This document shows positions 1 through 64,000 of a stretch of DNA of 64,000 nt, piece by piece. This DNA is from Bacteroidota bacterium. GTDB taxonomy: Bacteria > Bacteroidota > Bacteroidia > B-17B0 > Aurantibacillaceae. The position numbers and the translations under genes are program-made. How positions within the stretch are numbered: the first letter of the stretch is position 1; each line of letters opens with the position of its first letter. The stretch is taken from assembly GCA_018267825.1 (NCBI GenBank), contig JAFDXR010000011.1, positions 124,001 to 188,000 of the forward strand, given 5' to 3'. Under the pieces are notes generated by a model. The model saw only the letters and a program-made list of their open reading frames with translations, did not search any database and was not told the origin of the DNA.

Positions 1-1534
1 CCATTTGCAGAAGCCAGGCACTTTCAGCCAGGAACACCGGTCTGTTTTCCTTATCGTAAGCAATGTGGTTGGCTTTATCGAGCATGAACTCATCCATCTT
101 TTTCTTATCGTCGCACTCGATCCAGAGCGCTTTATATAAGCTGATGGAATCGTAACCACAGGATGCGTTATATTCGCTTTTCAAACGGTGCTGAATAACC
201 TCAAACTGGAGTGCTCCCACCGTTCCGAGTACTTTACGACCATCTGTTTTCTTTGTAAATAACTGCGCCACACCTTCGTCTGTAAGCTGTTCCAGGCCTT
301 TCTGAAGCTGCTTGGTTTTCATCGGATCCAGGTTGGTAACATATTTGAACAGCTCCGGTGAGAAACTCGGAATCCCCTTGAAATTAAATTTCGCGCCTTC
401 TGTCAGCGTATCGCCGATCTTGAAATTACCGGAGTCGTATAAACCAATCACATCGCCCGGGAAAGACTCATCGATCACCGATTTCTGCTGTGCCATGAAA
501 GCCGTCGGGTTGCTGAACCGCATGTCTTTACCCTCACGCACATTGTAATAATAGGTGTTACGTTCAAACTTCCCGCTCACCACACGTAAAAATGCAATAC
601 GATCGCGGTGCTTAGGGTCGAGGTTGGCATGAATCTTAAAAATGAATCCGCTGAATTTCGGATCGGTGGCTTTAATTTCGCCGGCCACATCCGTATCGCG
701 TCCCTGGGGTGTTGGGGCTATTTCCACAAAGCAATCCAGCAATTCCTTGATCCCGAAGTTATTGACCGCACTTCCGAAAAATACAGGACTCACTTCGGCC
801 TGCAGGTATTTCTTTTTATCAAAGTCGTCATATACGCCATCAATCAGTTCTACGTCTGCGCGAAGCTGCGACGAAAAATCCTCACTGATGTATTTCTCCA
901 GGCTTCCATTGTTCAGGTCACTGATTTCAATGGTTTCCTCGACCGTAGTTTTACTGTCGCCCTGGAAAAGGTTCAGGGATTTTTCATACAAACTATAAAC
1001 TCCTTTGAAGGATTTACCAATGCCGATCGGCCATGTAAGCGGCCTCACCCGAATTTTAAGCTCTTTCTCGATTTCATCGAGCAGATCAAAAGGATTACGG
1101 CCTTCACGGTCCATTTTATTCACAAACACAATTACCGGCGTGTTGCGCATGCGGCAAACCTCCAGTAATTTCCGGGTCTGCGGCTCCACCCCTTTCACAC
1201 AGTCGATCACCATAATAACGCTGTCGACTGCTGATAGTGTGCGGTAAGTATCTTCCGCAAAATCCTCGTGACCCGGTGTATCCAGGATATTCACCTTGAA
1301 ATCCTTATAATCGAAGGCCATCACCGAAGTAGAAACAGAAATTCCACGCTGCTTCTCAATTTCCATGAAATCGGAGGTCGTGGCTTTTTTAATTTTATTG
1401 GATTTTACTGCGCCGGCCGTTTGAATTGCCCCTCCGAATAAGAGAAGTTTCTCGGTAAGTGTTGTTTTACCGGCATCGGGGTGGGCAATAATGGCAAAGG
1501 TCTTGCGGCGGTTTAATTCGTCTATAAAACTCAT
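1..1534 (-). CDS. prfC: Peptide chain release factor 3 (partial, C-terminus off the left edge)
   Basis: RF3 is a cytoplasmic translational GTPase that recycles release factors RF1/RF2 from the ribosome after peptide release. The frame opens at ATG 1534 with [15 protein letters not shown] and stays open to the window edge, giving about 511 residues. The GTPase motifs are visible in order: AHPDAGKTT (P-loop, residues ~17-25), DTPGHEDF (G3), [10 protein letters not shown] (G4). The segment [14 protein letters not shown] then leads into the RF3-specific C-terminal half. RF3 proteins are usually about 525-530 residues, so only a short tail should be missing. A promoter -7 motif sits about 20 nt upstream. 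EF-G and TypA are the nearest alternatives, but the AHPDAGKTT loop and the length favour RF3. Confidence 0.95.
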
Positions 1535-1554
1535 GAACTGATTTAATAAAGGGG

Positions 1555-1562
1555 CAAAGATA
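1555..1562 (-). promoter_or_regulatory. Putative -7 element of prfC (TATCTTTG)
   Basis: The minus strand reads TATCTTTG, an exact match to the Bacteroidota TAnnTTTG -7 element. It ends about 20 nt before the prfC ATG. I saw no TTG at the usual 19-21 nt spacing upstream. Confidence 0.5.
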
Positions 1563-1612
1563 CGTTTTTGCCGGCAACCTGTAAAAATACTCCGCCAACC
1601 GCTATAAGCCCC

Positions 1613-4144
1613 TTAGAACGGATAACCGATACCGAAGTTCAGAATGGATGTTTTGCGGATCGGCTGTTTATCAAAGGTCCAGCGGTTTCCCAAGGCGTAT
1701 TGCGGATCATAAACCCTGAACGCCCCATCGAGCCTGAGTACAAAGAAGCTGAAATCGTAACGGATACCAAATCCTGTACCCACCCCAAACTCCTTGTAAA
1801 ACGTATTGAATTTAAACTCACCGTTTGGCTTCGACGACTGGGGCCTCGAAAGCCAGACATTACCGGCATCGGCAAACCAGGCACCATAAAACGCTTTGAA
1901 AATATGGAAACGGTATTCGAAGTTCCCCTCCATCTGGATATCGCCAAGTTTATCGTATCGGGCTGTACTCTGCGAGGGGTCGTATGATCCCGGACCGAGT
2001 GTACGCGCGCGCCAGGCTCTCACACTGTTGGGACCGCCACTGAAAAAACTCTGCTCGTAGGGCAACACATTGAGGTTAGCCAGTGGTTTCCCGATTCCGC
2101 CCGCTACACGAAACACAAGCTTGCTAAGTTTACGCACCTTGATGTAAAAACGCCAGTCTGCATCTATTTTCAGGAATTGTGAAAACGGAATGCTGTAGAT
2201 GTTATAACGCCCGGCTGTATCTTTGGGCTGATCGGTAAGGGTGTAGAGCCCGCGCAGGATATTCCCGGAAGAAGACAAATTCACTTTCAAATAGGTATAC
2301 GACCGACCCTGGGCAATTGACTGGTTGTTGTATACCACCGACACTTTCGAAAGGGTGGTTAAGTGGTCGCGGAAGGTATTCAATAAAAAATAATCATTCA
2401 GATTCTTCAGGTCCTGCTCAAAGGTCCCGAAAAGCTTGGCCTTCACCGAATATACCTCCAATGGAATCACATCGTACTGAAACACATTTTTATTATTACT
2501 GAACCTGAAACCATAGGAAATACTGGAAATGGTACGCGCATATTCAGGCCGCGACTGGTAATTCACCGAAATGTTTACATAGGTTTTGGGTTGCGCAAAA
2601 ATACGTTTCGATTTTTCATCCTTCTTGAAATAGAACAATGTAAAGGGAAACAAAGGCTTCGGAAAGAAAATATTCAACTCCGGACCAAACTGAAAAGTAT
2701 TGAACGTTTTCTGAATGTTGTTGATATTCTCATTCTGCTGCTGGTTGGTAAGCTGATGCTGTGCCGCTACAGACCCCTTCAGTTTAAGCTCTACCAACTC
2801 GGCTCCGCGAAAGGCATTTCGGTTCTGAAACACAATGCTACCGGCTATACCAAGGTTACCCGAGGTGTTGGTTCCTTCAGTCTCCGTGGTAATCGATTGT
2901 TTCACCAGCGGCGGACAATACACAAAACAATCGAGCATATCAGGATTCTTTGTGTTTCTGAAATATTGTATGGATACTGCTTTAAACACCCGAAGCCCAG
3001 TCAGGGCCTTGTATGTGTCTTCGGCCAGGCTTTGCTGATACAACTGGCCTTCGGCCACAGAAATCTGCTTATAAATATCGCGACGCTTAAAATGCAAAGG
3101 CGCATTGTGCAGAAAATAAACATTATTGTACTCTGTGGTATCCCTGAAATAGGCATTTCTCACATTCTCCGTCACATTTTCAAGCACCACATACACTTTA
3201 TGAATCGTAAACCGCGGATGGCTCTTGTATACCAGCGAATCGTTACTGGCACTGTAGGCTTCTGCGTACTTTTTTACACCAATCGTGATGTCGAGCAATT
3301 GCCCGTCCATATTGGTATCTACCACATAATAAATATACTCGGGAGCAAAATAATAATACCCGTTGTCGAGCTGTACATCCGTGATCCGTGTTCTCTCATT
3401 CTGCAGAACTTCTTCATCATAACGCTTTCCCCGCTTAATCAGGCTATTGAGTGTATCGTTATAGATAAAATACTCGATCAGCGGATCTTCGATGGTATAG
3501 CTGATATTGCGGATGGTGTAGGGTTTTGATTTCGATATAAAATAATACACCTTGGCGCGCTTGTCTTTTACATTCACCGCAATACTGTCGCGCACCCTGG
3601 TATCGAAATATCCTTTGGAATATACATACTTCTGCAACTGTTTTGTGGTAAGGTGCGTCAGAAACGTATCCAGGATCACGGGTGCTTCGCCAGCATCCAG
3701 AATACTTTCACGGAAGGTAAGCTTATCTTTGTTTTTGAGCTTGGGCGATTTCGGTGATTTTCCCCTGGCAGCGCGCTTTTTATTTTTGGCATTTGTCCTG
3801 GCTATCCGTTTCTCGTTGATCCGGTCGTAACGGGCATTGCGCACTTCTTTTTGTTTCAGCATTTTCTGCTGATCCACCTGGTTGTAAAGCCAGAGGTTGA
3901 AGCGGAAAAGTTGTAAAATCTTACGGTTCGGTTTCTGACGGATAAAGGCTTCCAGGTCGCTTTTTTCGAGGTGAGTGCCATTATCCATCAGCTCATTCTT
4001 CTGTACCAGGTATTCGTTCTGTTTCAGGTGTTTATTGATCCCGCAGGCCTGCCATAGCGTCACCACGGCAATGAAACACATTACCCGAAGCCATCTGTTA
4101 TATTTTTTAGCTAACTTCGTTACAATATCTTTTACAAAGGCCAA
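1613..4144 (-). CDS. TamL-like Omp85-family outer-membrane protein (BamA/TamA superfamily)
   Basis: An 843-residue outer-membrane insertase-like protein. The N-terminus has a basic stretch, a hydrophobic segment (about residues 20-33) and a Cys at 34 (WQACG), a weak lipobox. TamL proteins of Bacteroidota are lipidated TamA homologues, so this fits TamL better than BamA. Residues ~50-400 would be the POTRA region; a basic insert around residues 100-140 is rich in Lys/Arg. The C-terminal half is a 16-strand-type barrel with an Omp85 signature (SGGPNSVRAWRARTLGPG, near residue 690) and a C-terminal Phe (NFGIGYPF). Its usual partner TamB is not in the window. An alternative start is Met22, which still precedes the hydrophobic segment. 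It is divergent from the methyltransferase gene, with 43 nt between starts. Confidence 0.85.
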   Translation of the reverse strand: MAFVKDIVTKLAKKYNRWLRVMCFIAVVTLWQACGINKHLKQNEYLVQKNELMDNGTHLEKSDLEAFIRQKPNRKILQLFRFNLWLYNQVDQQKMLKQKEVRNARYDRINEKRIARTNAKNKKRAARGKSPKSPKLKNKDKLTFRESILDAGEAPVILDTFLTHLTTKQLQKYVYSKGYFDTRVRDSIAVNVKDKRAKVYYFISKSKPYTIRNISYTIEDPLIEYFIYNDTLNSLIKRGKRYDEEVLQNERTRITDVQLDNGYYYFAPEYIYYVVDTNMDGQLLDITIGVKKYAEAYSASNDSLVYKSHPRFTIHKVYVVLENVTENVRNAYFRDTTEYNNVYFLHNAPLHFKRRDIYKQISVAEGQLYQQSLAEDTYKALTGLRVFKAVSIQYFRNTKNPDMLDCFVYCPPLVKQSITTETEGTNTSGNLGIAGSIVFQNRNAFRGAELVELKLKGSVAAQHQLTNQQQNENINNIQKTFNTFQFGPELNIFFPKPLFPFTLFYFKKDEKSKRIFAQPKTYVNISVNYQSRPEYARTISSISYGFRFSNNKNVFQYDVIPLEVYSVKAKLFGTFEQDLKNLNDYFLLNTFRDHLTTLSKVSVVYNNQSIAQGRSYTYLKVNLSSSGNILRGLYTLTDQPKDTAGRYNIYSIPFSQFLKIDADWRFYIKVRKLSKLVFRVAGGIGKPLANLNVLPYEQSFFSGGPNSVRAWRARTLGPGSYDPSQSTARYDKLGDIQMEGNFEYRFHIFKAFYGAWFADAGNVWLSRPQSSKPNGEFKFNTFYKEFGVGTGFGIRYDFSFFVLRLDGAFRVYDPQYALGNRWTFDKQPIRKTSILNFGIGYPF

Positions 4145-4187
4145 ATGGAAACTCTACATTTACAGCCTACTAATTTATGTTTAAAAA

Positions 4188-4949
4188 ATGATTAGTAAAA
4201 ACCGGCTTAAACATATACAATCTCTGCATCTGAAAAAGTTCAGACTGGAACACCAATGCTTTATTGCCGAAGGTGTAAAAGTGGTCAATGAGTTTATCGG
4301 AAGCGCTGCATACAAACCCCTGGAAGTGTTTGCCACGGTGCCTTACCTGAACGCTCACCATAAACAGCTCGAAGAAAATAACATTCCCTTCACCGAAGTC
4401 AGCGAAGACGAACTCAAAAAAATAAGCCTGCAAAGCACGCCAAACCAGGTACTGGCCATATGCCCGATGGTGCATCAGAAGCTGGATGCTGTCAAATTGC
4501 ATACACACCTGAACCTGTTTCTCGACGACATCAAAGACCCCGGTAACCTCGGAACCATTATCCGGATTGCCGACTGGTTCGGTATTCCGCAGGTGATATG
4601 CTCTCCAACCTGTGCAGAATTATACAACATCAAAACCATACAGGCCACGATGGGCGCCATGTTGCGGGTCCCGGTTATTTATGAGAATTTCGGTGCAGTA
4701 CTCAAAACTGCCCCGGATGTTACCATATATGGCGCGGTAATGGAAGGCATCAATGTGTACAAGACACGCATCGAAAATGGAATCCTTGTCATTGGTAACG
4801 AAGCCAATGGTATTTCGGACGATGTGTTATCACATGTAAATCGTCGCATCACCATACCACCTGCGGGCAATAACGGCAGTGAATCGCTCAATGCAGCCGT
4901 GGCTACGGCTATTTTGTGCAATGAGCATGCCCGCCTGCATGTTGTATAA
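4188..4949 (+). CDS. SpoU/TrmH-family RNA 2'-O-methyltransferase
   Basis: A 253-residue SPOUT-class methyltransferase, expected to methylate a ribose 2'-OH of tRNA or rRNA with SAM. The N-terminal ~90 residues form the small substrate-binding domain (KRLxHIQSL...FIAEGVKVVNEFI). SpoU motif 1 is DDIKDPGNLGTIIRIADWFG (about residues 111-130), motif 2 is GNEANGIS and motif 3 is GNNGSESLNAAVATAIL near the C-terminus, which forms the trefoil-knot SAM site. The RNA target cannot be told from sequence. The first gene of a plus-strand series; the next gene follows after 26 nt. Confidence 0.92.
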   Translation: MISKNRLKHIQSLHLKKFRLEHQCFIAEGVKVVNEFIGSAAYKPLEVFATVPYLNAHHKQLEENNIPFTEVSEDELKKISLQSTPNQVLAICPMVHQKLDAVKLHTHLNLFLDDIKDPGNLGTIIRIADWFGIPQVICSPTCAELYNIKTIQATMGAMLRVPVIYENFGAVLKTAPDVTIYGAVMEGINVYKTRIENGILVIGNEANGISDDVLSHVNRRITIPPAGNNGSESLNAAVATAILCNEHARLHVV

Positions 4950-4975
4950 CATTAAATCCTGATGTATTTTTTGAT

Positions 4976-5737
4976 ATGAAATTATTCCTCCTTACTCTTA
5001 TATGCACGGCCTGCATTATGAATGGCCAGGCACAGGTTGTCGCACTGGACCTGGACCTGAGCAAACCCGCTAAAAACCGTAGCATGAACGGTGAAGACCT
5101 CCTTCGCCAGATGCATGAAAAATTCAGAAAAGGCGTCTGCAAGGCCTACACCTTCTCTCAGAAAAACACACATTACCGCAACGACAGTATTACCGGCCAT
5201 TCTGAATGGCACGAAGCTATTGAGTTTCCCGATAAGTTCAGAATAGATTTTGGTGAAAAAACGGCCGGCAACTACGTCATCTTTAAAGCCGACAGTGCCT
5301 ATAGCTTCAAAAAAAATCAGCTGGTAAAGCGGAGGTACGACAGCAACACTCTGCTTTTGTTGCTGGGAGGTATGTACTACAGACCCATCGACGAAGTAAT
5401 TACGCGGCTCAAAAACGAGAACTACCTCACCACGATGCTTTCCTCGCAAACCTGGGAAAACCGGCCGGTATATGTCGTTGGCGCACGGACAGAAGACACG
5501 CTATCCAACCAGATCTGGATCGACAAGGAGACCCTGCAGGTTGTACGGATCATCGAAAAAATGAACGATACCGACACCATGGATATGCGCTTTGAATCGC
5601 ATGTAAAAATGTGTAAAGGCTTTATCGAAAACAAGGTCTCTTTCCGTCGTAACGGCAAACTCGAACAGGTGGAAGAATACTTCGATATTCAATCTGTGGG
5701 TGCCTTTCCTGTAAGTACCTTCAGCATAGCTCAGTAA
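4976..5737 (+). CDS. LolA-like outer-membrane lipoprotein carrier-fold protein
   Basis: A 253-residue exported protein. Residues 1-19 form a signal peptide (MKLFLLTLICTACIMNGQA). The mature part has the unclosed beta-barrel pattern of the LolA/LolB/MucB-like fold: a run MHEKFRKGVCKAYTFSQKNTHY, then FPDKFRIDFGE, then strands carrying IWIDKETLQVVRI, typical of the Bacteroidota 'outer membrane lipoprotein-sorting protein' family. Classical LolA carries lipoproteins across the periplasm, but these Bacteroidota paralogues are mostly uncharacterised and could bind another lipid ligand. It lies 26 nt downstream of the methyltransferase and probably shares its transcript. Confidence 0.65.
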   Translation: MKLFLLTLICTACIMNGQAQVVALDLDLSKPAKNRSMNGEDLLRQMHEKFRKGVCKAYTFSQKNTHYRNDSITGHSEWHEAIEFPDKFRIDFGEKTAGNYVIFKADSAYSFKKNQLVKRRYDSNTLLLLLGGMYYRPIDEVITRLKNENYLTTMLSSQTWENRPVYVVGARTEDTLSNQIWIDKETLQVVRIIEKMNDTDTMDMRFESHVKMCKGFIENKVSFRRNGKLEQVEEYFDIQSVGAFPVSTFSIAQ

Positions 5738-5820
5738 ATATTCCGGCGGGCTTTTACACGCCTAAAAACTTGCGTCTCTGCCCTGAAAACACTACATTTA
5801 TGTTTTCATAAAACCTGTCT

Positions 5821-6927
5821 ATGAGCAAACAAAAAAAACGGAAGGACAAGAGTTTCTTTACTCCTGCCTCTCTTACTTTTTTAAAGAACTACATCAATAA
5901 CCCCTCTCCTACCGGATTTGAAACCGAAGGCCAGAAACTCTGGCTAAACTATATCAAGCCATACATTGATGCCTATTTCACCGATACCTATGGTACCGTG
6001 GTAGGCGTGATCAACCCATCAGCGCCATACAAAGTGGTGATTGAGGCACATGCCGACGAGATTTCATGGTTTGTACATTACATCACCAAAGACGGATTTA
6101 TCTACCTCCGCAAAAATGGCGGCAGCGACCACCAGATTGCACCATCCAAGCGTGTGAACATTCATACAGAAAAAGGTATTGTAAAAGGTATTTTCGGATG
6201 GCCTGCTATACACGTCAGAGATGCGGCCCGTGAAGAAACCCCTACACTGAAAAATATTTTCCTGGACCTGGGTTGCAAAAGCGACAAGGAAGTGGAAGAA
6301 CTCGGCGTACACGTAGGCTGCGTGGTTACCTATGAAGACGAATTCATGGAATTAAACGACCGCTATTTTGTGGGCCGTGCACTCGACAATCGTATCGGTG
6401 GCTTCATGATCGCTGAAGTAGCGCGCTTACTCAAAGAATCCAAAACAAAATTACCCTTCGGTCTTTACATTGTAAATGCCGTGCAGGAAGAGATCGGCCT
6501 GCGTGGTGCAGAAATGATCGCCCACAAGATCAAACCCAACGTAGCCATTATTACAGATGTGTGTCACGATACACAGTCGCCTATGATGAACAAAATCAGC
6601 AGCGGCGATCTGGCCTGCGGCAAAGGCCCGGTGGTGTCGTACGGACCGGCGGTTCAGAATAACCTGCTCAGGCTGATCATCGATACAGCCAAAAAATCAA
6701 AGATCGATTTTCAGCGCCAGGCCGCCAGCCGCAGCACAGGTACCGACACCGATGCGTTTGCATACAGCAACGACGGTGTAGCCTCTGCACTGATTTCACT
6801 GCCGCTTCGTTACATGCACACCACGGTTGAGAGTGTACACAAAGACGATGTAGCTTCTGTTATTAAACTTATTTTCGATACGTTAAAAAACATTAAGAAC
6901 AATCACGATTTCCGATACATCCGGTAA
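5821..6927 (+). CDS. M42-family metallo-aminopeptidase
   Basis: A 368-residue cytoplasmic dinuclear-metal peptidase of the M42 (tetrahedral aminopeptidase/FrvX) type. Visible metal and catalytic motifs in order: AHADEISW (first His/Asp ligand region, ~residues 78-85), GRALDNRIGG (bridging Asp, ~191-200), NAVQEEIGLRGAE (Glu-Glu pair with catalytic base), ITDVCHDTQSP (Asp ligand), and HTTVESVHKDDV (C-terminal His ligand). The length matches the family (~350-370). M42 enzymes form large dodecamers and clear short peptides. There is no signal peptide. ATG at 5821 follows an 83-nt gap, so the gene may have its own promoter, although I see no clear TAnnTTTG. Confidence 0.9.
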   Translation: MSKQKKRKDKSFFTPASLTFLKNYINNPSPTGFETEGQKLWLNYIKPYIDAYFTDTYGTVVGVINPSAPYKVVIEAHADEISWFVHYITKDGFIYLRKNGGSDHQIAPSKRVNIHTEKGIVKGIFGWPAIHVRDAAREETPTLKNIFLDLGCKSDKEVEELGVHVGCVVTYEDEFMELNDRYFVGRALDNRIGGFMIAEVARLLKESKTKLPFGLYIVNAVQEEIGLRGAEMIAHKIKPNVAIITDVCHDTQSPMMNKISSGDLACGKGPVVSYGPAVQNNLLRLIIDTAKKSKIDFQRQAASRSTGTDTDAFAYSNDGVASALISLPLRYMHTTVESVHKDDVASVIKLIFDTLKNIKNNHDFRYIR

Positions 6928-6974
6928 TATTGCCGGAAACATTTTTTCGAGTTGTCTTACTTAATCTCTGAAAC

Positions 6975-8504
6975 ATGGCCCTGTTAGGTTCTATATTAAA
7001 AACAGCCGTTGATATCCGTGGTAAAATGCCCAAACGGGGGAATTTTTATGCCCAGCAAAAAAAGACCCTGAAGAAACTTCTGAAGAAGGCAGAGCATACC
7101 GCTTTTGGAGAACATTATCATTTTTCAAAACTTCTGAATGAGAAGGACCCCGTTGCTGCATTTCAATCGACCGTAAAAACACACGATTACAGCAGCATGT
7201 ATAAAGAGTGGTGGTTCCGCTCATTAAAAGGCGAACCTTTTGTTTGCTGGCCCAACCATACCAAATACTTCGCATTAAGTTCAGGCACCTCCGAATCATC
7301 GAGTAAATATATTCCCGTTACAAAAGACATGCTGCGGGCTTTCAAAAAAGGAAGTGTACGCCAGATGCTGGCAATGGCCCATTACGACCTGCCCAATGAG
7401 CACTTCCAGAAATCTATGCTCGCCATTGGCGGCAGTACCATGCTCGATTTTAACGGCACCTATTTCCAGGGCGATCTCAGCGGCATTACAGCGGCCAATA
7501 TCCCACTCTGGTTTCAGCATTATTACAAACCCGGAAAAACCATTTCGCGTTACAAAGACTGGGATACCAAACTCCATGAAATTGTAAAAAACGCAAAGGA
7601 CTGGGATATCGGCATTATTGTGGGTGTTCCGGCCTGGGTGCAGATTCTCATGGAACGCGTGATTGAACACTACCAGGTAAAAACCATTCATGATATATGG
7701 CCGAACCTCCGCATCTATGTACATGCCGGTGTAGCCATTGGGCCATACATTAATAGCATTAATAAACTGACCTCTTTCCCACTCATATTCTCTGATACCT
7801 ACCTCGCTTCCGAAGGGCTTATAGCCTATCAGGAAAGGCCCAATGCAGAACAGGGCATGCGACTCCTGCTCGATAACGGGATTTTCTTTGAGTTTGTGCC
7901 TTTCAACGAAGAGAACTTCGACAGCGACGGCGCCATGCGTGAAAAGGTGAATGCATTAAGCATCCGTGATGTGGAGTTGGGCAAGGAATATGCACTGCTA
8001 CTCTCTACCTGTGCCGGAGCCTGGCGTTACCTGATCGGCGACGTGGTGCGCTTTACCGATCTCGATCATGCCGAAATTGTGATTACAGGCCGCACGAAGC
8101 ATTTTCTCAGTCTTTGCGGCGAACACCTTTCGGTAGATAACATGAGCCGCGCCATCAGCTTAACAGCTGATGAGCTGAATATAGAGATCAACGAATTTTG
8201 TGTGGCCGGCATTCCGCATGGCACACTCTTCGCACACCACTGGTTCGTTGGCAGCAATGTTCCTGTAGATGAAACTGCTTTGAGAAATAAAATTGACAAC
8301 CACCTCAAAGAAATAAACGACGATTACCGGGTGGAACGTATTTCGGCATTGAAAGATGTATTTGTAACCGTATTACCCGACAGTGCCTTCATCGATTTTA
8401 TGGCCTCAAAAGGTAAGCTGGGCGGGGCTTTCAAATTTCCGCGTGTCGTAAAAGGAAAACAACTTGAAGAATGGGAGGAGTTTATAAAGCAGTATAAAAA
8501 ATGA
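6975..8504 (+). CDS. GH3-family acyl-acid amido synthetase
   Basis: A 509-residue member of the GH3 family of the ANL adenylating superfamily. Plant GH3 enzymes adenylate a carboxylic acid such as a hormone and join it to an amino acid; bacterial members have few known substrates. The ATP/P-loop motif is ALSSGTSESSSKYIPVT (residues ~99-115). Later come FSDTYLASEG (middle motif), YRYLIGDVVRFTD-like WRYLIGDVVRF, and ITGRTKHFLSLCGEHLS, the hinge leading into the small C-terminal domain. No signal peptide. The stop overlaps the start of the LysE exporter gene by ATGA, so the two are translationally coupled, which suggests that substrate or product is an amino acid or amino acid conjugate (inference). 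Confidence 0.88.
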   Translation: MALLGSILKTAVDIRGKMPKRGNFYAQQKKTLKKLLKKAEHTAFGEHYHFSKLLNEKDPVAAFQSTVKTHDYSSMYKEWWFRSLKGEPFVCWPNHTKYFALSSGTSESSSKYIPVTKDMLRAFKKGSVRQMLAMAHYDLPNEHFQKSMLAIGGSTMLDFNGTYFQGDLSGITAANIPLWFQHYYKPGKTISRYKDWDTKLHEIVKNAKDWDIGIIVGVPAWVQILMERVIEHYQVKTIHDIWPNLRIYVHAGVAIGPYINSINKLTSFPLIFSDTYLASEGLIAYQERPNAEQGMRLLLDNGIFFEFVPFNEENFDSDGAMREKVNALSIRDVELGKEYALLLSTCAGAWRYLIGDVVRFTDLDHAEIVITGRTKHFLSLCGEHLSVDNMSRAISLTADELNIEINEFCVAGIPHGTLFAHHWFVGSNVPVDETALRNKIDNHLKEINDDYRVERISALKDVFVTVLPDSAFIDFMASKGKLGGAFKFPRVVKGKQLEEWEEFIKQYKK

Positions 8505-9148
8505 ACCTGTTCTTAAGTTTAATATCACAGGGCCTGGTGATGGTGCTGTTGCTGACGTTCTCGTTTGGCCCGGCATTTTTTTCACTCATCAATACCGGCA
8601 TCAAGCATGGCTACAAGCCTGGCTCCCTGTTGGCTACCGGTGTGGTATTAAGCGATTTCTTTTTATGTGTGGGTATTTGCCTGCTTGTGCATTACGGTGC
8701 GGCTAACCTGCTACACTCCGAGAAAGCACAGACGTTTTCAGCCATTGTGGGCGGCATTATTCTTATTGTATTCGGCGCGTTCTATTTCAAAAAACATGTT
8801 ACACGGTCGGAAGAGTCTATCGACATCGAATACCAGGCTCCGCATCCAGGGCTCTTGATCCTGAAAGGCTTTCTGCTCAATATTTTCAATCCGGCCGTAT
8901 GGTTCCTGTGGCTGGGTAACGTTACCGCCATTGGCAAATCGCTCGACTACTCATTTTTCAAAATGATTCTTTTCTTCTCGGTTGTGCTTACAGCCGTATT
9001 ATTTATTGAGCTTGCCAAAGTATCACTGGCCGGAAAAATCAAGCATATTCTCACCGATCGCCTCATGACTATTGTCAATTACATTACCGGTGCCGCCCTG
9101 ATCGTCTTCGGACTTGTTTTAATTTATAACCATTACTTCTCGAAATAA
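8501..9148 (+). CDS. LysE/RhtB-family amino-acid exporter
   Basis: A 215-residue inner-membrane protein of the LysE superfamily, which exports amino acids or small amino acid derivatives by proton exchange. About six hydrophobic segments are visible; the first contains the family signature (LLLTFSFGPAFFSLINTGIKHG, residues ~17-38, G-P-A). A short charged loop (HVTRSEESIDIEYQAPH) separates the halves, and LLNIFNPAVWFLWLG is the second family signature with N-P. The start overlaps the GH3 stop (ATGA) and the stop overlaps the next start (TAATG), so the three genes form one coupled unit. The substrate is unknown. Confidence 0.88.
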   Translation: MNLFLSLISQGLVMVLLLTFSFGPAFFSLINTGIKHGYKPGSLLATGVVLSDFFLCVGICLLVHYGAANLLHSEKAQTFSAIVGGIILIVFGAFYFKKHVTRSEESIDIEYQAPHPGLLILKGFLLNIFNPAVWFLWLGNVTAIGKSLDYSFFKMILFFSVVLTAVLFIELAKVSLAGKIKHILTDRLMTIVNYITGAALIVFGLVLIYNHYFSK

Positions 9149-9417
9149 TGCCTGGTCAATTCGACGAACTCCGTAAAAAACTGGAAGCGCAACTTACATT
9201 CCCTTCCATTTACATGTTCAAATTTATACTCAAGTCCGACAACCGTAAAATGGCACTGATCGAGAGCATGTTTGAAGAAGATGCCGACATCATTCAGAAC
9301 CAATCGGGCAAAGGTAATTTCACCAGCATCACCGTGAAACAGATTGTGATGAGCGTCGATGAAATTATCGCCATCTATGAACGTGCAGCCCAGATCGAAG
9401 GTGTGATGAGTTTATAA
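9148..9417 (+). CDS. DUF493-family small protein
   Basis: An 89-residue protein of the DUF493 (YbeD-like) family, recognised by the ACT-like pattern FPSIYMFKFILKSDNRKMALIESMF near the N-terminus and SGKGNFTSITVKQIVMSVDEIIAIYERAAQIEGVMSL at the C-terminus (quoted in two parts: SGKGNFTSITVKQ, then VDEIIAIYERA). The fold is a ferredoxin-like alpha/beta sandwich related to regulatory ACT domains; the function is unknown. The start codon shares one base with the LysE stop. Its TAA stop is followed directly, in the same frame, by what looks like the N-terminus of the next protein. Confidence 0.8.
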   Translation: MPGQFDELRKKLEAQLTFPSIYMFKFILKSDNRKMALIESMFEEDADIIQNQSGKGNFTSITVKQIVMSVDEIIAIYERAAQIEGVMSL

Positions 9418-9426
9418 CTTAATCCT

Positions 9427-10296
9427 ATTTATACACTAGAAAATAATCAGCTCCGCGTGTCCGTCAAATCTGCCGGTGCGGAAATGTGCTCCCTCTATTC
9501 CAAAACAAATCAGCTTGAGTACCTGTGGCAGGCCGATCCTGCCGTTTGGGCGCGTCATGCACCAATCCTGTTTCCTATTGTGGGCAAACTGAAAAACAAC
9601 AGCTACCATTACCAAGGGACGAATTATACCTTACCTCAACATGGTTTTGCGCGCGATATGGAATTTCGTTGCGTAGAACAAAATGAAACACAACTCCTGT
9701 TTGAGCTTGTTGATGATGAAACCACGTTTAAGGTATACCCGTTTCATTTCAGCCTTATTGTAGGTTATGAACTGCGCGAACAAACCCTGCTGATCTCCTA
9801 TACTGTTTTTAATCCGGCCAATGTACCGATGTATTATTCCATCGGCGCTCACCCCGGATTTAATTGCCCGCTGATCCCGGGCGAGCAGATGGAAGACTAT
9901 ACACTGACCATTGCACCTGCTACTACACTTCAATGCAGCTCCCTGCAGGATGGCCTGCTGAGTGGAAACACGTATGATGTGCCACTTCAAAATCAGGTAT
10001 TACAGCTGTCGCCGGCGCTTTTTGCCAACGATGCGCTGGTGATGCTGAACAGGCAGGTTGATAAAATAAGCATGGCCTCCGGTAAAAGCGGACATGGTCT
10101 TGAATTAACCTCAGCCGGCTGGCCATGTTATGGGATCTGGTCGAAAAAAGGGAACGAAAAATTTCTGTGCCTGGAACCATGGCAGGGTGTGGCCGATAGC
10201 ATAAGCAGCGATGGTGATCTGACCGGCAAACCCTTTATTCACCAACTCGCACCACTGCAAACCGAGGTATTCACACATAGCATCCGGTTGTTTTAA
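9427..10296 (+). CDS. Aldose 1-epimerase (GalM)-like protein, LacX subgroup; unusual start
   Basis: A galactose-mutarotase-fold protein that would interconvert anomers of an aldose; the LacX-like subgroup has poorly defined substrates. Motifs: SAGAEMCSLYSK, YLWQADPAVWARHAPILFP, LPQHGFARDMEF (active-site His) and SIGAHPGFNCPL (second His), then LEPWQGVADS (probable general-base Glu region). The first GTG is at 9457, but family members normally begin with a strand like YTLENNQLRVSVK, encoded here at 9430-9468, upstream of that GTG. No ATG, GTG or TTG lies between the previous stop (9417) and this segment; ATT at 9427 or CTT at 9418 are the only candidates. I chose ATT 9427 for homology; GTG 9457 gives 279 residues. 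Confidence 0.8.
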   Translation: MYTLENNQLRVSVKSAGAEMCSLYSKTNQLEYLWQADPAVWARHAPILFPIVGKLKNNSYHYQGTNYTLPQHGFARDMEFRCVEQNETQLLFELVDDETTFKVYPFHFSLIVGYELREQTLLISYTVFNPANVPMYYSIGAHPGFNCPLIPGEQMEDYTLTIAPATTLQCSSLQDGLLSGNTYDVPLQNQVLQLSPALFANDALVMLNRQVDKISMASGKSGHGLELTSAGWPCYGIWSKKGNEKFLCLEPWQGVADSISSDGDLTGKPFIHQLAPLQTEVFTHSIRLF

Positions 10297-10306
10297 AAAT
10301 CATGTC

Positions 10307-11578
10307 ATGATAACGTCGCTTTTAAAACTCACCCTCAGGCAAAAAATAACATATAGCATTCTGTTTCTGTCAGTCATCTGTTACCTGGCTGTGGAAGCAG
10401 GTGGCACTGGCGATTTCCACATCTATATGTCGGCCTCTGCAGATCTTTTTCATGGGGAAAACATCTATCAGAAATTATACGGAACCGGTTTTCACTACCT
10501 CTACTCACTCTTTTTTGCCATCATTCTTTACCCGTTTACATTTCTGCCATTTTATTTTGTAAAGCTGGCCTGGCTGCTGCTCAATGCTTACCTGTTATAT
10601 CGTACCTTCCGGATCCTGTTTTCCTATTTCAGGGCGGATACGCTTTCTGCGCGAAGCAGATGGCTCTTCTATGCACTCACACTGATATTTGCTGCCCGTT
10701 TTATATACGAAAATTTTCATTACGGACAGGTCACCATTTTAATGTTGTTCTGTTGTGTCCAGGGTATTCACAGTATTTTTTACGGAGAGCGCTGGTGGTG
10801 GGGCTGTATACTCATTGCACTGGGTATTAATATCAAGCTGCTTCCGGTGGTGCTTATTCCATATCTGATTTACCGCGGTAAGTTCAAAGCCGCCGCCCTG
10901 ATTATTTTGACAGATGTGGTGCTGTGGCTAGTGCCGGTTTTGTGTATTGGTATAGAAAAAAATAATTTTCTGCTGTCAGAATGGTGGCACATAATGAATC
11001 CCTCAAATACAGAGCATGTGCTGGATGTGTCTGAACGAAGTTTTCACAGCCTTACCACATTATTATCGACTTTGTTTGTAAAAAATGTACCTGACGATTA
11101 TGCACTGCCACTACGAAGAAATCTCGCCGATGTTTCTATAGAAACGCTGCATATGATTATACTGGCGGTACGCCTTATCCTGGTGGCAGGCACAGCTTAT
11201 TTTCTTCGTACCTGGCCTTTCCGTGAGGCGACATCCAAAAGTTTTCAATTCAGGGAACTCGCTTATATTCTGGCATTGGTACCCCTTATTTTTCCGCACC
11301 AACAGCATTATGCATTCCTGTTTATCGTTCCTGCGGCCATGTTTGTGTGGTTCGACCTCATCAGTCAGTACAAACTCATGAGCATGGTAAAACGATGGTT
11401 CCTGATCATTGGCATGAGTATAACTTACCTGTGTTGCAATCTGAAACTGATTCTCGGGGGATTCAATCCTTATTATGAACATTACAAAATACTCACCTAC
11501 GGGGCCCTGCTTCTATTGATTCTGCTGGCATCCACACCATCAGCCGTTCGACGGTCTAATGCGCTTCAAGCCAGTTAA
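10307..11578 (+). CDS. GT87/DUF2029-like integral membrane glycosyltransferase
   Basis: A 423-residue polytopic protein with about ten hydrophobic segments. After the first segment comes GGTGDFHIYMSASADLFHGENIY, the region holding the acidic residue and the D-F-x-x-Y pattern typical of DUF2029/GT87 mannosyltransferase-like (GT-C fold) enzymes. FYENFHYGQVTILMLF-like RFIYENFHYGQVTIL is a second family signature, followed by GINIKLLPVVLIPYLIYR. Such proteins transfer a sugar from a polyprenyl-phosphate donor on the outer face of the inner membrane; donor and acceptor here are unknown. It starts 10 nt after the epimerase-like gene. Its 3' end overlaps polA tail to tail by 23 bp. Confidence 0.75.
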   Translation: MITSLLKLTLRQKITYSILFLSVICYLAVEAGGTGDFHIYMSASADLFHGENIYQKLYGTGFHYLYSLFFAIILYPFTFLPFYFVKLAWLLLNAYLLYRTFRILFSYFRADTLSARSRWLFYALTLIFAARFIYENFHYGQVTILMLFCCVQGIHSIFYGERWWWGCILIALGINIKLLPVVLIPYLIYRGKFKAAALIILTDVVLWLVPVLCIGIEKNNFLLSEWWHIMNPSNTEHVLDVSERSFHSLTTLLSTLFVKNVPDDYALPLRRNLADVSIETLHMIILAVRLILVAGTAYFLRTWPFREATSKSFQFRELAYILALVPLIFPHQQHYAFLFIVPAAMFVWFDLISQYKLMSMVKRWFLIIGMSITYLCCNLKLILGGFNPYYEHYKILTYGALLLLILLASTPSAVRRSNALQAS

Positions 11579-14405
11579 CCCCAACACCCATACCAACTTC
11601 TACAGGTACTTTTAACTTGAGAGCATGGCGCATGTGCTTTTCAATCACCGGTTTTATTGTTTCCAGTTCCGGTTTATACACATCAAACACCAATTCATCA
11701 TGAACCTGTAAAACCATTCTGGATTTCAGATTCATCTGTTTAAGCTCTTTATGCAGGTTTATCATAGCCACTTTGATCATATCGGCGGCAGAACCCTGTA
11801 TCGGCGCATTGATCGCATTTCGCTCGGCATAGCCTCTCACGGTTGCATTGGCGGAATTGATATCGCGTAACCAACGCTTACGCCCCAAAAGTGTTTTCAC
11901 GTATCCGTGTTCACGGGCGTAATTTACCTGCGAATCCATATAGTGTTTAATGCCTCCGTACTGGGCAAAATAATTATCAATGAGCTGTTTGGCCTCAGCC
12001 CTTGGGATGTTCAGATTTTCAGCCAGGCCGAAAGCCCCCTGCCCGTATATAATACCGAAGTTTACACTTTTGGATTTATAACGCATTTCCTTGGTTACCT
12101 CTTCTTCGGCAACGCCATATACCTTGGCAGCTGTAGCCGTGTGAATATCTTTACCCGCATTGAAAGCCTCGCACATATTCGGATCTTCGCTGATCGATGC
12201 TACTACACGCAATTCAATCTGCGAGTAATCGGCACTTAGCAGTACATACTCTTCATTGCGCGGTATAAAGGCTTTCCGGATCTGGCGCCCACGTTCGGTA
12301 CGAATCGGAATATTCTGCAGGTTGGGGTTATCGCTGCTCAGGCGTCCTGTTACAGCCACCACCTGGTTAAAACTTGTATGAATCCGTTTTGTGCGCTCAT
12401 TTACCATCAATGGCAATGCGTCCACATAAGTGCTTTTCAGTTTCACGAGTTCGCGATAATCCAGTATTTTGGCAACAATGGGATGCTTGCCTTCCAGCTT
12501 GGCGAGTATGTCTTCGCTGGTGGCATACTGTCCCGTTTTTGTTTTCTTGGGTTTATCAATGATTTTCAGATAGTCGAATAGAATCTCGCCGACTTGTTTC
12601 GGCGACGACACATTGAACTTCGTTCCTGCCAGCGACTGAATTTCTGCTTCAACGCTGACAATATCAGTCTGCAGTTGTGCCGAAAACTCTTTCAGGCCTT
12701 CCACATCCAGGTTAATACCTTCGCGCTCCATATCGGCCAGCACTTCAATCAGGGGCACTTCTACATCTTTAAACAGGCTCTCCGTTTCCGTTTCACGGAG
12801 TTTCGGATCGAATATGGATTTTAACTTAAGTGTCACATCGGCATCTTCAGCAGCATATTCCTTGATCTGTTCCAATGGCACATCACGCATACTCTGCTGA
12901 GCTTTGCCCTTCTTACCAATCAATGTTTCTATACTTACAGGCGAATACCCGAGATAGGTTTCTGCCAGTACATTCATATTATGACGCATTTCAGGCTGAA
13001 TGAGAAAGTGTGCAACCATAGTATCCCATAAAGTATTCTTTATGCTGATCCCATAGCTTTTCAGAATCTGAAAATCGTACTTGATATTTTGCCCCACAAG
13101 GGTTTTACGATCATCCTCGAAAATGTGACGGAACTGTTCCAGAATGGCCTGGGCTTCTGCCTTCACTTCCGGAAACGGCACGTAATACGCTTCGGCAGAC
13201 TTTACGGAAAATGACATTCCCACAATCTCGGCATCAATCGCATTCAGGCCTGTGGTTTCCGTGTCAAAACAAAACTCGGTGGCAGTATCCAGGAGAGAGA
13301 TCAGTTCTTTTATTTTTTCAGGCGTATCTGTCAGTTCATAATGATGATCGGTATCGGCAATGGTTTTGAAGATTGTGGTCGCTTCGCTTTCCTCCGCCGG
13401 TTCGGCAAGGGTTTCCACGCTGTTGCCTTCCATGGAGCTGAACAGATCGCCATGCCCTGCGGCAGCTTTGGCTTTTGCAGGTTTAGCGGTGGCGCTTTCT
13501 TTTTCGCTTCCACCAATATCTTCGTTGAGTACCTGTTGTGCAATTCGTCTGAATTCAAGTTCTTTAAACAGTTCGCGTAACAGATCACGATTGAGGTCTT
13601 TCATGATCAATTCCTGCTCATTGAATTCAACCGGCACATCGGTAATAATCGTTGCCAGCCATTTCGACTGAAGGGCCAGCTCTTTATTGGCTTCCACTTT
13701 CTCTTTCAGCTTCCCTTTCAGTTTATCGGTATTCTCAACCAGGGTTTCAATGTTTCCGAAATCCTTGATGAGCTGTATGGCTGTTTTCTCGCCGACTCCA
13801 GGAATCCCGGGGATATTATCCACTTTATCGCCCATGAGACCAAGAATATCAATGAGCTGACTCACCGATTGAATTTCCCATTTTTTGCAGATCTCCTCCG
13901 GCCCCAGGATTTCTGCGCCATTGCCGAGACGTGCCGGTTTGTAAATGTAAGTATTGGCGTCTACCAATTGGCCGTAATCCTTGTCGGGCGTCATCATGTA
14001 GGTGGTAAAGCCCTGTTTCTCGGCTTCTTTGGCAAGGGTTCCTATAATATCATCGGCCTCGTAGCCCGGCATGGCCAGTACAGGTATATTGAACCCGGTG
14101 ATCAGGTTCATGATATAAGGAATATTGCTCCGGAGGTCTTCCGGCATTTCTTCGCGGTTGGCTTTATAGGCCTCGAATTCTGTGTGGCGGTGGGTTGGCC
14201 CGGCCGAATCGAAAACCACGGCAATATGCGTTGGCTTTTCCTTGTTCAGAATTTCGAGCAGGGTATTGGTAAACCCGAATATAGCAGAGGTATTTAAACC
14301 TGCAGAATTGATCCGTGGATTGGTACTGAAAGCAAAATAGGCACGGTAAATGAGTGCATAGGCATCCAGTAAAAATAATTTCTTTGGCGTTTCTTTGGTG
14401 ATCAT
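11556..14405 (-). CDS. polA: DNA polymerase I
   Basis: A 949-residue replicative-repair polymerase. The 5' nuclease domain covers residues ~1-300 (LFLLDAYALIYRAYFAF, PGYEADDIIGTLA, MTPDKDYGQLV, LMGDKVDNIPGIPGVGEKTA). The 3'-5' exonuclease is probably active, since FDTETTGLNAIDAEIVG retains the DxE pair. The polymerase domain has motif A LLSADYSQIELRV, motif B RYKSKSVNFGIIYG and motif C VLQVHDELVFDV. I placed the start at ATG 14405 (MITKETPKKLFLL). The frame extends to a TTG at 14426, but those bases fall inside a TATCTTTG promoter element. The 3' end overlaps the GT87-like gene on the other strand. Confidence 0.96.
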   Translation of the reverse strand: MITKETPKKLFLLDAYALIYRAYFAFSTNPRINSAGLNTSAIFGFTNTLLEILNKEKPTHIAVVFDSAGPTHRHTEFEAYKANREEMPEDLRSNIPYIMNLITGFNIPVLAMPGYEADDIIGTLAKEAEKQGFTTYMMTPDKDYGQLVDANTYIYKPARLGNGAEILGPEEICKKWEIQSVSQLIDILGLMGDKVDNIPGIPGVGEKTAIQLIKDFGNIETLVENTDKLKGKLKEKVEANKELALQSKWLATIITDVPVEFNEQELIMKDLNRDLLRELFKELEFRRIAQQVLNEDIGGSEKESATAKPAKAKAAAGHGDLFSSMEGNSVETLAEPAEESEATTIFKTIADTDHHYELTDTPEKIKELISLLDTATEFCFDTETTGLNAIDAEIVGMSFSVKSAEAYYVPFPEVKAEAQAILEQFRHIFEDDRKTLVGQNIKYDFQILKSYGISIKNTLWDTMVAHFLIQPEMRHNMNVLAETYLGYSPVSIETLIGKKGKAQQSMRDVPLEQIKEYAAEDADVTLKLKSIFDPKLRETETESLFKDVEVPLIEVLADMEREGINLDVEGLKEFSAQLQTDIVSVEAEIQSLAGTKFNVSSPKQVGEILFDYLKIIDKPKKTKTGQYATSEDILAKLEGKHPIVAKILDYRELVKLKSTYVDALPLMVNERTKRIHTSFNQVVAVTGRLSSDNPNLQNIPIRTERGRQIRKAFIPRNEEYVLLSADYSQIELRVVASISEDPNMCEAFNAGKDIHTATAAKVYGVAEEEVTKEMRYKSKSVNFGIIYGQGAFGLAENLNIPRAEAKQLIDNYFAQYGGIKHYMDSQVNYAREHGYVKTLLGRKRWLRDINSANATVRGYAERNAINAPIQGSAADMIKVAMINLHKELKQMNLKSRMVLQVHDELVFDVYKPELETIKPVIEKHMRHALKLKVPVEVGMGVGVNWLEAH

Positions 14406-14423
14406 GGCAATAGTCTGTTCATC

Positions 14424-14431
14424 CAAAGATA
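14424..14431 (-). promoter_or_regulatory. Putative -7 element of polA (TATCTTTG)
   Basis: The minus strand reads TATCTTTG, an exact TAnnTTTG match, ending 18 nt before ATG 14405. This argues that the TTG at 14426 is not the start codon. No TTG was seen 19-21 nt upstream. Confidence 0.5.
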
Positions 14432-14478
14432 CTGGATTCGCAGCTATTACACCGGCGTGTTAATAAAAAGGAAACGAA

Positions 14479-14694
14479 TTACTTTTTGGTGGTATCGACC
14501 GCGGCTGTGGTTGCCGTAGGTGCTGTGGGGGTTATAGAAACCGAGTTCAGGGCATTATCGACCAGCTTTTCGATAGAATCCGACATACGTTTGGCATTGG
14601 CATACATCACTTCTTTATTTTCGGCTGCAGGTTTATTGCAGGAAGTCAATACAGCCAGGGAGCTTAATGTCACAAATACGAAAAAGGTTTTCAT
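14479..14694 (-). CDS. Small lipoprotein with Thr/Ala-rich tail
   Basis: A 71-residue predicted lipoprotein of unknown function. The signal is MKTFFVFVTLSSLAVLTSC with lipobox LTSC (Cys19). The mature part has a short helix (KRMSDSIEKLVDNALNSV) followed by a flexible tail of Thr, Ala and Pro ending in KK. The neighbour at 14795-15031 has the same plan: lipobox, a helix beginning KRF/KRM-x-D-S, and a T/A-rich tail ending KK. The two are therefore probably paralogues. About 15-30 nt upstream the minus strand has TATTTTTA, one base off the usual -7 motif. Confidence 0.7.
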   Translation of the reverse strand: MKTFFVFVTLSSLAVLTSCNKPAAENKEVMYANAKRMSDSIEKLVDNALNSVSITPTAPTATTAAVDTTKK

Positions 14695-14742
14695 AGAATC
14701 GGATAATTTGCAGTAAAAATAAGGATGTTATGCATAAAAACA

Positions 14743-14772
14743 AAAAACCCGCAGCCCTAAGGCATGCGGGTT
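14743..14772 (-). terminator. Rho-independent terminator of the 14795-15031 lipoprotein gene
   Basis: On the minus strand AACCCGCA, a loop, TGCGGGTT and then a T-run form a GC-rich stem followed by Ts. It lies 23 nt beyond the stop of the 78-residue lipoprotein gene and separates it from the second lipoprotein gene. Confidence 0.85.
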
Positions 14773-14794
14773 CTTCCTAACTAAACACAAAGTC

Positions 14795-15031
14795 TTATTT
14801 TTTAACTTCTTCAGCTGGAGTAGCAGCAGCAGTTGTAGTTTCAGCAGCTTTAGTAGTATCAGTTACTTCCGGAGCAGCTGTCTGCATGCTAGCTTCAAGA
14901 GCAGCAGTCATTGAATCTTGGAAACGTTTTGCTTGTTCTTCCATTTTAGCTTTTTCTTCAGCTGAAGGACCACAGGCAACAAATGCAGTAGCCATAACAG
15001 CTACAGCAACGATAGAGAATACTTTTTTCAT
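14795..15031 (-). CDS. Small lipoprotein with coiled helix and Thr/Ala-rich tail
   Basis: A 78-residue predicted lipoprotein of unknown function. Signal peptide MKKVFSIVAVAVMATAFVAC with lipobox FVAC (Cys20). Then an Ala/Glu/Lys-rich helix (PSAEEKAKMEEQAKRFQDSM) and a tail of repeated Thr/Ala/Glu ending EEVKK. It resembles a Braun-lipoprotein-sized envelope spacer, but no homology is claimed. It is likely a paralogue of the 71-residue lipoprotein next to it. It has its own terminator and is divergent from the first ECF sigma gene across 224 nt, so it may be a regulon member of that sigma factor (inference only). Confidence 0.75.
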   Translation of the reverse strand: MKKVFSIVAVAVMATAFVACGPSAEEKAKMEEQAKRFQDSMTAALEASMQTAAPEVTDTTKAAETTTAAATPAEEVKK

Positions 15032-15216
15032 TTTGTTTGAGTTTTTGTTTTGTTGATTTTACATTGATACCGGAACTTTAAAATAGTAACCCGCTTTTTT
15101 GAAATTATTTCCATCTATTTCGTAACTAATTGACTATCAATAATTAAAATTTCATTTCAGGGATTTAAATTACCGGTTACCCCCTTTTACTTCCATAAAA
15201 TGTGAAGCGGATGGGT

Positions 15217-15224
15217 TACCTTTG
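15217..15224 (+). promoter_or_regulatory. Putative -7 element of the first ECF sigma operon (TACCTTTG)
   Basis: TACCTTTG matches TAnnTTTG and ends 31 nt before ATG 15256, suggesting transcription by the primary sigma factor. A GGTTACC heptamer overlaps its left part (15214-15220) and recurs at 15175-15181. The element TTCCATAAAAT lies at 15191-15201; a near-identical TTCCATAAAAAT is found upstream of the second ECF gene (17939-17950). Confidence 0.5.
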
Positions 15225-15255
15225 CCGATATCTGTAATTAACACACAAGAACTCT

Positions 15256-15837
15256 ATGTCAAAAGCCAGCTACACCGATCTCGAATATATCGAAGGGCTT
15301 AAACAGAACAACGATATCGTGTTGCGTGCTTTATACAAAAAGTTCTATACACCCGTTCTTAAATATGTTGTAAACAATAGCGGAAGCAGTGAGGCTGCCG
15401 AAGATATTTACCAGGAAACGGTCATTGTACTTTATGAAAATGTACAGAAACCAGGCTTCCAGTTGAATTGTCAGCTTCAGACCTTTATCTATTCCATTGC
15501 CAAGCGTTTGTGGCTGAAACAACTCCGGAATCATGGTCACATGGCCAAGTTCAATGATGCCGATGATGAGGATTTTGTGGATGTAAGCGATGAAATGGCA
15601 GAGCACGTGAAGAAAGAAGCTGACATTGAAAAAATGAATGCCAGCCTCGAAGAACTTGGCGAACCCTGCCGGACCCTGCTGAAGGATTTTTATGTGTACC
15701 GCCTCAGCATGGACGATATTTCAGAGAAGTTTGGCTATACCAATGCCGACAATGCCAAAACGCAGAAGTATAAATGTTTACAACGATTGAAACGTTATTT
15801 TTTTGAAGATCATATAGAAGAAGGAACCGTAAGATGA
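15256..15837 (+). CDS. ECF-type RNA polymerase sigma factor (first pair)
   Basis: A 193-residue extracytoplasmic-function sigma factor. Region sigma-2 spans about residues 8-90 (LRALYKKFYTPVLKYV, then AAEDIYQETVIVLYENV, the core-binding and -10 recognition helices, then FIYSIAKRLWLKQLR). Region sigma-4 spans ~125-185 (LEELGEPCRTLLKDFY, RLSMDDISEKFGYTNADNAKTQKY as helix-turn-helix; quoted in halves RLSMDDISEKFG and TNADNAKTQKY). The HTH is slightly longer between helices than in RpoE. The stop overlaps the next start by ATGA, so it is translationally coupled to the anti-sigma/protease fusion gene, its presumed membrane-bound controller. Confidence 0.93.
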   Translation: MSKASYTDLEYIEGLKQNNDIVLRALYKKFYTPVLKYVVNNSGSSEAAEDIYQETVIVLYENVQKPGFQLNCQLQTFIYSIAKRLWLKQLRNHGHMAKFNDADDEDFVDVSDEMAEHVKKEADIEKMNASLEELGEPCRTLLKDFYVYRLSMDDISEKFGYTNADNAKTQKYKCLQRLKRYFFEDHIEEGTVR

Positions 15838-16931
15838 GAACAACAGATTGGTTTGATAAGTATTTATTTGGAGAATTAAGCGCTGAAGAGTCCCGCGAAT
15901 TTGATGCACGATTGAAATCGGACAGCGCTTTTGCTGAAGCATTTCAAAAACATCAGAAACTGATTGAAACATTCAATCAGCATGAACAACACCAGCAATT
16001 GAAAAGCATTCTGAAAACCATTCACCAGCAGGAGTTTGGCAAGGATGCGAAAATTGTTTCCATAAAAGAAGAAGGCTTTATTAAAAAACACGGAAAAACC
16101 CTGTCAGTGGCTGCTTCCGTTGGTATTATTGCCGTATTAAGCACCATCGCCCTGTTAAGCACAGGCGGTTATCTGCTGAAACAACAGAATGATGAAATGC
16201 AGAAACTGAGTCGCAAAATCGACGGCATTGAATCTTCCCAGGGTGCCGTAATTGATTTTGTGACAAAAGTAAATTCGAAAATCAACAAACCACATTACGC
16301 GCCTGCCACAATCGAAGGAACCGGCTTTGCCCTGAATAACAAAGGTTATTTCATGACCAGCCTGCACACCGTGAAAAACGCAGACTCCGTATTTGTGACC
16401 AATAACTTTATTGAGCGCCAAACGGCTAAGCTTGTATTTACCGATCCTGAGCTTGATGTAGCCATTTATAAAATCGATAACAACGATGTGCTGAAAAAAT
16501 TCACCTTCCCGCTGATCTTCAAAGAAAGCACCTCGGGCATGGGCGAATCTGTATTTACATTAGGTTTCCCGCGCGAAGACATCGTATACGGCGAAGGCTC
16601 TCTCAGTTCTACAACCGGCTACCATGGCGATACCACCATGTACCAGATGTCGATCCCTGTAAATCCGGGCAACAGTGGTGGTCCTTTAATGGATGAGCAA
16701 GGCAATGTGATCGGGCTTGTATGCGGCAAACAGGATAAACTGGAAGGAACCGGTTTTGCTGTAAAAACAGCATTGATCAAACAAAGCATTGAACGCTCCG
16801 CCAACGACTCTCTGAAAAAAGAACTGAGTTTTAATACGAAAAAAGGCGGTTCTTTAAAAAACCTGAAACGCAGCGAACAAATCAAAAAAATACAACCATT
16901 CGTATTTAACGTGATGGTATACAAAAAATAA
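15834..16931 (+). CDS. Membrane protein: anti-sigma-like head fused to a periplasmic DegP-type serine protease
   Basis: A 365-residue protein. Residues 1-~55 (WFDKYLFGELSAEESREFDA...) look like the cytoplasmic head of Bacteroidota anti-sigma factors, without a zinc motif. A membrane segment lies at ~90-112 and a short coiled stretch at ~115-135. Residues ~158-320 form a trypsin-like S1C domain: GTGFALNNKGYFMTSLHTV (His178), TDPELDVAIYKI (Asp208), NPGNSGGPLMDEQGNVIG (Ser281). The His-Asp and Asp-Ser spacings (30 and 73) match DegP/HtrA closely. No PDZ domain follows; the C-terminal ~40 residues are Lys-rich. Orientation head-in, protease-out is inferred. It overlaps the ECF gene by 4 bp. The function proposed is sensing or cutting in the periplasm to free the sigma factor. 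Confidence 0.85.
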   Translation: MRTTDWFDKYLFGELSAEESREFDARLKSDSAFAEAFQKHQKLIETFNQHEQHQQLKSILKTIHQQEFGKDAKIVSIKEEGFIKKHGKTLSVAASVGIIAVLSTIALLSTGGYLLKQQNDEMQKLSRKIDGIESSQGAVIDFVTKVNSKINKPHYAPATIEGTGFALNNKGYFMTSLHTVKNADSVFVTNNFIERQTAKLVFTDPELDVAIYKIDNNDVLKKFTFPLIFKESTSGMGESVFTLGFPREDIVYGEGSLSSTTGYHGDTTMYQMSIPVNPGNSGGPLMDEQGNVIGLVCGKQDKLEGTGFAVKTALIKQSIERSANDSLKKELSFNTKKGGSLKNLKRSEQIKKIQPFVFNVMVYKK

Positions 16932-16950
16932 AACCGAAGTTTATTTCAAT

Positions 16951-16979
16951 AAAAAAGGCAGCTGATGGCTGCCTTTTTT
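16951..16979. terminator. Bidirectional terminator between convergent genes
   Basis: A perfect 12-bp inverted repeat (A6-GGCAGC, 5-nt loop, GCTGCC-T6) lies 19 nt after the protease-fusion stop and 15 nt after the stop of the convergent plug-protein gene. The A/T runs allow it to act on both strands. Confidence 0.9.
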
Positions 16980-16994
16980 ATGTCTTATTCTTTC

Positions 16995-17870
16995 TTAATT
17001 CTGCGGTGTTTTAACTTCTTCCTGTTTTGCTTTTTCTTCCTGGAGTTTCTCCGCTTCAATTTCCTTGAGCCGTTTTTCTTCCATTTCCCTGGCTTCTTTC
17101 AGGCGCTTAATACGTTCCTGGCGTTCGCGATAAGCAGTTTCACGCATGTGTTTATCGCGGATTCCACCGAAGTAATCTTTGGTAGTTACTACAATCACCC
17201 CACTCGTAAGATCGCCATACTGTGCCGGTATACCACCGGTAATGATCGATACGTTCTCAACAGAAAGAGCCGGAATACCATCCATATCCATCACCCGCAT
17301 ACCGTCAACAATGTATTCGGTGGCATTACCACGGCTACCACGGATGTGCACATCACCGCTCTGATCCTGGCTGCCGTCAGAAATAACATTTAACGCCGCC
17401 TGTTTAATGTCGCCACGATCGCCGGGCATATGAAGAAACTGATCGGCGTTAATGCTCTGCATGGTGTACACACTGACGTCAACCACCGGTTTTACATATT
17501 CAGCCTCTATCACAATACCTTCTTCCCCACCCAGCATGTTCGGCTTCAGTTTGAAATCGACGTAGGCTGTTTTCTCCGGATCCACTTCTACGTGGGTGCG
17601 ACGTGTGGTGGCAAACTCCACACTCATCACCGTTACATCATATATTCCGGGATTCAGCGGTTTGAATGCATATTTACCGTTTTCGTCTGTCATGGCGCCC
17701 CCGATCAATACGCCGCCTTCGGTAATTTTCACTGTAGCGCCGATAACCGGTTTATATTCTTCATCGGTAATAAACCCTTTGATTTGTCCGCTTCCCATTT
17801 GTGCGATGGCCCCCAGGCAAAGGATATTAGCCAGGATAAAAGCCAGTGTTTTAAGTGTTTTCATATACAT
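16995..17870 (-). CDS. Barrel-less TonB-plug protein with carboxypeptidase-like regulatory domain
   Basis: A 291-residue exported protein. Signal peptide to ~residue 24 (ILANILCLGAIAQ). Residues ~28-110 form a CarboxypepD_reg-like beta-sandwich (GQIKGFITDEEYKPVIGATV...LNPGIYDVTV). Residues ~115-235 match a TonB-dependent receptor plug (VVDVSVYTMQSINADQFL, then GDVHIRGSRGNATEYIVDG, then ITGGIPAQYGDLTSGVIVV). In SusC/TonB receptors a 22-strand barrel of some 600-700 residues follows; here there is instead a ~55-residue charged helix rich in Lys/Arg/Glu (residues 236-291). The frame ends cleanly before a terminator and I see no barrel fragment nearby, so it is probably not a recent truncation. 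Met3 (17864) is an alternative start. Confidence 0.82.
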   Translation of the reverse strand: MYMKTLKTLAFILANILCLGAIAQMGSGQIKGFITDEEYKPVIGATVKITEGGVLIGGAMTDENGKYAFKPLNPGIYDVTVMSVEFATTRRTHVEVDPEKTAYVDFKLKPNMLGGEEGIVIEAEYVKPVVDVSVYTMQSINADQFLHMPGDRGDIKQAALNVISDGSQDQSGDVHIRGSRGNATEYIVDGMRVMDMDGIPALSVENVSIITGGIPAQYGDLTSGVIVVTTKDYFGGIRDKHMRETAYRERQERIKRLKEAREMEEKRLKEIEAEKLQEEKAKQEEVKTPQN

Positions 17871-17937
17871 TGATTTTTAAAGATTAATAAAGTTTTTCCG
17901 AAATGCATTCTTACCTTTAAGACGACGTGCATAGCCC

Positions 17938-17975
17938 TTTCCATAAAAATTTCATAAAAAATATTTTTATGGAAA
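17938..17975. promoter_or_regulatory. 13-bp perfect inverted repeat in the divergent region before the second ECF gene
   Basis: TTTCCATAAAAAT (17938-17950) and its exact reverse complement (17963-17975) flank a 12-nt AT-rich centre that holds a third CATAAAAA copy. It lies 28 nt upstream of the ECF ATG and 68 nt upstream of the plug-protein start. An outer ACCTTT (17913-17918) / AAAGGT (17979-17984) pair is nested around it. It could be an operator or a transcript hairpin. Confidence 0.6.
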
Positions 17976-18002
17976 ACAAAAGGTCTTACGTCTATAGGAT
18001 AT

Positions 18003-18596
18003 ATGTGGCTTTTTAAAAAGAAAACGTTCGGTGATGATCAGGACATGTTGCTGCACTATAAACAAAGTGGCGATCAGACTGTATTTTCCGACCTGTTTAA
18101 AAAACACGTTACAAGCATTTATGGAACCTGTGTATTTTACCTGCAGGATAAAGATGATGCCCAGGATGCGGTAATGCAGATCTTTGAAAAACTGCTGGTT
18201 GATCTGAGAACGCGGGAAATTGAAAATTTTAAAGCCTGGTTGAGCTTTGTGGTCCGCAATCATTGCATTTCGATGATCCGTAAAAAGAAAACACAGCTGA
18301 AGAATAACCGCTCCTACTGTGAGTTTGAATATGAGGAAACCAGCTATGAAACCGAGTTGAAAATCGACTCGGTGAGCGATGACCAGATGCTGCAATATAT
18401 GCGCGACAGCATGAGCAGCCTCAAACCAAAGCAACGCGAATGTGTGGAATTGTTTTACCTGAAATCCATGAGCTACCAGCAAATTGCCGATAGCCTGCAT
18501 TACAGCGTAAATGAAGTAAAAAGCTATATACAAAACGGAAAACGTAACCTGAAACTTCTGATAGAAGACAAATTAAAACAACCCCGCAAATCATGA
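18003..18596 (+). CDS. ECF-type RNA polymerase sigma factor (second pair)
   Basis: A 197-residue ECF sigma factor. Sigma-2 spans about residues 15-95 (MLLHYKQSGDQTVFSDLFKK, DKDDAQDAVMQIFEKLLVDL, FKAWLSFVVRNHCISMIRKKK). Sigma-4 spans ~135-190 (MSSLKPKQRECVELFYLKSM, SYQQIADSLHYSVNEVKSYI, KRNLKLLIEDK), with a clear helix-turn-helix. The linker is acidic (CEFEYEETSYETELKI). The stop overlaps the next start by ATGA, the same junction as the first ECF pair. A short run of Lys at the N-terminus (MWLFKKKTFGDDQ) precedes sigma-2. The upstream region carries the long inverted repeat described separately. Confidence 0.93.
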   Translation: MWLFKKKTFGDDQDMLLHYKQSGDQTVFSDLFKKHVTSIYGTCVFYLQDKDDAQDAVMQIFEKLLVDLRTREIENFKAWLSFVVRNHCISMIRKKKTQLKNNRSYCEFEYEETSYETELKIDSVSDDQMLQYMRDSMSSLKPKQRECVELFYLKSMSYQQIADSLHYSVNEVKSYIQNGKRNLKLLIEDKLKQPRKS

Positions 18597-19666
18597 TTCA
18601 CCCGGACGACATAAGCAAATACCAGAAAGCAGGCCCGGCCGAGCGTCATAAGCTGGAACAGAAATTCCAGTCGGACGACCTCAGCTACCTGGCTTCTGCA
18701 GGACTGGAAGAATTGCCGGTATCGGCACAGGACCTCCATGATCTGACACAGCGCATAGACCGGAAAACAGGCCTGAGCGGCAAAAGCGGTGCTGCATTCA
18801 TCAGCCTGCTCTGTGGTCTGCTCATCGGTATTTCGGTTTTCTTTGTGCTTTTTCAGCGAAGCAAAACCCATCCATCCGTGTATACCGCCTTACGAGAAGA
18901 AACATCAGCCAACACGTCTTCCCTAAACAATCGTGTTGCTGCCAACGACACACTTTTCAACCTGAAACCACAGGCCGAAAGCCATTACTCCCGCGAGCAT
19001 TTTTCGTCGGTTCAGAACAGTCCTGAAAATCTCGATGCAGCTTCAGAAACACCTGAAGCGCTGGAAGCAAAGCCCGTGGATGCAAACGTAGTCTCTGTCC
19101 AGCCCGAAGAAGAACTGATGCTGAAATTTGTGCCGAATGCCCCTGTTATTTATATCCACGACCTGAAAGTGACTAATTACAGACTATACTATTTTAAGAA
19201 TGACCGGAAGATTGATCTGACTGAAACCAGTGGTGTATCTGCGCAGTATGCCGATAAATATGACAAAGCCAACAATCCTCTGCAGGAAAAGGAATTTGTA
19301 TATTACGCCCATCAGCAGATCCGCAATGCCATGGCACAATTCAGCAAAGCCTCTTACGGCGATTGCATTTATGAATTAAAGGGGCTTCTGGAACTGAACA
19401 GTCATGATGTGAATGCCCAGTTCTACTCCGGCATGAGTTATTATTACCTGAAAAATGATCCGAAAGCGATTGAGTTTTTCAATAAAGTGTTGGAGAACGA
19501 AAACAATATTTTTCACCAGGAGGCTGCTTTCTATAAGGCCCAGGCTCTGCTCCGTTCCAAACAAAACGAAGAAGCCGTATCTTTATTGAAACAAATCGTG
19601 TCGGAAAAAGGCTTTTACAGCAACCGTGCTGCCGAAATCCTGAATGCACCGGCATTACTGAAATAA
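18593..19666 (+). CDS. Single-pass membrane protein with C-terminal TPR repeats, putative anti-sigma partner
   Basis: A 357-residue protein coupled to the second ECF gene. The cytoplasmic N-terminus (residues 1-~62, DISKYQKAGPAERHKLEQKF...) resembles the short heads of Bacteroidota anti-sigma factors. The membrane segment is at ~66-87 (GAAFISLLCGLLIGISVFFVLF). A Ser/Glu-rich linker follows (residues ~90-185). Residues ~240-350 show tetratricopeptide repeats (AQFYSGMSYYYLKNDPKAIE, EAAFYKAQALLRSKQNEEAV), presumably periplasmic. TPRs bind proteins or peptides, so this would be the sensor arm. Assignment as an anti-sigma factor rests on gene order and architecture, not on a recognised zinc anti-sigma motif. 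Confidence 0.7.
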   Translation: MIHPDDISKYQKAGPAERHKLEQKFQSDDLSYLASAGLEELPVSAQDLHDLTQRIDRKTGLSGKSGAAFISLLCGLLIGISVFFVLFQRSKTHPSVYTALREETSANTSSLNNRVAANDTLFNLKPQAESHYSREHFSSVQNSPENLDAASETPEALEAKPVDANVVSVQPEEELMLKFVPNAPVIYIHDLKVTNYRLYYFKNDRKIDLTETSGVSAQYADKYDKANNPLQEKEFVYYAHQQIRNAMAQFSKASYGDCIYELKGLLELNSHDVNAQFYSGMSYYYLKNDPKAIEFFNKVLENENNIFHQEAAFYKAQALLRSKQNEEAVSLLKQIVSEKGFYSNRAAEILNAPALLK

Positions 19667-19672
19667 GCAACC

Positions 19673-20053
19673 ATGCCTGATTCATTACGCTTAGATACTT
19701 ACCTCTGGGCTATACGAATGTACAAATCGCGTACCCTGGCTGCCGAAGCCATTAAGGGTGGCAAAGTAAAGCTGGATGAAAATCCCGTAAAAGCGGCGCA
19801 TGTGGTAAAGATCGGTGAGACTTATACGCTGACCTTTCCGCAACAAGTCAAAAAAATCATTGAAGTTACAGGTCTTCTTGAAAAGCGTGCCAGCTACGAA
19901 ATTGCCAGACAGCATTATACGGATCATTCGCCTCCTGTTGAGAAACAGGAATACATGCCTTCGGTGTTCAAAGTAAATATTAAACGCGATAAAGGTTCCG
20001 GAAGGCCTACAAAAAAAGACCGTCGCGACATGAATGATTTCGGTTGGGAATAA
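19673..20053 (+). CDS. hslR: S4-domain RNA-binding protein, Hsp15 (HslR) family
   Basis: A 126-residue cytoplasmic protein. Residues ~5-65 form an S4 RNA-binding fold (LRLDTYLWAIRMYKSRTLAAEAIKGGKVKLD in two pieces: LRLDTYLWAIRMYKSR, AAEAIKGGKVKLDENPVKA), with the alpha-L motif arginines. The C-terminus is basic (KVNIKRDKGSGRPTKKDRRD). E. coli Hsp15 rescues 50S subunits stalled with peptidyl-tRNA; members of the family elsewhere are assumed similar. It starts 6 nt after the TPR gene and so may be co-transcribed with the ECF pair. Convergent with fbp with a 3-nt gap. Confidence 0.85.
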   Translation: MPDSLRLDTYLWAIRMYKSRTLAAEAIKGGKVKLDENPVKAAHVVKIGETYTLTFPQQVKKIIEVTGLLEKRASYEIARQHYTDHSPPVEKQEYMPSVFKVNIKRDKGSGRPTKKDRRDMNDFGWE

Positions 20054-20056
20054 TGT

Positions 20057-21070
20057 TTAAGCGCCGACTTCAGCGTATTTAGCCATAAACTCCATGGCTT
20101 TATCAACCATATCGGAAGAGCCCAGGAACAAGGGTGTACGCTGGTGCAATTCCTTAATGTCTTTTTCCATGATACGTTTATAACCGTCGGTAGCTTTACC
20201 ACCGGCCTGTTCCACGATAAATGCAAGCGGATTGCACTCGTAAAGCAGACGCAGTTTACCTTTAGGCGATTTGGTTGTAGTCGGATAAATATACACACCT
20301 CCCACAATCAGGTTACGGTGAATGTCGGCAACCCCCGAGCCTATATAACGGCTTGAATACGGGCGATTGGTTGCTTTATCTTCTTCCTGGCAGTACTTGA
20401 TATATTTTTTAACGCCATCCGGGAAATGAAGGTAGTTTCCTTCGTTGATAGAGTATACATTTCCACTTTGTGGGATGCGCATGTTGGGATGCGACAAACA
20501 GAATTCACCGATGCTTGGGTCGAGTGTGAATCCGTTAACGCCTTTACCGGTTGTGTAAACCAGCATAGCCGACGAACCGTAAATTACATAACCTGCTGCT
20601 ACCTGCTCTGTACCGCGCTGTAAGAAGTCTTCGAGCTGACCGGCCCCGTTGAGGGTAGTACGGCGGTAAATAGAGAAGATGGTACCTACCGATACATTCA
20701 CATCAATATTGGATGAACCATCGAGCGGATCCATGGCAACTACATATTTGGCATTGCGCGAAATGTCCGAATCAATCGGAATAATTTCCTCGTTTTCCTC
20801 ACTGGCAATAGCACAGCACTCCCCACCGGCTTTTAAAGCCGCTATGAACTGATCATTGGCAAAAACATCCAGCTTCTTTACTTTTTCACCCTGCACATTG
20901 GTTTCGCCGGTTTCGCCAAGTATTTCGGCCAAACCCGCTTTGTTTACTTCACGGTTTACAATTTTTGCGGCAATGCCTATATCCCGCAGCAGACGTGATA
21001 ATTCGCCTTTTGCAAATGGGAAATCATTTTGTTTTTCAATAATAAACTGACCTAATGTTTTTACGTTCAT
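20057..21070 (-). CDS. fbp: Class I fructose-1,6-bisphosphatase
   Basis: A gluconeogenic enzyme that hydrolyses fructose 1,6-bisphosphate to fructose 6-phosphate with Mg2+. Signatures: ASEENEE (metal Glu, residues ~90-96), [20 protein letters not shown] (catalytic Asp/Asp/Glu cluster, ~115-134), [21 protein letters not shown], and the C-terminal substrate motif [22 protein letters not shown] chose ATG 21070 ([14 protein letters not shown]), the usual start, giving 337 residues; the frame extends 11 codons further to 21103 without homology-like sequence. A TATTTTTG element lies about 30 nt upstream. Confidence 0.95.
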
Positions 21071-21100
21071 GGTGCTGTGTGTTTCAGTTAATAAATGTAC

Positions 21101-21108
21101 CAAAAATA
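21101..21108 (-). promoter_or_regulatory. Putative -7 element of fbp (TATTTTTG)
   Basis: The minus strand reads TATTTTTG, matching TAnnTTTG, 30 nt before ATG 21070. It abuts the terminator of the upstream gene, as expected for a promoter starting a new unit. No clear TTG lies at -33. Confidence 0.4.
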
Positions 21109-21138
21109 AAAAAGTACCCCAAATCCGGAGGTACTTTT
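21108..21138 (-). terminator. Terminator of the 21170-21442 gene
   Basis: On the minus strand AAAAGTACC and GGTACTTTT arms flank a short GC-containing loop, followed by TTTTTT. It lies 31 nt after the stop of the small conserved gene and just before the fbp promoter. Confidence 0.75.
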
Positions 21139-21169
21139 AATTATGCTTTCTTTTATTATAACTGCGTTG

Positions 21170-21442
21170 TTATTTGGAATAAGTGTCCTTCAGAAACTCG
21201 CGCCAGTCGCCCAGATTGGCAATGACCTGCAGTTGCCTGTAGTGGTTATGAAACTGTTCTTCATTTTCCTGGGAGTTCAGTACATTCAGACGGTATTTAT
21301 CAAAATTGGCCAATGCGAATTTCTCTTCAGCCGTGAGCTTTACGCCGCTGAATTCCTTATCGCGCAGATCGTTGATGCTCTCGGCACCACCAATGTCCTG
21401 CTTGGCAAAGAAACGTTTGGTTATTTCGCTTTTAAAATCCAT
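21170..21442 (-). CDS. Small conserved hypothetical cytoplasmic protein
   Basis: A 90-residue acidic, mainly helical protein of unknown function (MDFKSEITKRFFAKQDIGGA at the start, then KLTAEEKFALANFDKYRLNV and NEEQFHNHYRQLQVIANLGD). No signal peptide or membrane segment. It has its own terminator and lies between fbp and a divergent secreted protein. I chose ATG 21442; a TTG one codon earlier (21445) is also open. Codon use and the clean stop before a terminator support a real gene. No family is recognised. Confidence 0.7.
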   Translation of the reverse strand: MDFKSEITKRFFAKQDIGGAESINDLRDKEFSGVKLTAEEKFALANFDKYRLNVLNSQENEEQFHNHYRQLQVIANLGDWREFLKDTYSK

Positions 21443-21518
21443 CAACCACCAAATATATAAATAAGAATCCCTATTTTAGAATACCGAATTGTTGTGTTGC
21501 TAACAAGCCTGTGTTAAC

Positions 21519-22130
21519 ATGTTTATGATCTCGCTTCGTCATTTCTTTTTCATCCTGATTTTCAGTCTCACCGCAGGTTTGAAAGCACAACACATGCCGC
21601 ATGGACCCGAATTAGGCTGGGCGTTGGCGCATCCCTTCGCGGCTTTAAAAATCAAACACAGGCTTCCTGAAATACGCGAGGCCTGTCAACTTATAAAAAC
21701 ACAGCAAAGCCTCGACACCTTTATATCCGGTGGCAAACTCGATGCATTCAGGCATAGTTTCGCTATGGCTTACCTTTCACAATCTATTTCTGTACGCAAA
21801 TTGCGGAAGCTTGGAATAGCCCACGAAAAAAATAATTACCTCGACTTTAAACATCATAAACTGGAGGATGGCGACAGGGCCGATAGCCTGGCCTGTGCAA
21901 TGGACCTGCTTAATAATGAAACCGGGTTCAGAATAGGCATTGCAAACAAACGTGCAGACATAGCAACACTTAAAACCCTTGTAACAGAGGCTATACAGCG
22001 GGGCGATGCTGTTTGCCTGAAACGAAATGCCGCCGGGCAATATCTGCGCTGCGACGGCTCCACCATTACCATCAGTGATTTTAAAGACAAATGGTATATT
22101 CCCAAATGCCTGATAAAAAGCAGTGAATAA
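21519..22130 (+). CDS. Secreted protein with D-A-F-R-H core (DUF6973-like)
   Basis: A 203-residue exported protein. The signal peptide covers about residues 1-23 (ISLRHFFFILIFSLTAGLKA). The mature part contains LDAFRHSFAMAYLSQ, then LGIAHEKNNYLDFKHH, then MDLLNNETGFRIG. This D-A-x-R-H ... H-E ... D-x-x-N-N-x-x-G pattern resembles the DUF6973 group, in which the conserved His/Asp/Asn residues suggest a metal or catalytic centre; the activity is unknown. I am moderately sure of the family and make no claim on function. A second Met (21525) could be the start. Confidence 0.65.
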   Translation: MFMISLRHFFFILIFSLTAGLKAQHMPHGPELGWALAHPFAALKIKHRLPEIREACQLIKTQQSLDTFISGGKLDAFRHSFAMAYLSQSISVRKLRKLGIAHEKNNYLDFKHHKLEDGDRADSLACAMDLLNNETGFRIGIANKRADIATLKTLVTEAIQRGDAVCLKRNAAGQYLRCDGSTITISDFKDKWYIPKCLIKSSE

Positions 22131-22157
22131 AATGCCGCTTTTTTATATTTTTGTGCC

Positions 22158-22484
22158 ATGCCTGATATTAAAATAAACGTCCGGAACAACGACGGAACAC
22201 AAACTACGCTTGAGGCTCCTACCGACATGGGACTTAGCCTCATGGAATTCTTAAAAGGAAATGACTACGATATTCTGGCTACTTGCGGTGGCATGGCTCT
22301 CTGTGCTACATGTCATGTAGAAGTTTTAAAAGGCTACGACACACTTCCTCATATAACAGACGATGAGCATGCCATGCTTGATACACTTCCTAATATTACG
22401 AATACTTCCCGCTTAGCTTGTCAACTCAAACTCGCCGACAGCATGGATGGAATCACCGTAAAAATTATGGGCGACGGATTATAA
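22158..22484 (+). CDS. Adrenodoxin-type [2Fe-2S] ferredoxin
   Basis: A 108-residue electron carrier. The cluster ligands are in the classic order: ATCGGMALCATCHVEVLKG (C43, C49 and C52 by count from Met1) and SRLACQLKLADSMDG (fourth Cys, ~residue 95). The fold is beta-grasp, as in ISC-system ferredoxins and adrenodoxin, with DDEHAMLDTLPNITNTSRL before the last Cys. Redox partners are unknown; it is not next to an isc operon here. The stretch TATTTTTG at 22146-22153 matches a -7 element but ends only 4 nt before the ATG, which would imply an almost leaderless mRNA. Confidence 0.9.
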   Translation: MPDIKINVRNNDGTQTTLEAPTDMGLSLMEFLKGNDYDILATCGGMALCATCHVEVLKGYDTLPHITDDEHAMLDTLPNITNTSRLACQLKLADSMDGITVKIMGDGL

Positions 22485-22515
22485 TCCGTAGAACTTATTT
22501 CAAAAATACATCAAT

Positions 22516-22547
22516 AAAAAAGCCACACAGAACTGTGTGGCTTTTTT
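22516..22547. terminator. Bidirectional terminator between ferredoxin and sdhB
   Basis: GCCACACA and TGTGTGGC arms with a GAAC loop are flanked by A6 and T6. It lies 31 nt after the ferredoxin stop and 16 nt after the sdhB stop, so it can serve both convergent transcripts. Confidence 0.9.
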
Positions 22548-22563
22548 ATTGAAATATGATTTC

Positions 22564-23340
22564 TTATTTCTTGGCTGTTGTTAATTCAGCGCCGAGAAAC
22601 TCGCGGTTCATGCGTGCGATGTTTTCCAGGGAAATGCCTTTCGGACATTCAGCTTCACAGGCTCCGGTGTTGGTACAGTTACCAAACCCTTCTTCGTCCA
22701 TCTGGCTTACCATTTTCAGAACACGTTCTTTGCGTTCTACCTGACCCTGGGGCAATAATGCCAGCTGAGATACCTTAGCCGATACGAAAAGCATAGCCGA
22801 AGCATTTTTACAGGCTGCCACACAAGCTCCGCAACCAATACAGGCTGCGGCATCAAATGCAGCATCTGCCGCTGTTTTAGGAATCAGGATATTGTTGGCA
22901 TCCTTGGCATTACCGGTGTTTACCGATACATACCCGCCGGAGGCGATGATACGATCGAAAGCCGAACGGTCAACAACCAAATCCTTGATCACGGGGAAAG
23001 CTGCACTGCGCCATGGCTCCACGATGATGGTGTCACCGTTTTTGAATGAACGCATGTGTAACTGGCAGGTGGTGATTCCGCCTTTTGGTCCGTGCGGACG
23101 TCCGTTGATATACATACTGCACATCCCACAGATACCTTCGCGGCAATCGTGGTCAAATGCAATCGGTTCTTTTCCTTCGTGGATCAGCTTTTCGTTTAAT
23201 ACGTCAAACATTTCCAGGAATGACATATCTGTTGAAATACCAGATACCTGGTGGGTTTCAAAGCTTCCTTTTGCTTTTCCGTTTTTTTGTCTCCACACTT
23301 TTAAAGTGAGGTTTAACATTTGTCCGTTTCCAGATCCCAT
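22564..23340 (-). CDS. sdhB: Succinate dehydrogenase/fumarate reductase iron-sulfur subunit
   Basis: A 258-residue subunit that passes electrons from the flavoprotein to the quinone site at the inner membrane. It carries the [2Fe-2S] ligands [19 protein letters not shown] with a fourth Cys in [10 protein letters not shown] (C66, C71, C74, C92), the [4Fe-4S] motif [17 protein letters not shown] and the [3Fe-4S] motif [16 protein letters not shown]. Last gene of the sdhCAB operon; 6 nt after sdhA. The type that pairs with a single b558 cytochrome usually works with menaquinone. Confidence 0.95.
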
Positions 23341-23346
23341 AGTGTT

Positions 23347-25368
23347 TTATTTATAAGAACGTTGTGCAATTTTAATGTTCTCGAATTTCAATTCTTCTTT
23401 GTTTAATTCCCAGTCGCCTACATTTTTAAACTCCCAGGCTGCTACATACGCAAAGTTATCGTCATCACGTTTGGCTTCGCCTTCTTCGGTCTGGTGTTCT
23501 TCGCGGAAGTGACCACCGCAGCTTTCTTCGCGTTTCAATGCATCGAGGCACATGAGTTCGCCCAGTTCCAGGAAGTCGGCTACACGGCCGGCTTTTTCGA
23601 GATCCGGGTTAAATTCGTTGGCGTCGCCTAATACGCGGACATCTTTCCAGAATTCTTCACGCAGGGCGCGGATCTCTGTAATAGCTTCTTCCAGGCCTTT
23701 TCTGTTACGGGCCATACCACATTTATCCCACATGATTTTGCCGAGGCGTTTGTGGAAGCTTTCTACAGATTTGGTTCCTTTGATGCTGAAGAATTTTTCG
23801 ATCTGGCCTTTCACTTCTGATAAGGCTTTTTCGAATTCAGGGTGATTGGTTTTCAGTTTATCGATCGAGTCTGATTTTGCTTTCTCAGCACTCATACGGG
23901 TTACCTCGGTAGAGAGGTATACACCGATAGTATAAGGAATTACGAAGTAACCGTCGGCCAGACCCTGCATGAGGGCAGAAGCTCCTAAGCGGTTGGCGCC
24001 GTGATCGGAGAAGTTGGCCTCACCGAGTGCATATAAACCAGGAACGGTTGTCATGAGGTTGTAATCAACCCACAGACCGCCCATGGTATAGTGAACCGCC
24101 GGGTAGATACGCATTGGCACTTCATACGGGTTTTCACCTGTAATCTGCTGATACATATCGAAGAGGTTACCGTATTTTTCTTTTACCACCGCTTTACCTA
24201 ATTCGCGGATTTGTTCTTTGGTTGGGTTATGAATCCCCTGTTTATTGGCTTCTGTTTTACCATAACGATCTGTATTAGCAGCAAAGTCGAGGTATACAGC
24301 CATTTTGGAAGCGCCAACGCCATAACCGGCATCGCAACGCTCTTTGGCAGCACGGGAGGCTACGTCGCGTGGCACAAGGTTACCAAAGGCCGGGTAACGG
24401 CGCTCGAGGTAATAATCGCGTTCTTCTTCAGGAATTTCGTTTGGTTTGCGGTTATCGTCTTTTTTAAGTGGCACCCAGATCCGGCCATCGTTACGTAACG
24501 ACTCCGACATCAGGGTTAACTTAGACTGGTGATCACCGCTCACCGGGATACAGGTCGGGTGAATTTGTGTAAAGCAAGGGTTACCGAAGAAAGCACCTTT
24601 TTTGTGTGCCTTCCATGCAGCGGTTACGTTACTACCCATGGCATTGGTCGACAGGTAGAACACGTTACCATAACCACCTGTACAGAGTAATACGGCATGA
24701 CCGAAATGTTTTTCGAGTTCGCCGGTTACCAGATTACGGGCAATGATCCCGCGTGCACGGCCATCGATTGTTACCACATCGAGCATTTCGTGGCGGGCAA
24801 ACATTTCCACACTACCGTAACCTACCTGACGCGATAAGGCGCTATAGGCTCCTAACAACAATTGTTGTCCGGTTTGCCCGGCTGCATAAAATGTACGTTG
24901 CACCTGGGTTCCACCGAATGAACGGTTGCTCAGGAGTCCGCCATATTCGCGGGCCAGAGGAACGCCCTGGGCCACACACTGGTCGATGATGTTACCGGAT
25001 ACTTCAGCCAGGCGGTGTACGTTGGCTTCGCGGGCGCGGTAATCACCGCCTTTGATGGTATCGTAAAATAAACGGTAAGTTGAGTCACCGTCGTTCTGAT
25101 AGTTTTTTGCGGCATTAATACCGCCCTGTGCGGCAATAGAGTGCGCACGACGGGCCGAATCCTGGAAGCAGAATACTTTTACTTTGTATCCCATTTCAGC
25201 TAATGTAGCAGCAGCAGAACCACCGGCCAGACCAGAACCAACCACGATCACTTCCAGGCTGCGTTTATTGGCCGGGTTCACGAGTGGAACTGTTGAACGG
25301 TATTTGGTCCACTTTTCGGCTAATGGGCCTTCCGGAATTTTTGCATCGAGTTTTGGAGAACTTGCCAT
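23347..25368 (-). CDS. sdhA: Succinate dehydrogenase/fumarate reductase flavoprotein subunit
   Basis: A 673-residue catalytic subunit that oxidises succinate to fumarate with covalent FAD. The Rossmann motif [21 protein letters not shown]-like [17 protein letters not shown] is near residue 40. [19 protein letters not shown] holds the His for 8-alpha-N3-histidyl [14 protein letters not shown]-like [12 protein letters not shown] and [20 protein letters not shown] are the C-terminal FAD/substrate motifs. The length and the late segment [17 protein letters not shown] are typical of the Bacteroidota/B. subtilis-like group. 28 nt after sdhC. Confidence 0.96.
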
Positions 25369-25396
25369 ATTGTAATATTGAATGATTTATATAAAA

Positions 25397-26095
25397 TTAT
25401 TTATATGCGATGTACAGGTATACAGGCATGCTGGCAAAAATTAAAGGTACTAAAATCGCAAATACAGCGCCGAGTGTTTTGATCGCTGGCGTGTATTTTT
25501 TGTGATTCAATCCAATAGTTTGAAATGCCGATTGAAAACCATGAAGCAGGTGATAAGCCAGGGAAATGCAACCCAGCACATATAAAACAACTGCCACCGG
25601 GTTATGAAAAACATTAATCATTTCGGCATATAGGTTATGATATACAACATTACCGCTGTAAGTAATTTCTTCGAGAGGTTTGATATTAGCTATACCTCCC
25701 AAACGGCTTGGTGTCCAGAAGTGATAAATATGCATAATCAGGAACAGGAGCAATAATGTTCCAAGCAAACCCATGGAACGGCTATACCATCTTGAATTGG
25801 CCGCTCCATCAATTTTCGCATACCCTACAGGACGTGCTTTTTTGTTTTCGAGTGTTAATATAAGTGACTGGAAAATATGCGTCAGCAAACCTGCGAAAAG
25901 CACAACCTCCATGGCCCTGATGATCCAGTTTGTGCCCATGAAATGAGCCCCCTGGTTAAAGAGTTCACCGGTTTGGTCAAAAAAGATAAGCGCATTAACA
26001 AAACAATGGACGGCGAGGAATGATATCAAAAACAATCCTGTGAGCCCCATAACCATCTTTTTACCGATGGATGACTTTAAAAAACCTTTACTCAT
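25397..26095 (-). CDS. sdhC: Succinate dehydrogenase cytochrome b558 subunit
   Basis: A 232-residue inner-membrane di-haem anchor with five hydrophobic helices: LTGLFLISFLAVHCFVNALI, VLFAGLLTHIFQSLILTL, LGTLLLLFLIMHIYHFWTP, VVLYVLGCISLAYHLLHGFQ, TLGAVFAILVPLIFASMPV. Haem-ligand His residues are seen in helices 1-4 (VHCF, LLTHIF, IMHIYH, AYHLLHG). A single long anchor of this type indicates menaquinone-linked type-B enzyme. First gene of sdhCAB, preceded by a good promoter match. Confidence 0.93.
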   Translation of the reverse strand: MSKGFLKSSIGKKMVMGLTGLFLISFLAVHCFVNALIFFDQTGELFNQGAHFMGTNWIIRAMEVVLFAGLLTHIFQSLILTLENKKARPVGYAKIDGAANSRWYSRSMGLLGTLLLLFLIMHIYHFWTPSRLGGIANIKPLEEITYSGNVVYHNLYAEMINVFHNPVAVVLYVLGCISLAYHLLHGFQSAFQTIGLNHKKYTPAIKTLGAVFAILVPLIFASMPVYLYIAYK

Positions 26096-26123
26096 AATTG
26101 TGTGTAAATTTTATTGAACGGGG

Positions 26124-26154
26124 CAAATGTAAAACGGACGGGGCTTTTTAACAA
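26124..26154 (-). promoter_or_regulatory. Promoter of sdhCAB (TTG-N20-TACATTTG)
   Basis: On the minus strand TTG (26154-26152) is followed after 20 nt by TACATTTG (26131-26124). This fits the Bacteroidota TTG/TTTG-N19-21-TAnnTTTG consensus in both boxes and spacing. The sdhC ATG is 28 nt further on. Confidence 0.7.
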
Positions 26155-26251
26155 TTAATTTAGCAAATGATTTTGCACCGGTTTATCACCATAAAGCCGT
26201 GTGGCCCGGTTAAAAAGGGATTGAGAAGTAATTTGTAATGATTCTAAATTA

Positions 26252-27013
26252 CTAAAACTGCCGTGAAATACGGATTGCCGGATTAAACAGGCCTCCTTTA
26301 GCAGTTCCGGTGGCTGAACTAATATTAAATAATTGACGGTATTTGCTCTGCCTGTCGAATGCCTGAGAAAGGTTATAGGCGTAGCAATCGATCGAGAGTC
26401 CTGCAGACCAATGTTCAGAAAACCGGTATAGCCAGGTAGCCTGGAGGCTTAAATTCACGTTGAAATCGTCGGGACTTCCCCATGAGAAAGTTCGCGAACG
26501 ATACGTTTGACCGCCATTGTCCGGAACCGACTTATAGGCATAGGTTTGTGCCAGGTACAATTCGTTGTGGCAAAACAAAGCCAAACCCCAGGTACTTCTG
26601 CCTTTAAGATAATTAAGTTTTGCTCCGGCAGACATGCCTGTAACATGAGATGTATAGGTCCGTGTTTCCTGGCCTTTAAAACTTACAAAATCGCCGTAAT
26701 ATGCCCCGTTTAAAACCTGCTTTTCGACCTGACTCCGATACCCCAGAACAAAGGGCACTGACAACCAAATATCAGACTTACCGGCTACCCGTTGTTCAAA
26801 GCCTATTTTCAGAGCAGGCCCTGCCAATATGTAGCGATATAATTGGTAATCCGCCCCGTAATCAGCCATGTGATTCATAATTACATGTTCCTGCCTTTGC
26901 AGGGGAGTATACAGGGATACTCCGGCATCGAGATAAATACTCCGCATATTCTGGGCTGAAAGTCCCGTCAATAAAACCGTAAAGGGTATGAAAAGGATGG
27001 CAATTCGTATCAT
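26252..27013 (-). CDS. Outer-membrane beta-barrel protein, unrecognised family
   Basis: A 253-residue exported protein with signal peptide MIRIAILFIPFTVLLTGLSAQ. The rest is made of alternating amphipathic strands separated by polar turns (MSAGAKLNYLKGRSTWGLAL, VNLSLQATWLYRFSEHWSAG, LSIDCYAYNLSQAFDRQSKY) and ends in an aromatic residue (AIRISRQF), as outer-membrane barrels do. I chose ATG 27013; the frame can extend to a TTG at 27034. No specific family or ligand is recognised. It is divergent from the OppDF-like gene. Confidence 0.7.
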   Translation of the reverse strand: MIRIAILFIPFTVLLTGLSAQNMRSIYLDAGVSLYTPLQRQEHVIMNHMADYGADYQLYRYILAGPALKIGFEQRVAGKSDIWLSVPFVLGYRSQVEKQVLNGAYYGDFVSFKGQETRTYTSHVTGMSAGAKLNYLKGRSTWGLALFCHNELYLAQTYAYKSVPDNGGQTYRSRTFSWGSPDDFNVNLSLQATWLYRFSEHWSAGLSIDCYAYNLSQAFDRQSKYRQLFNISSATGTAKGGLFNPAIRISRQF

Positions 27014-27121
27014 ATATTTTACTATACGGAACAATTTCCTGAAAGGTTTGGTTGAGACCTACTTTTAGACGAAAGGGTTTGCCCAAGCTACGAAAAACTT
27101 TATATTCGTCATGTTATTCGT

Positions 27122-28933
27122 ATGCAAAACGATCTTTTATTAGAAGTCAGGAATTTAGTTACTGAATTTGATAGCGACGGCGATGTTATTAAAGCGGTGG
27201 ATGATATTTCATTTACACTGCATCGTGGCGAAACCATCGGTATTGTTGGAGAAAGCGGATCCGGGAAATCGGTAACCTCTTTGTCGATCATGCAGCTTAT
27301 TCCCAATCCCCCGGGTCGTATTTCGGGGGGTGAAATCATATACCATTCCAAAACCAAAGGTGAAGTAGATCTTCGCAGGCTCAGTGAACATGAGATGCGC
27401 TCTTACCGTGGCAACGAAATCGCCATGATTTTCCAGGAACCGATGACCAGCCTGAACCCCGTGTATACATGCGGTGCCCAGGTGATGGAAGCAATCATGC
27501 TGCATCAGAAGGTTTCCAAAAAAGATGCACGCGAAAAAACACTGGATCTTTTCCGCCAGGTACAACTCCCCGATCCTGAACGTATTTTCAGGGTATATCC
27601 GCACCAGATTTCCGGCGGGCAAAAACAACGGGTAATGATTGCCATGGCTATGAGCTGTAATCCGAGTATCCTGATTGCCGACGAACCCACTACGGCCCTC
27701 GATGTAACCGTTCAGAAAACCATACTCGACCTGATGCTCAAGCTGCAGAAGGAACACGAAATGGGCATTATGTTCATTACCCACGATCTTGGTGTAATAG
27801 CCGAACTGGCCGACCATGTGATGGTGATGTATAAAGGGAAAGTGGTGGAACAGGGTTCGGTTTACGAAATTTTCAGCAATCCGAAACACCCCTATACCAA
27901 AGGACTTCTGGCCTGCAGGCCTCCGCTCGACAAACGCCTGAAACAACTTCCGGTGGTGAAGGATTTCATGGATAAAGACATTGACGGCAATATTGTTGAA
28001 ATTCCGAAAACGGTAAGTGAAGCGGTAAACAGTGTTATTATCACACGCGAGCAGCGTGAAGCGGAACATGCCGAATTGTATGCCCGCGACAAAATACTGG
28101 AACTCAGCAATATTAAAACGTATTTTCCGAAAACGAAGAGTTTCTTCGGTAAAGTGACTGAATGGGTAAAGGCTGTAGACGATGTCAGCTTTGATGTGTA
28201 CGAAGGCGAAACACTGGGCCTCGTAGGTGAAAGCGGTTGCGGGAAAACCACACTGGGCCGGACTATTTTACGACTCAATGAACCTACAGAAGGTAAAATA
28301 TTTTTTGAGCGCAAAGACCTGTTGCGTTTAAAACCGGAAGATATGCGACACCTCCGCAAGGATATGCAGATTATTTTCCAGGATCCCTACTCCTCTCTGA
28401 ACCCACGGGCCACTGTAGGAGAGGCCATCATGGAACCGATGATTGTGCATGGTATTCTTCAGAGCAATAAACAGCGCCAGGAACGCGTGATCGAATTACT
28501 GCATACCGTTGGACTGGAGCAAAAACATTTTTCGAGGTACCCGCATGAATTCAGCGGCGGACAACGCCAGCGAATCTGCATTGCACGCGCACTTGCCCTG
28601 AATCCGAAATTTATTATCTGCGATGAGAGTGTGAGCGCACTCGACGTATCGGTACAGGCACAGGTACTCAACCTGCTGAATGATCTGAAACGTGAATTCA
28701 AGTTTACTTACATTTTTATCTCTCACGATTTATCAGTGGTGAAATTCATGAGCGACCGCATGGTGGTGATGAACAAAGGTAAGATCGAAGAAATCGGAAA
28801 TGCCGACGACATATACAACAACCCGCAAACGGACTATACGCGCAAGCTGATCAGCTCCATCCCGAAAGGGCAGCTGGAAGATATCCGGGAGAGCATGCGT
28901 CGTAAAAAAGACAACATGATGATTACCTGCTAA
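27122..28933 (+). CDS. Fused peptide/nickel-type ABC transporter ATPase (OppD-OppF fusion)
   Basis: A 603-residue protein with two complete ABC ATPase domains. Domain 1: Walker [12 protein letters not shown] (~residues 44-54), Q-loop [10 protein letters not shown], signature [14 protein letters not shown], Walker [13 protein letters not shown]. Domain 2 (from ~residue 325): Walker [13 protein letters not shown]-loop [10 protein letters not shown], signature [14 protein letters not shown], Walker [13 protein letters not shown]. The domain-2 Walker B has Ser after Glu where Pro is usual. Each domain ends with the short oligopeptide C-terminal extension ([32 protein letters not shown]). No permease or binding-protein gene lies nearby, so it must pair with distant subunits. 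Confidence 0.92.
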
Positions 28934-28946
28934 TACAATGTATACC

Positions 28947-29396
28947 ATGAGAGCATATTTTTTGATAGCCTGCATGTTGTTAGGTGTGGCTGGTTTTGCC
29001 CAGAAAAAAAAGAACACCAAAGCACCTGCAACTGACAGTAAGCTGAAGACCATTGCAGCAGGCGATACAGTAACCTTTGTGTCCCATTCGGCAGGTTGTT
29101 TTCATAGCTATACTCATACTTATGTATTTGTAAAACAAAAAAACAATGAGCGTGTTGTTATCTATAAAAAAGATACGCTAATGACTTCCAAGCCAATCAG
29201 TGCTGCAAACTACGACGCCTTCATTTCTAAATTTGATATTTCCTACAAGCATTTCAAGGCGTCGGAAGGAAAAAACAAATGCACAACGGTATCCAAATAC
29301 CAATTGAACCACAAGGGCACTTCGCTCGACTTTACCAATGGAAGCTGTGAAGCCGATTACGAACCGGAACGACTGCTGATGAGTCTTTTAAAATAG
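28947..29396 (+). CDS. Small secreted protein with three cysteines, unknown
   Basis: A 149-residue predicted periplasmic protein. Signal peptide MRAYFLIACMLLGVAGFAQ, then a Lys/Thr-rich linker. The mature domain has three Cys (SAGCFHSYTHTY, GKNKCTTVSKY, TNGSCEADYEP), two of which could form a disulfide, and ends in ERLLMSLLK. No family is recognised. I chose Met at 28947; an ATG three codons earlier (28938) is possible. It follows the ABC gene by 13 nt and precedes the DedA gene by 4 nt, so the three probably share a transcript. Confidence 0.7.
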   Translation: MRAYFLIACMLLGVAGFAQKKKNTKAPATDSKLKTIAAGDTVTFVSHSAGCFHSYTHTYVFVKQKNNERVVIYKKDTLMTSKPISAANYDAFISKFDISYKHFKASEGKNKCTTVSKYQLNHKGTSLDFTNGSCEADYEPERLLMSLLK

Positions 29397-29400
29397 GATC

Positions 29401-30033
29401 ATGCTTGATTTTCTGAAAAAGCTGACAGATCCGCAAAGCATCATTCACTATGGGGGGCTGTGGTTGCTGGTATTTGTGGTATTTGCAGAAACCGGTTTAT
29501 TTATTGGTTTTTTTCTGCCAGGCGATTCTCTTATTTTTATTTCCGGGCTCATCTGTGCCACCAAGCCCCACCTGCTCGATACTTCGTTCGGTATTGTGAT
29601 GCTGTTGCTTATCATGGCAGCCATTCTCGGCAACATAGCCGGTTACTGGTTCGGCCGTAAAACAGGAGAACACCTGTTTAAACGTGAAGACAGCTTCCTG
29701 TTCAAAAAAAGACATCTTGAAACAACGCGGATTTTTTATGAAAAACATGGGCGCAAGGCTTTGATTCTTGGTCGGTTTTTACCTTATATCCGCACCTTTG
29801 CCCCTATCCTGGCAGGAGCCATACGTCTCGATTTCAAACGTTTTATGTTATACAATATCAGTGGGGCTGTGGCCTGGATCGGCAGCATATCAAGTGTAGG
29901 ATATTTTTTGGGAAGAGAATTTCCGGAAACGGAAAACTACCTGGGATATATTGTTGTGGGCTTAATTGTAGTTACAACAATACCCGTTGCGATCACTTAT
30001 TTCAGAAACCGCGATAAAAAGAAATCAGTGTAA
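29401..30033 (+). CDS. DedA-family (VTT domain) membrane protein
   Basis: A 210-residue inner-membrane protein of the DedA family, some members of which flip undecaprenyl phosphate or phosphatidylethanolamine across the membrane. Family features: LFIGFFLPGDSLIFISG (reentrant loop with Gly/Pro/Asp), GNIAGYWFGRKTGEHLF, FYEKHGRKALILGRFLPYIRTFAPILAG (quoted in two: YEKHGRKALILGRFLPYIR, TFAPILAGAIR) and a C-terminal helix. The conserved R-F-x-P-x-x-R motif is intact. Its last 9 bp overlap the end of holA on the opposite strand. Confidence 0.9.
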   Translation: MLDFLKKLTDPQSIIHYGGLWLLVFVVFAETGLFIGFFLPGDSLIFISGLICATKPHLLDTSFGIVMLLLIMAAILGNIAGYWFGRKTGEHLFKREDSFLFKKRHLETTRIFYEKHGRKALILGRFLPYIRTFAPILAGAIRLDFKRFMLYNISGAVAWIGSISSVGYFLGREFPETENYLGYIVVGLIVVTTIPVAITYFRNRDKKKSV

Positions 30034-31086
30034 AATTTTAAAAATCAGTTCCTTCAGCAATTCTCCGTTATCCACGCCGCTGTTGTCGACACCTTTGGTT
30101 TTGAGGTCGTATTCCTTGAGGTACGAAAAAATAGATTTCAGTTTGGCCGTACCATAGTTCTGCGCAGCTTTGGCATAGCCTTCTACAAAGAATGGATTTA
30201 CACCCAACACGGAAGCAACGGCGAATTTTGATTTGTCGGGAGCAAAGTGATACAACAATATTTTATTGAAATAATTATACAGGGAACTCAGTGTCATTAC
30301 TGCCGGATGTTCTTTTTCGTTTGAAGCAAAATAGTTGATGATCCGGTTTGCTTTCAGAATATCTTTTTTGGCCAGTGCGTCCTGCAATTCAAACACATTG
30401 AACTCTTTACTCATGCCAATATTATCCTGCACCAGTTCGGCTGTAATTTCGGCACCGGCAGGAATATTGATTACAAGTTTTTCTATTTCATTTACAATTT
30501 TAGACAGATCATTACCCAGGTATTCAGCTAGCAGGAATGAGGCTTTAGGACTGATCTTATAGTTTTTATCCTGAACAAATGTGGTGATCCAGTCGGGCAG
30601 TTGATTATCATACAGTTTTTTTGTTTCCAGCAGCACGCCGTTTTTCTGGAGGCTTTTATATACGGCACTACGCTTATCGAGCGATTTGTATTTATAGCAG
30701 AATACAAGAACCGTTGTTGGTTGCGGGTTCTGCAGGTAAGAGGCTAAAGGGTTATTGGCTGATTTTGCCGATGGTTTCTCATCGGACTCGTCATCACCGC
30801 CGGCACTCTTATTGAGTTCTTTCAGGTTTTGTGCTTCTTTGACAATTACCACCTGATAATCACTCATCATCGGAAACTGCTTGGCCTGCGACACAATGCT
30901 CAGCATGTCAACATCCTTGCCGTATAAAACCGTCTGGTTGAATTCGCGCTCTCCTTCATCCAGGATATTGTTCTCTATATAATTCGAAACAAGATCAATG
31001 TAATAAGCTTCCTCACCGCTTAAAAAGTAAACCGGTTTAAAGATCCGTCGTTTCAGATCAGTGAGTATTTGCTGGACTTCTTTCAC
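30025..31086 (-). CDS. holA: DNA polymerase III delta subunit
   Basis: A 353-residue clamp-loader subunit that opens the beta sliding clamp. The N-terminal AAA+-like domain begins ILTDLKRRIFKPVYFLSGEE and includes YYIDLVSNYIENNIL and TVLYGKDVDMLSIVSQAKQFPMMSDYQVVIV (shortened: FPMMSDYQVVIVKEAQNL). The C-terminal collar domain holds LVINIPAGAEITAE and FNVFELQDALAKKD. Walker A is degenerate, as expected for delta. The start is GTG 31086, overlapping the DUF486 stop by 4 bp (GTGA). An insert at ~residues 90-110 is rich in Asp/Ser/Lys. Confidence 0.9.
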   Translation of the reverse strand: MKEVQQILTDLKRRIFKPVYFLSGEEAYYIDLVSNYIENNILDEGEREFNQTVLYGKDVDMLSIVSQAKQFPMMSDYQVVIVKEAQNLKELNKSAGGDDESDEKPSAKSANNPLASYLQNPQPTTVLVFCYKYKSLDKRSAVYKSLQKNGVLLETKKLYDNQLPDWITTFVQDKNYKISPKASFLLAEYLGNDLSKIVNEIEKLVINIPAGAEITAELVQDNIGMSKEFNVFELQDALAKKDILKANRIINYFASNEKEHPAVMTLSSLYNYFNKILLYHFAPDKSKFAVASVLGVNPFFVEGYAKAAQNYGTAKLKSIFSYLKEYDLKTKGVDNSGVDNGELLKELIFKILH

Positions 31087-31454
31087 TTTTTAAAGAAAAA
31101 ATAAACGGCCCCGGTAAGGCAGATAAACCCTATGACATGGTTCCACTTGAACGTGTCTGTTTTAAAAACAAGCAGCGTAAATAAAACGAAAACAGAAATG
31201 GAAATGACTTCCTGGATCATTTTCAATTGCCACATATTAAAAGGGCCACCATCAGTCATGCTTCCGATCTTGTTGGCGGGCACCATCAGACTATATTCCA
31301 GCAACGCTATTCCCCAACTGATTAAAATAGTGGTGATAAGCCCGATATCTTTGAGCCAGCTGATGTCTTTATAGCGAAGATGTCCATACCAGGCAATGGT
31401 CATAAAGGTATTGGATGCAATGAGTAATAATATGGTTTGCAGAGATTTTGGCAT
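31083..31454 (-). CDS. DUF486 / small multidrug-resistance-like membrane protein
   Basis: A 123-residue inner-membrane protein of the DUF486 family (four-helix, DMT superfamily-like), unknown function. Helices: TILLLIASNTFMTIAWYGHL, DIGLITTILISWGIALLEYS, MIQEVISISVFVLFTLLVF, HVIGFICLTGAVYFFF. The family core WGIALLEYSLMVPANKIG is present. The open frame extends upstream to 31619 but the extra 55 residues lack family resemblance, so I start at ATG 31454 (MPKSLQTILLL), the usual family start. Translationally coupled to holA downstream. Confidence 0.85.
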   Translation of the reverse strand: MPKSLQTILLLIASNTFMTIAWYGHLRYKDISWLKDIGLITTILISWGIALLEYSLMVPANKIGSMTDGGPFNMWQLKMIQEVISISVFVLFTLLVFKTDTFKWNHVIGFICLTGAVYFFFKK

Positions 31455-31651
31455 GCTGGCATAAAGATATAAAAACCCGGGGAATATGACTATACTGATA
31501 TGCGACGCGCACATTTTCGACAGGGTGAGTGCCTTAAAATTAAAGAACAGAACCTCCTGAAAGAATCTTGTTTTTGAAAAAAAATGATCACATTTGAATA
31601 GGTAATAAACTATTTTCACTATAGCATCAAAAATTTTATAAAACCAATAAA

Positions 31652-32074
31652 ATGAAACATATACTATGTCTTCTGCTCCTGAGCGGACTCAGCCTGTTTT
31701 CGCAAAATCACAAAGATGCGGAGCTGATCCGAAAAGCCATGCAAACCCAGCAGGAATCCTGGAACAAGGGCGATATCGAAGGCTTTATGGCTTACTATTG
31801 GAAAAGCGACAGCCTGAAATTTATAGGTAGTAAAGGCATTACCTACGGCTGGCAGAACACCCTGAATAATTATAAAAAGGGATATCCTACCCAGGAAGCA
31901 ATGGGACAATTGGTGTTTGAAATCAACAGTATTGAAGAACTGTCAAAAACAAGCGCCTTTGTTATAGGCAAATGGACGCTTCATAAGAAAGACAAAGACG
32001 TGGGAGGATACTATACCCTGCTCTGGAAAAAAATCGATGGCCACTGGGTAATTGTCACCGACCACACCAGCTAA
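31652..32074 (+). CDS. DUF4440 / SnoaL-like NTF2-fold secreted protein
   Basis: A 140-residue exported protein with signal peptide MKHILCLLLLSGLSLFSQ. The mature part is an NTF2-like cone: LIRKAMQTQQESWNKGDIEGFMAYYWKSD, ITYGWQNTLNNYKKGYP and GYYTLLWKKIDGHWVIVTDHTS (shortened here: LWKKIDGHWVIVTDHTS), the classic DUF4440 ending. Such domains bind small molecules or act as lyase/isomerase scaffolds; no catalytic residues can be assigned. It ends 2 nt from the convergent DUF885 gene. Confidence 0.85.
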   Translation: MKHILCLLLLSGLSLFSQNHKDAELIRKAMQTQQESWNKGDIEGFMAYYWKSDSLKFIGSKGITYGWQNTLNNYKKGYPTQEAMGQLVFEINSIEELSKTSAFVIGKWTLHKKDKDVGGYYTLLWKKIDGHWVIVTDHTS

Positions 32075-32076
32075 CG

Positions 32077-33852
32077 TTATTGCATCAGCTCTTTAATGTA
32101 CTTCACCGGAGCCGAACCATAGCTCAGGAACTTCTCATGGAATTTTTTCAGATCAAATGCCTTTCCTTCTTTCTTTTTCAGTGATTCCCGAAAATCGAAA
32201 ATCTCAGCAAAGCCGGTGTAGTATGAGCATAACTGAACCTGCGTGAGTGTAGCGCGGCGCCATTTACCTTGCGCTTCTGCCTTCTCCTGAAAGGCCTCAT
32301 TCATGAGCAGATTCAGAGCCTCATCTTCTGTCATGCCTTTTACATGCACGCTGTAGTCAAGTATCGTATTGCAAACAACACGCAGGTGCCATTTATAATA
32401 CATCAGCCACATTTCGTCCTCCTCTATGCTTCCGTTAATTTCTGTATTCTTTGCCCAGCCTTCTTCCAGCATCATGCGTTCGGCATACACCGCCCAGCCC
32501 TCTACCATGGCACCATTGCCGAGAATTGTCTTAATAATACTTGGCGACTGGTTACTGTAAATCAGCTGCGCATAATGCCCCGGTATGGCTTCATGAATAT
32601 TGAGGATCTGCAAAATGTATTTATTGTATTCTCTCAGATAACTTTCGGCATCTGCAGGACTATAAGCAGCCAGGGAGCCCACATTATAAAATGTATTGCC
32701 ATTCTTATCGTACGGACCAGGCGATGAAATAGAAGCACCGGCCACTCCTGCCATCCACTCCGGCTCTTTGCGTACCACCAGAGGTTTTGAAGGATCCATG
32801 TACAAGAGGTTTTTCTTTTTTACAAACCCGGTCAGGATCGGAATCTCACGTTCTATTTCTTTTTGAAAATCTTCACGTTTCACGTGGGTTTTGGCAATAG
32901 TGCCAATGAGCGCCTTGATCATTTCTTTTACATCCGCTGGTTGCTCCGCCTTACCCATATATTTTGGCCAGAGGCGTTTGGCAATTGCAGCCATTTCCTG
33001 GTGAAGTTCATCTTTACGTTGCAGCGCTTTCTCATACACTTCTTCCGCTTTCATTCCCGATTGAATATCAAAAGCAAATTTCTGATCATACAGCTCTTTG
33101 CCGATGCGGAAACTACGGATCTTCCCACCCACTGCTTCCATCTCTTTGCGGAGACCCTCCAGGTATTTAATGAACGCATTGGTACTCACAACAGCCTTGT
33201 CGAGGTTTTGCAGATATGTGTAGGAAAGCTCATTTCCCAAAGCTTTGATACTGTCTTTTACCGATGTTTCCAGGAAAGACACGGTACCTTTCAGTTGAGA
33301 AATAGCAAGGTCTGTGTGTTCTTTGGTAGGTGATGAAATATCAGCTTTGGCAGCGGCAAAATAGGTCTCCAGATTTTTGAGCTTGGCGTTGATGGTCGCG
33401 GCTTTCGCATCGGTATGCACCTGCTTATTGTTTAGAATATCGCCGATTACCGAACCATAGTTATACATGCTCGGGTCCCACTCATAACTTTTGAACGTTG
33501 TAATGCCCCATTCGGTTGATTTCAGAAAATTCCCGATCAGTGCCAGATCAATCGCATTATTGCTATTCAACGAAGATTTCGGAAAGTGCGAAAGTGAATC
33601 CAGGTTATTTTTCACAAACTGCAAACGCCGGGCACGTTCGGCAGGTCCCGGAATGACAAGTACCGAATCATAGGCATGATAGCCCTGTGAGGTTGCCCAG
33701 TCGGGATACATTTTCCAGAGCTCTTCTACAAAACGTTCCTTATAACGATCGAATGATGCGTTATTATCTATGGCTGTTTCCTGTCCCTTGTTTTCCTGAT
33801 GATCGCAGGAGATCAAAAATACGGAGCAGGCCAGGTAGAAGAGTTTTTTCAT
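32077..33852 (-). CDS. DUF885-family metal-dependent hydrolase-like lipoprotein
   Basis: A 591-residue predicted lipoprotein; signal MKKLFYLACSVFLISC with lipobox LISC (Cys16). DUF885 proteins have a zinc-peptidase-like motif: here HEAIPGHYAQLIYS (H-E-x-x-P-G-H, about residues 413-420), followed by a downstream Glu (MVEGWAVYAERMMLEEGW). The C-terminal segment AQGKWRRATLTQVQLCSYYTGFAEI is also family-typical (shortened: TQVQLCSYYTGFAEI). The substrate is unknown; related proteins are putative carboxypeptidase-like enzymes. Only 51 nt separate its start from the mutB stop, and a terminator lies between. Confidence 0.85.
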   Translation of the reverse strand: MKKLFYLACSVFLISCDHQENKGQETAIDNNASFDRYKERFVEELWKMYPDWATSQGYHAYDSVLVIPGPAERARRLQFVKNNLDSLSHFPKSSLNSNNAIDLALIGNFLKSTEWGITTFKSYEWDPSMYNYGSVIGDILNNKQVHTDAKAATINAKLKNLETYFAAAKADISSPTKEHTDLAISQLKGTVSFLETSVKDSIKALGNELSYTYLQNLDKAVVSTNAFIKYLEGLRKEMEAVGGKIRSFRIGKELYDQKFAFDIQSGMKAEEVYEKALQRKDELHQEMAAIAKRLWPKYMGKAEQPADVKEMIKALIGTIAKTHVKREDFQKEIEREIPILTGFVKKKNLLYMDPSKPLVVRKEPEWMAGVAGASISSPGPYDKNGNTFYNVGSLAAYSPADAESYLREYNKYILQILNIHEAIPGHYAQLIYSNQSPSIIKTILGNGAMVEGWAVYAERMMLEEGWAKNTEINGSIEEDEMWLMYYKWHLRVVCNTILDYSVHVKGMTEDEALNLLMNEAFQEKAEAQGKWRRATLTQVQLCSYYTGFAEIFDFRESLKKKEGKAFDLKKFHEKFLSYGSAPVKYIKELMQ

Positions 33853-33864
33853 ATGATATGATTT

Positions 33865-33899
33865 AAAAAAGGCGCCAGTTCTATGAATACCGGCGCCTT
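33865..33899 (-). terminator. Rho-independent terminator of the methylmalonyl-CoA mutase operon
   Basis: On the minus strand AAGGCGCC, a 15-nt loop, GGCGCCTT and then TTTT form a strong GC stem with a T-run, 5 nt after the mutB stop. It lies directly upstream of the DUF885 gene on the same strand. Confidence 0.9.
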
Positions 33900-33903
33900 C
33901 AGA

Positions 33904-36036
33904 TTATTTATGGGCATTGATCAGTTTTTGCAAGATCTCAATAGCCGATTTGCTGATAATTGTTCCGGGGCCAAATACAAAGGATACCCCGTTCCGGAAG
34001 AGAAAATCATAATCCTGTTGTGGGATTACACCACCGGCTACGATCATGATATCCCCGCGTCCGTATTTCTTTAACTCTGCAATCACCTGTGGGATCAGGG
34101 TTTTATGCCCGGCTGCAAGGCTGGAAACTCCCAGTATATGCACATCATTTTCCACAGCCTGTTTTGCTGCTTCAGCCGGTGTCTGGAACAAAGGACCAAT
34201 ATCCACATCAAATCCCATGTCGGCAAAACTGGTAGCAATAACCTTGGCGCCACGGTCATGTCCGTCCTGTCCCATCTTGGCGATCATGATGCGCGGACGA
34301 CGACCGTCCAGCTCTGCAAAGGCATCAGCCAGTTCACGGGCTTTTATAAAATCTGCATCCATACTGATTTCTTTACTGTATACTCCGGCAATGGAGCGTA
34401 TATTGGCCTTGTAACGGCCATAGATTTTTTCGAGTGCAAACGAGATTTCGCCAAGCGTGCAACGTACACGTGCGGCATGAACAGCAAGTTCCAGCAGGTT
34501 ACCCTGTCCGCTCTCCGCTGCTTTGGTGAGGGCTGTCAGTGCTGCCTCAACCTCAGCCGGGTTCCGTTCTGCTTTCAGTTTATTCAGGCGCTCAATCTGT
34601 TGCTGACGCACTTTGGTGTTATCTACTTCCAGAATATCGATGTTTGTTTTTTCATCGGTCTGGTATTGGTTCACGCCTACAATAATATCCTTGCCGCTAT
34701 CGATCCGGGCCTGCTTGCGGGCAGCCGCTTCTTCGATGCGCATTTTCGGAACGCCGGTTTCAATGGCTTTTGCCATGCCTCCCAGCGATTCTACTTCTTC
34801 AATAAGTGTCCAGGCGCGGCGGGCAATTTCCTGAGTGAGGTATTCAACATAATAAGAGCCGCCCCATGGATCAACCACTTTACAGATATTGGTCTCCTGT
34901 TGCAGGTATATCTGCGTATTACGGGCAATGCGGGCACTGAAATCAGTTGGCAATGCAATCGCTTCGTCGAGGGCATTGGTGTGTAGACTTTGCGTATGCC
35001 CCATGGCTGCCGCCAATGCTTCTACGCAGGTACGGGTTACATTATTGAAAGGATCCTGTTCGGTGAGGCTCCATCCGCTGGTTTGACAATGCGTACGAAG
35101 CGCCATGGATTTTGCAGATTTCGGATTGAATTCCTTTACCATTTTGGCCCAAAGCATGCGGGCAGCACGCATCTTCGCAATCTCCATGAAATGATTCATG
35201 CCGATAGCCCAGAAAAACGACAGGCGCGGTGCAAAAGCATCAATATCGAGGCCGGCTTTGATCCCGGTACGAATGTATTCCAGTCCGTCGGCCAATGTAT
35301 AGGCCAGTTCAATGTCGGCGGTGGCGCCGGCTTCCTGCATATGATACCCGCTGATGGAAATGGAATTGAATTTCGGCATGTGCTTCGATGTAAATTCGAA
35401 GATGTCCGCAATGATTTTCATAGATGCTTCCGGCGGATAGATGTAGGTATTGCGCACCATAAACTCTTTCAGGATATCATTCTGTATGGTACCACTGAGT
35501 TTATCCATGCTTACACCCTGTTCTTCGGCAGCTACGATATAAAAAGCCAGGATCGGCAGTACAGCGCCATTCATAGTCATCGATACACTCATCTGATCGA
35601 GAGGAATCTGATCGAACAGTACTTTCATATCGAGAATACTGTCAATGGCTACACCGGCCTTGCCCACATCGCCTACTACACGTTCATGATCACTATCGTA
35701 ACCCCGGTGTGTGGCCAGGTCAAATGCTACAGAAAGGCCTTTCTGTCCTGCAGCGAGGTTGCGGCGGTAAAAGGCATTGCTCTCTTCGGCCGTACTGAAT
35801 CCCGCATACTGACGAATGGTCCAGGGGCTCTGTACATACATGGATGAATAGGGCCCGCGAAGAAATGGTGCTACACCGGCACCAAAACCCAGGTGTTCGG
35901 CCTGCGACAAATCCTTTGCCGTGTAGGTGTCTTTTACATCAATTTGCTCTGCCGTATGAAAAACAGGAGACCCGCTGCCTGCTTTAGCAGATGCAGACTG
36001 CGGCTTATATGTAATATTGGAAAAATCCTTACGCAT
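33904..36036 (-). CDS. mutB: Methylmalonyl-CoA mutase, large (catalytic, B12-binding) subunit
   Basis: A 710-residue adenosylcobalamin enzyme that interconverts methylmalonyl-CoA and succinyl-CoA, central to propionate metabolism. The N-terminal TIM barrel includes [20 protein letters not shown] and the active-site region [19 protein letters not shown]. The C-terminal cobalamin domain has the DxHxxG motif in [19 protein letters not shown] (His ligand of cobalt), then [15 protein letters not shown] and [14 protein letters not shown] start at ATG 36036 ([13 protein letters not shown]), 4 nt after the mutA stop; the frame extends 10 codons further into mutA. The terminator follows directly. Confidence 0.96.
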
Positions 36037-36040
36037 GATA

Positions 36041-37414
36041 TTAATGTTTAACCGGTTCGTTTTCAAAAGCCTCCGCCAGTCTCAATGCCCTTATCGGTTC
36101 GAAGAGCAAATTTGCAGCAGTACGGGAACCGTTGGATCTTATTTTTACGGTTTCTTCTTTTGGATTGATGTATTTGTTGGCGCCGATAATCACCAGTTCA
36201 CCGGCAGCTGCTTTGGCTTTCAGACTGTCGGCTTCCGACTTTATGCGTTCCTGGATCATACCATTGCTCAAACAGGCCTTGAAACCGCCTTTACTTTCCC
36301 AGGTTTTGAAAAGCTCCCAGGCCTGCGTAGCCAATTGATTGGTTAACGATTCGATGTAGTATGATCCGGCGCCTATATCAGCTACCTTATTCAGGTAACT
36401 CTCCTCTTTGAGGATGATCTGCTGGTTGCGGGCCATGCGCCTCGAAAAATTATCAGGCTCCTGATACAGTCCGTCGAACGGGCAAACCTCCAGCATCCCG
36501 GCTCCGCCAATAACGGCACTCATGGCCTGCGTGGTTGTACGCAGCAGGTTGGTATAGGCATCTTTTACTGTCTGTGTGAGGCCCGACGTACTGCAAGCGA
36601 TATATGGTTCTGCATTGATGCCGTATGCTTTATTAATGAGTGGCACCAATTGTTGCAGCGCTCTCAGTTTGGCAATCTCCATGAAAAAATCGGAGCCCAC
36701 GGCCACATTGAACTGCACACCGCCATTCAATGCTTTTAAATCCAAACCCCTGGATTCAAAAAAATTCAGGTATTCGTTATAATGGCTCAGGCTGAGTGCC
36801 AGCTCCGTGACCTGACTTGCGCCTGCATTCTGATACAACTGTACGTCAACAACCAGTTTGTGGGCATTAAATGGCCAGCTGTAAACGCGGCACACATCGT
36901 CCATATCCCCATTTTCCGTGCCCAGCCACTGGCCTTGTCCTGCGAGGTGTGATAAAACATCATAGTTCACACTCAGACGCAGTCCGGCCGGATCGAGTTT
37001 CCGCTCACCGATCAGCTGCCCGAGTTGTTTTCCGAACAGTTCCACATCATTATCAAGTACAAACTGGATGGCAATGTGTTCGATAAAAATACCTGCCAGT
37101 AACTGTTCCAGGTTTCTGTTGCCATCGAGGTGAAATACAAGCGCAGAAGCGCCGCCGTTTAGTGCAGCTAATGCGTCATGGTTGGCCTGTTTCTCATCTT
37201 TCACCGAAATCCATTCGGCAATTTCCCAGTCGTGGTGGGTAAATACAGGTTCACCGGCAGTAACATCCTCCGCTGTATAAAACGGTTTTACGTCAAAGCC
37301 ATTGGTTGTTTTCCATAAAAGTGTATTGAAGTCGATCCCTTTCAGATCCTTAATGATCTGCTCTTTCCATTGTTGAGACGATACGGTACTAAATCCTGTA
37401 AATAGTTTTTCCAT
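36041..37414 (-). CDS. mutA: Methylmalonyl-CoA mutase, small subunit (short form)
   Basis: A 457-residue non-catalytic partner of MutB. It keeps the TIM-barrel part ([87 protein letters not shown] shortened to [20 protein letters not shown]). It ends after [17 protein letters not shown], so it lacks the degenerate cobalamin-binding domain found in the ~620-640-residue MutA of propionibacteria. This short form may be usual in part of the Bacteroidota. It lies between an uncharacterised membrane-anchored protein gene (1-nt gap) and mutB. Confidence 0.92.
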
Positions 37415-37415
37415 G

Positions 37416-37940
37416 TCAGAATGTTTGTGCGATTTCTTTTTTCACAAACTCAAGTGCAATTTCATTTGGTAATTTTTTCTCGACTCCTGATGTGATATTC
37501 AGGATCATGACTGCCAGGTCGGAACCCGGTGCATCATGAGGCACTTTGGATGACGAAATATTCACCAGCTTGATGACCTCTTCCTTGGCGGTTTTAACCA
37601 GTTCCCAGGCGCCATAAGACACATAGATCTGCTGAGAAAGGTTATGCTCGTATTCCGTTTTGATAGCTGTTACCAGTTCGCGTTGCAGTTGTTGAGCTGT
37701 CATGCCGTGTTTATTGACCCTGATCACGAGACTGTTTGGATGAATCCTTTCCAGGAAAATTACGATTCGCTCGTAGGCCTGAATTTTAAGTGGTGTGATG
37801 GCCGATTGGGATGCTTTTTTAAGTTCAAATTCCCGACGTTTCTGATCATTATCGAGGAAACGTTGAACCAGAAAAAAAGTGGCGGCAAATACAGCGCCTG
37901 CCGGTAAAATAATTTTGAGTATTTCGACTACAGCGTTCAT
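37416..37940 (-). CDS. Uncharacterised membrane-anchored protein in the mutase operon
   Basis: A 174-residue protein with one N-terminal membrane helix (VVEILKIILPAGAVFAATFFLV, ~residues 4-25) and a soluble, mostly helical cytoplasmic part: DNDQKRREFELKKASQSAIT, PLKIQAYERIVIFLERIHPN, ELVTAIKTEYEHNLSQQIYV, GAWELVKTAKEEVIKLVN. I think it belongs to a Bacteroidota-specific family recently numbered DUF7935, but this is from memory of the pattern. It is the first gene of the mutase operon with 1 nt to mutA, so a link to the mutase or its chaperone or assembly is possible; no function is known. Confidence 0.7.
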   Translation of the reverse strand: MNAVVEILKIILPAGAVFAATFFLVQRFLDNDQKRREFELKKASQSAITPLKIQAYERIVIFLERIHPNSLVIRVNKHGMTAQQLQRELVTAIKTEYEHNLSQQIYVSYGAWELVKTAKEEVIKLVNISSSKVPHDAPGSDLAVMILNITSGVEKKLPNEIALEFVKKEIAQTF

Positions 37941-37979
37941 AAACTAAATGAATTTAATGGTTTTAAATGTCGCGCTTTT

Positions 37980-38010
37980 TTAACGATTTTGAAAGTACAA
38001 TTAACGATTT
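37980..38010. repeat. Two direct repeats TTAACGATTT with 21-nt period in a divergent promoter region
   Basis: TTAACGATTT occurs at 37980-37989 and again at 38001-38010, exactly 21 nt apart. That is two helical turns, placing both on one DNA face. They lie between the divergent mutase operon and the macroglobulin gene, 103-133 nt before the likely start of the latter. Confidence 0.6.
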
Positions 38011-38112
38011 ATAATACGTAAATTCATAGAAAATTACAAACATTTTACGGGGGTTTAGCGGTGTCTTATGGAATCTTTCCGGTTTGTGCATCCTAGACTA
38101 AAAATTTCTCAT

Positions 38113-41100
38113 ATGAAGCTTCAGAAATCCTTCACCATTTTCCTTTTGTGCCTGGGTTCGGCACTACTTGCATTCAATTATTTATCACGCGGTTTCCGCG
38201 CTGAAGACTCGTCGATACTGGCTTATGGCCCTGGCGACAGTTATGAAAAATTATGGAAACGCGTAGACAGTTGCGCCAACAAAGGCCTGTCTGAAAGCGC
38301 CCTTAAGCTTGTAGAAGCCATTTACACCAAGGCTAAAAACGAAAACAATGCGGCCCAATTTGTAAAAGCAGTGATGCAACGGATGCGCTTTGAAAGCTAC
38401 CGCGAGGAATTTTCTCTGGAGAAATCCATTTTCAAACTGCGCGACGAGGCAGCAGCGGCCCACTATCCTATTAAACCAGTACTACAGAGCATCCTGGCCG
38501 ATTCGTACTGGCAGTATTTTCAGAATAACCGCTGGAAATTCTATAACCGCACACAAACCGTTAATTTCAAAAACGATGATATCGAAACCTGGGACCTCAA
38601 GGCCATTTCCCACGCCGTTATCAGCAATTACAAAGCTTCGCTGGAAAATGCCGACAGCCTGAAACGTACAAAAATTGACCTCTACAACGATGTGCTCATC
38701 CAGGGAACCAGCGAGTGCCGTCAGTGGCGCCCAACCCTTTATGATTTCCTGGCACACCGGGCTCTCGATTTTTTCATGAACTCCGAACCCGATGTGGCAA
38801 GACCGGCCAATCGCTTTACCGTAAATGAAGATGTTTACCTGAAAGCATATCCCGAATTCATACAAGCCACCATTGCTAATGCCTCTGACAGCCTCGAAAC
38901 CAAGTACTATGCCATGCAGCTGATGCAGGACCTCACCCGTTTTCACCAGAACGATGAAAAAACCGACGGCCTGATCGACATAGAGTTGAAACGACTCGAC
39001 TATGTACGCTCTGTGTCCCAAAACCCGAATAAGGATACACTTTACTACAACTCTATGAAAGCGCTGCAGTCCAGATTCAGTGCAAATCAGCGGGTAACCG
39101 AAATTGACTTCCGCCTTGCAAACTGGTTCCTGACCAAAGCCTCAGAATACAAGCCCCTGGAAGGTGATGCCTATAAATGGTATAAAAAAACAGCCAAAGA
39201 ACTGGCCGAAGCAGCCGTGAAAAAATTCCCGGAGTCATTTGGCGCCAGGGAGTGTAAAAACCTGATTCAAACCATCACAGCCAAAACCTATAACCTGGCT
39301 ATTGAAGAGGTCAACGAACCGAATAAGCCATTCCGCGCACTTCTTACCTCTGCCAACATCGGATCGCTTCATTTCAAAATTGTAAAAACAACACACCAGG
39401 AGTTACGCCGCCTGAACCGAACTGAATGGGGTGAAAAGCTTTACAATAAATACAACGCATTGCCGGCAGTCAAAACTTTTGACCAGGCACTGACTGACGA
39501 CGGTGACTTCCAGACGCACAACACAGAAATCAAACTGCCTGAATTGCCGGTGGGCTATTACGTTATCCTGGCATCGCTGAACCCGGACTTTAAATACGCC
39601 AACAATATAACTTCCTACGCCACCTGCGTGATGTCGGATATTGCAGACATTGAGCGCCGTCGCGACGATGATGGTTCTTATGATTTTTATGCGCTTCACC
39701 GCCAGACCGGGGAACCCCTGAAAAACATCAGCGTGCAGGTATGGTATGAAAAATATAACTATGTGAGCCGTGATTATGAGATTAAAAAAGGTGAAACCCT
39801 TAAATCCGATGACAAGGGCTATTTCAATATCAGCTATAAAAACGAAAGCGACCGCTCCTTCTATGTGGAGCTGATCAATGGTAACGATTCTTATTTCAAT
39901 GCCAACAGCTATTACACCTACAAGCCTTACCACGACGATTACTCCCGGATTCATTCCTACATTTTCACAGACCGCGCTATATACAGACCTGGCCAGACGG
40001 TTTATTTCAAGTCCATTGTGCTCGAAGGAAAATACAATGAGCCATCACACATCAAAGCCAACTACCCGGTAACGGTGACCTTTTATGATGTAAACTCTCA
40101 GAAGGTCAACTCCATGGATCTGACTACCAACGAATATGGTACGGTGAGCGGTTCGTTCGTGGCACCACAGGGTGTGCTCAACGGTCAAATGCGTATTACA
40201 GATAATTACGGCAATGTATATTTCTCTGTAGAAGATTATAAACGCCCGAAATTTGAAACTGATTTCGATGATGTGAAAGGATCGTTCAAACTCAACGATG
40301 AAGTTACTGTAAGCGGCAAGGCCAAAGCCTATGCCGGCAACGCCATCGACGGTGCCAAAGTCAGCTACCGTGTGGTAAGACGTGTGCAGTATCCATACTG
40401 GTGGTGGTGGTACCGCCCGTATTATAACACCAACCAGGAAACCGAAATCAGCAATGGTGAACTTACAACCAACGATACCGGTGCTTATATCATTCATTTT
40501 AAAGCGCTGCCCGATGCCAGTGTGTCCAAAAAAAGCCAGGCTACCTATCTCTACGAAGTATATGCCGATGTAACAGACATTAACGGTGAAACACACAGCA
40601 CGCAAGCTTCGGTTATTGTAGGATACCAGTCGCTGCAGCTAAGCCTCAGCAGCGATGAAACCATTGACAAAAGCAAGGCTGTGCCATTGCATATTAACAG
40701 TACAAACCTCAATGGTGTGGCTGAACCAACCAAAGGAAAATTCGTTATATACAAATTGAAGCAACCCGATAAGGTTTTCAGGCAACGCCTATGGGCACAG
40801 CCCGACAGGCATACACTGAGCCGTGAAGACTATTACAAAACATTCCCGAATGATCTTTATGCCGATGAGTCCAATCGCTATAAATGGGAAAAAGAAACCA
40901 AAGTGCTTGAAAAAGCCTTCGATACCGGCAGCAAAACGGAATATGACCTGGCCGCCGATTACAAAGGCCTGAGCCCGGGTGTGTATATGATCGAAGCCAG
41001 CTGCACCGACAAAACCGGTGAGGAAATAAAAGCCTTTACCTACATCAGTATTTTTGATCCGGCCGATAACAACATTCCGGAACAAAGTGCCGAATGGTTC

Positions 41101-44100
41101 TATTACCCAAAAACAAAAGCAGAGCCGGGAGAAACCCTTAGTTTCATTATGGCATCAGGCTATCCGAACACCAATTACCTTTATGAGATTGAACAAAACG
41201 GTAAAATAATAAACCCGGTTACACAAGCCTGTTCCATGAAACCGGTGAACATTCCTGTAAAAGAGGAATACCGCGGCAACATAGCGTTTCACACAACCTT
41301 TATGCGCTACAACCGCCTGTATACACGCAGCAATATTGTGTATGTGCCTTATACCAATAAAGAACTCGATATACAGTTTGAGACCTTCCGCGATAAACTG
41401 CAGCCCGGACAGGCTGAATCATGGAAACTGATCCTGAAAGACAAAAAAGGAGATCGTGCGATGGCGGAGCTCATGGCTGGCATGTACGATGCTTCACTTG
41501 ATGCCTTCGCCGCCAACAACTGGTACCTGAATATTTACCAGAGTTATTATGCCCGCCTCTACTGGGGTGGAAATGCAGGCCGCCAGAGCAACTCCACGGA
41601 GTTTTACAATCTGCCCTCGCATTATGTAAGTATGCCATCGCGCTATTACGATCGCCTGAATAATTTCGGTGTTCTCTTTTACAACCGCTATGGTTATTAC
41701 CGCGAGGGGGCCTATGAGGATAGCAATATGGCCTACACCTGGAATAGTGAAGGTGCAGCCGTCCCAATGGCAGCCGGCGAAACAACCGAGGTCGAACAAA
41801 GTGTTTCCAGGGCCCCCGGTGTGAAATCCATGGCAAAACTTGAAGAAAGCAAGCCCGACGGAGCCTTCAAAAATAATTTAACCACTGTTGCCACCGGCGC
41901 TACAGAAATACTCGGAGGCCAAAAGGGTAAGAACGGCGAACTTCGTGATGAAGATAAGGACGGTAAGGATAATGATATGCGTAACGTAAAAGCACGCAGC
42001 AACTTCAACGAAACAGCTTTCTTCTTCCCATGCCTGCAAACCAATGACCAGGGCGAAACGGTTATTCAATTCACTGTACCGGAAAGTCTTACCAAATGGA
42101 AAGTGATGGGACTGGCACACACCAAAGACCTGAAAATCGGTCGTTTTGAAAAAGAAGTGGTAACACAGAAAGACCTGATGGTACAACCAAATGCACCACG
42201 ATTTTTCCGTGAAAACGACCAGATGACCTTTATTACCAAAATTGCCAACCTTTCGGACAAAGCCCTGAACGGTGTTTCTCAAATTTTCTTTTACAATGCC
42301 CTCAGCGGACAGGACATCACCAAACAAGTGTGCGTTAGTTCTCCAACCGTTAGTTTTAGCAATGCCAAAGGTCAAACAGCCACTGCTGCCTGGGATCTTA
42401 CGATTCCGGAAGGCGTTCAGGCACTTACCTATAAAATTGTGGCAAAGGCCGGTAACTTTACTGATGGTGAAGAAATGGCCCTGCCGGTTCTTACCAACCG
42501 TATGCTCGTTACAGAAAGTATGCCTTTACCCATCCGCAGCAATCAAACCAAAGAATTTACGTTTGGCAAATTCGTGAGCCAGAACAACAATTCGACAACC
42601 CTCCGGAATCACTCCTACACCCTTGAGTTTACCGCCAACCCGGCCTGGTATGCCGTGCAATCGCTGCCTTACCTGATCGAGTATCCTTATGAATGTGTGG
42701 AACAAACCTTTGCCCGTTACTATGCCAATAGTCTGGGTTCATACGTGGCCAATTCGAAACCGAAAATCAAACAGATTTTTGATTCGTGGAAAATGACCAG
42801 CCCGGATGCCTTCCTCTCGAACCTCCAGAAAAACGAAGAGCTGAAAGCCCTTGTACTCGAAGAAACGCCATGGGTACTGGAATCGAAAAACGAAAGCGAA
42901 AATAAAAAACGCATTGCACTCCTGTTCGACCTCAACCGGATGGGCAATGAACAGGCACGCGCATTGAAAAAAGTTCTGAGCGCCCAATGCTCCAATGGTG
43001 GCTTCTGCTGGTTTGAAGGTGGTCCTGACGACTGGTATATGACCCAACACATTATTGCCGGTTTTGCGCACCTCGATAAACTTGGTGTGATCAAAATCCG
43101 TGAAAACAGCCAGATCTGGGATGCCATGAATAAAGCCGTGCGATACTGTGATAACCGGATGCGTGAAGAATACGAGTGGGTGAAAAAATACAACAAGGAT
43201 TACCTCAAAGAAAATCACCTGAGCTACATGGCCATTCAATACCAGTACATGCGCAGCTTCTATAAAGATATTGAAGTAAGCCATGCCAACAAGGAGCAAT
43301 TCGGCTATTACCAGAAACAGGAACAACTTTACTGGTTGCAGCAGGGACGATACATGCAGGGCATGATTGCCCTCAGCCTGAATCGCTATGCCGATACAAA
43401 AACACCAAAAGATATTATGAAATCGCTGAAAGAAAACTCCATCAACAGTGAAGAGATGGGTATGTACTGGAAGGAGAATTACGGTTTCTACTGGTATGAA
43501 GCTCCTATTGAAATGCAGGCGCTCATGATCGAAGCTTTTGACGAAGTAAGCAACGACACCAAATCGGTAGATGATCTGAAAACCTGGTTGATCAAAAGCA
43601 AGCAAACCCAGAACTGGGGCACTACACGGGCAACCACCGAAGCCATCTATGCACTCCTGCTCAAAGGTGGCGACTGGCTGAGTACCGAACCCAATGTCAC
43701 CATCACAGTAGGCGATATCAAGCTGGACCCTAAGAATGATCCGTCTCTGAAAGCAGAAGCCGGAACAGGCTATTTCAAAAAAGTGTGGACCGGTTCCGAT
43801 ATCAAACCGGCCAGTATGGGTAAAATAAAAGTAGAGAAAAAAGACCAGGGTGTAAGCTGGGGGGCTGTATACTGGCAGTATTTTGAACAACTCGATAAAA
43901 TCACGCCGCATGAAACACCTTTGAAAATCAAAAAGCAATTGTTCCTGCAAAAGAACACAGCCGGCGGGCCAGTGATCGAGCCGATCGTGGAAGGCACCAA
44001 ACTTCACCTCGGCGACAAGATCAAAGTAAGGATTGAGCTGCGCGTAGACCGCGACATGAACTACGTACACATGAAAGACATGCGGGCTGCGGGTTTTGAA

Positions 44101-44340
44101 CCAACCAATGTATTCAGCGGTTATCGCTGGCAGGACGGCCTGGGTTATTACGAAAGTACCCGCGATGCAGCCACTAACTTTTTCTTCTCTTACCTCAACA
44201 AAGGAACCTATGTGTTTGAATACCCGCTGGTGGTAAGCCAGTATGGCGACTTCAGTAACGGCATCACAACGATACAGTGTATGTATGCCCCTGAATTTAC
44301 CAGCCACAGCGAAGGTATCCGGGTAAAAGTGGCAAAATAA
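38113..44340 (+). CDS. Alpha-2-macroglobulin family protein with thioester motif
   Basis: A 2075-residue exported protein (2090 if read from ATG 38068). Signal segment SFTIFLLCLGSALLAFNYL follows the chosen start MKLQ; no lipobox Cys is seen. The N-terminal ~500 residues are helical and unassigned. An MG2 domain begins near ITDRAIYRPGQTVYFKS-like FTDRAIYRPGQTVYFKS (~residue 620). Asp/Gly/Lys-rich sequence before RSNFNETAFFFPCLQTNDQG may be the protease bait region (~1270-1300). The A2M core follows, with thioester motif YPYECVEQTFARYY (Cys at nt 42694; C-x-E-Q). Such proteins trap proteases in the periplasm. No pbpC gene, the common partner in Proteobacteria, is adjacent. An aromatic patch YPYWWWWYRPYYN lies near residue 760. 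Confidence 0.92.
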   Translation: MKLQKSFTIFLLCLGSALLAFNYLSRGFRAEDSSILAYGPGDSYEKLWKRVDSCANKGLSESALKLVEAIYTKAKNENNAAQFVKAVMQRMRFESYREEFSLEKSIFKLRDEAAAAHYPIKPVLQSILADSYWQYFQNNRWKFYNRTQTVNFKNDDIETWDLKAISHAVISNYKASLENADSLKRTKIDLYNDVLIQGTSECRQWRPTLYDFLAHRALDFFMNSEPDVARPANRFTVNEDVYLKAYPEFIQATIANASDSLETKYYAMQLMQDLTRFHQNDEKTDGLIDIELKRLDYVRSVSQNPNKDTLYYNSMKALQSRFSANQRVTEIDFRLANWFLTKASEYKPLEGDAYKWYKKTAKELAEAAVKKFPESFGARECKNLIQTITAKTYNLAIEEVNEPNKPFRALLTSANIGSLHFKIVKTTHQELRRLNRTEWGEKLYNKYNALPAVKTFDQALTDDGDFQTHNTEIKLPELPVGYYVILASLNPDFKYANNITSYATCVMSDIADIERRRDDDGSYDFYALHRQTGEPLKNISVQVWYEKYNYVSRDYEIKKGETLKSDDKGYFNISYKNESDRSFYVELINGNDSYFNANSYYTYKPYHDDYSRIHSYIFTDRAIYRPGQTVYFKSIVLEGKYNEPSHIKANYPVTVTFYDVNSQKVNSMDLTTNEYGTVSGSFVAPQGVLNGQMRITDNYGNVYFSVEDYKRPKFETDFDDVKGSFKLNDEVTVSGKAKAYAGNAIDGAKVSYRVVRRVQYPYWWWWYRPYYNTNQETEISNGELTTNDTGAYIIHFKALPDASVSKKSQATYLYEVYADVTDINGETHSTQASVIVGYQSLQLSLSSDETIDKSKAVPLHINSTNLNGVAEPTKGKFVIYKLKQPDKVFRQRLWAQPDRHTLSREDYYKTFPNDLYADESNRYKWEKETKVLEKAFDTGSKTEYDLAADYKGLSPGVYMIEASCTDKTGEEIKAFTYISIFDPADNNIPEQSAEWFYYPKTKAEPGETLSFIMASGYPNTNYLYEIEQNGKIINPVTQACSMKPVNIPVKEEYRGNIAFHTTFMRYNRLYTRSNIVYVPYTNKELDIQFETFRDKLQPGQAESWKLILKDKKGDRAMAELMAGMYDASLDAFAANNWYLNIYQSYYARLYWGGNAGRQSNSTEFYNLPSHYVSMPSRYYDRLNNFGVLFYNRYGYYREGAYEDSNMAYTWNSEGAAVPMAAGETTEVEQSVSRAPGVKSMAKLEESKPDGAFKNNLTTVATGATEILGGQKGKNGELRDEDKDGKDNDMRNVKARSNFNETAFFFPCLQTNDQGETVIQFTVPESLTKWKVMGLAHTKDLKIGRFEKEVVTQKDLMVQPNAPRFFRENDQMTFITKIANLSDKALNGVSQIFFYNALSGQDITKQVCVSSPTVSFSNAKGQTATAAWDLTIPEGVQALTYKIVAKAGNFTDGEEMALPVLTNRMLVTESMPLPIRSNQTKEFTFGKFVSQNNNSTTLRNHSYTLEFTANPAWYAVQSLPYLIEYPYECVEQTFARYYANSLGSYVANSKPKIKQIFDSWKMTSPDAFLSNLQKNEELKALVLEETPWVLESKNESENKKRIALLFDLNRMGNEQARALKKVLSAQCSNGGFCWFEGGPDDWYMTQHIIAGFAHLDKLGVIKIRENSQIWDAMNKAVRYCDNRMREEYEWVKKYNKDYLKENHLSYMAIQYQYMRSFYKDIEVSHANKEQFGYYQKQEQLYWLQQGRYMQGMIALSLNRYADTKTPKDIMKSLKENSINSEEMGMYWKENYGFYWYEAPIEMQALMIEAFDEVSNDTKSVDDLKTWLIKSKQTQNWGTTRATTEAIYALLLKGGDWLSTEPNVTITVGDIKLDPKNDPSLKAEAGTGYFKKVWTGSDIKPASMGKIKVEKKDQGVSWGAVYWQYFEQLDKITPHETPLKIKKQLFLQKNTAGGPVIEPIVEGTKLHLGDKIKVRIELRVDRDMNYVHMKDMRAAGFEPTNVFSGYRWQDGLGYYESTRDAATNFFFSYLNKGTYVFEYPLVVSQYGDFSNGITTIQCMYAPEFTSHSEGIRVKVAK

Positions 44341-44370
44341 CCCTTCTTCAACTGACTTTATAGGCAAAGA

Positions 44371-44401
44371 GCCGTTTTCGAAGCATGAAAACGGCTTTTT
44401 T
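44371..44401 (+). terminator. Terminator of the macroglobulin gene
   Basis: GCCGTTTTC and GAAAACGGC arms (9 bp, 7-nt loop) are followed by T6. It lies 30 nt after the macroglobulin stop. Confidence 0.9.
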
Positions 44402-44452
44402 GCATTAACACTTCTTCACTCATTGCTTCCTTTTTGGTTTCATCTATTTTTA

Positions 44453-44460
44453 TATCTTTG
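44453..44460 (+). promoter_or_regulatory. Putative -7 element of the T9SS cargo gene (TATCTTTG)
   Basis: TATCTTTG is an exact TAnnTTTG match, 27 nt before ATG 44488. TTTTTGG upstream (TTG at 44434-44436) gives a 16-nt spacer, somewhat shorter than the usual 19-21. Confidence 0.55.
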
Positions 44461-44487
44461 GTTACCTGTAATTTAACTCATAAGTAC

Positions 44488-47400
44488 ATGAGTATGAAAT
44501 GGATATTGCTTTTTCTGAACCTGTGTGTATGGCCGTTTATGGCGCATGCCGGCGGGCCCGTTGAGAAAGATCCCGTTTCGTATATAAACTATACACAAAA
44601 TAAAGGGCAGTGGGAATCCAATGTATTGTACAGGGCTGAGTTCAGGGGAGGCGTACTTTTTCTGGAGCAAAACGCCTTTACCTACCTGTTTTATCCGAAA
44701 GCCGGAATCCGGCAATTTCATGCACATGGAAAATCCGATGAGACCGATGCCTCTGCCGGAAGTACCATGTTTCATGCGGTACGTATGGAGTTTTCCGGAG
44801 CCAATCCACAGGCTGCCATACAGGCCGGAGAGTCGAATACCTTTTATGAAAATTATTACCTGGGCAACGACCCTTCCAAATGGGCTCACAGTGTGCAAAG
44901 TTTCAGGCATGTCAATTACCAGGAGCTCTATCCCGGCATTACCCTGAAGAGCTTTGGCCGCGGCAATAATATCCGCTACGACTTTGTGGTGGCGCCACAG
45001 GCCGATGTGTCCGCGATAAAGCTCACTTTCACCGGCCAGGATAAATTATTTCTGCGCGAAGGCAAACTGGTATTGCTCACTTCAGGCGGTGAAGTTATAC
45101 AGGAAGCGCCGGTAGCCTACCAGGATATTAACGGGCAACGCCACGTTGTGAAGTGTCAGTATATACTAACAGACAACAGTGTGGGTATTTCGGCAGGACA
45201 CTACAATAAAAATGAACCACTGATCATTGATCCGACCCTTGTATTTGCAACCTATACAGGCTCTACGGCCGACAACTTCGGCATGACCGCCACTTACGAT
45301 ATTGCAGGTAATGGTTATACCGCCGGTATCTGTTTCCATCCGGGCTACCCGGTTACTCCCGGTGCTTTTCAACCAGCCTATGCGGGTGGGGGCAGTATTT
45401 CCAATCCAAGCTTCGATATTTCCATCAGTAAATTCAATCCTGGCGGCACGGCTTTATTATTTTCCACATACCTCGGCGGTACCAATCTCGAATCGCCACA
45501 CAGTATTGTGGTGGATAATAATTACAACCTGATTGTATTCGGCCGCTCTGCTTCCGTGAATTTCCCTGTAACCAGCGGCGCCTACGACAACACCAACAAC
45601 GGGGGCTACGACCTGATCGTGACGAAATTCAACTCCACAGGTACTGCCCTGATGGCATCAACCTACCTGGGCGGAACACAGAGCGACGGTGTGAATGTGA
45701 ATGCAGCTGAAAATATTATCGGCGGACTCAAATACAATTATGCCGATGACGGACGCGGTGGCGTGCTGGTAGATAATCAGAATAATGTATACATCGCCTC
45801 ATGCACCATGTCGACCGATTTTCCAACCACACCGGGATGTCTGCAACCCGCCAATGCCGGCGGACAGGATGGCTGTGTATTTAAAATGAACCCAACACTG
45901 AGTTCACTCATTTACAGCACTTACCTTGGCGGAAGTGCCAACGATGCTGCTTACAATATTGCCCTCGATACCAAGAAACGACTGTATGTCACCGGTGGCA
46001 CCGAAAGTCCCGATTTTCCGACGACGGCCGGCGTACTGCATCCGAATTACATGGGCAATATCGACGGCTTCATTACGCATTTATCTACATCGGGCAATAC
46101 CATTCTGCGCTCCGGATATATCGGCACGCCCGACTACGATCAATCTTATTTTGTACAAACCGATCGTTTCAACAATGTATACCTGTATGGTCAAAGCCAG
46201 GGTGCTTACCCGATTACACCAGGTGTATTTGCCAACCAGAACAGCGGGCAATTCATTCATGAAATGGATTCTTCTTTATCCGTTACTGTATTTTCCACAG
46301 AGTTCGGTTCAGGACGTACTACGCCCGACATTGCACCGTCGGCTTTCCTGGTTGATAACTGCCAGAACATTTATTGTTCGGGCTGGGGCGGAACATTAGG
46401 CGGCTACAATGTGGCTACCAGTTCCACTTTCGGTATGACCACCACCACCAACGCTTATCAGCCGATTACCGACGGACAGGATTTCTATTTTATTGTGCTG
46501 GCCAAAAATGCAGCTTCCATTCTGTATGGTTCCTATTTCGGCGGCAACCTCAGCGCCGAACATGTGGATGGAGGTACCAGCCGTTTTGACAAAGCCGGTA
46601 TTGTATACCAGGCCATTTGCGAAAGCTGCGGCGGCCACGACGATATGCCAACTACTCCCGGTGCGTGGTCATCGACAAACAATTCCAGCAATTGCAACAA
46701 CGCCCTTGTGAAGTTCAAATTCGATATTCTGCAGACAGTTGCACAGCTGAGCACAAACCCGCAGACCACAACCGGATGCGCTCCTTTTGCGGTGCAGTTT
46801 GTAAACAACAGTGTCAATGCCATTCATTACAAATGGCTCTTCGGCGACAATACAATGTCTACCGCAACAAATCCCTCGCACACCTACACACAACCCGGAA
46901 GCTATACAGTAACCCTGGTTGCAACCGATTCATCGACCTGCAACATGGTAGATACAACGTATATTACCATTACCGTCAATCTGCCACTGTCATTAAGTCC
47001 AACGGTACCGATTGATATATGCAAAGGCGATAGCGTTACACTCGACATCAACCTGCCGAATAACGGAGCATACACTTATACCTGGTCGCCTGCCAATACG
47101 CTCAGTAATGCTTCTGTAACAACACCAACTGCCTGGCCATCGCAGAGCACCGAGTATATTGTTTCCATTACCGACAGCATGTGTCACAGTGTTATTCTTG
47201 ATTCCATATCGGTGCATGTGCATGGCGGGCTCACGCATATTGTGGAAGACCCTGCACACCTATGCATTGATGATACCGTAAAACTGAGTGCCAATGCGGT
47301 GTTCAGCAGCTACAACTGGAGTACCGGCCAACATGTGCCTGAGATCAACATTACCACACCGGGGCTTTATACATTAAACACAGTCGATAATTTTGGTTGC

Positions 47401-48165
47401 ACGGGATTTGATAGTATCCGGATTGGAAATTACACCCATGTACCAATAACCACTTACAGTGTGGCCTTATGCAAGGGACAGAGTATAAAACTCGAAACCA
47501 CTGAGGGGGATGATTACACCTATAGCTGGAGTCCGGCAAACCACCTGGATGATGCGGGCATATACAATCCGAATGCTTCTCCCGAAACAAACACACAATA
47601 CACGGTATCAGTTTATAACGGTCCCTGCCTGACGACCGGTGTATATACCGTTGTGGTGCATCCGATTCCGGCCCTGAGTGCAAGACCGGGCTACACCATG
47701 CTATTGCCGGGCGAAAGCGTGCAACTGCAGGCTACTGCCGACAGCACCTGTTACTGGTACCCGGGCTATGCCCTGAGCTGTACAAGCTGTTACAACCCGG
47801 TATCCGGCCCCGACAGCAACACCGTATATTATGTAAGTACCGTGAATCATTTCGGCTGCATCAATACCAGTTCGGTTGTTGTGAATGTTGAGCCTACATT
47901 TTATGTACCCAATTCATTCACGCCCAATGGCAACGGGCTCAATGATCTGTTCAGACCTGTGTTTACGGGCTACACCGAACTCGATGTTTACATTTTTAAC
48001 CGCTGGGGAGAACTGCTCTACCATTACAATACCCTGGATGGTGGCTGGGACGGCACATTTAAAGGTGGAAAATGCGAGATGGGTGTGTACGTATATAAAA
48101 TCACCGCCAAAGACTGGCGCAACCATGTGATTGAACGGGTAGGCTCTGTAACACTTGTCCGTTAA
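44488..48165 (+). CDS. Large T9SS type-B cargo protein with SBBP-like repeats and a PKD domain
   Basis: A 1225-residue secreted or surface protein. Signal peptide MSMKWILLFLNLCVWPFMAHA. The N-terminal domain (VSYINYTQNKGQWESNVLYR..., DUF7948-like) is followed by about eight repeats of an SBBP-type beta-propeller pattern (FSTYLGGTNLESPHSIVVDN, ASTYLGGTQSDGV, YSTYLGGSANDAAYNIALD, each with a NVYI/VTGG strand). A PKD domain lies at roughly residues 755-830 (APFAVQFVNNSVNAIHYKWL, FGDNTM, YTQPGSYTVTLVATD). Ig-like stretches with GxTYTWSPA motifs follow. The C-terminus (FYVPNSFTPNGNGLNDLFRP, then IFNRWGELLY, WDGTFKGG, GVYVYKITA) is the type-B T9SS sorting domain (CHU_C). Start chosen at ATG 44488, after the promoter; 44494 is also possible. 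Confidence 0.9.
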   Translation: MSMKWILLFLNLCVWPFMAHAGGPVEKDPVSYINYTQNKGQWESNVLYRAEFRGGVLFLEQNAFTYLFYPKAGIRQFHAHGKSDETDASAGSTMFHAVRMEFSGANPQAAIQAGESNTFYENYYLGNDPSKWAHSVQSFRHVNYQELYPGITLKSFGRGNNIRYDFVVAPQADVSAIKLTFTGQDKLFLREGKLVLLTSGGEVIQEAPVAYQDINGQRHVVKCQYILTDNSVGISAGHYNKNEPLIIDPTLVFATYTGSTADNFGMTATYDIAGNGYTAGICFHPGYPVTPGAFQPAYAGGGSISNPSFDISISKFNPGGTALLFSTYLGGTNLESPHSIVVDNNYNLIVFGRSASVNFPVTSGAYDNTNNGGYDLIVTKFNSTGTALMASTYLGGTQSDGVNVNAAENIIGGLKYNYADDGRGGVLVDNQNNVYIASCTMSTDFPTTPGCLQPANAGGQDGCVFKMNPTLSSLIYSTYLGGSANDAAYNIALDTKKRLYVTGGTESPDFPTTAGVLHPNYMGNIDGFITHLSTSGNTILRSGYIGTPDYDQSYFVQTDRFNNVYLYGQSQGAYPITPGVFANQNSGQFIHEMDSSLSVTVFSTEFGSGRTTPDIAPSAFLVDNCQNIYCSGWGGTLGGYNVATSSTFGMTTTTNAYQPITDGQDFYFIVLAKNAASILYGSYFGGNLSAEHVDGGTSRFDKAGIVYQAICESCGGHDDMPTTPGAWSSTNNSSNCNNALVKFKFDILQTVAQLSTNPQTTTGCAPFAVQFVNNSVNAIHYKWLFGDNTMSTATNPSHTYTQPGSYTVTLVATDSSTCNMVDTTYITITVNLPLSLSPTVPIDICKGDSVTLDINLPNNGAYTYTWSPANTLSNASVTTPTAWPSQSTEYIVSITDSMCHSVILDSISVHVHGGLTHIVEDPAHLCIDDTVKLSANAVFSSYNWSTGQHVPEINITTPGLYTLNTVDNFGCTGFDSIRIGNYTHVPITTYSVALCKGQSIKLETTEGDDYTYSWSPANHLDDAGIYNPNASPETNTQYTVSVYNGPCLTTGVYTVVVHPIPALSARPGYTMLLPGESVQLQATADSTCYWYPGYALSCTSCYNPVSGPDSNTVYYVSTVNHFGCINTSSVVVNVEPTFYVPNSFTPNGNGLNDLFRPVFTGYTELDVYIFNRWGELLYHYNTLDGGWDGTFKGGKCEMGVYVYKITAKDWRNHVIERVGSVTLVR

Positions 48166-49241
48166 GGATTTTTCAGCAGGACAGGTATCTGCATAAACGT
48201 TTCGTACTGTTTCAGTTTTTCTTTTATTTTCTGATGTTGTGTTTTGGATAAAGCATCAAAGGGCTTGATCTCAATCTGTACCTGTTGTTTGATAAGGCTT
48301 CGTTTCCAGGTGCCGATGATGCGGCTTTCGTGTACAATGGTTGAACTCAGAATGCCATTGCCGGCACCCATTACCGGTTTTTTATTGGCCGGGTCCAGGA
48401 TCAGATCGCGATTTTTATACGCGATGAAATACTCATCGAATCCGGGCAGCAGATACAGCTCGCCGGAAGGCTTTGGCGCTTTCATGTTTTGCATCAACCA
48501 GTAGGTTTCCTTACCGATCGTTTCTTTGACAAGGTCTTTTCCGGCACTTTCCAATGCCCGCCTGGCATCGCCCAGGGTGATTCCCGACCACCAGGCAAAA
48601 TCTGCCGTAGTAGCAGGGCCGTGGCTTTGAATATAGCGGCCGGCCAACTGGCCGAGGGCTTCTTCCTTTGGCATAGCTGCGCCCGGGCCAACCCAATCCT
48701 GTAAAAGCGCAAAGGTAAATTCCTTATCCCGCTTCGCGGCATGGCAGATCACACCCTCCAGTGAGAGGCGCTGCAGAATAAAATTCAGGCGATGATGGCG
48801 TGTTTCCTCGTTCTTTGATTCCAGGAGTTCGGCCAATTCACCGCGGGTGAGCTGTTTTCCGGCAGCCAGTGCTTTCTCAAACAGCTTACGGATCTTCAGA
48901 AGTGTTTTATCGTCCAGGCCCAATTCACGAAACTGCCGGGCATAGAGCTGTTTGATGCGATCCGCAGCCAAAGGCAGGATTGTATAAATATCTTCCGGCG
49001 ATACCAGGTGCAGGGTGCCCCGAAAGGCCCAGGTCCTGATAAATGCACGGGCTGCCAGCGCTTTGTCGACCTCAGCCTCTGTGAACCCGGGCAGGCGCAA
49101 CCCAAGCGACCAGCGAACACCCGGATAATCCTGGGCCTGCATGGCTACCATATTTCGGACGACATCCCCCACAGTGGTGCATGAGTGCATAGAGATCTGT
49201 TGCTGTTGCAGGCGACATGCCAAAAGTTCTTGTGATGTCAT
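48162..49241 (-). CDS. Winged-helix AlkZ/YcaQ-like (HTH_42) putative DNA glycosylase
   Basis: A 359-residue protein of the HTH_42 superfamily, which includes DNA glycosylases AlkZ (unhooks crosslinks) and E. coli YcaQ. The putative catalytic motif Q-phi-Q is visible as VAMQAQDYPG (Q35 and Q37), aligned with AlkZ-type QxQ and not the QxD of YcaQ. Further family segments: RTWAFRGTLHLVSPEDI, RLNFILQRLSLEGVICHA, ATTADFAWWSGITLGDARRA, LYLLPGFDEYFIAYKNRD. I start at MTSQELLACRL (49241); the frame runs 16 codons further (49289) with no resemblance to the family. Its last 4 bp overlap the end of the convergent T9SS cargo gene. Confidence 0.85.
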   Translation of the reverse strand: MTSQELLACRLQQQQISMHSCTTVGDVVRNMVAMQAQDYPGVRWSLGLRLPGFTEAEVDKALAARAFIRTWAFRGTLHLVSPEDIYTILPLAADRIKQLYARQFRELGLDDKTLLKIRKLFEKALAAGKQLTRGELAELLESKNEETRHHRLNFILQRLSLEGVICHAAKRDKEFTFALLQDWVGPGAAMPKEEALGQLAGRYIQSHGPATTADFAWWSGITLGDARRALESAGKDLVKETIGKETYWLMQNMKAPKPSGELYLLPGFDEYFIAYKNRDLILDPANKKPVMGAGNGILSSTIVHESRIIGTWKRSLIKQQVQIEIKPFDALSKTQHQKIKEKLKQYETFMQIPVLLKNP

Positions 49242-49323
49242 GGGGAAGATATACACATGCAAGATTGTAAAAATCTCCTGAAATTTCATGCAGGTGCCTC
49301 ATTTAATGTTCTACTTTTAACAC

Positions 49324-50712
49324 ATGACCCGCAGGTTTTACCACACCCTGATGTTTGTCCTGCTGCTTGTATCGGGCGGCTTTCATACACTGCTTGCACA
49401 ATCGGGCGGCGAGATGGATCACATCGACTGCCTGTATTCCAAAGAAGTGATCATTCCTTTTACGTATTCGCCCGACCCGAAGACACCGGTAACAAGCCCC
49501 CTGCTCAACCAGACTGTTTTTTACAGCTACCGCGATCAGTTTTCGTACTGGTATAAAATCGTGGTGAAAGAAAACAACCTGATCAGCTTCCGGATAAATG
49601 CAATAAACGACAGTGATCGTTATGCTGTGTATGTATACCAGTACAACGGCGATGATTTCTGCCGCCAGGCCTATACACAAAAAGTAAAGCCCGTGAAGTC
49701 CTCCTTTTTTACAAATGGAAACGGTGACGCTTTTGATTTATCTGAAAAAACATTTCCTGTTGCCAAAGACAACACCTACTACATCTGCGTACTGAACATT
49801 TCGCCGAACAACTGCGGGCATCATCTGCGCCTGGTAGCTGGCAAGGATACCCTGCGCGTAAAAGCGCTGCACATGCCCTGCAAACGTGAGCTGAAAGCAC
49901 TGGCCATTACAAGCCCGGTAAAAAAACAGGTCAAACAGGCCGATACAGCTAAGCCAGTCGTAAAAACACCTGTAACCAATACAGTTGCCGCAGTAACTCC
50001 TCCGAAAGAGCTCGAAGCTGTAAGCACACCACGCCTGGAAGTAAGCAGCAATGAACTTAGCCTGAGCTGCCTGATCAGGGATAGTAAAAAACACCAGCCC
50101 CTGGATGCCAGGTACAGTGTCACGGATATATCGACCGGCGAAACGCTGCAAACCACAGCTGCGGGTAAGGGACGATTCAGTTGTGTACTGCAGCGCGGTA
50201 AATCCTACAAAATAAAATGCAGCGCCTTTGGTTATAAGAGTACCGAAAAAACAATAAACCCGGCGGCCGGAAGCAAAGGTGAATCGGTGGAGATTGAGAT
50301 GGAACCCTTGAAAGAAGGCGACAACTTTGTGATGCGAAGCATTTATTTTTATCCGAATACCTACGCCCTGAAAAAAGAATCGGCTGATGAGCTGAATAAA
50401 CTGCTTACCTTTTTAAGCGACAACGAAACCGTATCGGTAGAAATTCAGGGGCATACCAATGGCGATAATCGTATTGTGAAAAACAAAGCCTATGAAAGCC
50501 TGGGTGAAGAGTGGAACTTTGCCGGCTCTGCCAAAAAACTTTCGCAGAAACGTGCCGAAGTGATAAAAACCTTTCTGATCAACAATGGCATAGCGGCTGA
50601 AAGGCTCAGTGCCAAAGGGTATGGCGGCGACAAGCCCATTATTAAATACCCCGAAACCAATGAAGAGGGACAACGCAATATCCGCGTAGAGATTGTGATT
50701 CTGAAAGAGTAA
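49324..50712 (+). CDS. OmpA-family peptidoglycan-associated protein
   Basis: A 462-residue exported protein. Signal peptide to ~residue 25 (LMFVLLLVSGGFHTLLA). The N-terminal domain (residues ~30-190) is unassigned; a Lys/Thr/Pro/Ala-rich linker follows (~190-240). Residues ~243-330 look like a CarboxypepD_reg-type beta-sandwich (LSCLIRDSKKHQPLDARYSV, KIKCSAFGYKSTEKTI). The C-terminal OmpA domain (~340-462) has RSIYFYPNTYALKKESADEL, VEIQGHTNGD and LSQKRAEVIKTFLINNGIAA, the peptidoglycan-binding motif. An extra loop (NKAYESLGEEWNFAGSAK) is inserted before the LSxxRA helix. It is divergent from the AlkZ-like gene. Confidence 0.9.
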   Translation: MTRRFYHTLMFVLLLVSGGFHTLLAQSGGEMDHIDCLYSKEVIIPFTYSPDPKTPVTSPLLNQTVFYSYRDQFSYWYKIVVKENNLISFRINAINDSDRYAVYVYQYNGDDFCRQAYTQKVKPVKSSFFTNGNGDAFDLSEKTFPVAKDNTYYICVLNISPNNCGHHLRLVAGKDTLRVKALHMPCKRELKALAITSPVKKQVKQADTAKPVVKTPVTNTVAAVTPPKELEAVSTPRLEVSSNELSLSCLIRDSKKHQPLDARYSVTDISTGETLQTTAAGKGRFSCVLQRGKSYKIKCSAFGYKSTEKTINPAAGSKGESVEIEMEPLKEGDNFVMRSIYFYPNTYALKKESADELNKLLTFLSDNETVSVEIQGHTNGDNRIVKNKAYESLGEEWNFAGSAKKLSQKRAEVIKTFLINNGIAAERLSAKGYGGDKPIIKYPETNEEGQRNIRVEIVILKE

Positions 50713-51000
50713 GAAATTTATTTACCAAACGCATACGAACATTGTCATTTCGGTGTCGCAAAACGAAATGTGAAAATCTGAAACGATGTTATATGATCGT
50801 CATTGCTTTTTTCACTGGTGATAACACCTGTGGCGGCTAAAAACCCTGTTGCGTTATAAGAGTGAGAAATCCGGAACACTTCCATGTGATTCACCTAAAA
50901 TTGTTCCGCAGTTGATAACACCTGCAATGACTAATGGATTCTCATGTGCTTAATCGCGTGACACATGTTACAGGTGAAAACACCTACAGAAGCCAGTTAC
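50713..51000. repeat. 288-nt gene-free stretch with spaced GGTG-N4-CACC-type palindromic repeats
   Basis: No ORF is supported between the OmpA-family stop and the stop of the SPOR-like gene. Related copies are GTGATAACACCTG (50818-50830), GTGATTCACCT (50886-50896), GTTGATAACACCTG (50911-50924) and AGGTGAAAACACCT (50973-50986). The last is a perfect inverted repeat AGGTG/CACCT with a 4-nt centre; the first has GGTG/CACC arms. No terminator with a T-run was found, although two genes converge here. Confidence 0.6.
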
Positions 51001-52176
51001 CTACTTCTTCTCCAGCTTCTGGGCTTCAGCAATAGAGATTTTCTTTTTGTTGTAATAGGCTACCACAAAGGCATCGGCGAGTCCCATGCTTTTCACATAG
51101 GTCTTGGCCTGTGTAGCATCGGCCAGGTGATCGAACATACCTGTAGAATAGGATACCCCACCCGGAACGGTTTTACCGTATAATGGTGTAAGCCCTTTGA
51201 AGAGCTGCGGTGAAATGGCATTTTTATAAACACCTACCTGCACCTGGTAGATAAGTCCTTCGGGTAATTCGCTATCCATCACAATTTGCTTATTCCACTG
51301 ATCCGGCGGACGGTTCATGGTTTTGGCAAACACGGTGCTTTCATTGTTTGCCGAGGTATTGTTTTTATCACGGGCTTCTATTTGGGTGTTGATCTGATTC
51401 AGTTTGTCGCTTACCGATTTGTTTTTGGTGACATACTCTTTTTCCTTTTCCATCAGCTTGCGGGCCTGCTCCTGCAATTTGGCCAGCTTTGCCGGGTCCT
51501 TCTCAACAGATATCTGGCTATTGAGTCTGGCCAGTTCGCTTTTGGTTTCGGCCGATTTTTCGTTGATGTGTTCTGTCAGCAAAGCAAACAATGTCTGATC
51601 CACATCCAGCTTGGTAATCGGTTTCTGAACTACCGGGGTCTGTGGCACGCTGTCTTTTTTCTCCGGTTCCTTTGGCGTTTCTTTTTCTTTACATCCTGAA
51701 AAATAAAATGAAGCATGATAGGCTTCTACAACAGCATTTGCTGAAATAAACGTAGCCTCTTCGGCAATTTCCCGTTTACGGTTCCAGTCGGAGGCTTTGG
51801 CGGCGAAAACAGACCGGCGCGTTTCCATGTTATAGTTCTTCGAAATCCGTGCATGGCCCAGGGCAATAACATCTGAATCGCCGGCGGCATAGATCGCAGA
51901 ATCCATGGCGTCGATAGATTGCTCAGTGTAATAGCGTGCTGTGTCCAGATAATGATCGGCCCACACCGGATTCGTGGTAAAATGCGCGTCACGGATATAC
52001 TCATAGGCCATGTCGGCTGATTTGGCCGAAAGGATTGCAAATTGTTTTGACAAGCCGCACCTGCCTTTTTGAACCTGGGCAAATCCGGTGCTTATGCCCG
52101 CCAAAAGGGCCCATCCGAGCAGAAGGCTCACGGAAAACCGTTTGAAATCGGGAGTTTTGGGTGGGATCATAGACAT
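51001..52176 (-). CDS. Secreted SPOR-like domain protein with coiled-coil
   Basis: A 391-residue exported protein. Signal peptide in residues ~12-34 (FSVSLLLGWALLAGISTGFA). The N-terminal part holds a helical region (SKQFAILSAKSADMAYEYIR, VWADHYLDTARYYTEQSIDA) repeated in Bacteroidota proteins of unknown role. After a Glu/Lys/Pro linker (~175-200) comes a coiled coil of ~80 residues (DPAKLAKLQEQARKLMEKEK). Residues ~305-375 (LIYQVQVGVYKNAISPQLFK, GMFDHLADATQAKTYVKSMG) have the SPOR-like pattern that binds denuded peptidoglycan. The role is probably envelope structure; no enzyme motif. It converges with the OmpA-family gene and is divergent from the Thr-rich barrel protein. Confidence 0.7.
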   Translation of the reverse strand: MSMIPPKTPDFKRFSVSLLLGWALLAGISTGFAQVQKGRCGLSKQFAILSAKSADMAYEYIRDAHFTTNPVWADHYLDTARYYTEQSIDAMDSAIYAAGDSDVIALGHARISKNYNMETRRSVFAAKASDWNRKREIAEEATFISANAVVEAYHASFYFSGCKEKETPKEPEKKDSVPQTPVVQKPITKLDVDQTLFALLTEHINEKSAETKSELARLNSQISVEKDPAKLAKLQEQARKLMEKEKEYVTKNKSVSDKLNQINTQIEARDKNNTSANNESTVFAKTMNRPPDQWNKQIVMDSELPEGLIYQVQVGVYKNAISPQLFKGLTPLYGKTVPGGVSYSTGMFDHLADATQAKTYVKSMGLADAFVVAYYNKKKISIAEAQKLEKK

Positions 52177-52274
52177 TTTGCGGTAAAAATAGGGAGAAAA
52201 TCGCCTGAAATTTGTTTAAGTTGAAAAAAATCGGCATCTTGCATGACCTAAAACTCCTTGGTAAACAGAACTTT

Positions 52275-53591
52275 ATGAAAACACTTATACTTAATCGCTC
52301 GTTTTTAACAAAACCTGCCGCTTATTTTGCCTTTATACTCCTGTTTGCCCTTCCGCTTACTTCTATGGCGCAAGCCAAACCAAAGCCTAAACCAACTAAA
52401 AAGCCTGCTGCTGCAAACACTGCAACAACAAGCACTACAGCCACAACAACACCACAAACCAATACGGTTTCTGCCAGCAGTACACCAACTGAAACAACCA
52501 CACCTGCAACAACTCCGGCAACAACAACGCCCACAGTGGCCAGTACTCCGGAGCCGGTGAGACCAAAACTGACTGATCCGCTTCCATTAAAAGATCTGCC
52601 ATCAGACCCTCCGGCCATGGAAGAAGCTGTACCTACCAATACCTGGGTAAACCCGGCCCATACCCAGGAAAAATACATGAATATCAAAGAAGGCTGGTTC
52701 CTTGGTGCAGATGTAGGAAGTACATTATTTTATGGCGATGTAGCACTCTACAATGTTTTCCCTAAATACAAAGATTTCGGAGCCAGTTTCGGCAACGGTT
52801 ACAGCTTTTACTTCGGTAAGAAATTCTTATACGGTTTATCAGCCGAGGTTCAGGGCTTTAAAGGCACACTGCGTGGCGAAAAAAGAGCCGACAACTTATA
52901 TCCGCGTTATTTCCGTGGCGATGTGATTGATTATTCATTAAGTGTAAAATACAACTTATCTCAACTTGTTTTCCGCGAAATCCCGGGTCGGAAATTTTTC
53001 AACCGCTTTACAGTATATATTACAGTAGGTGGTGGACAAACACTTTTCAGAAGTCGTTTGTATAAATACGCACGCAATGATCAGTGGTATCTCGAGAAAG
53101 CCACCGGCTATACTACTGTAGGTGTAGACAGTGCGGGGGCCAGCAGTGCCGGCGGACTGGTTGCAACAAAAACAAAATTCCAAAGTGCGATCATCATTCC
53201 TGCCGGTGGAAAAATTCACTTCAAGCTTAACGCCCAGACCGACATTGTACTGGATGGTCGTTACGTGACCGTATTCTCCGACAAAATGGATTCATGGGAA
53301 AGAACCTGGTCGCATAAAGACAAATACCTTTATACAGGTATTGGTATTAATTACAATATGTTTGCAAAAGCCGAAGGTGATATTCCGGATGATCAACGTA
53401 TTTTCCGTCCGCATCATAAATCGAAAGATGCTTATGCAGGCACAACATCCTCTTCACAATCGGCCTACCCTACTCCATCCGGAAAACGCAGCGGTAAGGG
53501 CAAGAAAGCCGACAAGGACCTGGAGATTAAATTGAAATTATATGAACTGCAACTGAAATTATTTGAAATGCAGTACATGCTTACCAATTAA
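52275..53591 (+). CDS. Outer-membrane barrel-like protein with long Thr/Pro-rich linker
   Basis: A 438-residue exported protein. Signal peptide MKTLILNRSFLTKPAAYFAF...LTSMA (to ~residue 33), then a basic run KPKPKPTKKPAA and a ~60-residue Thr/Ala/Pro/Ser-rich linker (~45-105). The second half reads as beta strands: EGWFLGADVGSTLFYGDVAL, GYSFYFGKKFLYGLSAEVQG, DVIDYSLSVKYNLSQLVFRE, HFKLNAQTDIVLDGRYVTVF, YTGIGINYNMFAKAEGD. This is typical of 'outer membrane beta-barrel' proteins, but the C-terminus is not an aromatic; a Lys/Leu-rich helix (LEIKLKLYELQLKLFEMQYM) ends the protein. I start at ATG 52275; the frame extends to 52212. No family is recognised. Confidence 0.7.
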   Translation: MKTLILNRSFLTKPAAYFAFILLFALPLTSMAQAKPKPKPTKKPAAANTATTSTTATTTPQTNTVSASSTPTETTTPATTPATTTPTVASTPEPVRPKLTDPLPLKDLPSDPPAMEEAVPTNTWVNPAHTQEKYMNIKEGWFLGADVGSTLFYGDVALYNVFPKYKDFGASFGNGYSFYFGKKFLYGLSAEVQGFKGTLRGEKRADNLYPRYFRGDVIDYSLSVKYNLSQLVFREIPGRKFFNRFTVYITVGGGQTLFRSRLYKYARNDQWYLEKATGYTTVGVDSAGASSAGGLVATKTKFQSAIIIPAGGKIHFKLNAQTDIVLDGRYVTVFSDKMDSWERTWSHKDKYLYTGIGINYNMFAKAEGDIPDDQRIFRPHHKSKDAYAGTTSSSQSAYPTPSGKRSGKGKKADKDLEIKLKLYELQLKLFEMQYMLTN

Positions 53592-53610
53592 TAAAACAGA
53601 AAAATATATA

Positions 53611-53642
53611 AAGCCCTTACAGAACATGTAGGGGCTTTTTTT
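53611..53642 (+). terminator. Terminator after the Thr-rich barrel gene
   Basis: An 11-bp stem (AAGCCCTTACA / TGTAGGGGCTT with one G-U pair), 5-nt loop, then T-run. It lies 19 nt after the stop at 53591. Confidence 0.85.
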
Positions 53643-53991
53643 GTGGAGTGTCATGACGAGCGTAGCGCCTCCGTTATGCGCCTATGCTGAAGCTTCAGCG
53701 CAAGCATAAGCTTCAGCGGCACGCGGAGCGAAGTAATATCTGTCCATGTTCTATTATTTGAACGCAGAACCCGCAGATCCAACAGATTCTCGCAGATCAT
53801 CACTCCCCGTCATGACGAGCAATAGCGAAGCAATCTCTGTTCTGCATTTGATTGTTGCATACAGAAAAAGCAAATGTAATCACATGCTCCTGAAATATCA
53901 GAGGAAACTCTTTATGCCTGCGTCATTATGCTTTGAGATTCCACATCATCTGTACAGTCAGTGCCGAACAGCTGTGTCGTGATATGAAAAA
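53643..53991. repeat. Gene-free mosaic of dispersed intergenic repeats
   Basis: Three repeat types share this stretch. GTCATGACGAGC occurs at 53650-53661 and 53809-53820; the second copy continues into AATAGCGAAGCAATCTCTGT, like the 'TCATTGCGAGC..GAAGCAATCTC' intergenic repeats common in Bacteroidota genomes. In the first copy the block is split by a hairpin unit (53674-53720) with palindrome GCTGAAGCTTCAGC (53686-53699) inside TTATGC/GCATAA arms and AAGCTTCAGCG repeated at 53690 and 53708. At 53762-53798 CGCAGA-type units (CGCAGAACCCGCAGATCC, CGCAGATCA) recur. No transposase or convincing ORF is present. Confidence 0.65.
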
Positions 53992-55614
53992 TCAGAACCC
54001 GATATTCACCCCACCTGTTGCTGTGGTTGTTTTGCCCTGGTAGAAAGCCGGAGAATACGTTTGCAGCATCAGGCCGTTGGTATTGCCATAGGCACATGAA
54101 CCAAAGATGAACACGTCGTTGATGATCTCGTATTGTGCTTTAAAATAAACCTGTTCGTTTACCCACATGGCACCCTGCATGAATTGTGCACCTGCCACAC
54201 CGGCATTCACGCCATTAACCTGCACAAAAGGATTTACAGCACCTTTACGTGCCAGTACATAAGCCAGATCGATTGTGAGGCCGCGCAGTGGTTTTACTTT
54301 GGCGCCGGCAAAGATCTCATCGGCATTTTGCCCGAGGTAATGCCCCATATTGTAGCGATTGGATTCGAAGGTGGTGGTTGCAATCGGGTGAACATACACC
54401 CATGGATTGGTGCGGGTATACTCAAAGGTGAACGATGTGTTCGGAATAAGAAGGTTGGTAACCCTTATACCGGCCTTAAAGCTGAACAGATTGGTCTGCT
54501 TGGCTTTATCGAACATTTTGCCCACGTTGACCTCATCAACAAACAGCGATCCGTAGATATGTGTTTTAGGTATACTCCTGCAGCTGATATCGAGAAACAT
54601 CTGGGAGTTCTCGCCCAGTGAATTGGCACCGGCTCCCGTTTGCGAGTGATCGCCTGAAGGATAGAACATAAACGGAATCAGGTAGATCGGCTGCACGTTC
54701 TTATCGCTGTATACAATCGAGTTTCCGAGCGACACATGAAAGTTTTTAAAGGGTTTGATCGTCAGCATATTCGCTGCGAGGTATTTCGGAAAAAAGCTGT
54801 TGCGCAGGCCGCTGCCACTGCCGTAGGTTTTGGAGGAATCGACAACCTGTGATACCAGCCAGCCATGAACATAGTTGAACTCAAACCATTTGGCAGGTGC
54901 CATTTTAAAACTCAGGTAAGCAAATGAGGGCTGACGTCCTGAAAAAATATTCGCACCATTGTAGTTATTTCCCCAGGCGAAATTATCTTTCAGTAAGCTT
55001 ACGGAGCCCCACTTCCAGCCATAGCTAAGTCCTCCGCGGGCTTCATCAAAATCGGTGCGCAGCTTGGTGGTTCCCTGGTAAGGTTTGTAATTACCTCCGG
55101 GTTCCTGGGTCAGGTATTTCGGATCTGCCAGCACGTTATTGATCCCGTTATCGCGCAGGCTAAAGTAGAAACCGAAATTCTTGCCCACAGAGCCGTTAAA
55201 CTCCAGGCCATTCCAGCGATGCGTGGCATTGCCATTCTGGTTGGCCGAATAGGAAAATCCGAGGATCGGGTTCAGTGTAAATGCAAATAAAGAATCGCGG
55301 TAATAAAACAAGTCGATACGGCGCTTGAAGTTTTTATTCGGAATAAATTCCTTGTTATAATCTTTCAGGAAAAAATCAAGGTCCTTCTGCTGACGTTTGG
55401 TAAGCTGTTCCCGTTTAGTTTCCGCTTCTTTCAGTTTGGTGGCGATGAGCTTACGAGAATAGGGCTTTATGGCCGAGTTCAGTTCTATAATGTGACCATT
55501 GGCGAGCTCATCGAGGTAATCGTATATCGACACATAGGAGATATGTTTATTCACCTCCTGGGCAAAGGAAGTTATGCTGCATATCATGAACAGAAGAAGT
55601 AGTATTTTTTTCAC
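53992..55614 (-). CDS. Outer-membrane beta-barrel protein, Wzi-like capsule assembly family
   Basis: A 540-residue outer-membrane protein with signal peptide MKKILLLLFMICSITSFAQ. The N-terminal helical part (YVSIYDYLDELANGHIIELN, IATKLKEAETKREQLTKRQQ) is followed by barrel strands (GLEFNGSVGKNFGFYFSLRD, NGINNVLADPKYL, EARGGLSYGWKWGSVSLLKD, WFEFNYVHGWLVSQ, SLGNSIVYSDK). This order resembles Bacteroidota Wzi-type capsule assembly proteins, which anchor surface polysaccharide. It ends in Phe (GGVNIGF). The start is GTG 55614. It lies downstream of the polysaccharide genes but has its own -7 element, so it may be expressed independently. Confidence 0.72.
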   Translation of the reverse strand: MKKILLLLFMICSITSFAQEVNKHISYVSIYDYLDELANGHIIELNSAIKPYSRKLIATKLKEAETKREQLTKRQQKDLDFFLKDYNKEFIPNKNFKRRIDLFYYRDSLFAFTLNPILGFSYSANQNGNATHRWNGLEFNGSVGKNFGFYFSLRDNGINNVLADPKYLTQEPGGNYKPYQGTTKLRTDFDEARGGLSYGWKWGSVSLLKDNFAWGNNYNGANIFSGRQPSFAYLSFKMAPAKWFEFNYVHGWLVSQVVDSSKTYGSGSGLRNSFFPKYLAANMLTIKPFKNFHVSLGNSIVYSDKNVQPIYLIPFMFYPSGDHSQTGAGANSLGENSQMFLDISCRSIPKTHIYGSLFVDEVNVGKMFDKAKQTNLFSFKAGIRVTNLLIPNTSFTFEYTRTNPWVYVHPIATTTFESNRYNMGHYLGQNADEIFAGAKVKPLRGLTIDLAYVLARKGAVNPFVQVNGVNAGVAGAQFMQGAMWVNEQVYFKAQYEIINDVFIFGSCAYGNTNGLMLQTYSPAFYQGKTTTATGGVNIGF

Positions 55615-55640
55615 GGGCAGTTATTTAACGTGGTTGATTG

Positions 55641-55648
55641 CAAATATA
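55641..55648 (-). promoter_or_regulatory. Putative -7 element of the Wzi-like gene (TATATTTG)
   Basis: The minus strand reads TATATTTG, an exact TAnnTTTG match, 26 nt before GTG 55614 and 43 nt after the sugar transferase stop. No TTG was seen at the right -33 distance. Confidence 0.5.
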
Positions 55649-55690
55649 CATATAAAGCCTTTAGTGGCCGATCATTGCAGGCCCGCGGGA

Positions 55691-56728
55691 CTAATTGGTA
55701 CGTGCTTTTTTAAAAACAATATTGTTGAATGCTTTCATAAAATACCGGCAATCGGTGCGCAGCGGTTGCAGCTGATAGGCTTCCAGGTAACGCAGCTCCG
55801 ATAACATAATATCATCAAGTGATACCGGCATATCGGCATAAAACGGAGGCACGAGGCCCGGCTTGGCTTTTACGCGTTTCTGCTTCAGCTCATCGGTATA
55901 CAGGCTCAGGTAGTGCTCACTCAAAGGGCGCACACCCACCAGTTTTATTTCACCTTTCAGCAGATTCACAATCATAGGCAATTCATCGATCCAGAATTTC
56001 CGGAAAAATTTTCCCCAGCTGGTGATGCGAAAGTCATCTTTGAATTTACCGCCGTCCTGTAATTTGTTTTGCTCGTAGATATATTCCTGCAGGTACTCCG
56101 CATAAGGGTGCATCGTCCGGATTTTATACACGGTGATGATTTTATTGTTCTTGCCAACACGCTTCATTTTGAAAAAGAAACCAAAGGAAGGATGTTTCTC
56201 CGGGATAGGTCTCAGGGTTTTGCGTCCGACAAAGAAAGTGAGGTTTTTGATCTCGGCTACCTCAACGATATCAAATCCGCAAAACACGAGTTTTCCGAGC
56301 GCTTCGGCCTTTGAGATCACACGATTCCTGCCGGCTGTAATAAAATAGTATAACCAGCGCGTCATGAAAAATTTCGGAAACACGCGTTTGAATATAAAAT
56401 CGAAGAGGAAATAAATCTGTGCAATGAGAAACGGGAACTTATGGAGCAACCTGTATTTGCGCTGAATATGCGTTTCAACACAGCCTATAAAAATTCCTCC
56501 CACCGGCAGTTTACTGTTTGTTACTTTAAAAAAGGAGCTGATGCTTTTTATATCATTGATCTTGCTCAGGTTGACGATGGCTTTGCATCCTTTGTCATCG
56601 ATGGCTTCGATGTTGAAATTATCGAGTGTTTTAAGGAGGTGCGTAGATTCAGTATGAATATCGGTGAACCGTTCAATAAAGTCAGCGGCATCATTGCCTA
56701 ATTCCCTGATAATCAGATCGCGATCCAT
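55691..56728 (-). CDS. Polyprenyl-phosphate sugar-1-phosphate transferase-like protein with atypical N-terminus
   Basis: A 345-residue protein whose C-terminal ~180 residues match the bacterial sugar transferase family (PglC/WcaJ-type), which loads the first sugar-phosphate on undecaprenyl phosphate. Visible: FFFKMKRVGKNNKIITVYKIRTM, RITSWGKFFRKFWIDELPMI and GEIKLVGVRPLSEHYLSLY (shortened). The usual start of the family, a membrane helix followed by K-R-x-x-D, is not seen. Instead residues 1-~165 are unassigned: a soluble start, a hydrophobic stretch (FPFLIAQIYFLFDFIFKRVF) and GRNRVISKAEALGKLVFCGF. The P-R-P motif is VGVRPL here and K-P-G-L-V is present. This is a group of uncertain substrate. 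Confidence 0.75.
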   Translation of the reverse strand: MDRDLIIRELGNDAADFIERFTDIHTESTHLLKTLDNFNIEAIDDKGCKAIVNLSKINDIKSISSFFKVTNSKLPVGGIFIGCVETHIQRKYRLLHKFPFLIAQIYFLFDFIFKRVFPKFFMTRWLYYFITAGRNRVISKAEALGKLVFCGFDIVEVAEIKNLTFFVGRKTLRPIPEKHPSFGFFFKMKRVGKNNKIITVYKIRTMHPYAEYLQEYIYEQNKLQDGGKFKDDFRITSWGKFFRKFWIDELPMIVNLLKGEIKLVGVRPLSEHYLSLYTDELKQKRVKAKPGLVPPFYADMPVSLDDIMLSELRYLEAYQLQPLRTDCRYFMKAFNNIVFKKARTN

Positions 56729-56783
56729 AAAAGTAGCGTGGTATAATGCAAGTTACACCAAAAAAACCAAAACGCTAAAAAAT

Positions 56784-56800
56784 TTAGTAATACTTACTAA
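56784..56800 (-). terminator. Weak hairpin over the DUF354 gene stop codon
   Basis: TTAGTAA and TTACTAA arms with a 3-nt centre overlap the TAG stop at 56797-56799; on the minus strand ATTTTTTAG follows. The stem is all A/T except one G/C pair per arm, so it would be a weak terminator or just a transcript attenuator. Confidence 0.3.
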
Positions 56801-57858
56801 CGCAGGCCCATTTTGAGGTCATTTCCAACCAGTTCCGTCATCCATCCGGCCAGGTCAATTCGCTGATCCAGCATCACTTTCCGGCGATTCTGCCATTCGG
56901 TTTTGAGATCAGGATGCTTTAGTAAATTTTCAACTGTTTTTAGTAATTTATCCGGTTCGGAGGTACGGATTCCATACGTGAGCTGAAAACGATGTTCGAG
57001 TTCCTCGAGGTAGGAAAGCTCTCCTACAAAATCATTGAAGCGAACGGCAGGCGTCCCCAAAACAGCAGCTTCAGCAGTCATGGTCTGACTATCGCCAATA
57101 TACATATCGGCATAATACATGGCATGGTGAATATCGAGTGGGGAAATACGTATCCTGTATTTTTCGAATTGAGGTTCGAGTTCGCGCTCAGAGGTTATAT
57201 ACACGGTGCCATGTGGCGACAACAGGTCTATTAGTTGCTGGGCAATAGCCGTATTGATTCCCGATTTTCCTACATCGTGATACGCTGTGAGTTTGGCAAA
57301 CCGCAGGATAAAATTCCGGGGGCTGTTCCCGAATATGTTCCGGACCTTTTCCGGATCGGGCGTAAAATGGTTGGGATGCAGGTACGCCAGCTCATGATAA
57401 CTGTCGTATCCTGTTTTTTTATACTCCCATTTCCAGGCGCTGCAACAGTTCGGGCAGATGAGCCTGGTAGCAAAGGGTCCTGCAATCTTTGCAAATTTCT
57501 TCACCGCTTCAAAATCGTCTTCAAAAAAAACGAACGAACGAATCCCGAATAATTTCCCGAGTACGGTGAGTTCCGCTGCGGAGCCGATCATGAGGCCGGG
57601 TTTGGTTTGCCTGATGATTTTTGCGAGACGTTTCAGACGCAGATAAAAATTTTTATATGCATCGAACGGCCTTTTATTTTCGGATATACCGGCTGTGATG
57701 TTGATGTATGGAAGTCTGCTGTCTTTAAGCAATTGCTCCAACACATCTTTACTTTTGATGACGATGGTTACCTTCACAGACCTTGCCTGCAGCGACTTTA
57801 TTGTTTCTTTGAATAAATGAAAGTGGGCGGGATGCCCGAGGTAAACAAGCAGGTTCAT
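56797..57858 (-). CDS. DUF354-family glycosyltransferase/epimerase-like protein
   Basis: A 353-residue protein with a GT-B-type double Rossmann layout. The N-terminal domain starts MNLLVYLGHPAHFHLFKETI (typical of DUF354) and includes KPGLMIGSAAELTVLGKLFG and FVFFEDDFEAVKKFAKIAGP. A pair of Cys lies in LICPNCCSAWKW. The C-terminal half has HGTVYITSERELEPQFEKY, HHAMYYADMYIGDSQTMTAE and AAVLGTPAVRFNDFVGELSY, like the donor-binding region of WecB/MurG-type enzymes. The donor sugar is unknown. I start at ATG 57858; the frame extends to 57924 within the acyltransferase gene. 1-nt gap to the upstream gene. Confidence 0.85.
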   Translation of the reverse strand: MNLLVYLGHPAHFHLFKETIKSLQARSVKVTIVIKSKDVLEQLLKDSRLPYINITAGISENKRPFDAYKNFYLRLKRLAKIIRQTKPGLMIGSAAELTVLGKLFGIRSFVFFEDDFEAVKKFAKIAGPFATRLICPNCCSAWKWEYKKTGYDSYHELAYLHPNHFTPDPEKVRNIFGNSPRNFILRFAKLTAYHDVGKSGINTAIAQQLIDLLSPHGTVYITSERELEPQFEKYRIRISPLDIHHAMYYADMYIGDSQTMTAEAAVLGTPAVRFNDFVGELSYLEELEHRFQLTYGIRTSEPDKLLKTVENLLKHPDLKTEWQNRRKVMLDQRIDLAGWMTELVGNDLKMGLR

Positions 57859-57859
57859 A

Positions 57860-58888
57860 TCAGTCGAGGCGGTTAAATCTGACGCCGTAGCGCGACAGGA
57901 ATGTGACAAGTTCTTCGCCCGCATCGGATGTACCGATCCGTGAATTATCGCCCAGTGCGCACACCATGTTATAGCCCGATGGCAGACTGGCTGTACCCTT
58001 CGACAGAAGTATCACATGGTTGGAAACCGCAGGTGCCTGAGCCGGTAAACTATCGGTGTATTGAATGAATGCACGCATGCTGCCTTTTGCGAGCGTTATA
58101 TCAAATCCATTGCCTGTTATCTTCTGGCCGGTTGTAAAACCATGGTATTCGAGGTAAGCGATGAACTCGGCAAACATCTCATGCACCAGTTTTGTTTTCT
58201 CTGCCTCAGTAATCGGCGCCGGAAAATTCTCTTTGATAATTTTTGCAGGAGAGCCTGCTACCAGGCAGTTTGAAGGGATGTCGCGGTTTATCATGGATTC
58301 GGCACCTACAACCACCTGGTCGCCGATGGTAACTCCGGGCATGATAAACACACGCCATGGCAGCCATACTTTTTTACCGATGGTGATCGGTGCAAACTTT
58401 ACAGGATATCCTTCCAGCTGCGAATTCCAGGAACCATGCGTAAAGAGCAGGCAATGTCCGCCAACACCCGAGTCGTCGCCAATCACAATAGGCTTCGTCG
58501 GATTGATGTAGCTCATCTGCATAATGATGGTACGCTTGCCGAGTGTTAAGGATGACTCAGGCGTTTTTGTGCCGCCGATATACACCTGTTCATTGATTCG
58601 TGCGTCATCGTCGATGGAAATGCGTTCCGTATCAATGGCCGACATGGCACCAATTTTTACGAAGCGTGCTATTTTAATATGTCGTGCCTTGACAATGGTA
58701 AAAAACCCAATACTGGATTTTTCGCCGATCTCAACAGATTCGCCGATGACCACGCATCCCAGGCTCAGTTTCACGCCCGGACCTATTTTATAGCCCTTGA
58801 GGCGATACACCATTTTTTTGAGAGGCGACGGTAAAAAACCAATCAGGAGAATATGCGTAACAGGTATACGGGTTTTCTTAATGAGCAT
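57860..58888 (-). CDS. Left-handed beta-helix acyltransferase with C-terminal extension
   Basis: A 342-residue transferase with hexapeptide repeats over residues ~30-215 (IGPGVKLSLGCVVIGESVEI, IGKKVWLPWRVFIMPGVTIG, VVVGAESMINRDIPSNCLVA, SPAKIIKENF). These build a left-handed beta-helix that usually forms trimers and acetylates sugars using acetyl-CoA. The catalytic His candidate is in CLLFTHGSWNSQ. The last ~115 residues (FAEFIAYLEYHGFTTGQKIT, SALPSGYNMVCALGDNSRIG shortened) are outside the usual family. It is a likely O-acetyltransferase of the exopolysaccharide. The next gene starts 1 nt after it. Confidence 0.85.
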   Translation of the reverse strand: MLIKKTRIPVTHILLIGFLPSPLKKMVYRLKGYKIGPGVKLSLGCVVIGESVEIGEKSSIGFFTIVKARHIKIARFVKIGAMSAIDTERISIDDDARINEQVYIGGTKTPESSLTLGKRTIIMQMSYINPTKPIVIGDDSGVGGHCLLFTHGSWNSQLEGYPVKFAPITIGKKVWLPWRVFIMPGVTIGDQVVVGAESMINRDIPSNCLVAGSPAKIIKENFPAPITEAEKTKLVHEMFAEFIAYLEYHGFTTGQKITGNGFDITLAKGSMRAFIQYTDSLPAQAPAVSNHVILLSKGTASLPSGYNMVCALGDNSRIGTSDAGEELVTFLSRYGVRFNRLD

Positions 58889-58951
58889 ACATGACGAAGA
58901 TAGAAAATTTATTCTGAATCGATATTAATCACTGCAGTGCCTGTATCTCTT

Positions 58952-59728
58952 TCACTGGTTGACTGTACGCCTTACCAGCATGCGTTTCACCACATTTTTT
59001 GCGTTTTGCAGTATAAGTTCTTTGGTCCAGGGAAGCAGGTTGTTGGTCCAGCGCTGCGGATGAATGTTAAGCATGATCTGCGGCGGCAGTTTTCCTGCAG
59101 CAAAAGCATCGATAATATCCTGTGTGGAGCGGAATGTAAAACGGAACGAAGAATTTACTTTATCACGTACACTCGATTCCCCTTTGTTCCAGCTTCGCCC
59201 GGTATCAGTGATATACAGCACTTTATTAAAGTCAATATCGAAATACGGCTCAGCAACAATACCGAGATCTTTGTAATTATATTTTTTCCAGAGGTCGCGG
59301 TTATCCCATTTGGAAAGAGGGCTTCCGTGCATGCATATGGTATGGATATCGCTCAGGGTTCTGAATTCAGCCAGGTGTTTTTTAAAATCATCAAATGCTT
59401 TGTCCACATCTCCGTTGAAGTGATCCATATTTTCGTAATGGTACCCGATTTCGTGTCCAAGGGCTTTGATCTGCCGGATGATGTCGGGATCATAACTTTG
59501 TTTCACCACCCTGAAATAATAAGAGCCATGTGCTCCCAGGCTATGTTCTGTTTCGGCTGTTCGTAACGAATTTAAAGGAAGGTCATCGACATCGTGACGA
59601 AGAATAAACACTTTGTTATACGTCGCGCCATGTTCTATAAAATCGTGATAGGAAGTCAATGTATACCCGGCTTGCTGAGCAGCCTGCAATAAGCGGCGGT
59701 ATGTATCGAGGGTAAAATCGCGGCTCAT
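58952..59728 (-). CDS. Polysaccharide deacetylase (NodB)-like protein
   Basis: A 258-residue protein. KVFILRHDVDDLPLNSL carries the acidic pair of the CE4/NodB active site (D-D after R-H-D), IGYHYENMDHFNG the likely H-x-x-x-H zinc region, and IHTICMHGSPLSKWDNRDLW a further His-Gly motif. CE4 enzymes remove N- or O-acetyl groups from glycans. There is no signal peptide, so it could act in the cytoplasm or be exported otherwise. Its start overlaps the toroid gene stop by ATGA, so the two are coupled. 63 nt separate it from the acyltransferase gene. Confidence 0.8.
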   Translation of the reverse strand: MSRDFTLDTYRRLLQAAQQAGYTLTSYHDFIEHGATYNKVFILRHDVDDLPLNSLRTAETEHSLGAHGSYYFRVVKQSYDPDIIRQIKALGHEIGYHYENMDHFNGDVDKAFDDFKKHLAEFRTLSDIHTICMHGSPLSKWDNRDLWKKYNYKDLGIVAEPYFDIDFNKVLYITDTGRSWNKGESSVRDKVNSSFRFTFRSTQDIIDAFAAGKLPPQIMLNIHPQRWTNNLLPWTKELILQNAKNVVKRMLVRRTVNQ

Positions 59729-60927
59729 GCGTGCTGGGATTTGGTGGTATATAAAAGTTCAACAAGTGCTACAAACATCCAGGCCTGCGACCAGCGCATG
59801 TAGGGGATCTTATGGCTGTGCGATTTCAGTTTTTTATAATAGAAGAAGCCCTTTTCATCCTGCATGTGATTTATCGTCCAGCCTGCAATGGTTTTTGCAA
59901 AATCGCGGTAAGCAGGATCCAGGTGGGCCATGCGTGCAAACGTAATAATACCCTGCGACTGATTGTGGATTTCGACCGGGTATTCTTTTGGCAAACGCCA
60001 CAGGGAGCGCCCGGTATCGAAAAACTGCTTTTGCCGGTAGTATGTGGTCCCTTTCTCAATAGCTGCTTCGTATTCAGGGCGGTATTCGCCGGTGTACCGC
60101 ATCACATGATAAATACTATCGATCACATAGCCCTGGTGAAAATCGATCTGTGCACGTTCTTTACCAGACCCGGGCTCTATGCTGTAATTCCAGTGCCCGT
60201 CTTCATGTTGTTTATGCACAACATAATCTACAGCACGGAGTGCCGGAGTTTTGTAACGCTCTTCCTTTGTAAGCGCATACAGGTGCGCCAGTACCTCAGC
60301 TGCCAGGAGGCTTGCATTGTAACAACAATCTACACCCAGTGTGGTGTAACTGAAACAAAGGCCTTCATTGGTTTCTGTACGTGGCAAATCGTTCAGAATA
60401 AACTCACCGATACTTTTGAGTATAGTTAAAGCTTCCGGATGGCGGCTTACTTCGTAATACTTAAACAATCCTTTTGCGATAAAGGCCGTAACCACTACAT
60501 TGGGGCTGTGTGCCGAAATATATTTTCCGGAGCTCGCCCAATCGAAATTATAACCCCAGCAATAACCGCTATAGCCATGGCTGTAATTATTTTTCAGGTA
60601 ATCGAACAGAAAAGTGGTATGCCGGTCGTGATTCTCTGCCGGTTGTTCTTTCTGCAATACAGAATAGCCATAAAGCAGGAGCCCAAGCCCTTTGGGATTA
60701 TATCCTTTTTTAATTCCCAACAGAGGACGGATGTTTACAGGATTGCGTTTCTGAAACTGGATCGCCAGGATAGGAATCATTTTACCGAGATACCTGAACT
60801 TAAACGGAGAGTTCAATGTGTCGTAAGGATCATAGCCCCTGAATTGTTCTTTTTCAATAAAGGCCTGGAGTTTAAGCAGGGCTGTTACAAGGTGCTGATC
60901 TGTTTCAGGAGAGAGAGGAGTTGTCAT
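59725..60927 (-). CDS. Alpha/alpha-toroid protein of a polysaccharide locus
   Basis: A 400-residue protein built of paired helices with Trp/Tyr/His-rich loops: YSHGYSGYCWGYNFDWASSG, HSPNVVVTAFIAKGLFKYYE, CCYNASLLAAEVLAHLYALT, QHEDGHWNYSIEPGSGKERA, IDFHQGYVIDSIYHVMRYTG, KIPYMRWSQAWMFVALVELL. The repeats and conserved aromatic/acidic residues resemble (alpha/alpha)6 or /7 toroids such as heparinase-type lyases or epimerases. Similar proteins are often mislabelled as delta-aminolevulinate dehydratase; no such active site is present. It is likely a polysaccharide-modifying enzyme, though the catalytic residues are not known. Confidence 0.65.
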   Translation of the reverse strand: MTTPLSPETDQHLVTALLKLQAFIEKEQFRGYDPYDTLNSPFKFRYLGKMIPILAIQFQKRNPVNIRPLLGIKKGYNPKGLGLLLYGYSVLQKEQPAENHDRHTTFLFDYLKNNYSHGYSGYCWGYNFDWASSGKYISAHSPNVVVTAFIAKGLFKYYEVSRHPEALTILKSIGEFILNDLPRTETNEGLCFSYTTLGVDCCYNASLLAAEVLAHLYALTKEERYKTPALRAVDYVVHKQHEDGHWNYSIEPGSGKERAQIDFHQGYVIDSIYHVMRYTGEYRPEYEAAIEKGTTYYRQKQFFDTGRSLWRLPKEYPVEIHNQSQGIITFARMAHLDPAYRDFAKTIAGWTINHMQDEKGFFYYKKLKSHSHKIPYMRWSQAWMFVALVELLYTTKSQHA

Positions 60928-60938
60928 ATGAAACGATC

Positions 60939-63071
60939 TTAATGCGGTAGTGGTATTGGCGCTCCACCCAGCGCAATGGATTCCTCGACCTTGAATGTGG
61001 CGAGCATAGAATTGTATATGCTTCCGAAAGAGATAGGCGCTGCCTTACCCTGGCGGATCGATTCGAGGAACTGAGTCACTTCCTGTCTATGACCTTTATC
61101 TTGTTTTGTGCTTTCTTTCTTCGCAGAGCTGCCGTATACAGTCATGTCTTTGAAATCATCGATCACAGTTACCTGTCCGGCTCCAAAAATTTCGATATAC
61201 TCCTTGCTCAGGTTTTTATTGCCATTGGAGAAGTAAGTAATATTGGCGATACTGCCGTTCTTAAACTGCAGGTTAATGGTTAATGTATCGCGTAGGTTGC
61301 CCGGTGTTTTCATGGCCATGGCTGATACGCTAACAATGGCAGAACCCGCCAGGAAAGCAACCAGGTCGATGAAGTGACATGCCTCCCCAATAATGCGACC
61401 ACCACCTACAGCGAGGTCGTGAATCCAGTGATCGGCAGGCAATGTACCCGCATTGATCCGGTAATGAATGGCGAGCGGAACATCGGAACCGGCGAACATT
61501 TTTTTCGCCTTCACGATCTGTGGCGCGAAACGGCGGTTAAACCCAACCATCACCTGTGTATGCCCTTTTTCATACGCTTCACGGATTTGTTCCAGTTCAG
61601 CTTCATGCAGGCATAGGGGTTTTTCAACAAATACGTGTTTTCCGTGATGAATGGATTCCAGGACGTAAGCTGCATGAGAATCGTGGCGTGTGGCTACAAA
61701 TATGGTATTGATATTTTTATCATTCAGCAATTCGCTGACGTTGGCCGTGCAATAGGAGAAACCATATTTATCGGCCATGTTGCGGGCATTATTCGGCCGG
61801 TTGGTGGCGATACCGGTAAAACGACATTGCCCTTTCAGAGCAGGCAGCAGTACATTTCCTGCAAAAGACCCGGCGCCGATGAAGCCCAGTGAAGGTTCTG
61901 CCGACAGGGACTCTGCTGTTTTTATATCAATACGGGCACGCAGTGTCTTCTCAAGATTGTATTTCAACAGAATACCGGTATACGGTTCTGTTTTATCAAC
62001 GATCATCTGGTAGGCTTTCTTTGCCTCCTTGAAATCGAACACATGACTGGTGAGTGGTTTGATCTGCAGTTTACCCTGGTGAAGCAATTCGACAAAAGCC
62101 TGCATATTGCGGTTTTCTGTCCAGCGCACATAACCATAAGGATAATCTGTTCCGGCTTCTTCATAGCTGCGGTCGTAGCGGCCCGGGCCATAGGAACAAG
62201 ACATTTTCAGTTCCAGTTCTTTTTTATAATAGCCTGAGCGTTTAAACCCGGTTGGAACGGCTCCTACAATAATCACTTTTCCTTTCTGGCGGCAGAGTGT
62301 GCCGGCCAGGTCAACAGGATCGGTGCTGCTTGTGGCAGCTGTTATAATAACAGCGTCTGCACCATAACCCTGGGTAAGGTCTGCAATAATCTGTTCGAGT
62401 CCTTCCTGGTTCCTGTTTAAGGCCAGTGATGCGCCCAGTTCACGCGCCAGATCTACCATTTTTGAATCGATATCAATGCCTATACTCTTTACGCCGGATG
62501 CCTGGAGCATTTGCATGGTGAGTTGTCCGAGTAAGCCAAGTCCAATCACCACACAACTTTCTCCCAAACGGAGATCGGCCTGGCGTATGCCCTGCATGGC
62601 AATAGCTCCCAGCGTGGTAAATGCTGCCTCGCTGCAGTGAACATTGTCAGGCAGTTTCACGCAGAGGTTACGCGGCACGGCCACAACTTCGGCATGCACC
62701 GCTCCTGCTCCGCCACAGGCGACGTGGTCGCCGATTTTAAATTCGGTGATATCATCTGCTACGGCGATAACCTCGCCGGAACAGCTGTAACCAAGGGCCG
62801 ACGGAGCCTCCAGCTTATTCATCAGGAGTTTATATGTTTCGGTAATGCCAATTGTTTTGGCGGTATTAATTACTTTTTTTACATCGTCTTTACGTGCCAT
62901 GGCTTTGCCAATATAGCCCAGCCGTGCATCCTTCACCGTTTTTCCTTCGGTGCCGGCACTGATAATGGAGTAATGGTTCCGTACCAGTACAGAGCCTTTT
63001 CCAAGCATGGGAAAGGGCACTTCCAGGATTTGCATATCCCCGTCTTTCAGGTTTTGTGTCAATTGCTCCAA
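60939..63071 (-). CDS. Bi-domain oxidoreductase: zinc-alcohol-dehydrogenase-like plus Gfo/Idh/MocA
   Basis: A 710-residue fusion. Domain 1 (~1-340) is MDR-type: GKSVTVKDARLGYIGKAMA..., HVACGGAGAVHAE, and the NAD-binding CVVIGLGLLGQLTMQML with GIDIDSKMVDLARELGASLA. Domain 2 (~390-710) is Gfo/Idh/MocA-type: LGFIGAGSFAGNVLLPALKG (Rossmann), FVATRHDSHAAYVLESIHHG and VFVEKPLCLHEAELEQI (E-K-P motif). Fusions of this kind occur in heparinase/exopolysaccharide loci. The start is TTG 63071 (MEQLTQNLKDGD), the only codon that fits the family N-terminus before an in-frame stop. It begins 12 nt after the asnB-like stop. Confidence 0.9.
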   Translation of the reverse strand: MEQLTQNLKDGDMQILEVPFPMLGKGSVLVRNHYSIISAGTEGKTVKDARLGYIGKAMARKDDVKKVINTAKTIGITETYKLLMNKLEAPSALGYSCSGEVIAVADDITEFKIGDHVACGGAGAVHAEVVAVPRNLCVKLPDNVHCSEAAFTTLGAIAMQGIRQADLRLGESCVVIGLGLLGQLTMQMLQASGVKSIGIDIDSKMVDLARELGASLALNRNQEGLEQIIADLTQGYGADAVIITAATSSTDPVDLAGTLCRQKGKVIIVGAVPTGFKRSGYYKKELELKMSCSYGPGRYDRSYEEAGTDYPYGYVRWTENRNMQAFVELLHQGKLQIKPLTSHVFDFKEAKKAYQMIVDKTEPYTGILLKYNLEKTLRARIDIKTAESLSAEPSLGFIGAGSFAGNVLLPALKGQCRFTGIATNRPNNARNMADKYGFSYCTANVSELLNDKNINTIFVATRHDSHAAYVLESIHHGKHVFVEKPLCLHEAELEQIREAYEKGHTQVMVGFNRRFAPQIVKAKKMFAGSDVPLAIHYRINAGTLPADHWIHDLAVGGGRIIGEACHFIDLVAFLAGSAIVSVSAMAMKTPGNLRDTLTINLQFKNGSIANITYFSNGNKNLSKEYIEIFGAGQVTVIDDFKDMTVYGSSAKKESTKQDKGHRQEVTQFLESIRQGKAAPISFGSIYNSMLATFKVEESIALGGAPIPLPH

Positions 63072-63083
63072 GGTCAGATGTTT

Positions 63084-64000
63084 TTATGTAAAGTTCAGCT
63101 TATACCATTCCTGGAAAGAGATCAGCGCATACAGGATCGATGAGTTGTCTTCTTTTCCGGAAATGTGATTATCTGTCAGGGTATCGATATGCGCTACCGA
63201 GAACCCATTAAAATTAGCAAAAAAGGCCTTATCCAGCAAACCATTCACTTTTTCGCGCGAGCTGAATATGCTTCGCAAAGGCATGCCAAATCCGGCTTTA
63301 CGACGGTTGATGATATACTCAGGCAGGCGTGTTTTGAATGTATCTTTCAGAATACGCTTGGATTTACCGCTGGCCGAAAGTTTGTAATGACGCGGAATGC
63401 TGAACGCAAACTCCAGCAGGCGATGATCCAGGAAAGGCACACGACACTCCACAGAGTTGGCCATGGCCATGCGATCCATATAGTGCAGGTTTTTCACCAG
63501 GACGTTTTCCTGTTCAAATCGTGCCAGGGCATCAAAAGTATCCTCTCCTGCAGGAAAATACGATTCGAGCATGTGTACCAGCCTGTCTTTATCGCCAGCA
63601 AACACAGCACATGAGTTTTCGAAATCGCCGACAAGATTCAGAATACCATATTTATACGGTGGGTATTTTCCGTACTTCCCTATTTTATGTATATAACGGC
63701 GATAGGCCAAAAATTTTCCCTTGCCCTGATCTACTTTGGAGGCCATACTATAAAAAGCACCGGAGAGTCCAAAGGGCATTTTTTCCATGACGTTGAGCGA
63801 CAGCAGTGTCAGCATGTGGCCGGCGTAGCCCAGGAAAATCTCGTCGGCACCCATGCCCGATAAAATCACTTTTGAATGCAGGGCAGCATCTTTTGTGATC
63901 AGGTACGATGGAATTTGTGATCCGTCAGCAATCAGGTCGTCCGAATAAAAAAGTGTTTTGCGGATCAGACCGGTATTCGCTTCTTCGCTACCGATAGGCG
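63084..64000 (-). CDS. Asparagine synthase (glutamine-hydrolysing)-like, C-terminal part
   Basis: The 5' end lies beyond the right edge; 305 residues are visible. This is the ATP-pyrophosphatase/synthetase domain of AsnB: PIGSEEANTGLIR at the edge, DLIADGSQIPSYLITKDAA, then the PP-loop VILSGMGADEIFLGYAGH, and MANSVECRVPFLDHRLLEFAF and ILRINKAGFGMPLRSIF-like RRKAGFGMPLRSIF near the end. AsnB-like proteins in polysaccharide clusters often amidate sugar carboxyl groups or carbohydrate-linked substrates instead of making asparagine. The N-terminal glutaminase domain cannot be checked in this window. Confidence 0.88.
   Translation of the reverse strand, partial: PIGSEEANTGLIRKTLFYSDDLIADGSQIPSYLITKDAALHSKVILSGMGADEIFLGYAGHMLTLLSLNVMEKMPFGLSGAFYSMASKVDQGKGKFLAYRRYIHKIGKYGKYPPYKYGILNLVGDFENSCAVFAGDKDRLVHMLESYFPAGEDTFDALARFEQENVLVKNLHYMDRMAMANSVECRVPFLDHRLLEFAFSIPRHYKLSASGKSKRILKDTFKTRLPEYIINRRKAGFGMPLRSIFSSREKVNGLLDKAFFANFNGFSVAHIDTLTDNHISGKEDNSSILYALISFQEWYKLNFT

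Follow-up and report, generated by a model that had tools for sequence, protein, structure and literature searches.

In 2025, synthesis of N-acyl-ornithine from free fatty acids and ornithine, with ATP and Mg, was demonstrated for OlsH of the planctomycete Singulisphaera acidiphila (NCBIfam NF052613), a GH3-like lyso-ornithine lipid synthetase whose product is the lyso precursor in ornithine lipid formation (PMC12493201, in the part of that paper used here). OlsH showed no activity within living E. coli cells (PMC12493201). The same part reports more than 7500 bacterial matches, almost 90% of them in Bacteroidota; its authors considered the GH3 proteins of this phylum unlikely to make N-acyl-ornithine and expected several of them to use other amino acids (PMC12493201). 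The joining of acids to amino acids by GH3 enzymes, which the original prediction for the locus described below had presented as known in plants, is thus no longer a plant activity only. As for exporters, the LysE superfamily exports amino acids and homoserine lactones, the LysE and RhtB proteins characterised so far export free amino acids, and the GAP family of the same superfamily has been implicated in peptidoglycolipid transport (PMC4608589, in the part used here).

We analysed a window of 64,000 nucleotides, meaning the whole stretch of DNA under study, in which a GH3 gene is directly followed by a LysE gene. The relevant features are as follows.

5821-6927, + strand: M42 aminopeptidase, upstream of GH3 (Pfam E 1.4e-74)
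6975-8504, + strand: GH3-family acyl-acid amido synthetase, 509 aa, open reading frame ending in TGA (Pfam GH3, GH3_M, GH3_C)
7278-7307, + strand: ATP motif I, residues 102-111, SSGTSESSSK
7797-7814, + strand: ATP motif II, residues 275-280, TYLASE
8016-8042, + strand: ATP motif III, residues 348-356, GAWRYLIGD
8501-8504, + strand: ATGA overlap of the LysE start codon with the GH3 stop codon (from the sequence)
8501-9148, + strand: LysE/RhtB-type exporter, 215 aa (Pfam LysE, hydropathy, all-helical model)
9148-9417, + strand: DUF493 (YbeD/HP0495-like) protein, 89 aa (Pfam E 2.9e-08)

The reading frame coordinates bear out both the ATGA overlap between GH3 and LysE and the base said to be common to LysE and DUF493, the A at position 9148 belonging to the TAA of the former and to the ATG of the latter (a one-base overlap). 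Pfam likewise backs the three identities proposed for these genes. The epimerase and GT87 genes located downstream and the M42 peptidase gene located upstream all lie on the GH3 strand.

The GH3 N, M and C domains (PF03321, PF23571 and PF23572) were all detected above their curated cut-offs, with E values of 3.5e-27, 6.2e-17 and 3.9e-09, respectively. The definitions of the three ATP motifs, established for OlsH and JAR1, were taken from PMC12493201 (the part used here). Among the aligned homologues (20/20 in one set and 39/39 in the other), S103, G104, T105 and K111 of motif I, Y276, A278, S279 and E280 of motif II, and G348, R351, Y352, G355 and D356 of motif III were invariant. S103 corresponds to S115, the motif I serine that the S115A result marks as essential in OlsH (PMC12493201, same part). 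The closest PDB match of the AlphaFold model of the protein (mean pLDDT 79) was plant JAR1 (4epl; E 2.9e-22, TM 0.72, 17% identity in the structural alignment), followed by other plant GH3 structures. Since the motif residues are invariant and the model best matches JAR1, the protein has the fold and ATP site of an acyl acid amido synthetase, and it probably catalyses ATP-dependent amide bond formation. It shares its fold and nucleotide motifs with the plant synthetases JAR1, GH3.12 and GH3.5, from which it differs by its low identity. We know of no partner exporter for these plant enzymes.

The likeness to OlsH, the nearest bacterial family that has been characterised, includes the three ATP motifs with the essential serine, and the NCBIfam OlsH model matched the window GH3 protein over nearly its full length (residues 24-505). 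However, the score was 322.8 bits (E 3.4e-96), about half of the equivalog cut-off of 620, and a paralogous GH3 protein of the source genome was closer to OlsH (411 bits, also below the cut-off). The window protein was therefore rejected as OlsH itself. We call the GH3 group to which it belongs clade A. The OlsH model matched 20 of 20 clade members, and because the best E value (5.3e-105) was close to that of the window protein, none of those tested is likely to approach the cut-off. The genetic context may differ as well: in planctomycetes the operon partner of OlsH is the O-acyltransferase OlsI (PMC12493201, in the part used here), and the main text of that paper, searched for the terms LysE, transporter and flippase, contains none of them. 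None of the eight window proteins scanned with Pfam was an alpha/beta-hydrolase, a comparison in which OlsI was represented by its family and not by its own sequence. The second GH3 gene of the source genome is located at positions 8922-10445 of locus L080, where it follows genes that we take, from the look of their sequences, to be ispD-like and PHP/PolX-like.

The product of the second gene matched Pfam LysE (E 1.1e-18), and its length and six hydrophobic segments, revealed by hydropathy analysis, agree with the size of about 200 aa and the six transmembrane segments of the LysE family. Its structure model was all-helical (pLDDT 84). Comparison of this model with the PDB gave no match at E 0.001 or better, and comparison of the sequence with solved structures gave none at E 1. 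The protein thus resembles LysE/RhtB exporters (TC 2.A.75, 2.A.76), but scored well below the cut-off of the RhtB-type NCBIfam model (37.8 for a cut-off of 183.95), and its gene is tied to GH3. The GAP family (TC 2.A.116) belongs to the same superfamily and offers a lipid-transport precedent for such carriers, although it is distinct from LysE and prominent in mycobacteria (in the part of PMC4608589 used here). We infer that the window protein exports an amino acid or a derivative of one. The source genome contains two LysE-family genes, and a profile built for the paired type gave no match to the second.

Whether the two genes stay together in relatives was determined on the best 80 named genome loci of 593 confirmed stretches. 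Three ran off their contig, leaving 77 with at least 400 nt downstream of GH3. LysE lay directly 3' of GH3 on the same strand at 69 of these 77 loci; among the other eight, those of Telluribacter and Larkinella had LysE next to GH3 but on the opposite strand. Gap values of the same-strand pairs ranged from -48 to 169, the negative values possibly reflecting start codons placed too early; they were at most 53 in 63/69 pairs, and the ATGA overlap (gap value 0) occurred in 14/69. The pair was also present at 14 of 19 additional loci from further relatives, and in 37 of the 45 near-full-length clade-A GH3 genes found in 60 relatives (tables read by eye). Chryseosolibacter is one cultured relative that bears it. 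The two genes are thus neighbours in numerous environmental bacteria of only distant kinship. As this adjacency is conserved, tight and same-strand, the pairing is strongly supported, and the lack of adjacency in relatives that would have spoken against the original prediction was for the most part not observed.

To control for general conservation of gene order, all genes around GH3 were clustered in 99 loci. LysE was found in 84 of them (81 at position +1 on the same strand, two at +1 on the opposite strand, and one, L122, not placed), followed by M42 (34), DUF493 (22) and the epimerase (20). When GH3 identity was at least 70%, all four neighbours were retained (7/7). Between 60 and 70% identity, LysE persisted in 22/24 loci, as against 7/24 for DUF493, 5/22 for the epimerase and 8/22 for M42. 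Below 60%, the counts were 52/63 for LysE, 9/64 for M42 (counted within 600 nt), 8/59 for DUF493 and 7/58 for the epimerase. Gene order around GH3 thus decays with divergence, whereas the GH3-LysE pair largely does not. Contact between LysE and DUF493 was conserved solely among closer kin, and M42 was moderately conserved; DUF493, the epimerase and M42, which fade beyond close kin, were not retained as general members of the unit.

A second control used the paralogous GH3 group, taken from 20 other places and from the source genome itself. LysE was found beside none of these 21 genes, while the 124 clade-A rows (including three contig ends and three duplicates) comprised 92 with LysE on the same strand and two with LysE inverted. 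Clade A and the paralogue group separated at full support on a quick GH3 tree with long branches at its base. LysE linkage is therefore specific to clade A, and the two controls rule out chance adjacency, the pairing being far above chance across relatives. Within clade A, the tree showed 12 changes between the linked and unlinked states, and the linkage label was strongly clustered. Such clustering would be expected if the arrangement had been passed down from an early Bacteroidia ancestor and preserved by inertia or by a common promoter, with no shared pathway. The correlation between GH3 and LysE distances within pairs (r 0.61) is also what common descent alone would yield. However, the other neighbours tested scrambled across the same span, the spacing between GH3 and LysE is short in most pairs, and the two inverted loci, both from Spirosomataceae, hold LysE adjacent despite the inversion. 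We consider mere inheritance of gene order a poor explanation, with little chance of being the right one.

The linkage is conserved but not universal. In a phylum-wide draw of 247 genomes, 24 carried clade A at E 1e-95, and LysE was adjacent on the same strand in 8/24 when loci outside the window's own were considered. A well-supported GH3 clade of ten rows, seven of which belong to family f27, had no LysE alongside, and GH3 and LysE are unlinked in several lineages. Six loci without LysE in families f27 and f28 (L177, L178, L179, L183, L184 and L185) have, after GH3, a convergent gene for a protein of similar appearance and about 200 aa.

The phylum draw included 61 class genomes, and 52 of these contained the paired LysE type (counted from the listing), namely 23/24 of those with a clade-A GH3 and 29/37 of those without. 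This co-occurrence was not significant (Fisher one-sided p = 0.06), and strict co-occurrence was consequently dropped as support for the link. Among 23 clade-A genomes, linked and unlinked taken together, 22 still had a LysE of the paired type. As this type is common in genomes without clade-A GH3, the exporter has an independent existence and co-occurrence adds little. Moreover, mean identity among pairs was 36% for LysE compared with 58% for the GH3 partners; LysE being much more diverged, a single shared narrow substrate is not implied.

The persistence of this LysE clade without GH3 would suit an overflow function, in which LysE exports a free amino acid also used by GH3, for pool control or acid detoxification, and leaves the conjugate untouched. 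The characterised LysE and RhtB proteins cited above act on free amino acids, and in one Bacteroidales group GH3 adjoins lysS and is near gltX. These tRNA-synthetase neighbours are nevertheless limited to about ten loci, and overflow alone would explain neither the specificity for clade A nor the lack of LysE beside the paralogue. We judge this explanation unlikely. In the Bacteroidales group in question (L104, L108, L121, L126, L128 and L135), the clade-A GH3 gene follows the lysyl-tRNA synthetase gene in the vicinity of the glutamyl-tRNA synthetase gene; LysE is kept in L104 and is not there in the other five.

The adjacency points to export of the GH3 product by the LysE protein, without proving it. 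We favour the view that GH3 and LysE form a synthesis-and-export cassette for an N-acyl amino acid, a plausible reading to which we nonetheless give slightly less than an even chance. The GH3 protein would adenylate a carboxylic acid using ATP-Mg and then acylate an amino acid at its amine, so that an N-acyl amino acid results. The production of N-acyl-ornithine by OlsH makes the idea of an acyl-amino acid more plausible, and if OlsH is taken as a guide, a fatty acid conjugate is the most likely product. The LysE membrane protein, probably co-translated with GH3, would export this conjugate across the inner membrane. Against this view, no lipid-synthesis genes were prominent among ten neighbour clusters checked with Pfam. 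The make-and-export pair originally proposed is thus partly supported, by the conserved, tight, same-strand arrangement; exclusive dedication of LysE to GH3 is not supported, LysE being common without GH3 and the genes being unlinked in several lineages, and export is an inferred step.

Alternatively, nothing may be secreted: GH3 could make a membrane lyso-aminolipid which LysE flips to the periplasmic side for acylation or outer-membrane delivery. This possibility draws on the role of the OlsH product as a lipid precursor and on the involvement of GAP in peptidoglycolipid transport, both described above, as well as on the abundance of aminolipids in one Bacteroidota strain (PMC12927429, in the part used here). 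However, no O-acyltransferase was present among the conserved neighbour clusters checked. The source genome also has a PF13444 N-acyltransferase, so that a second route is not required. We take PF13444 to be the kind of N-acyltransferase used by GlsB/OlsB; its presence would agree with common aminolipids being made by a classical pathway of their own. On balance the membrane-lipid explanation appears improbable.

A conserved exporter partner would give the GH3 proteins of Bacteroidota a concrete and testable role in releasing or flipping acyl amino acids, compounds that can serve as membrane lipids, surfactants or signals. A broader version of the cassette, widespread in Bacteroidota, with N-acyl amino acids made by a GH3 synthetase and then released or flipped by a LysE-type carrier dedicated to this task, is more tentative, and we would put it forward only as a possibility. 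If true, it would assign an exporter to N-acyl amino acids in Bacteroidota, which we did not meet in the literature found, and a function to a large bacterial GH3 clade. Taken singly, GH3 and LysE are proteins of familiar kinds. Their conserved, clade-specific pairing did not come up in the literature found by a search for the two together, in which only the OlsH paper and the LysE superfamily paper were relevant and which covered neither bioRxiv nor most subscription journals.

Elsewhere in the window, positions 38068-44340 encode a bacterial alpha-2-macroglobulin-like protein of 2090 aa, and positions 44434-48165 a PKD/SBBP-repeat protein of 1243 aa with a type IX secretion C-terminal domain.
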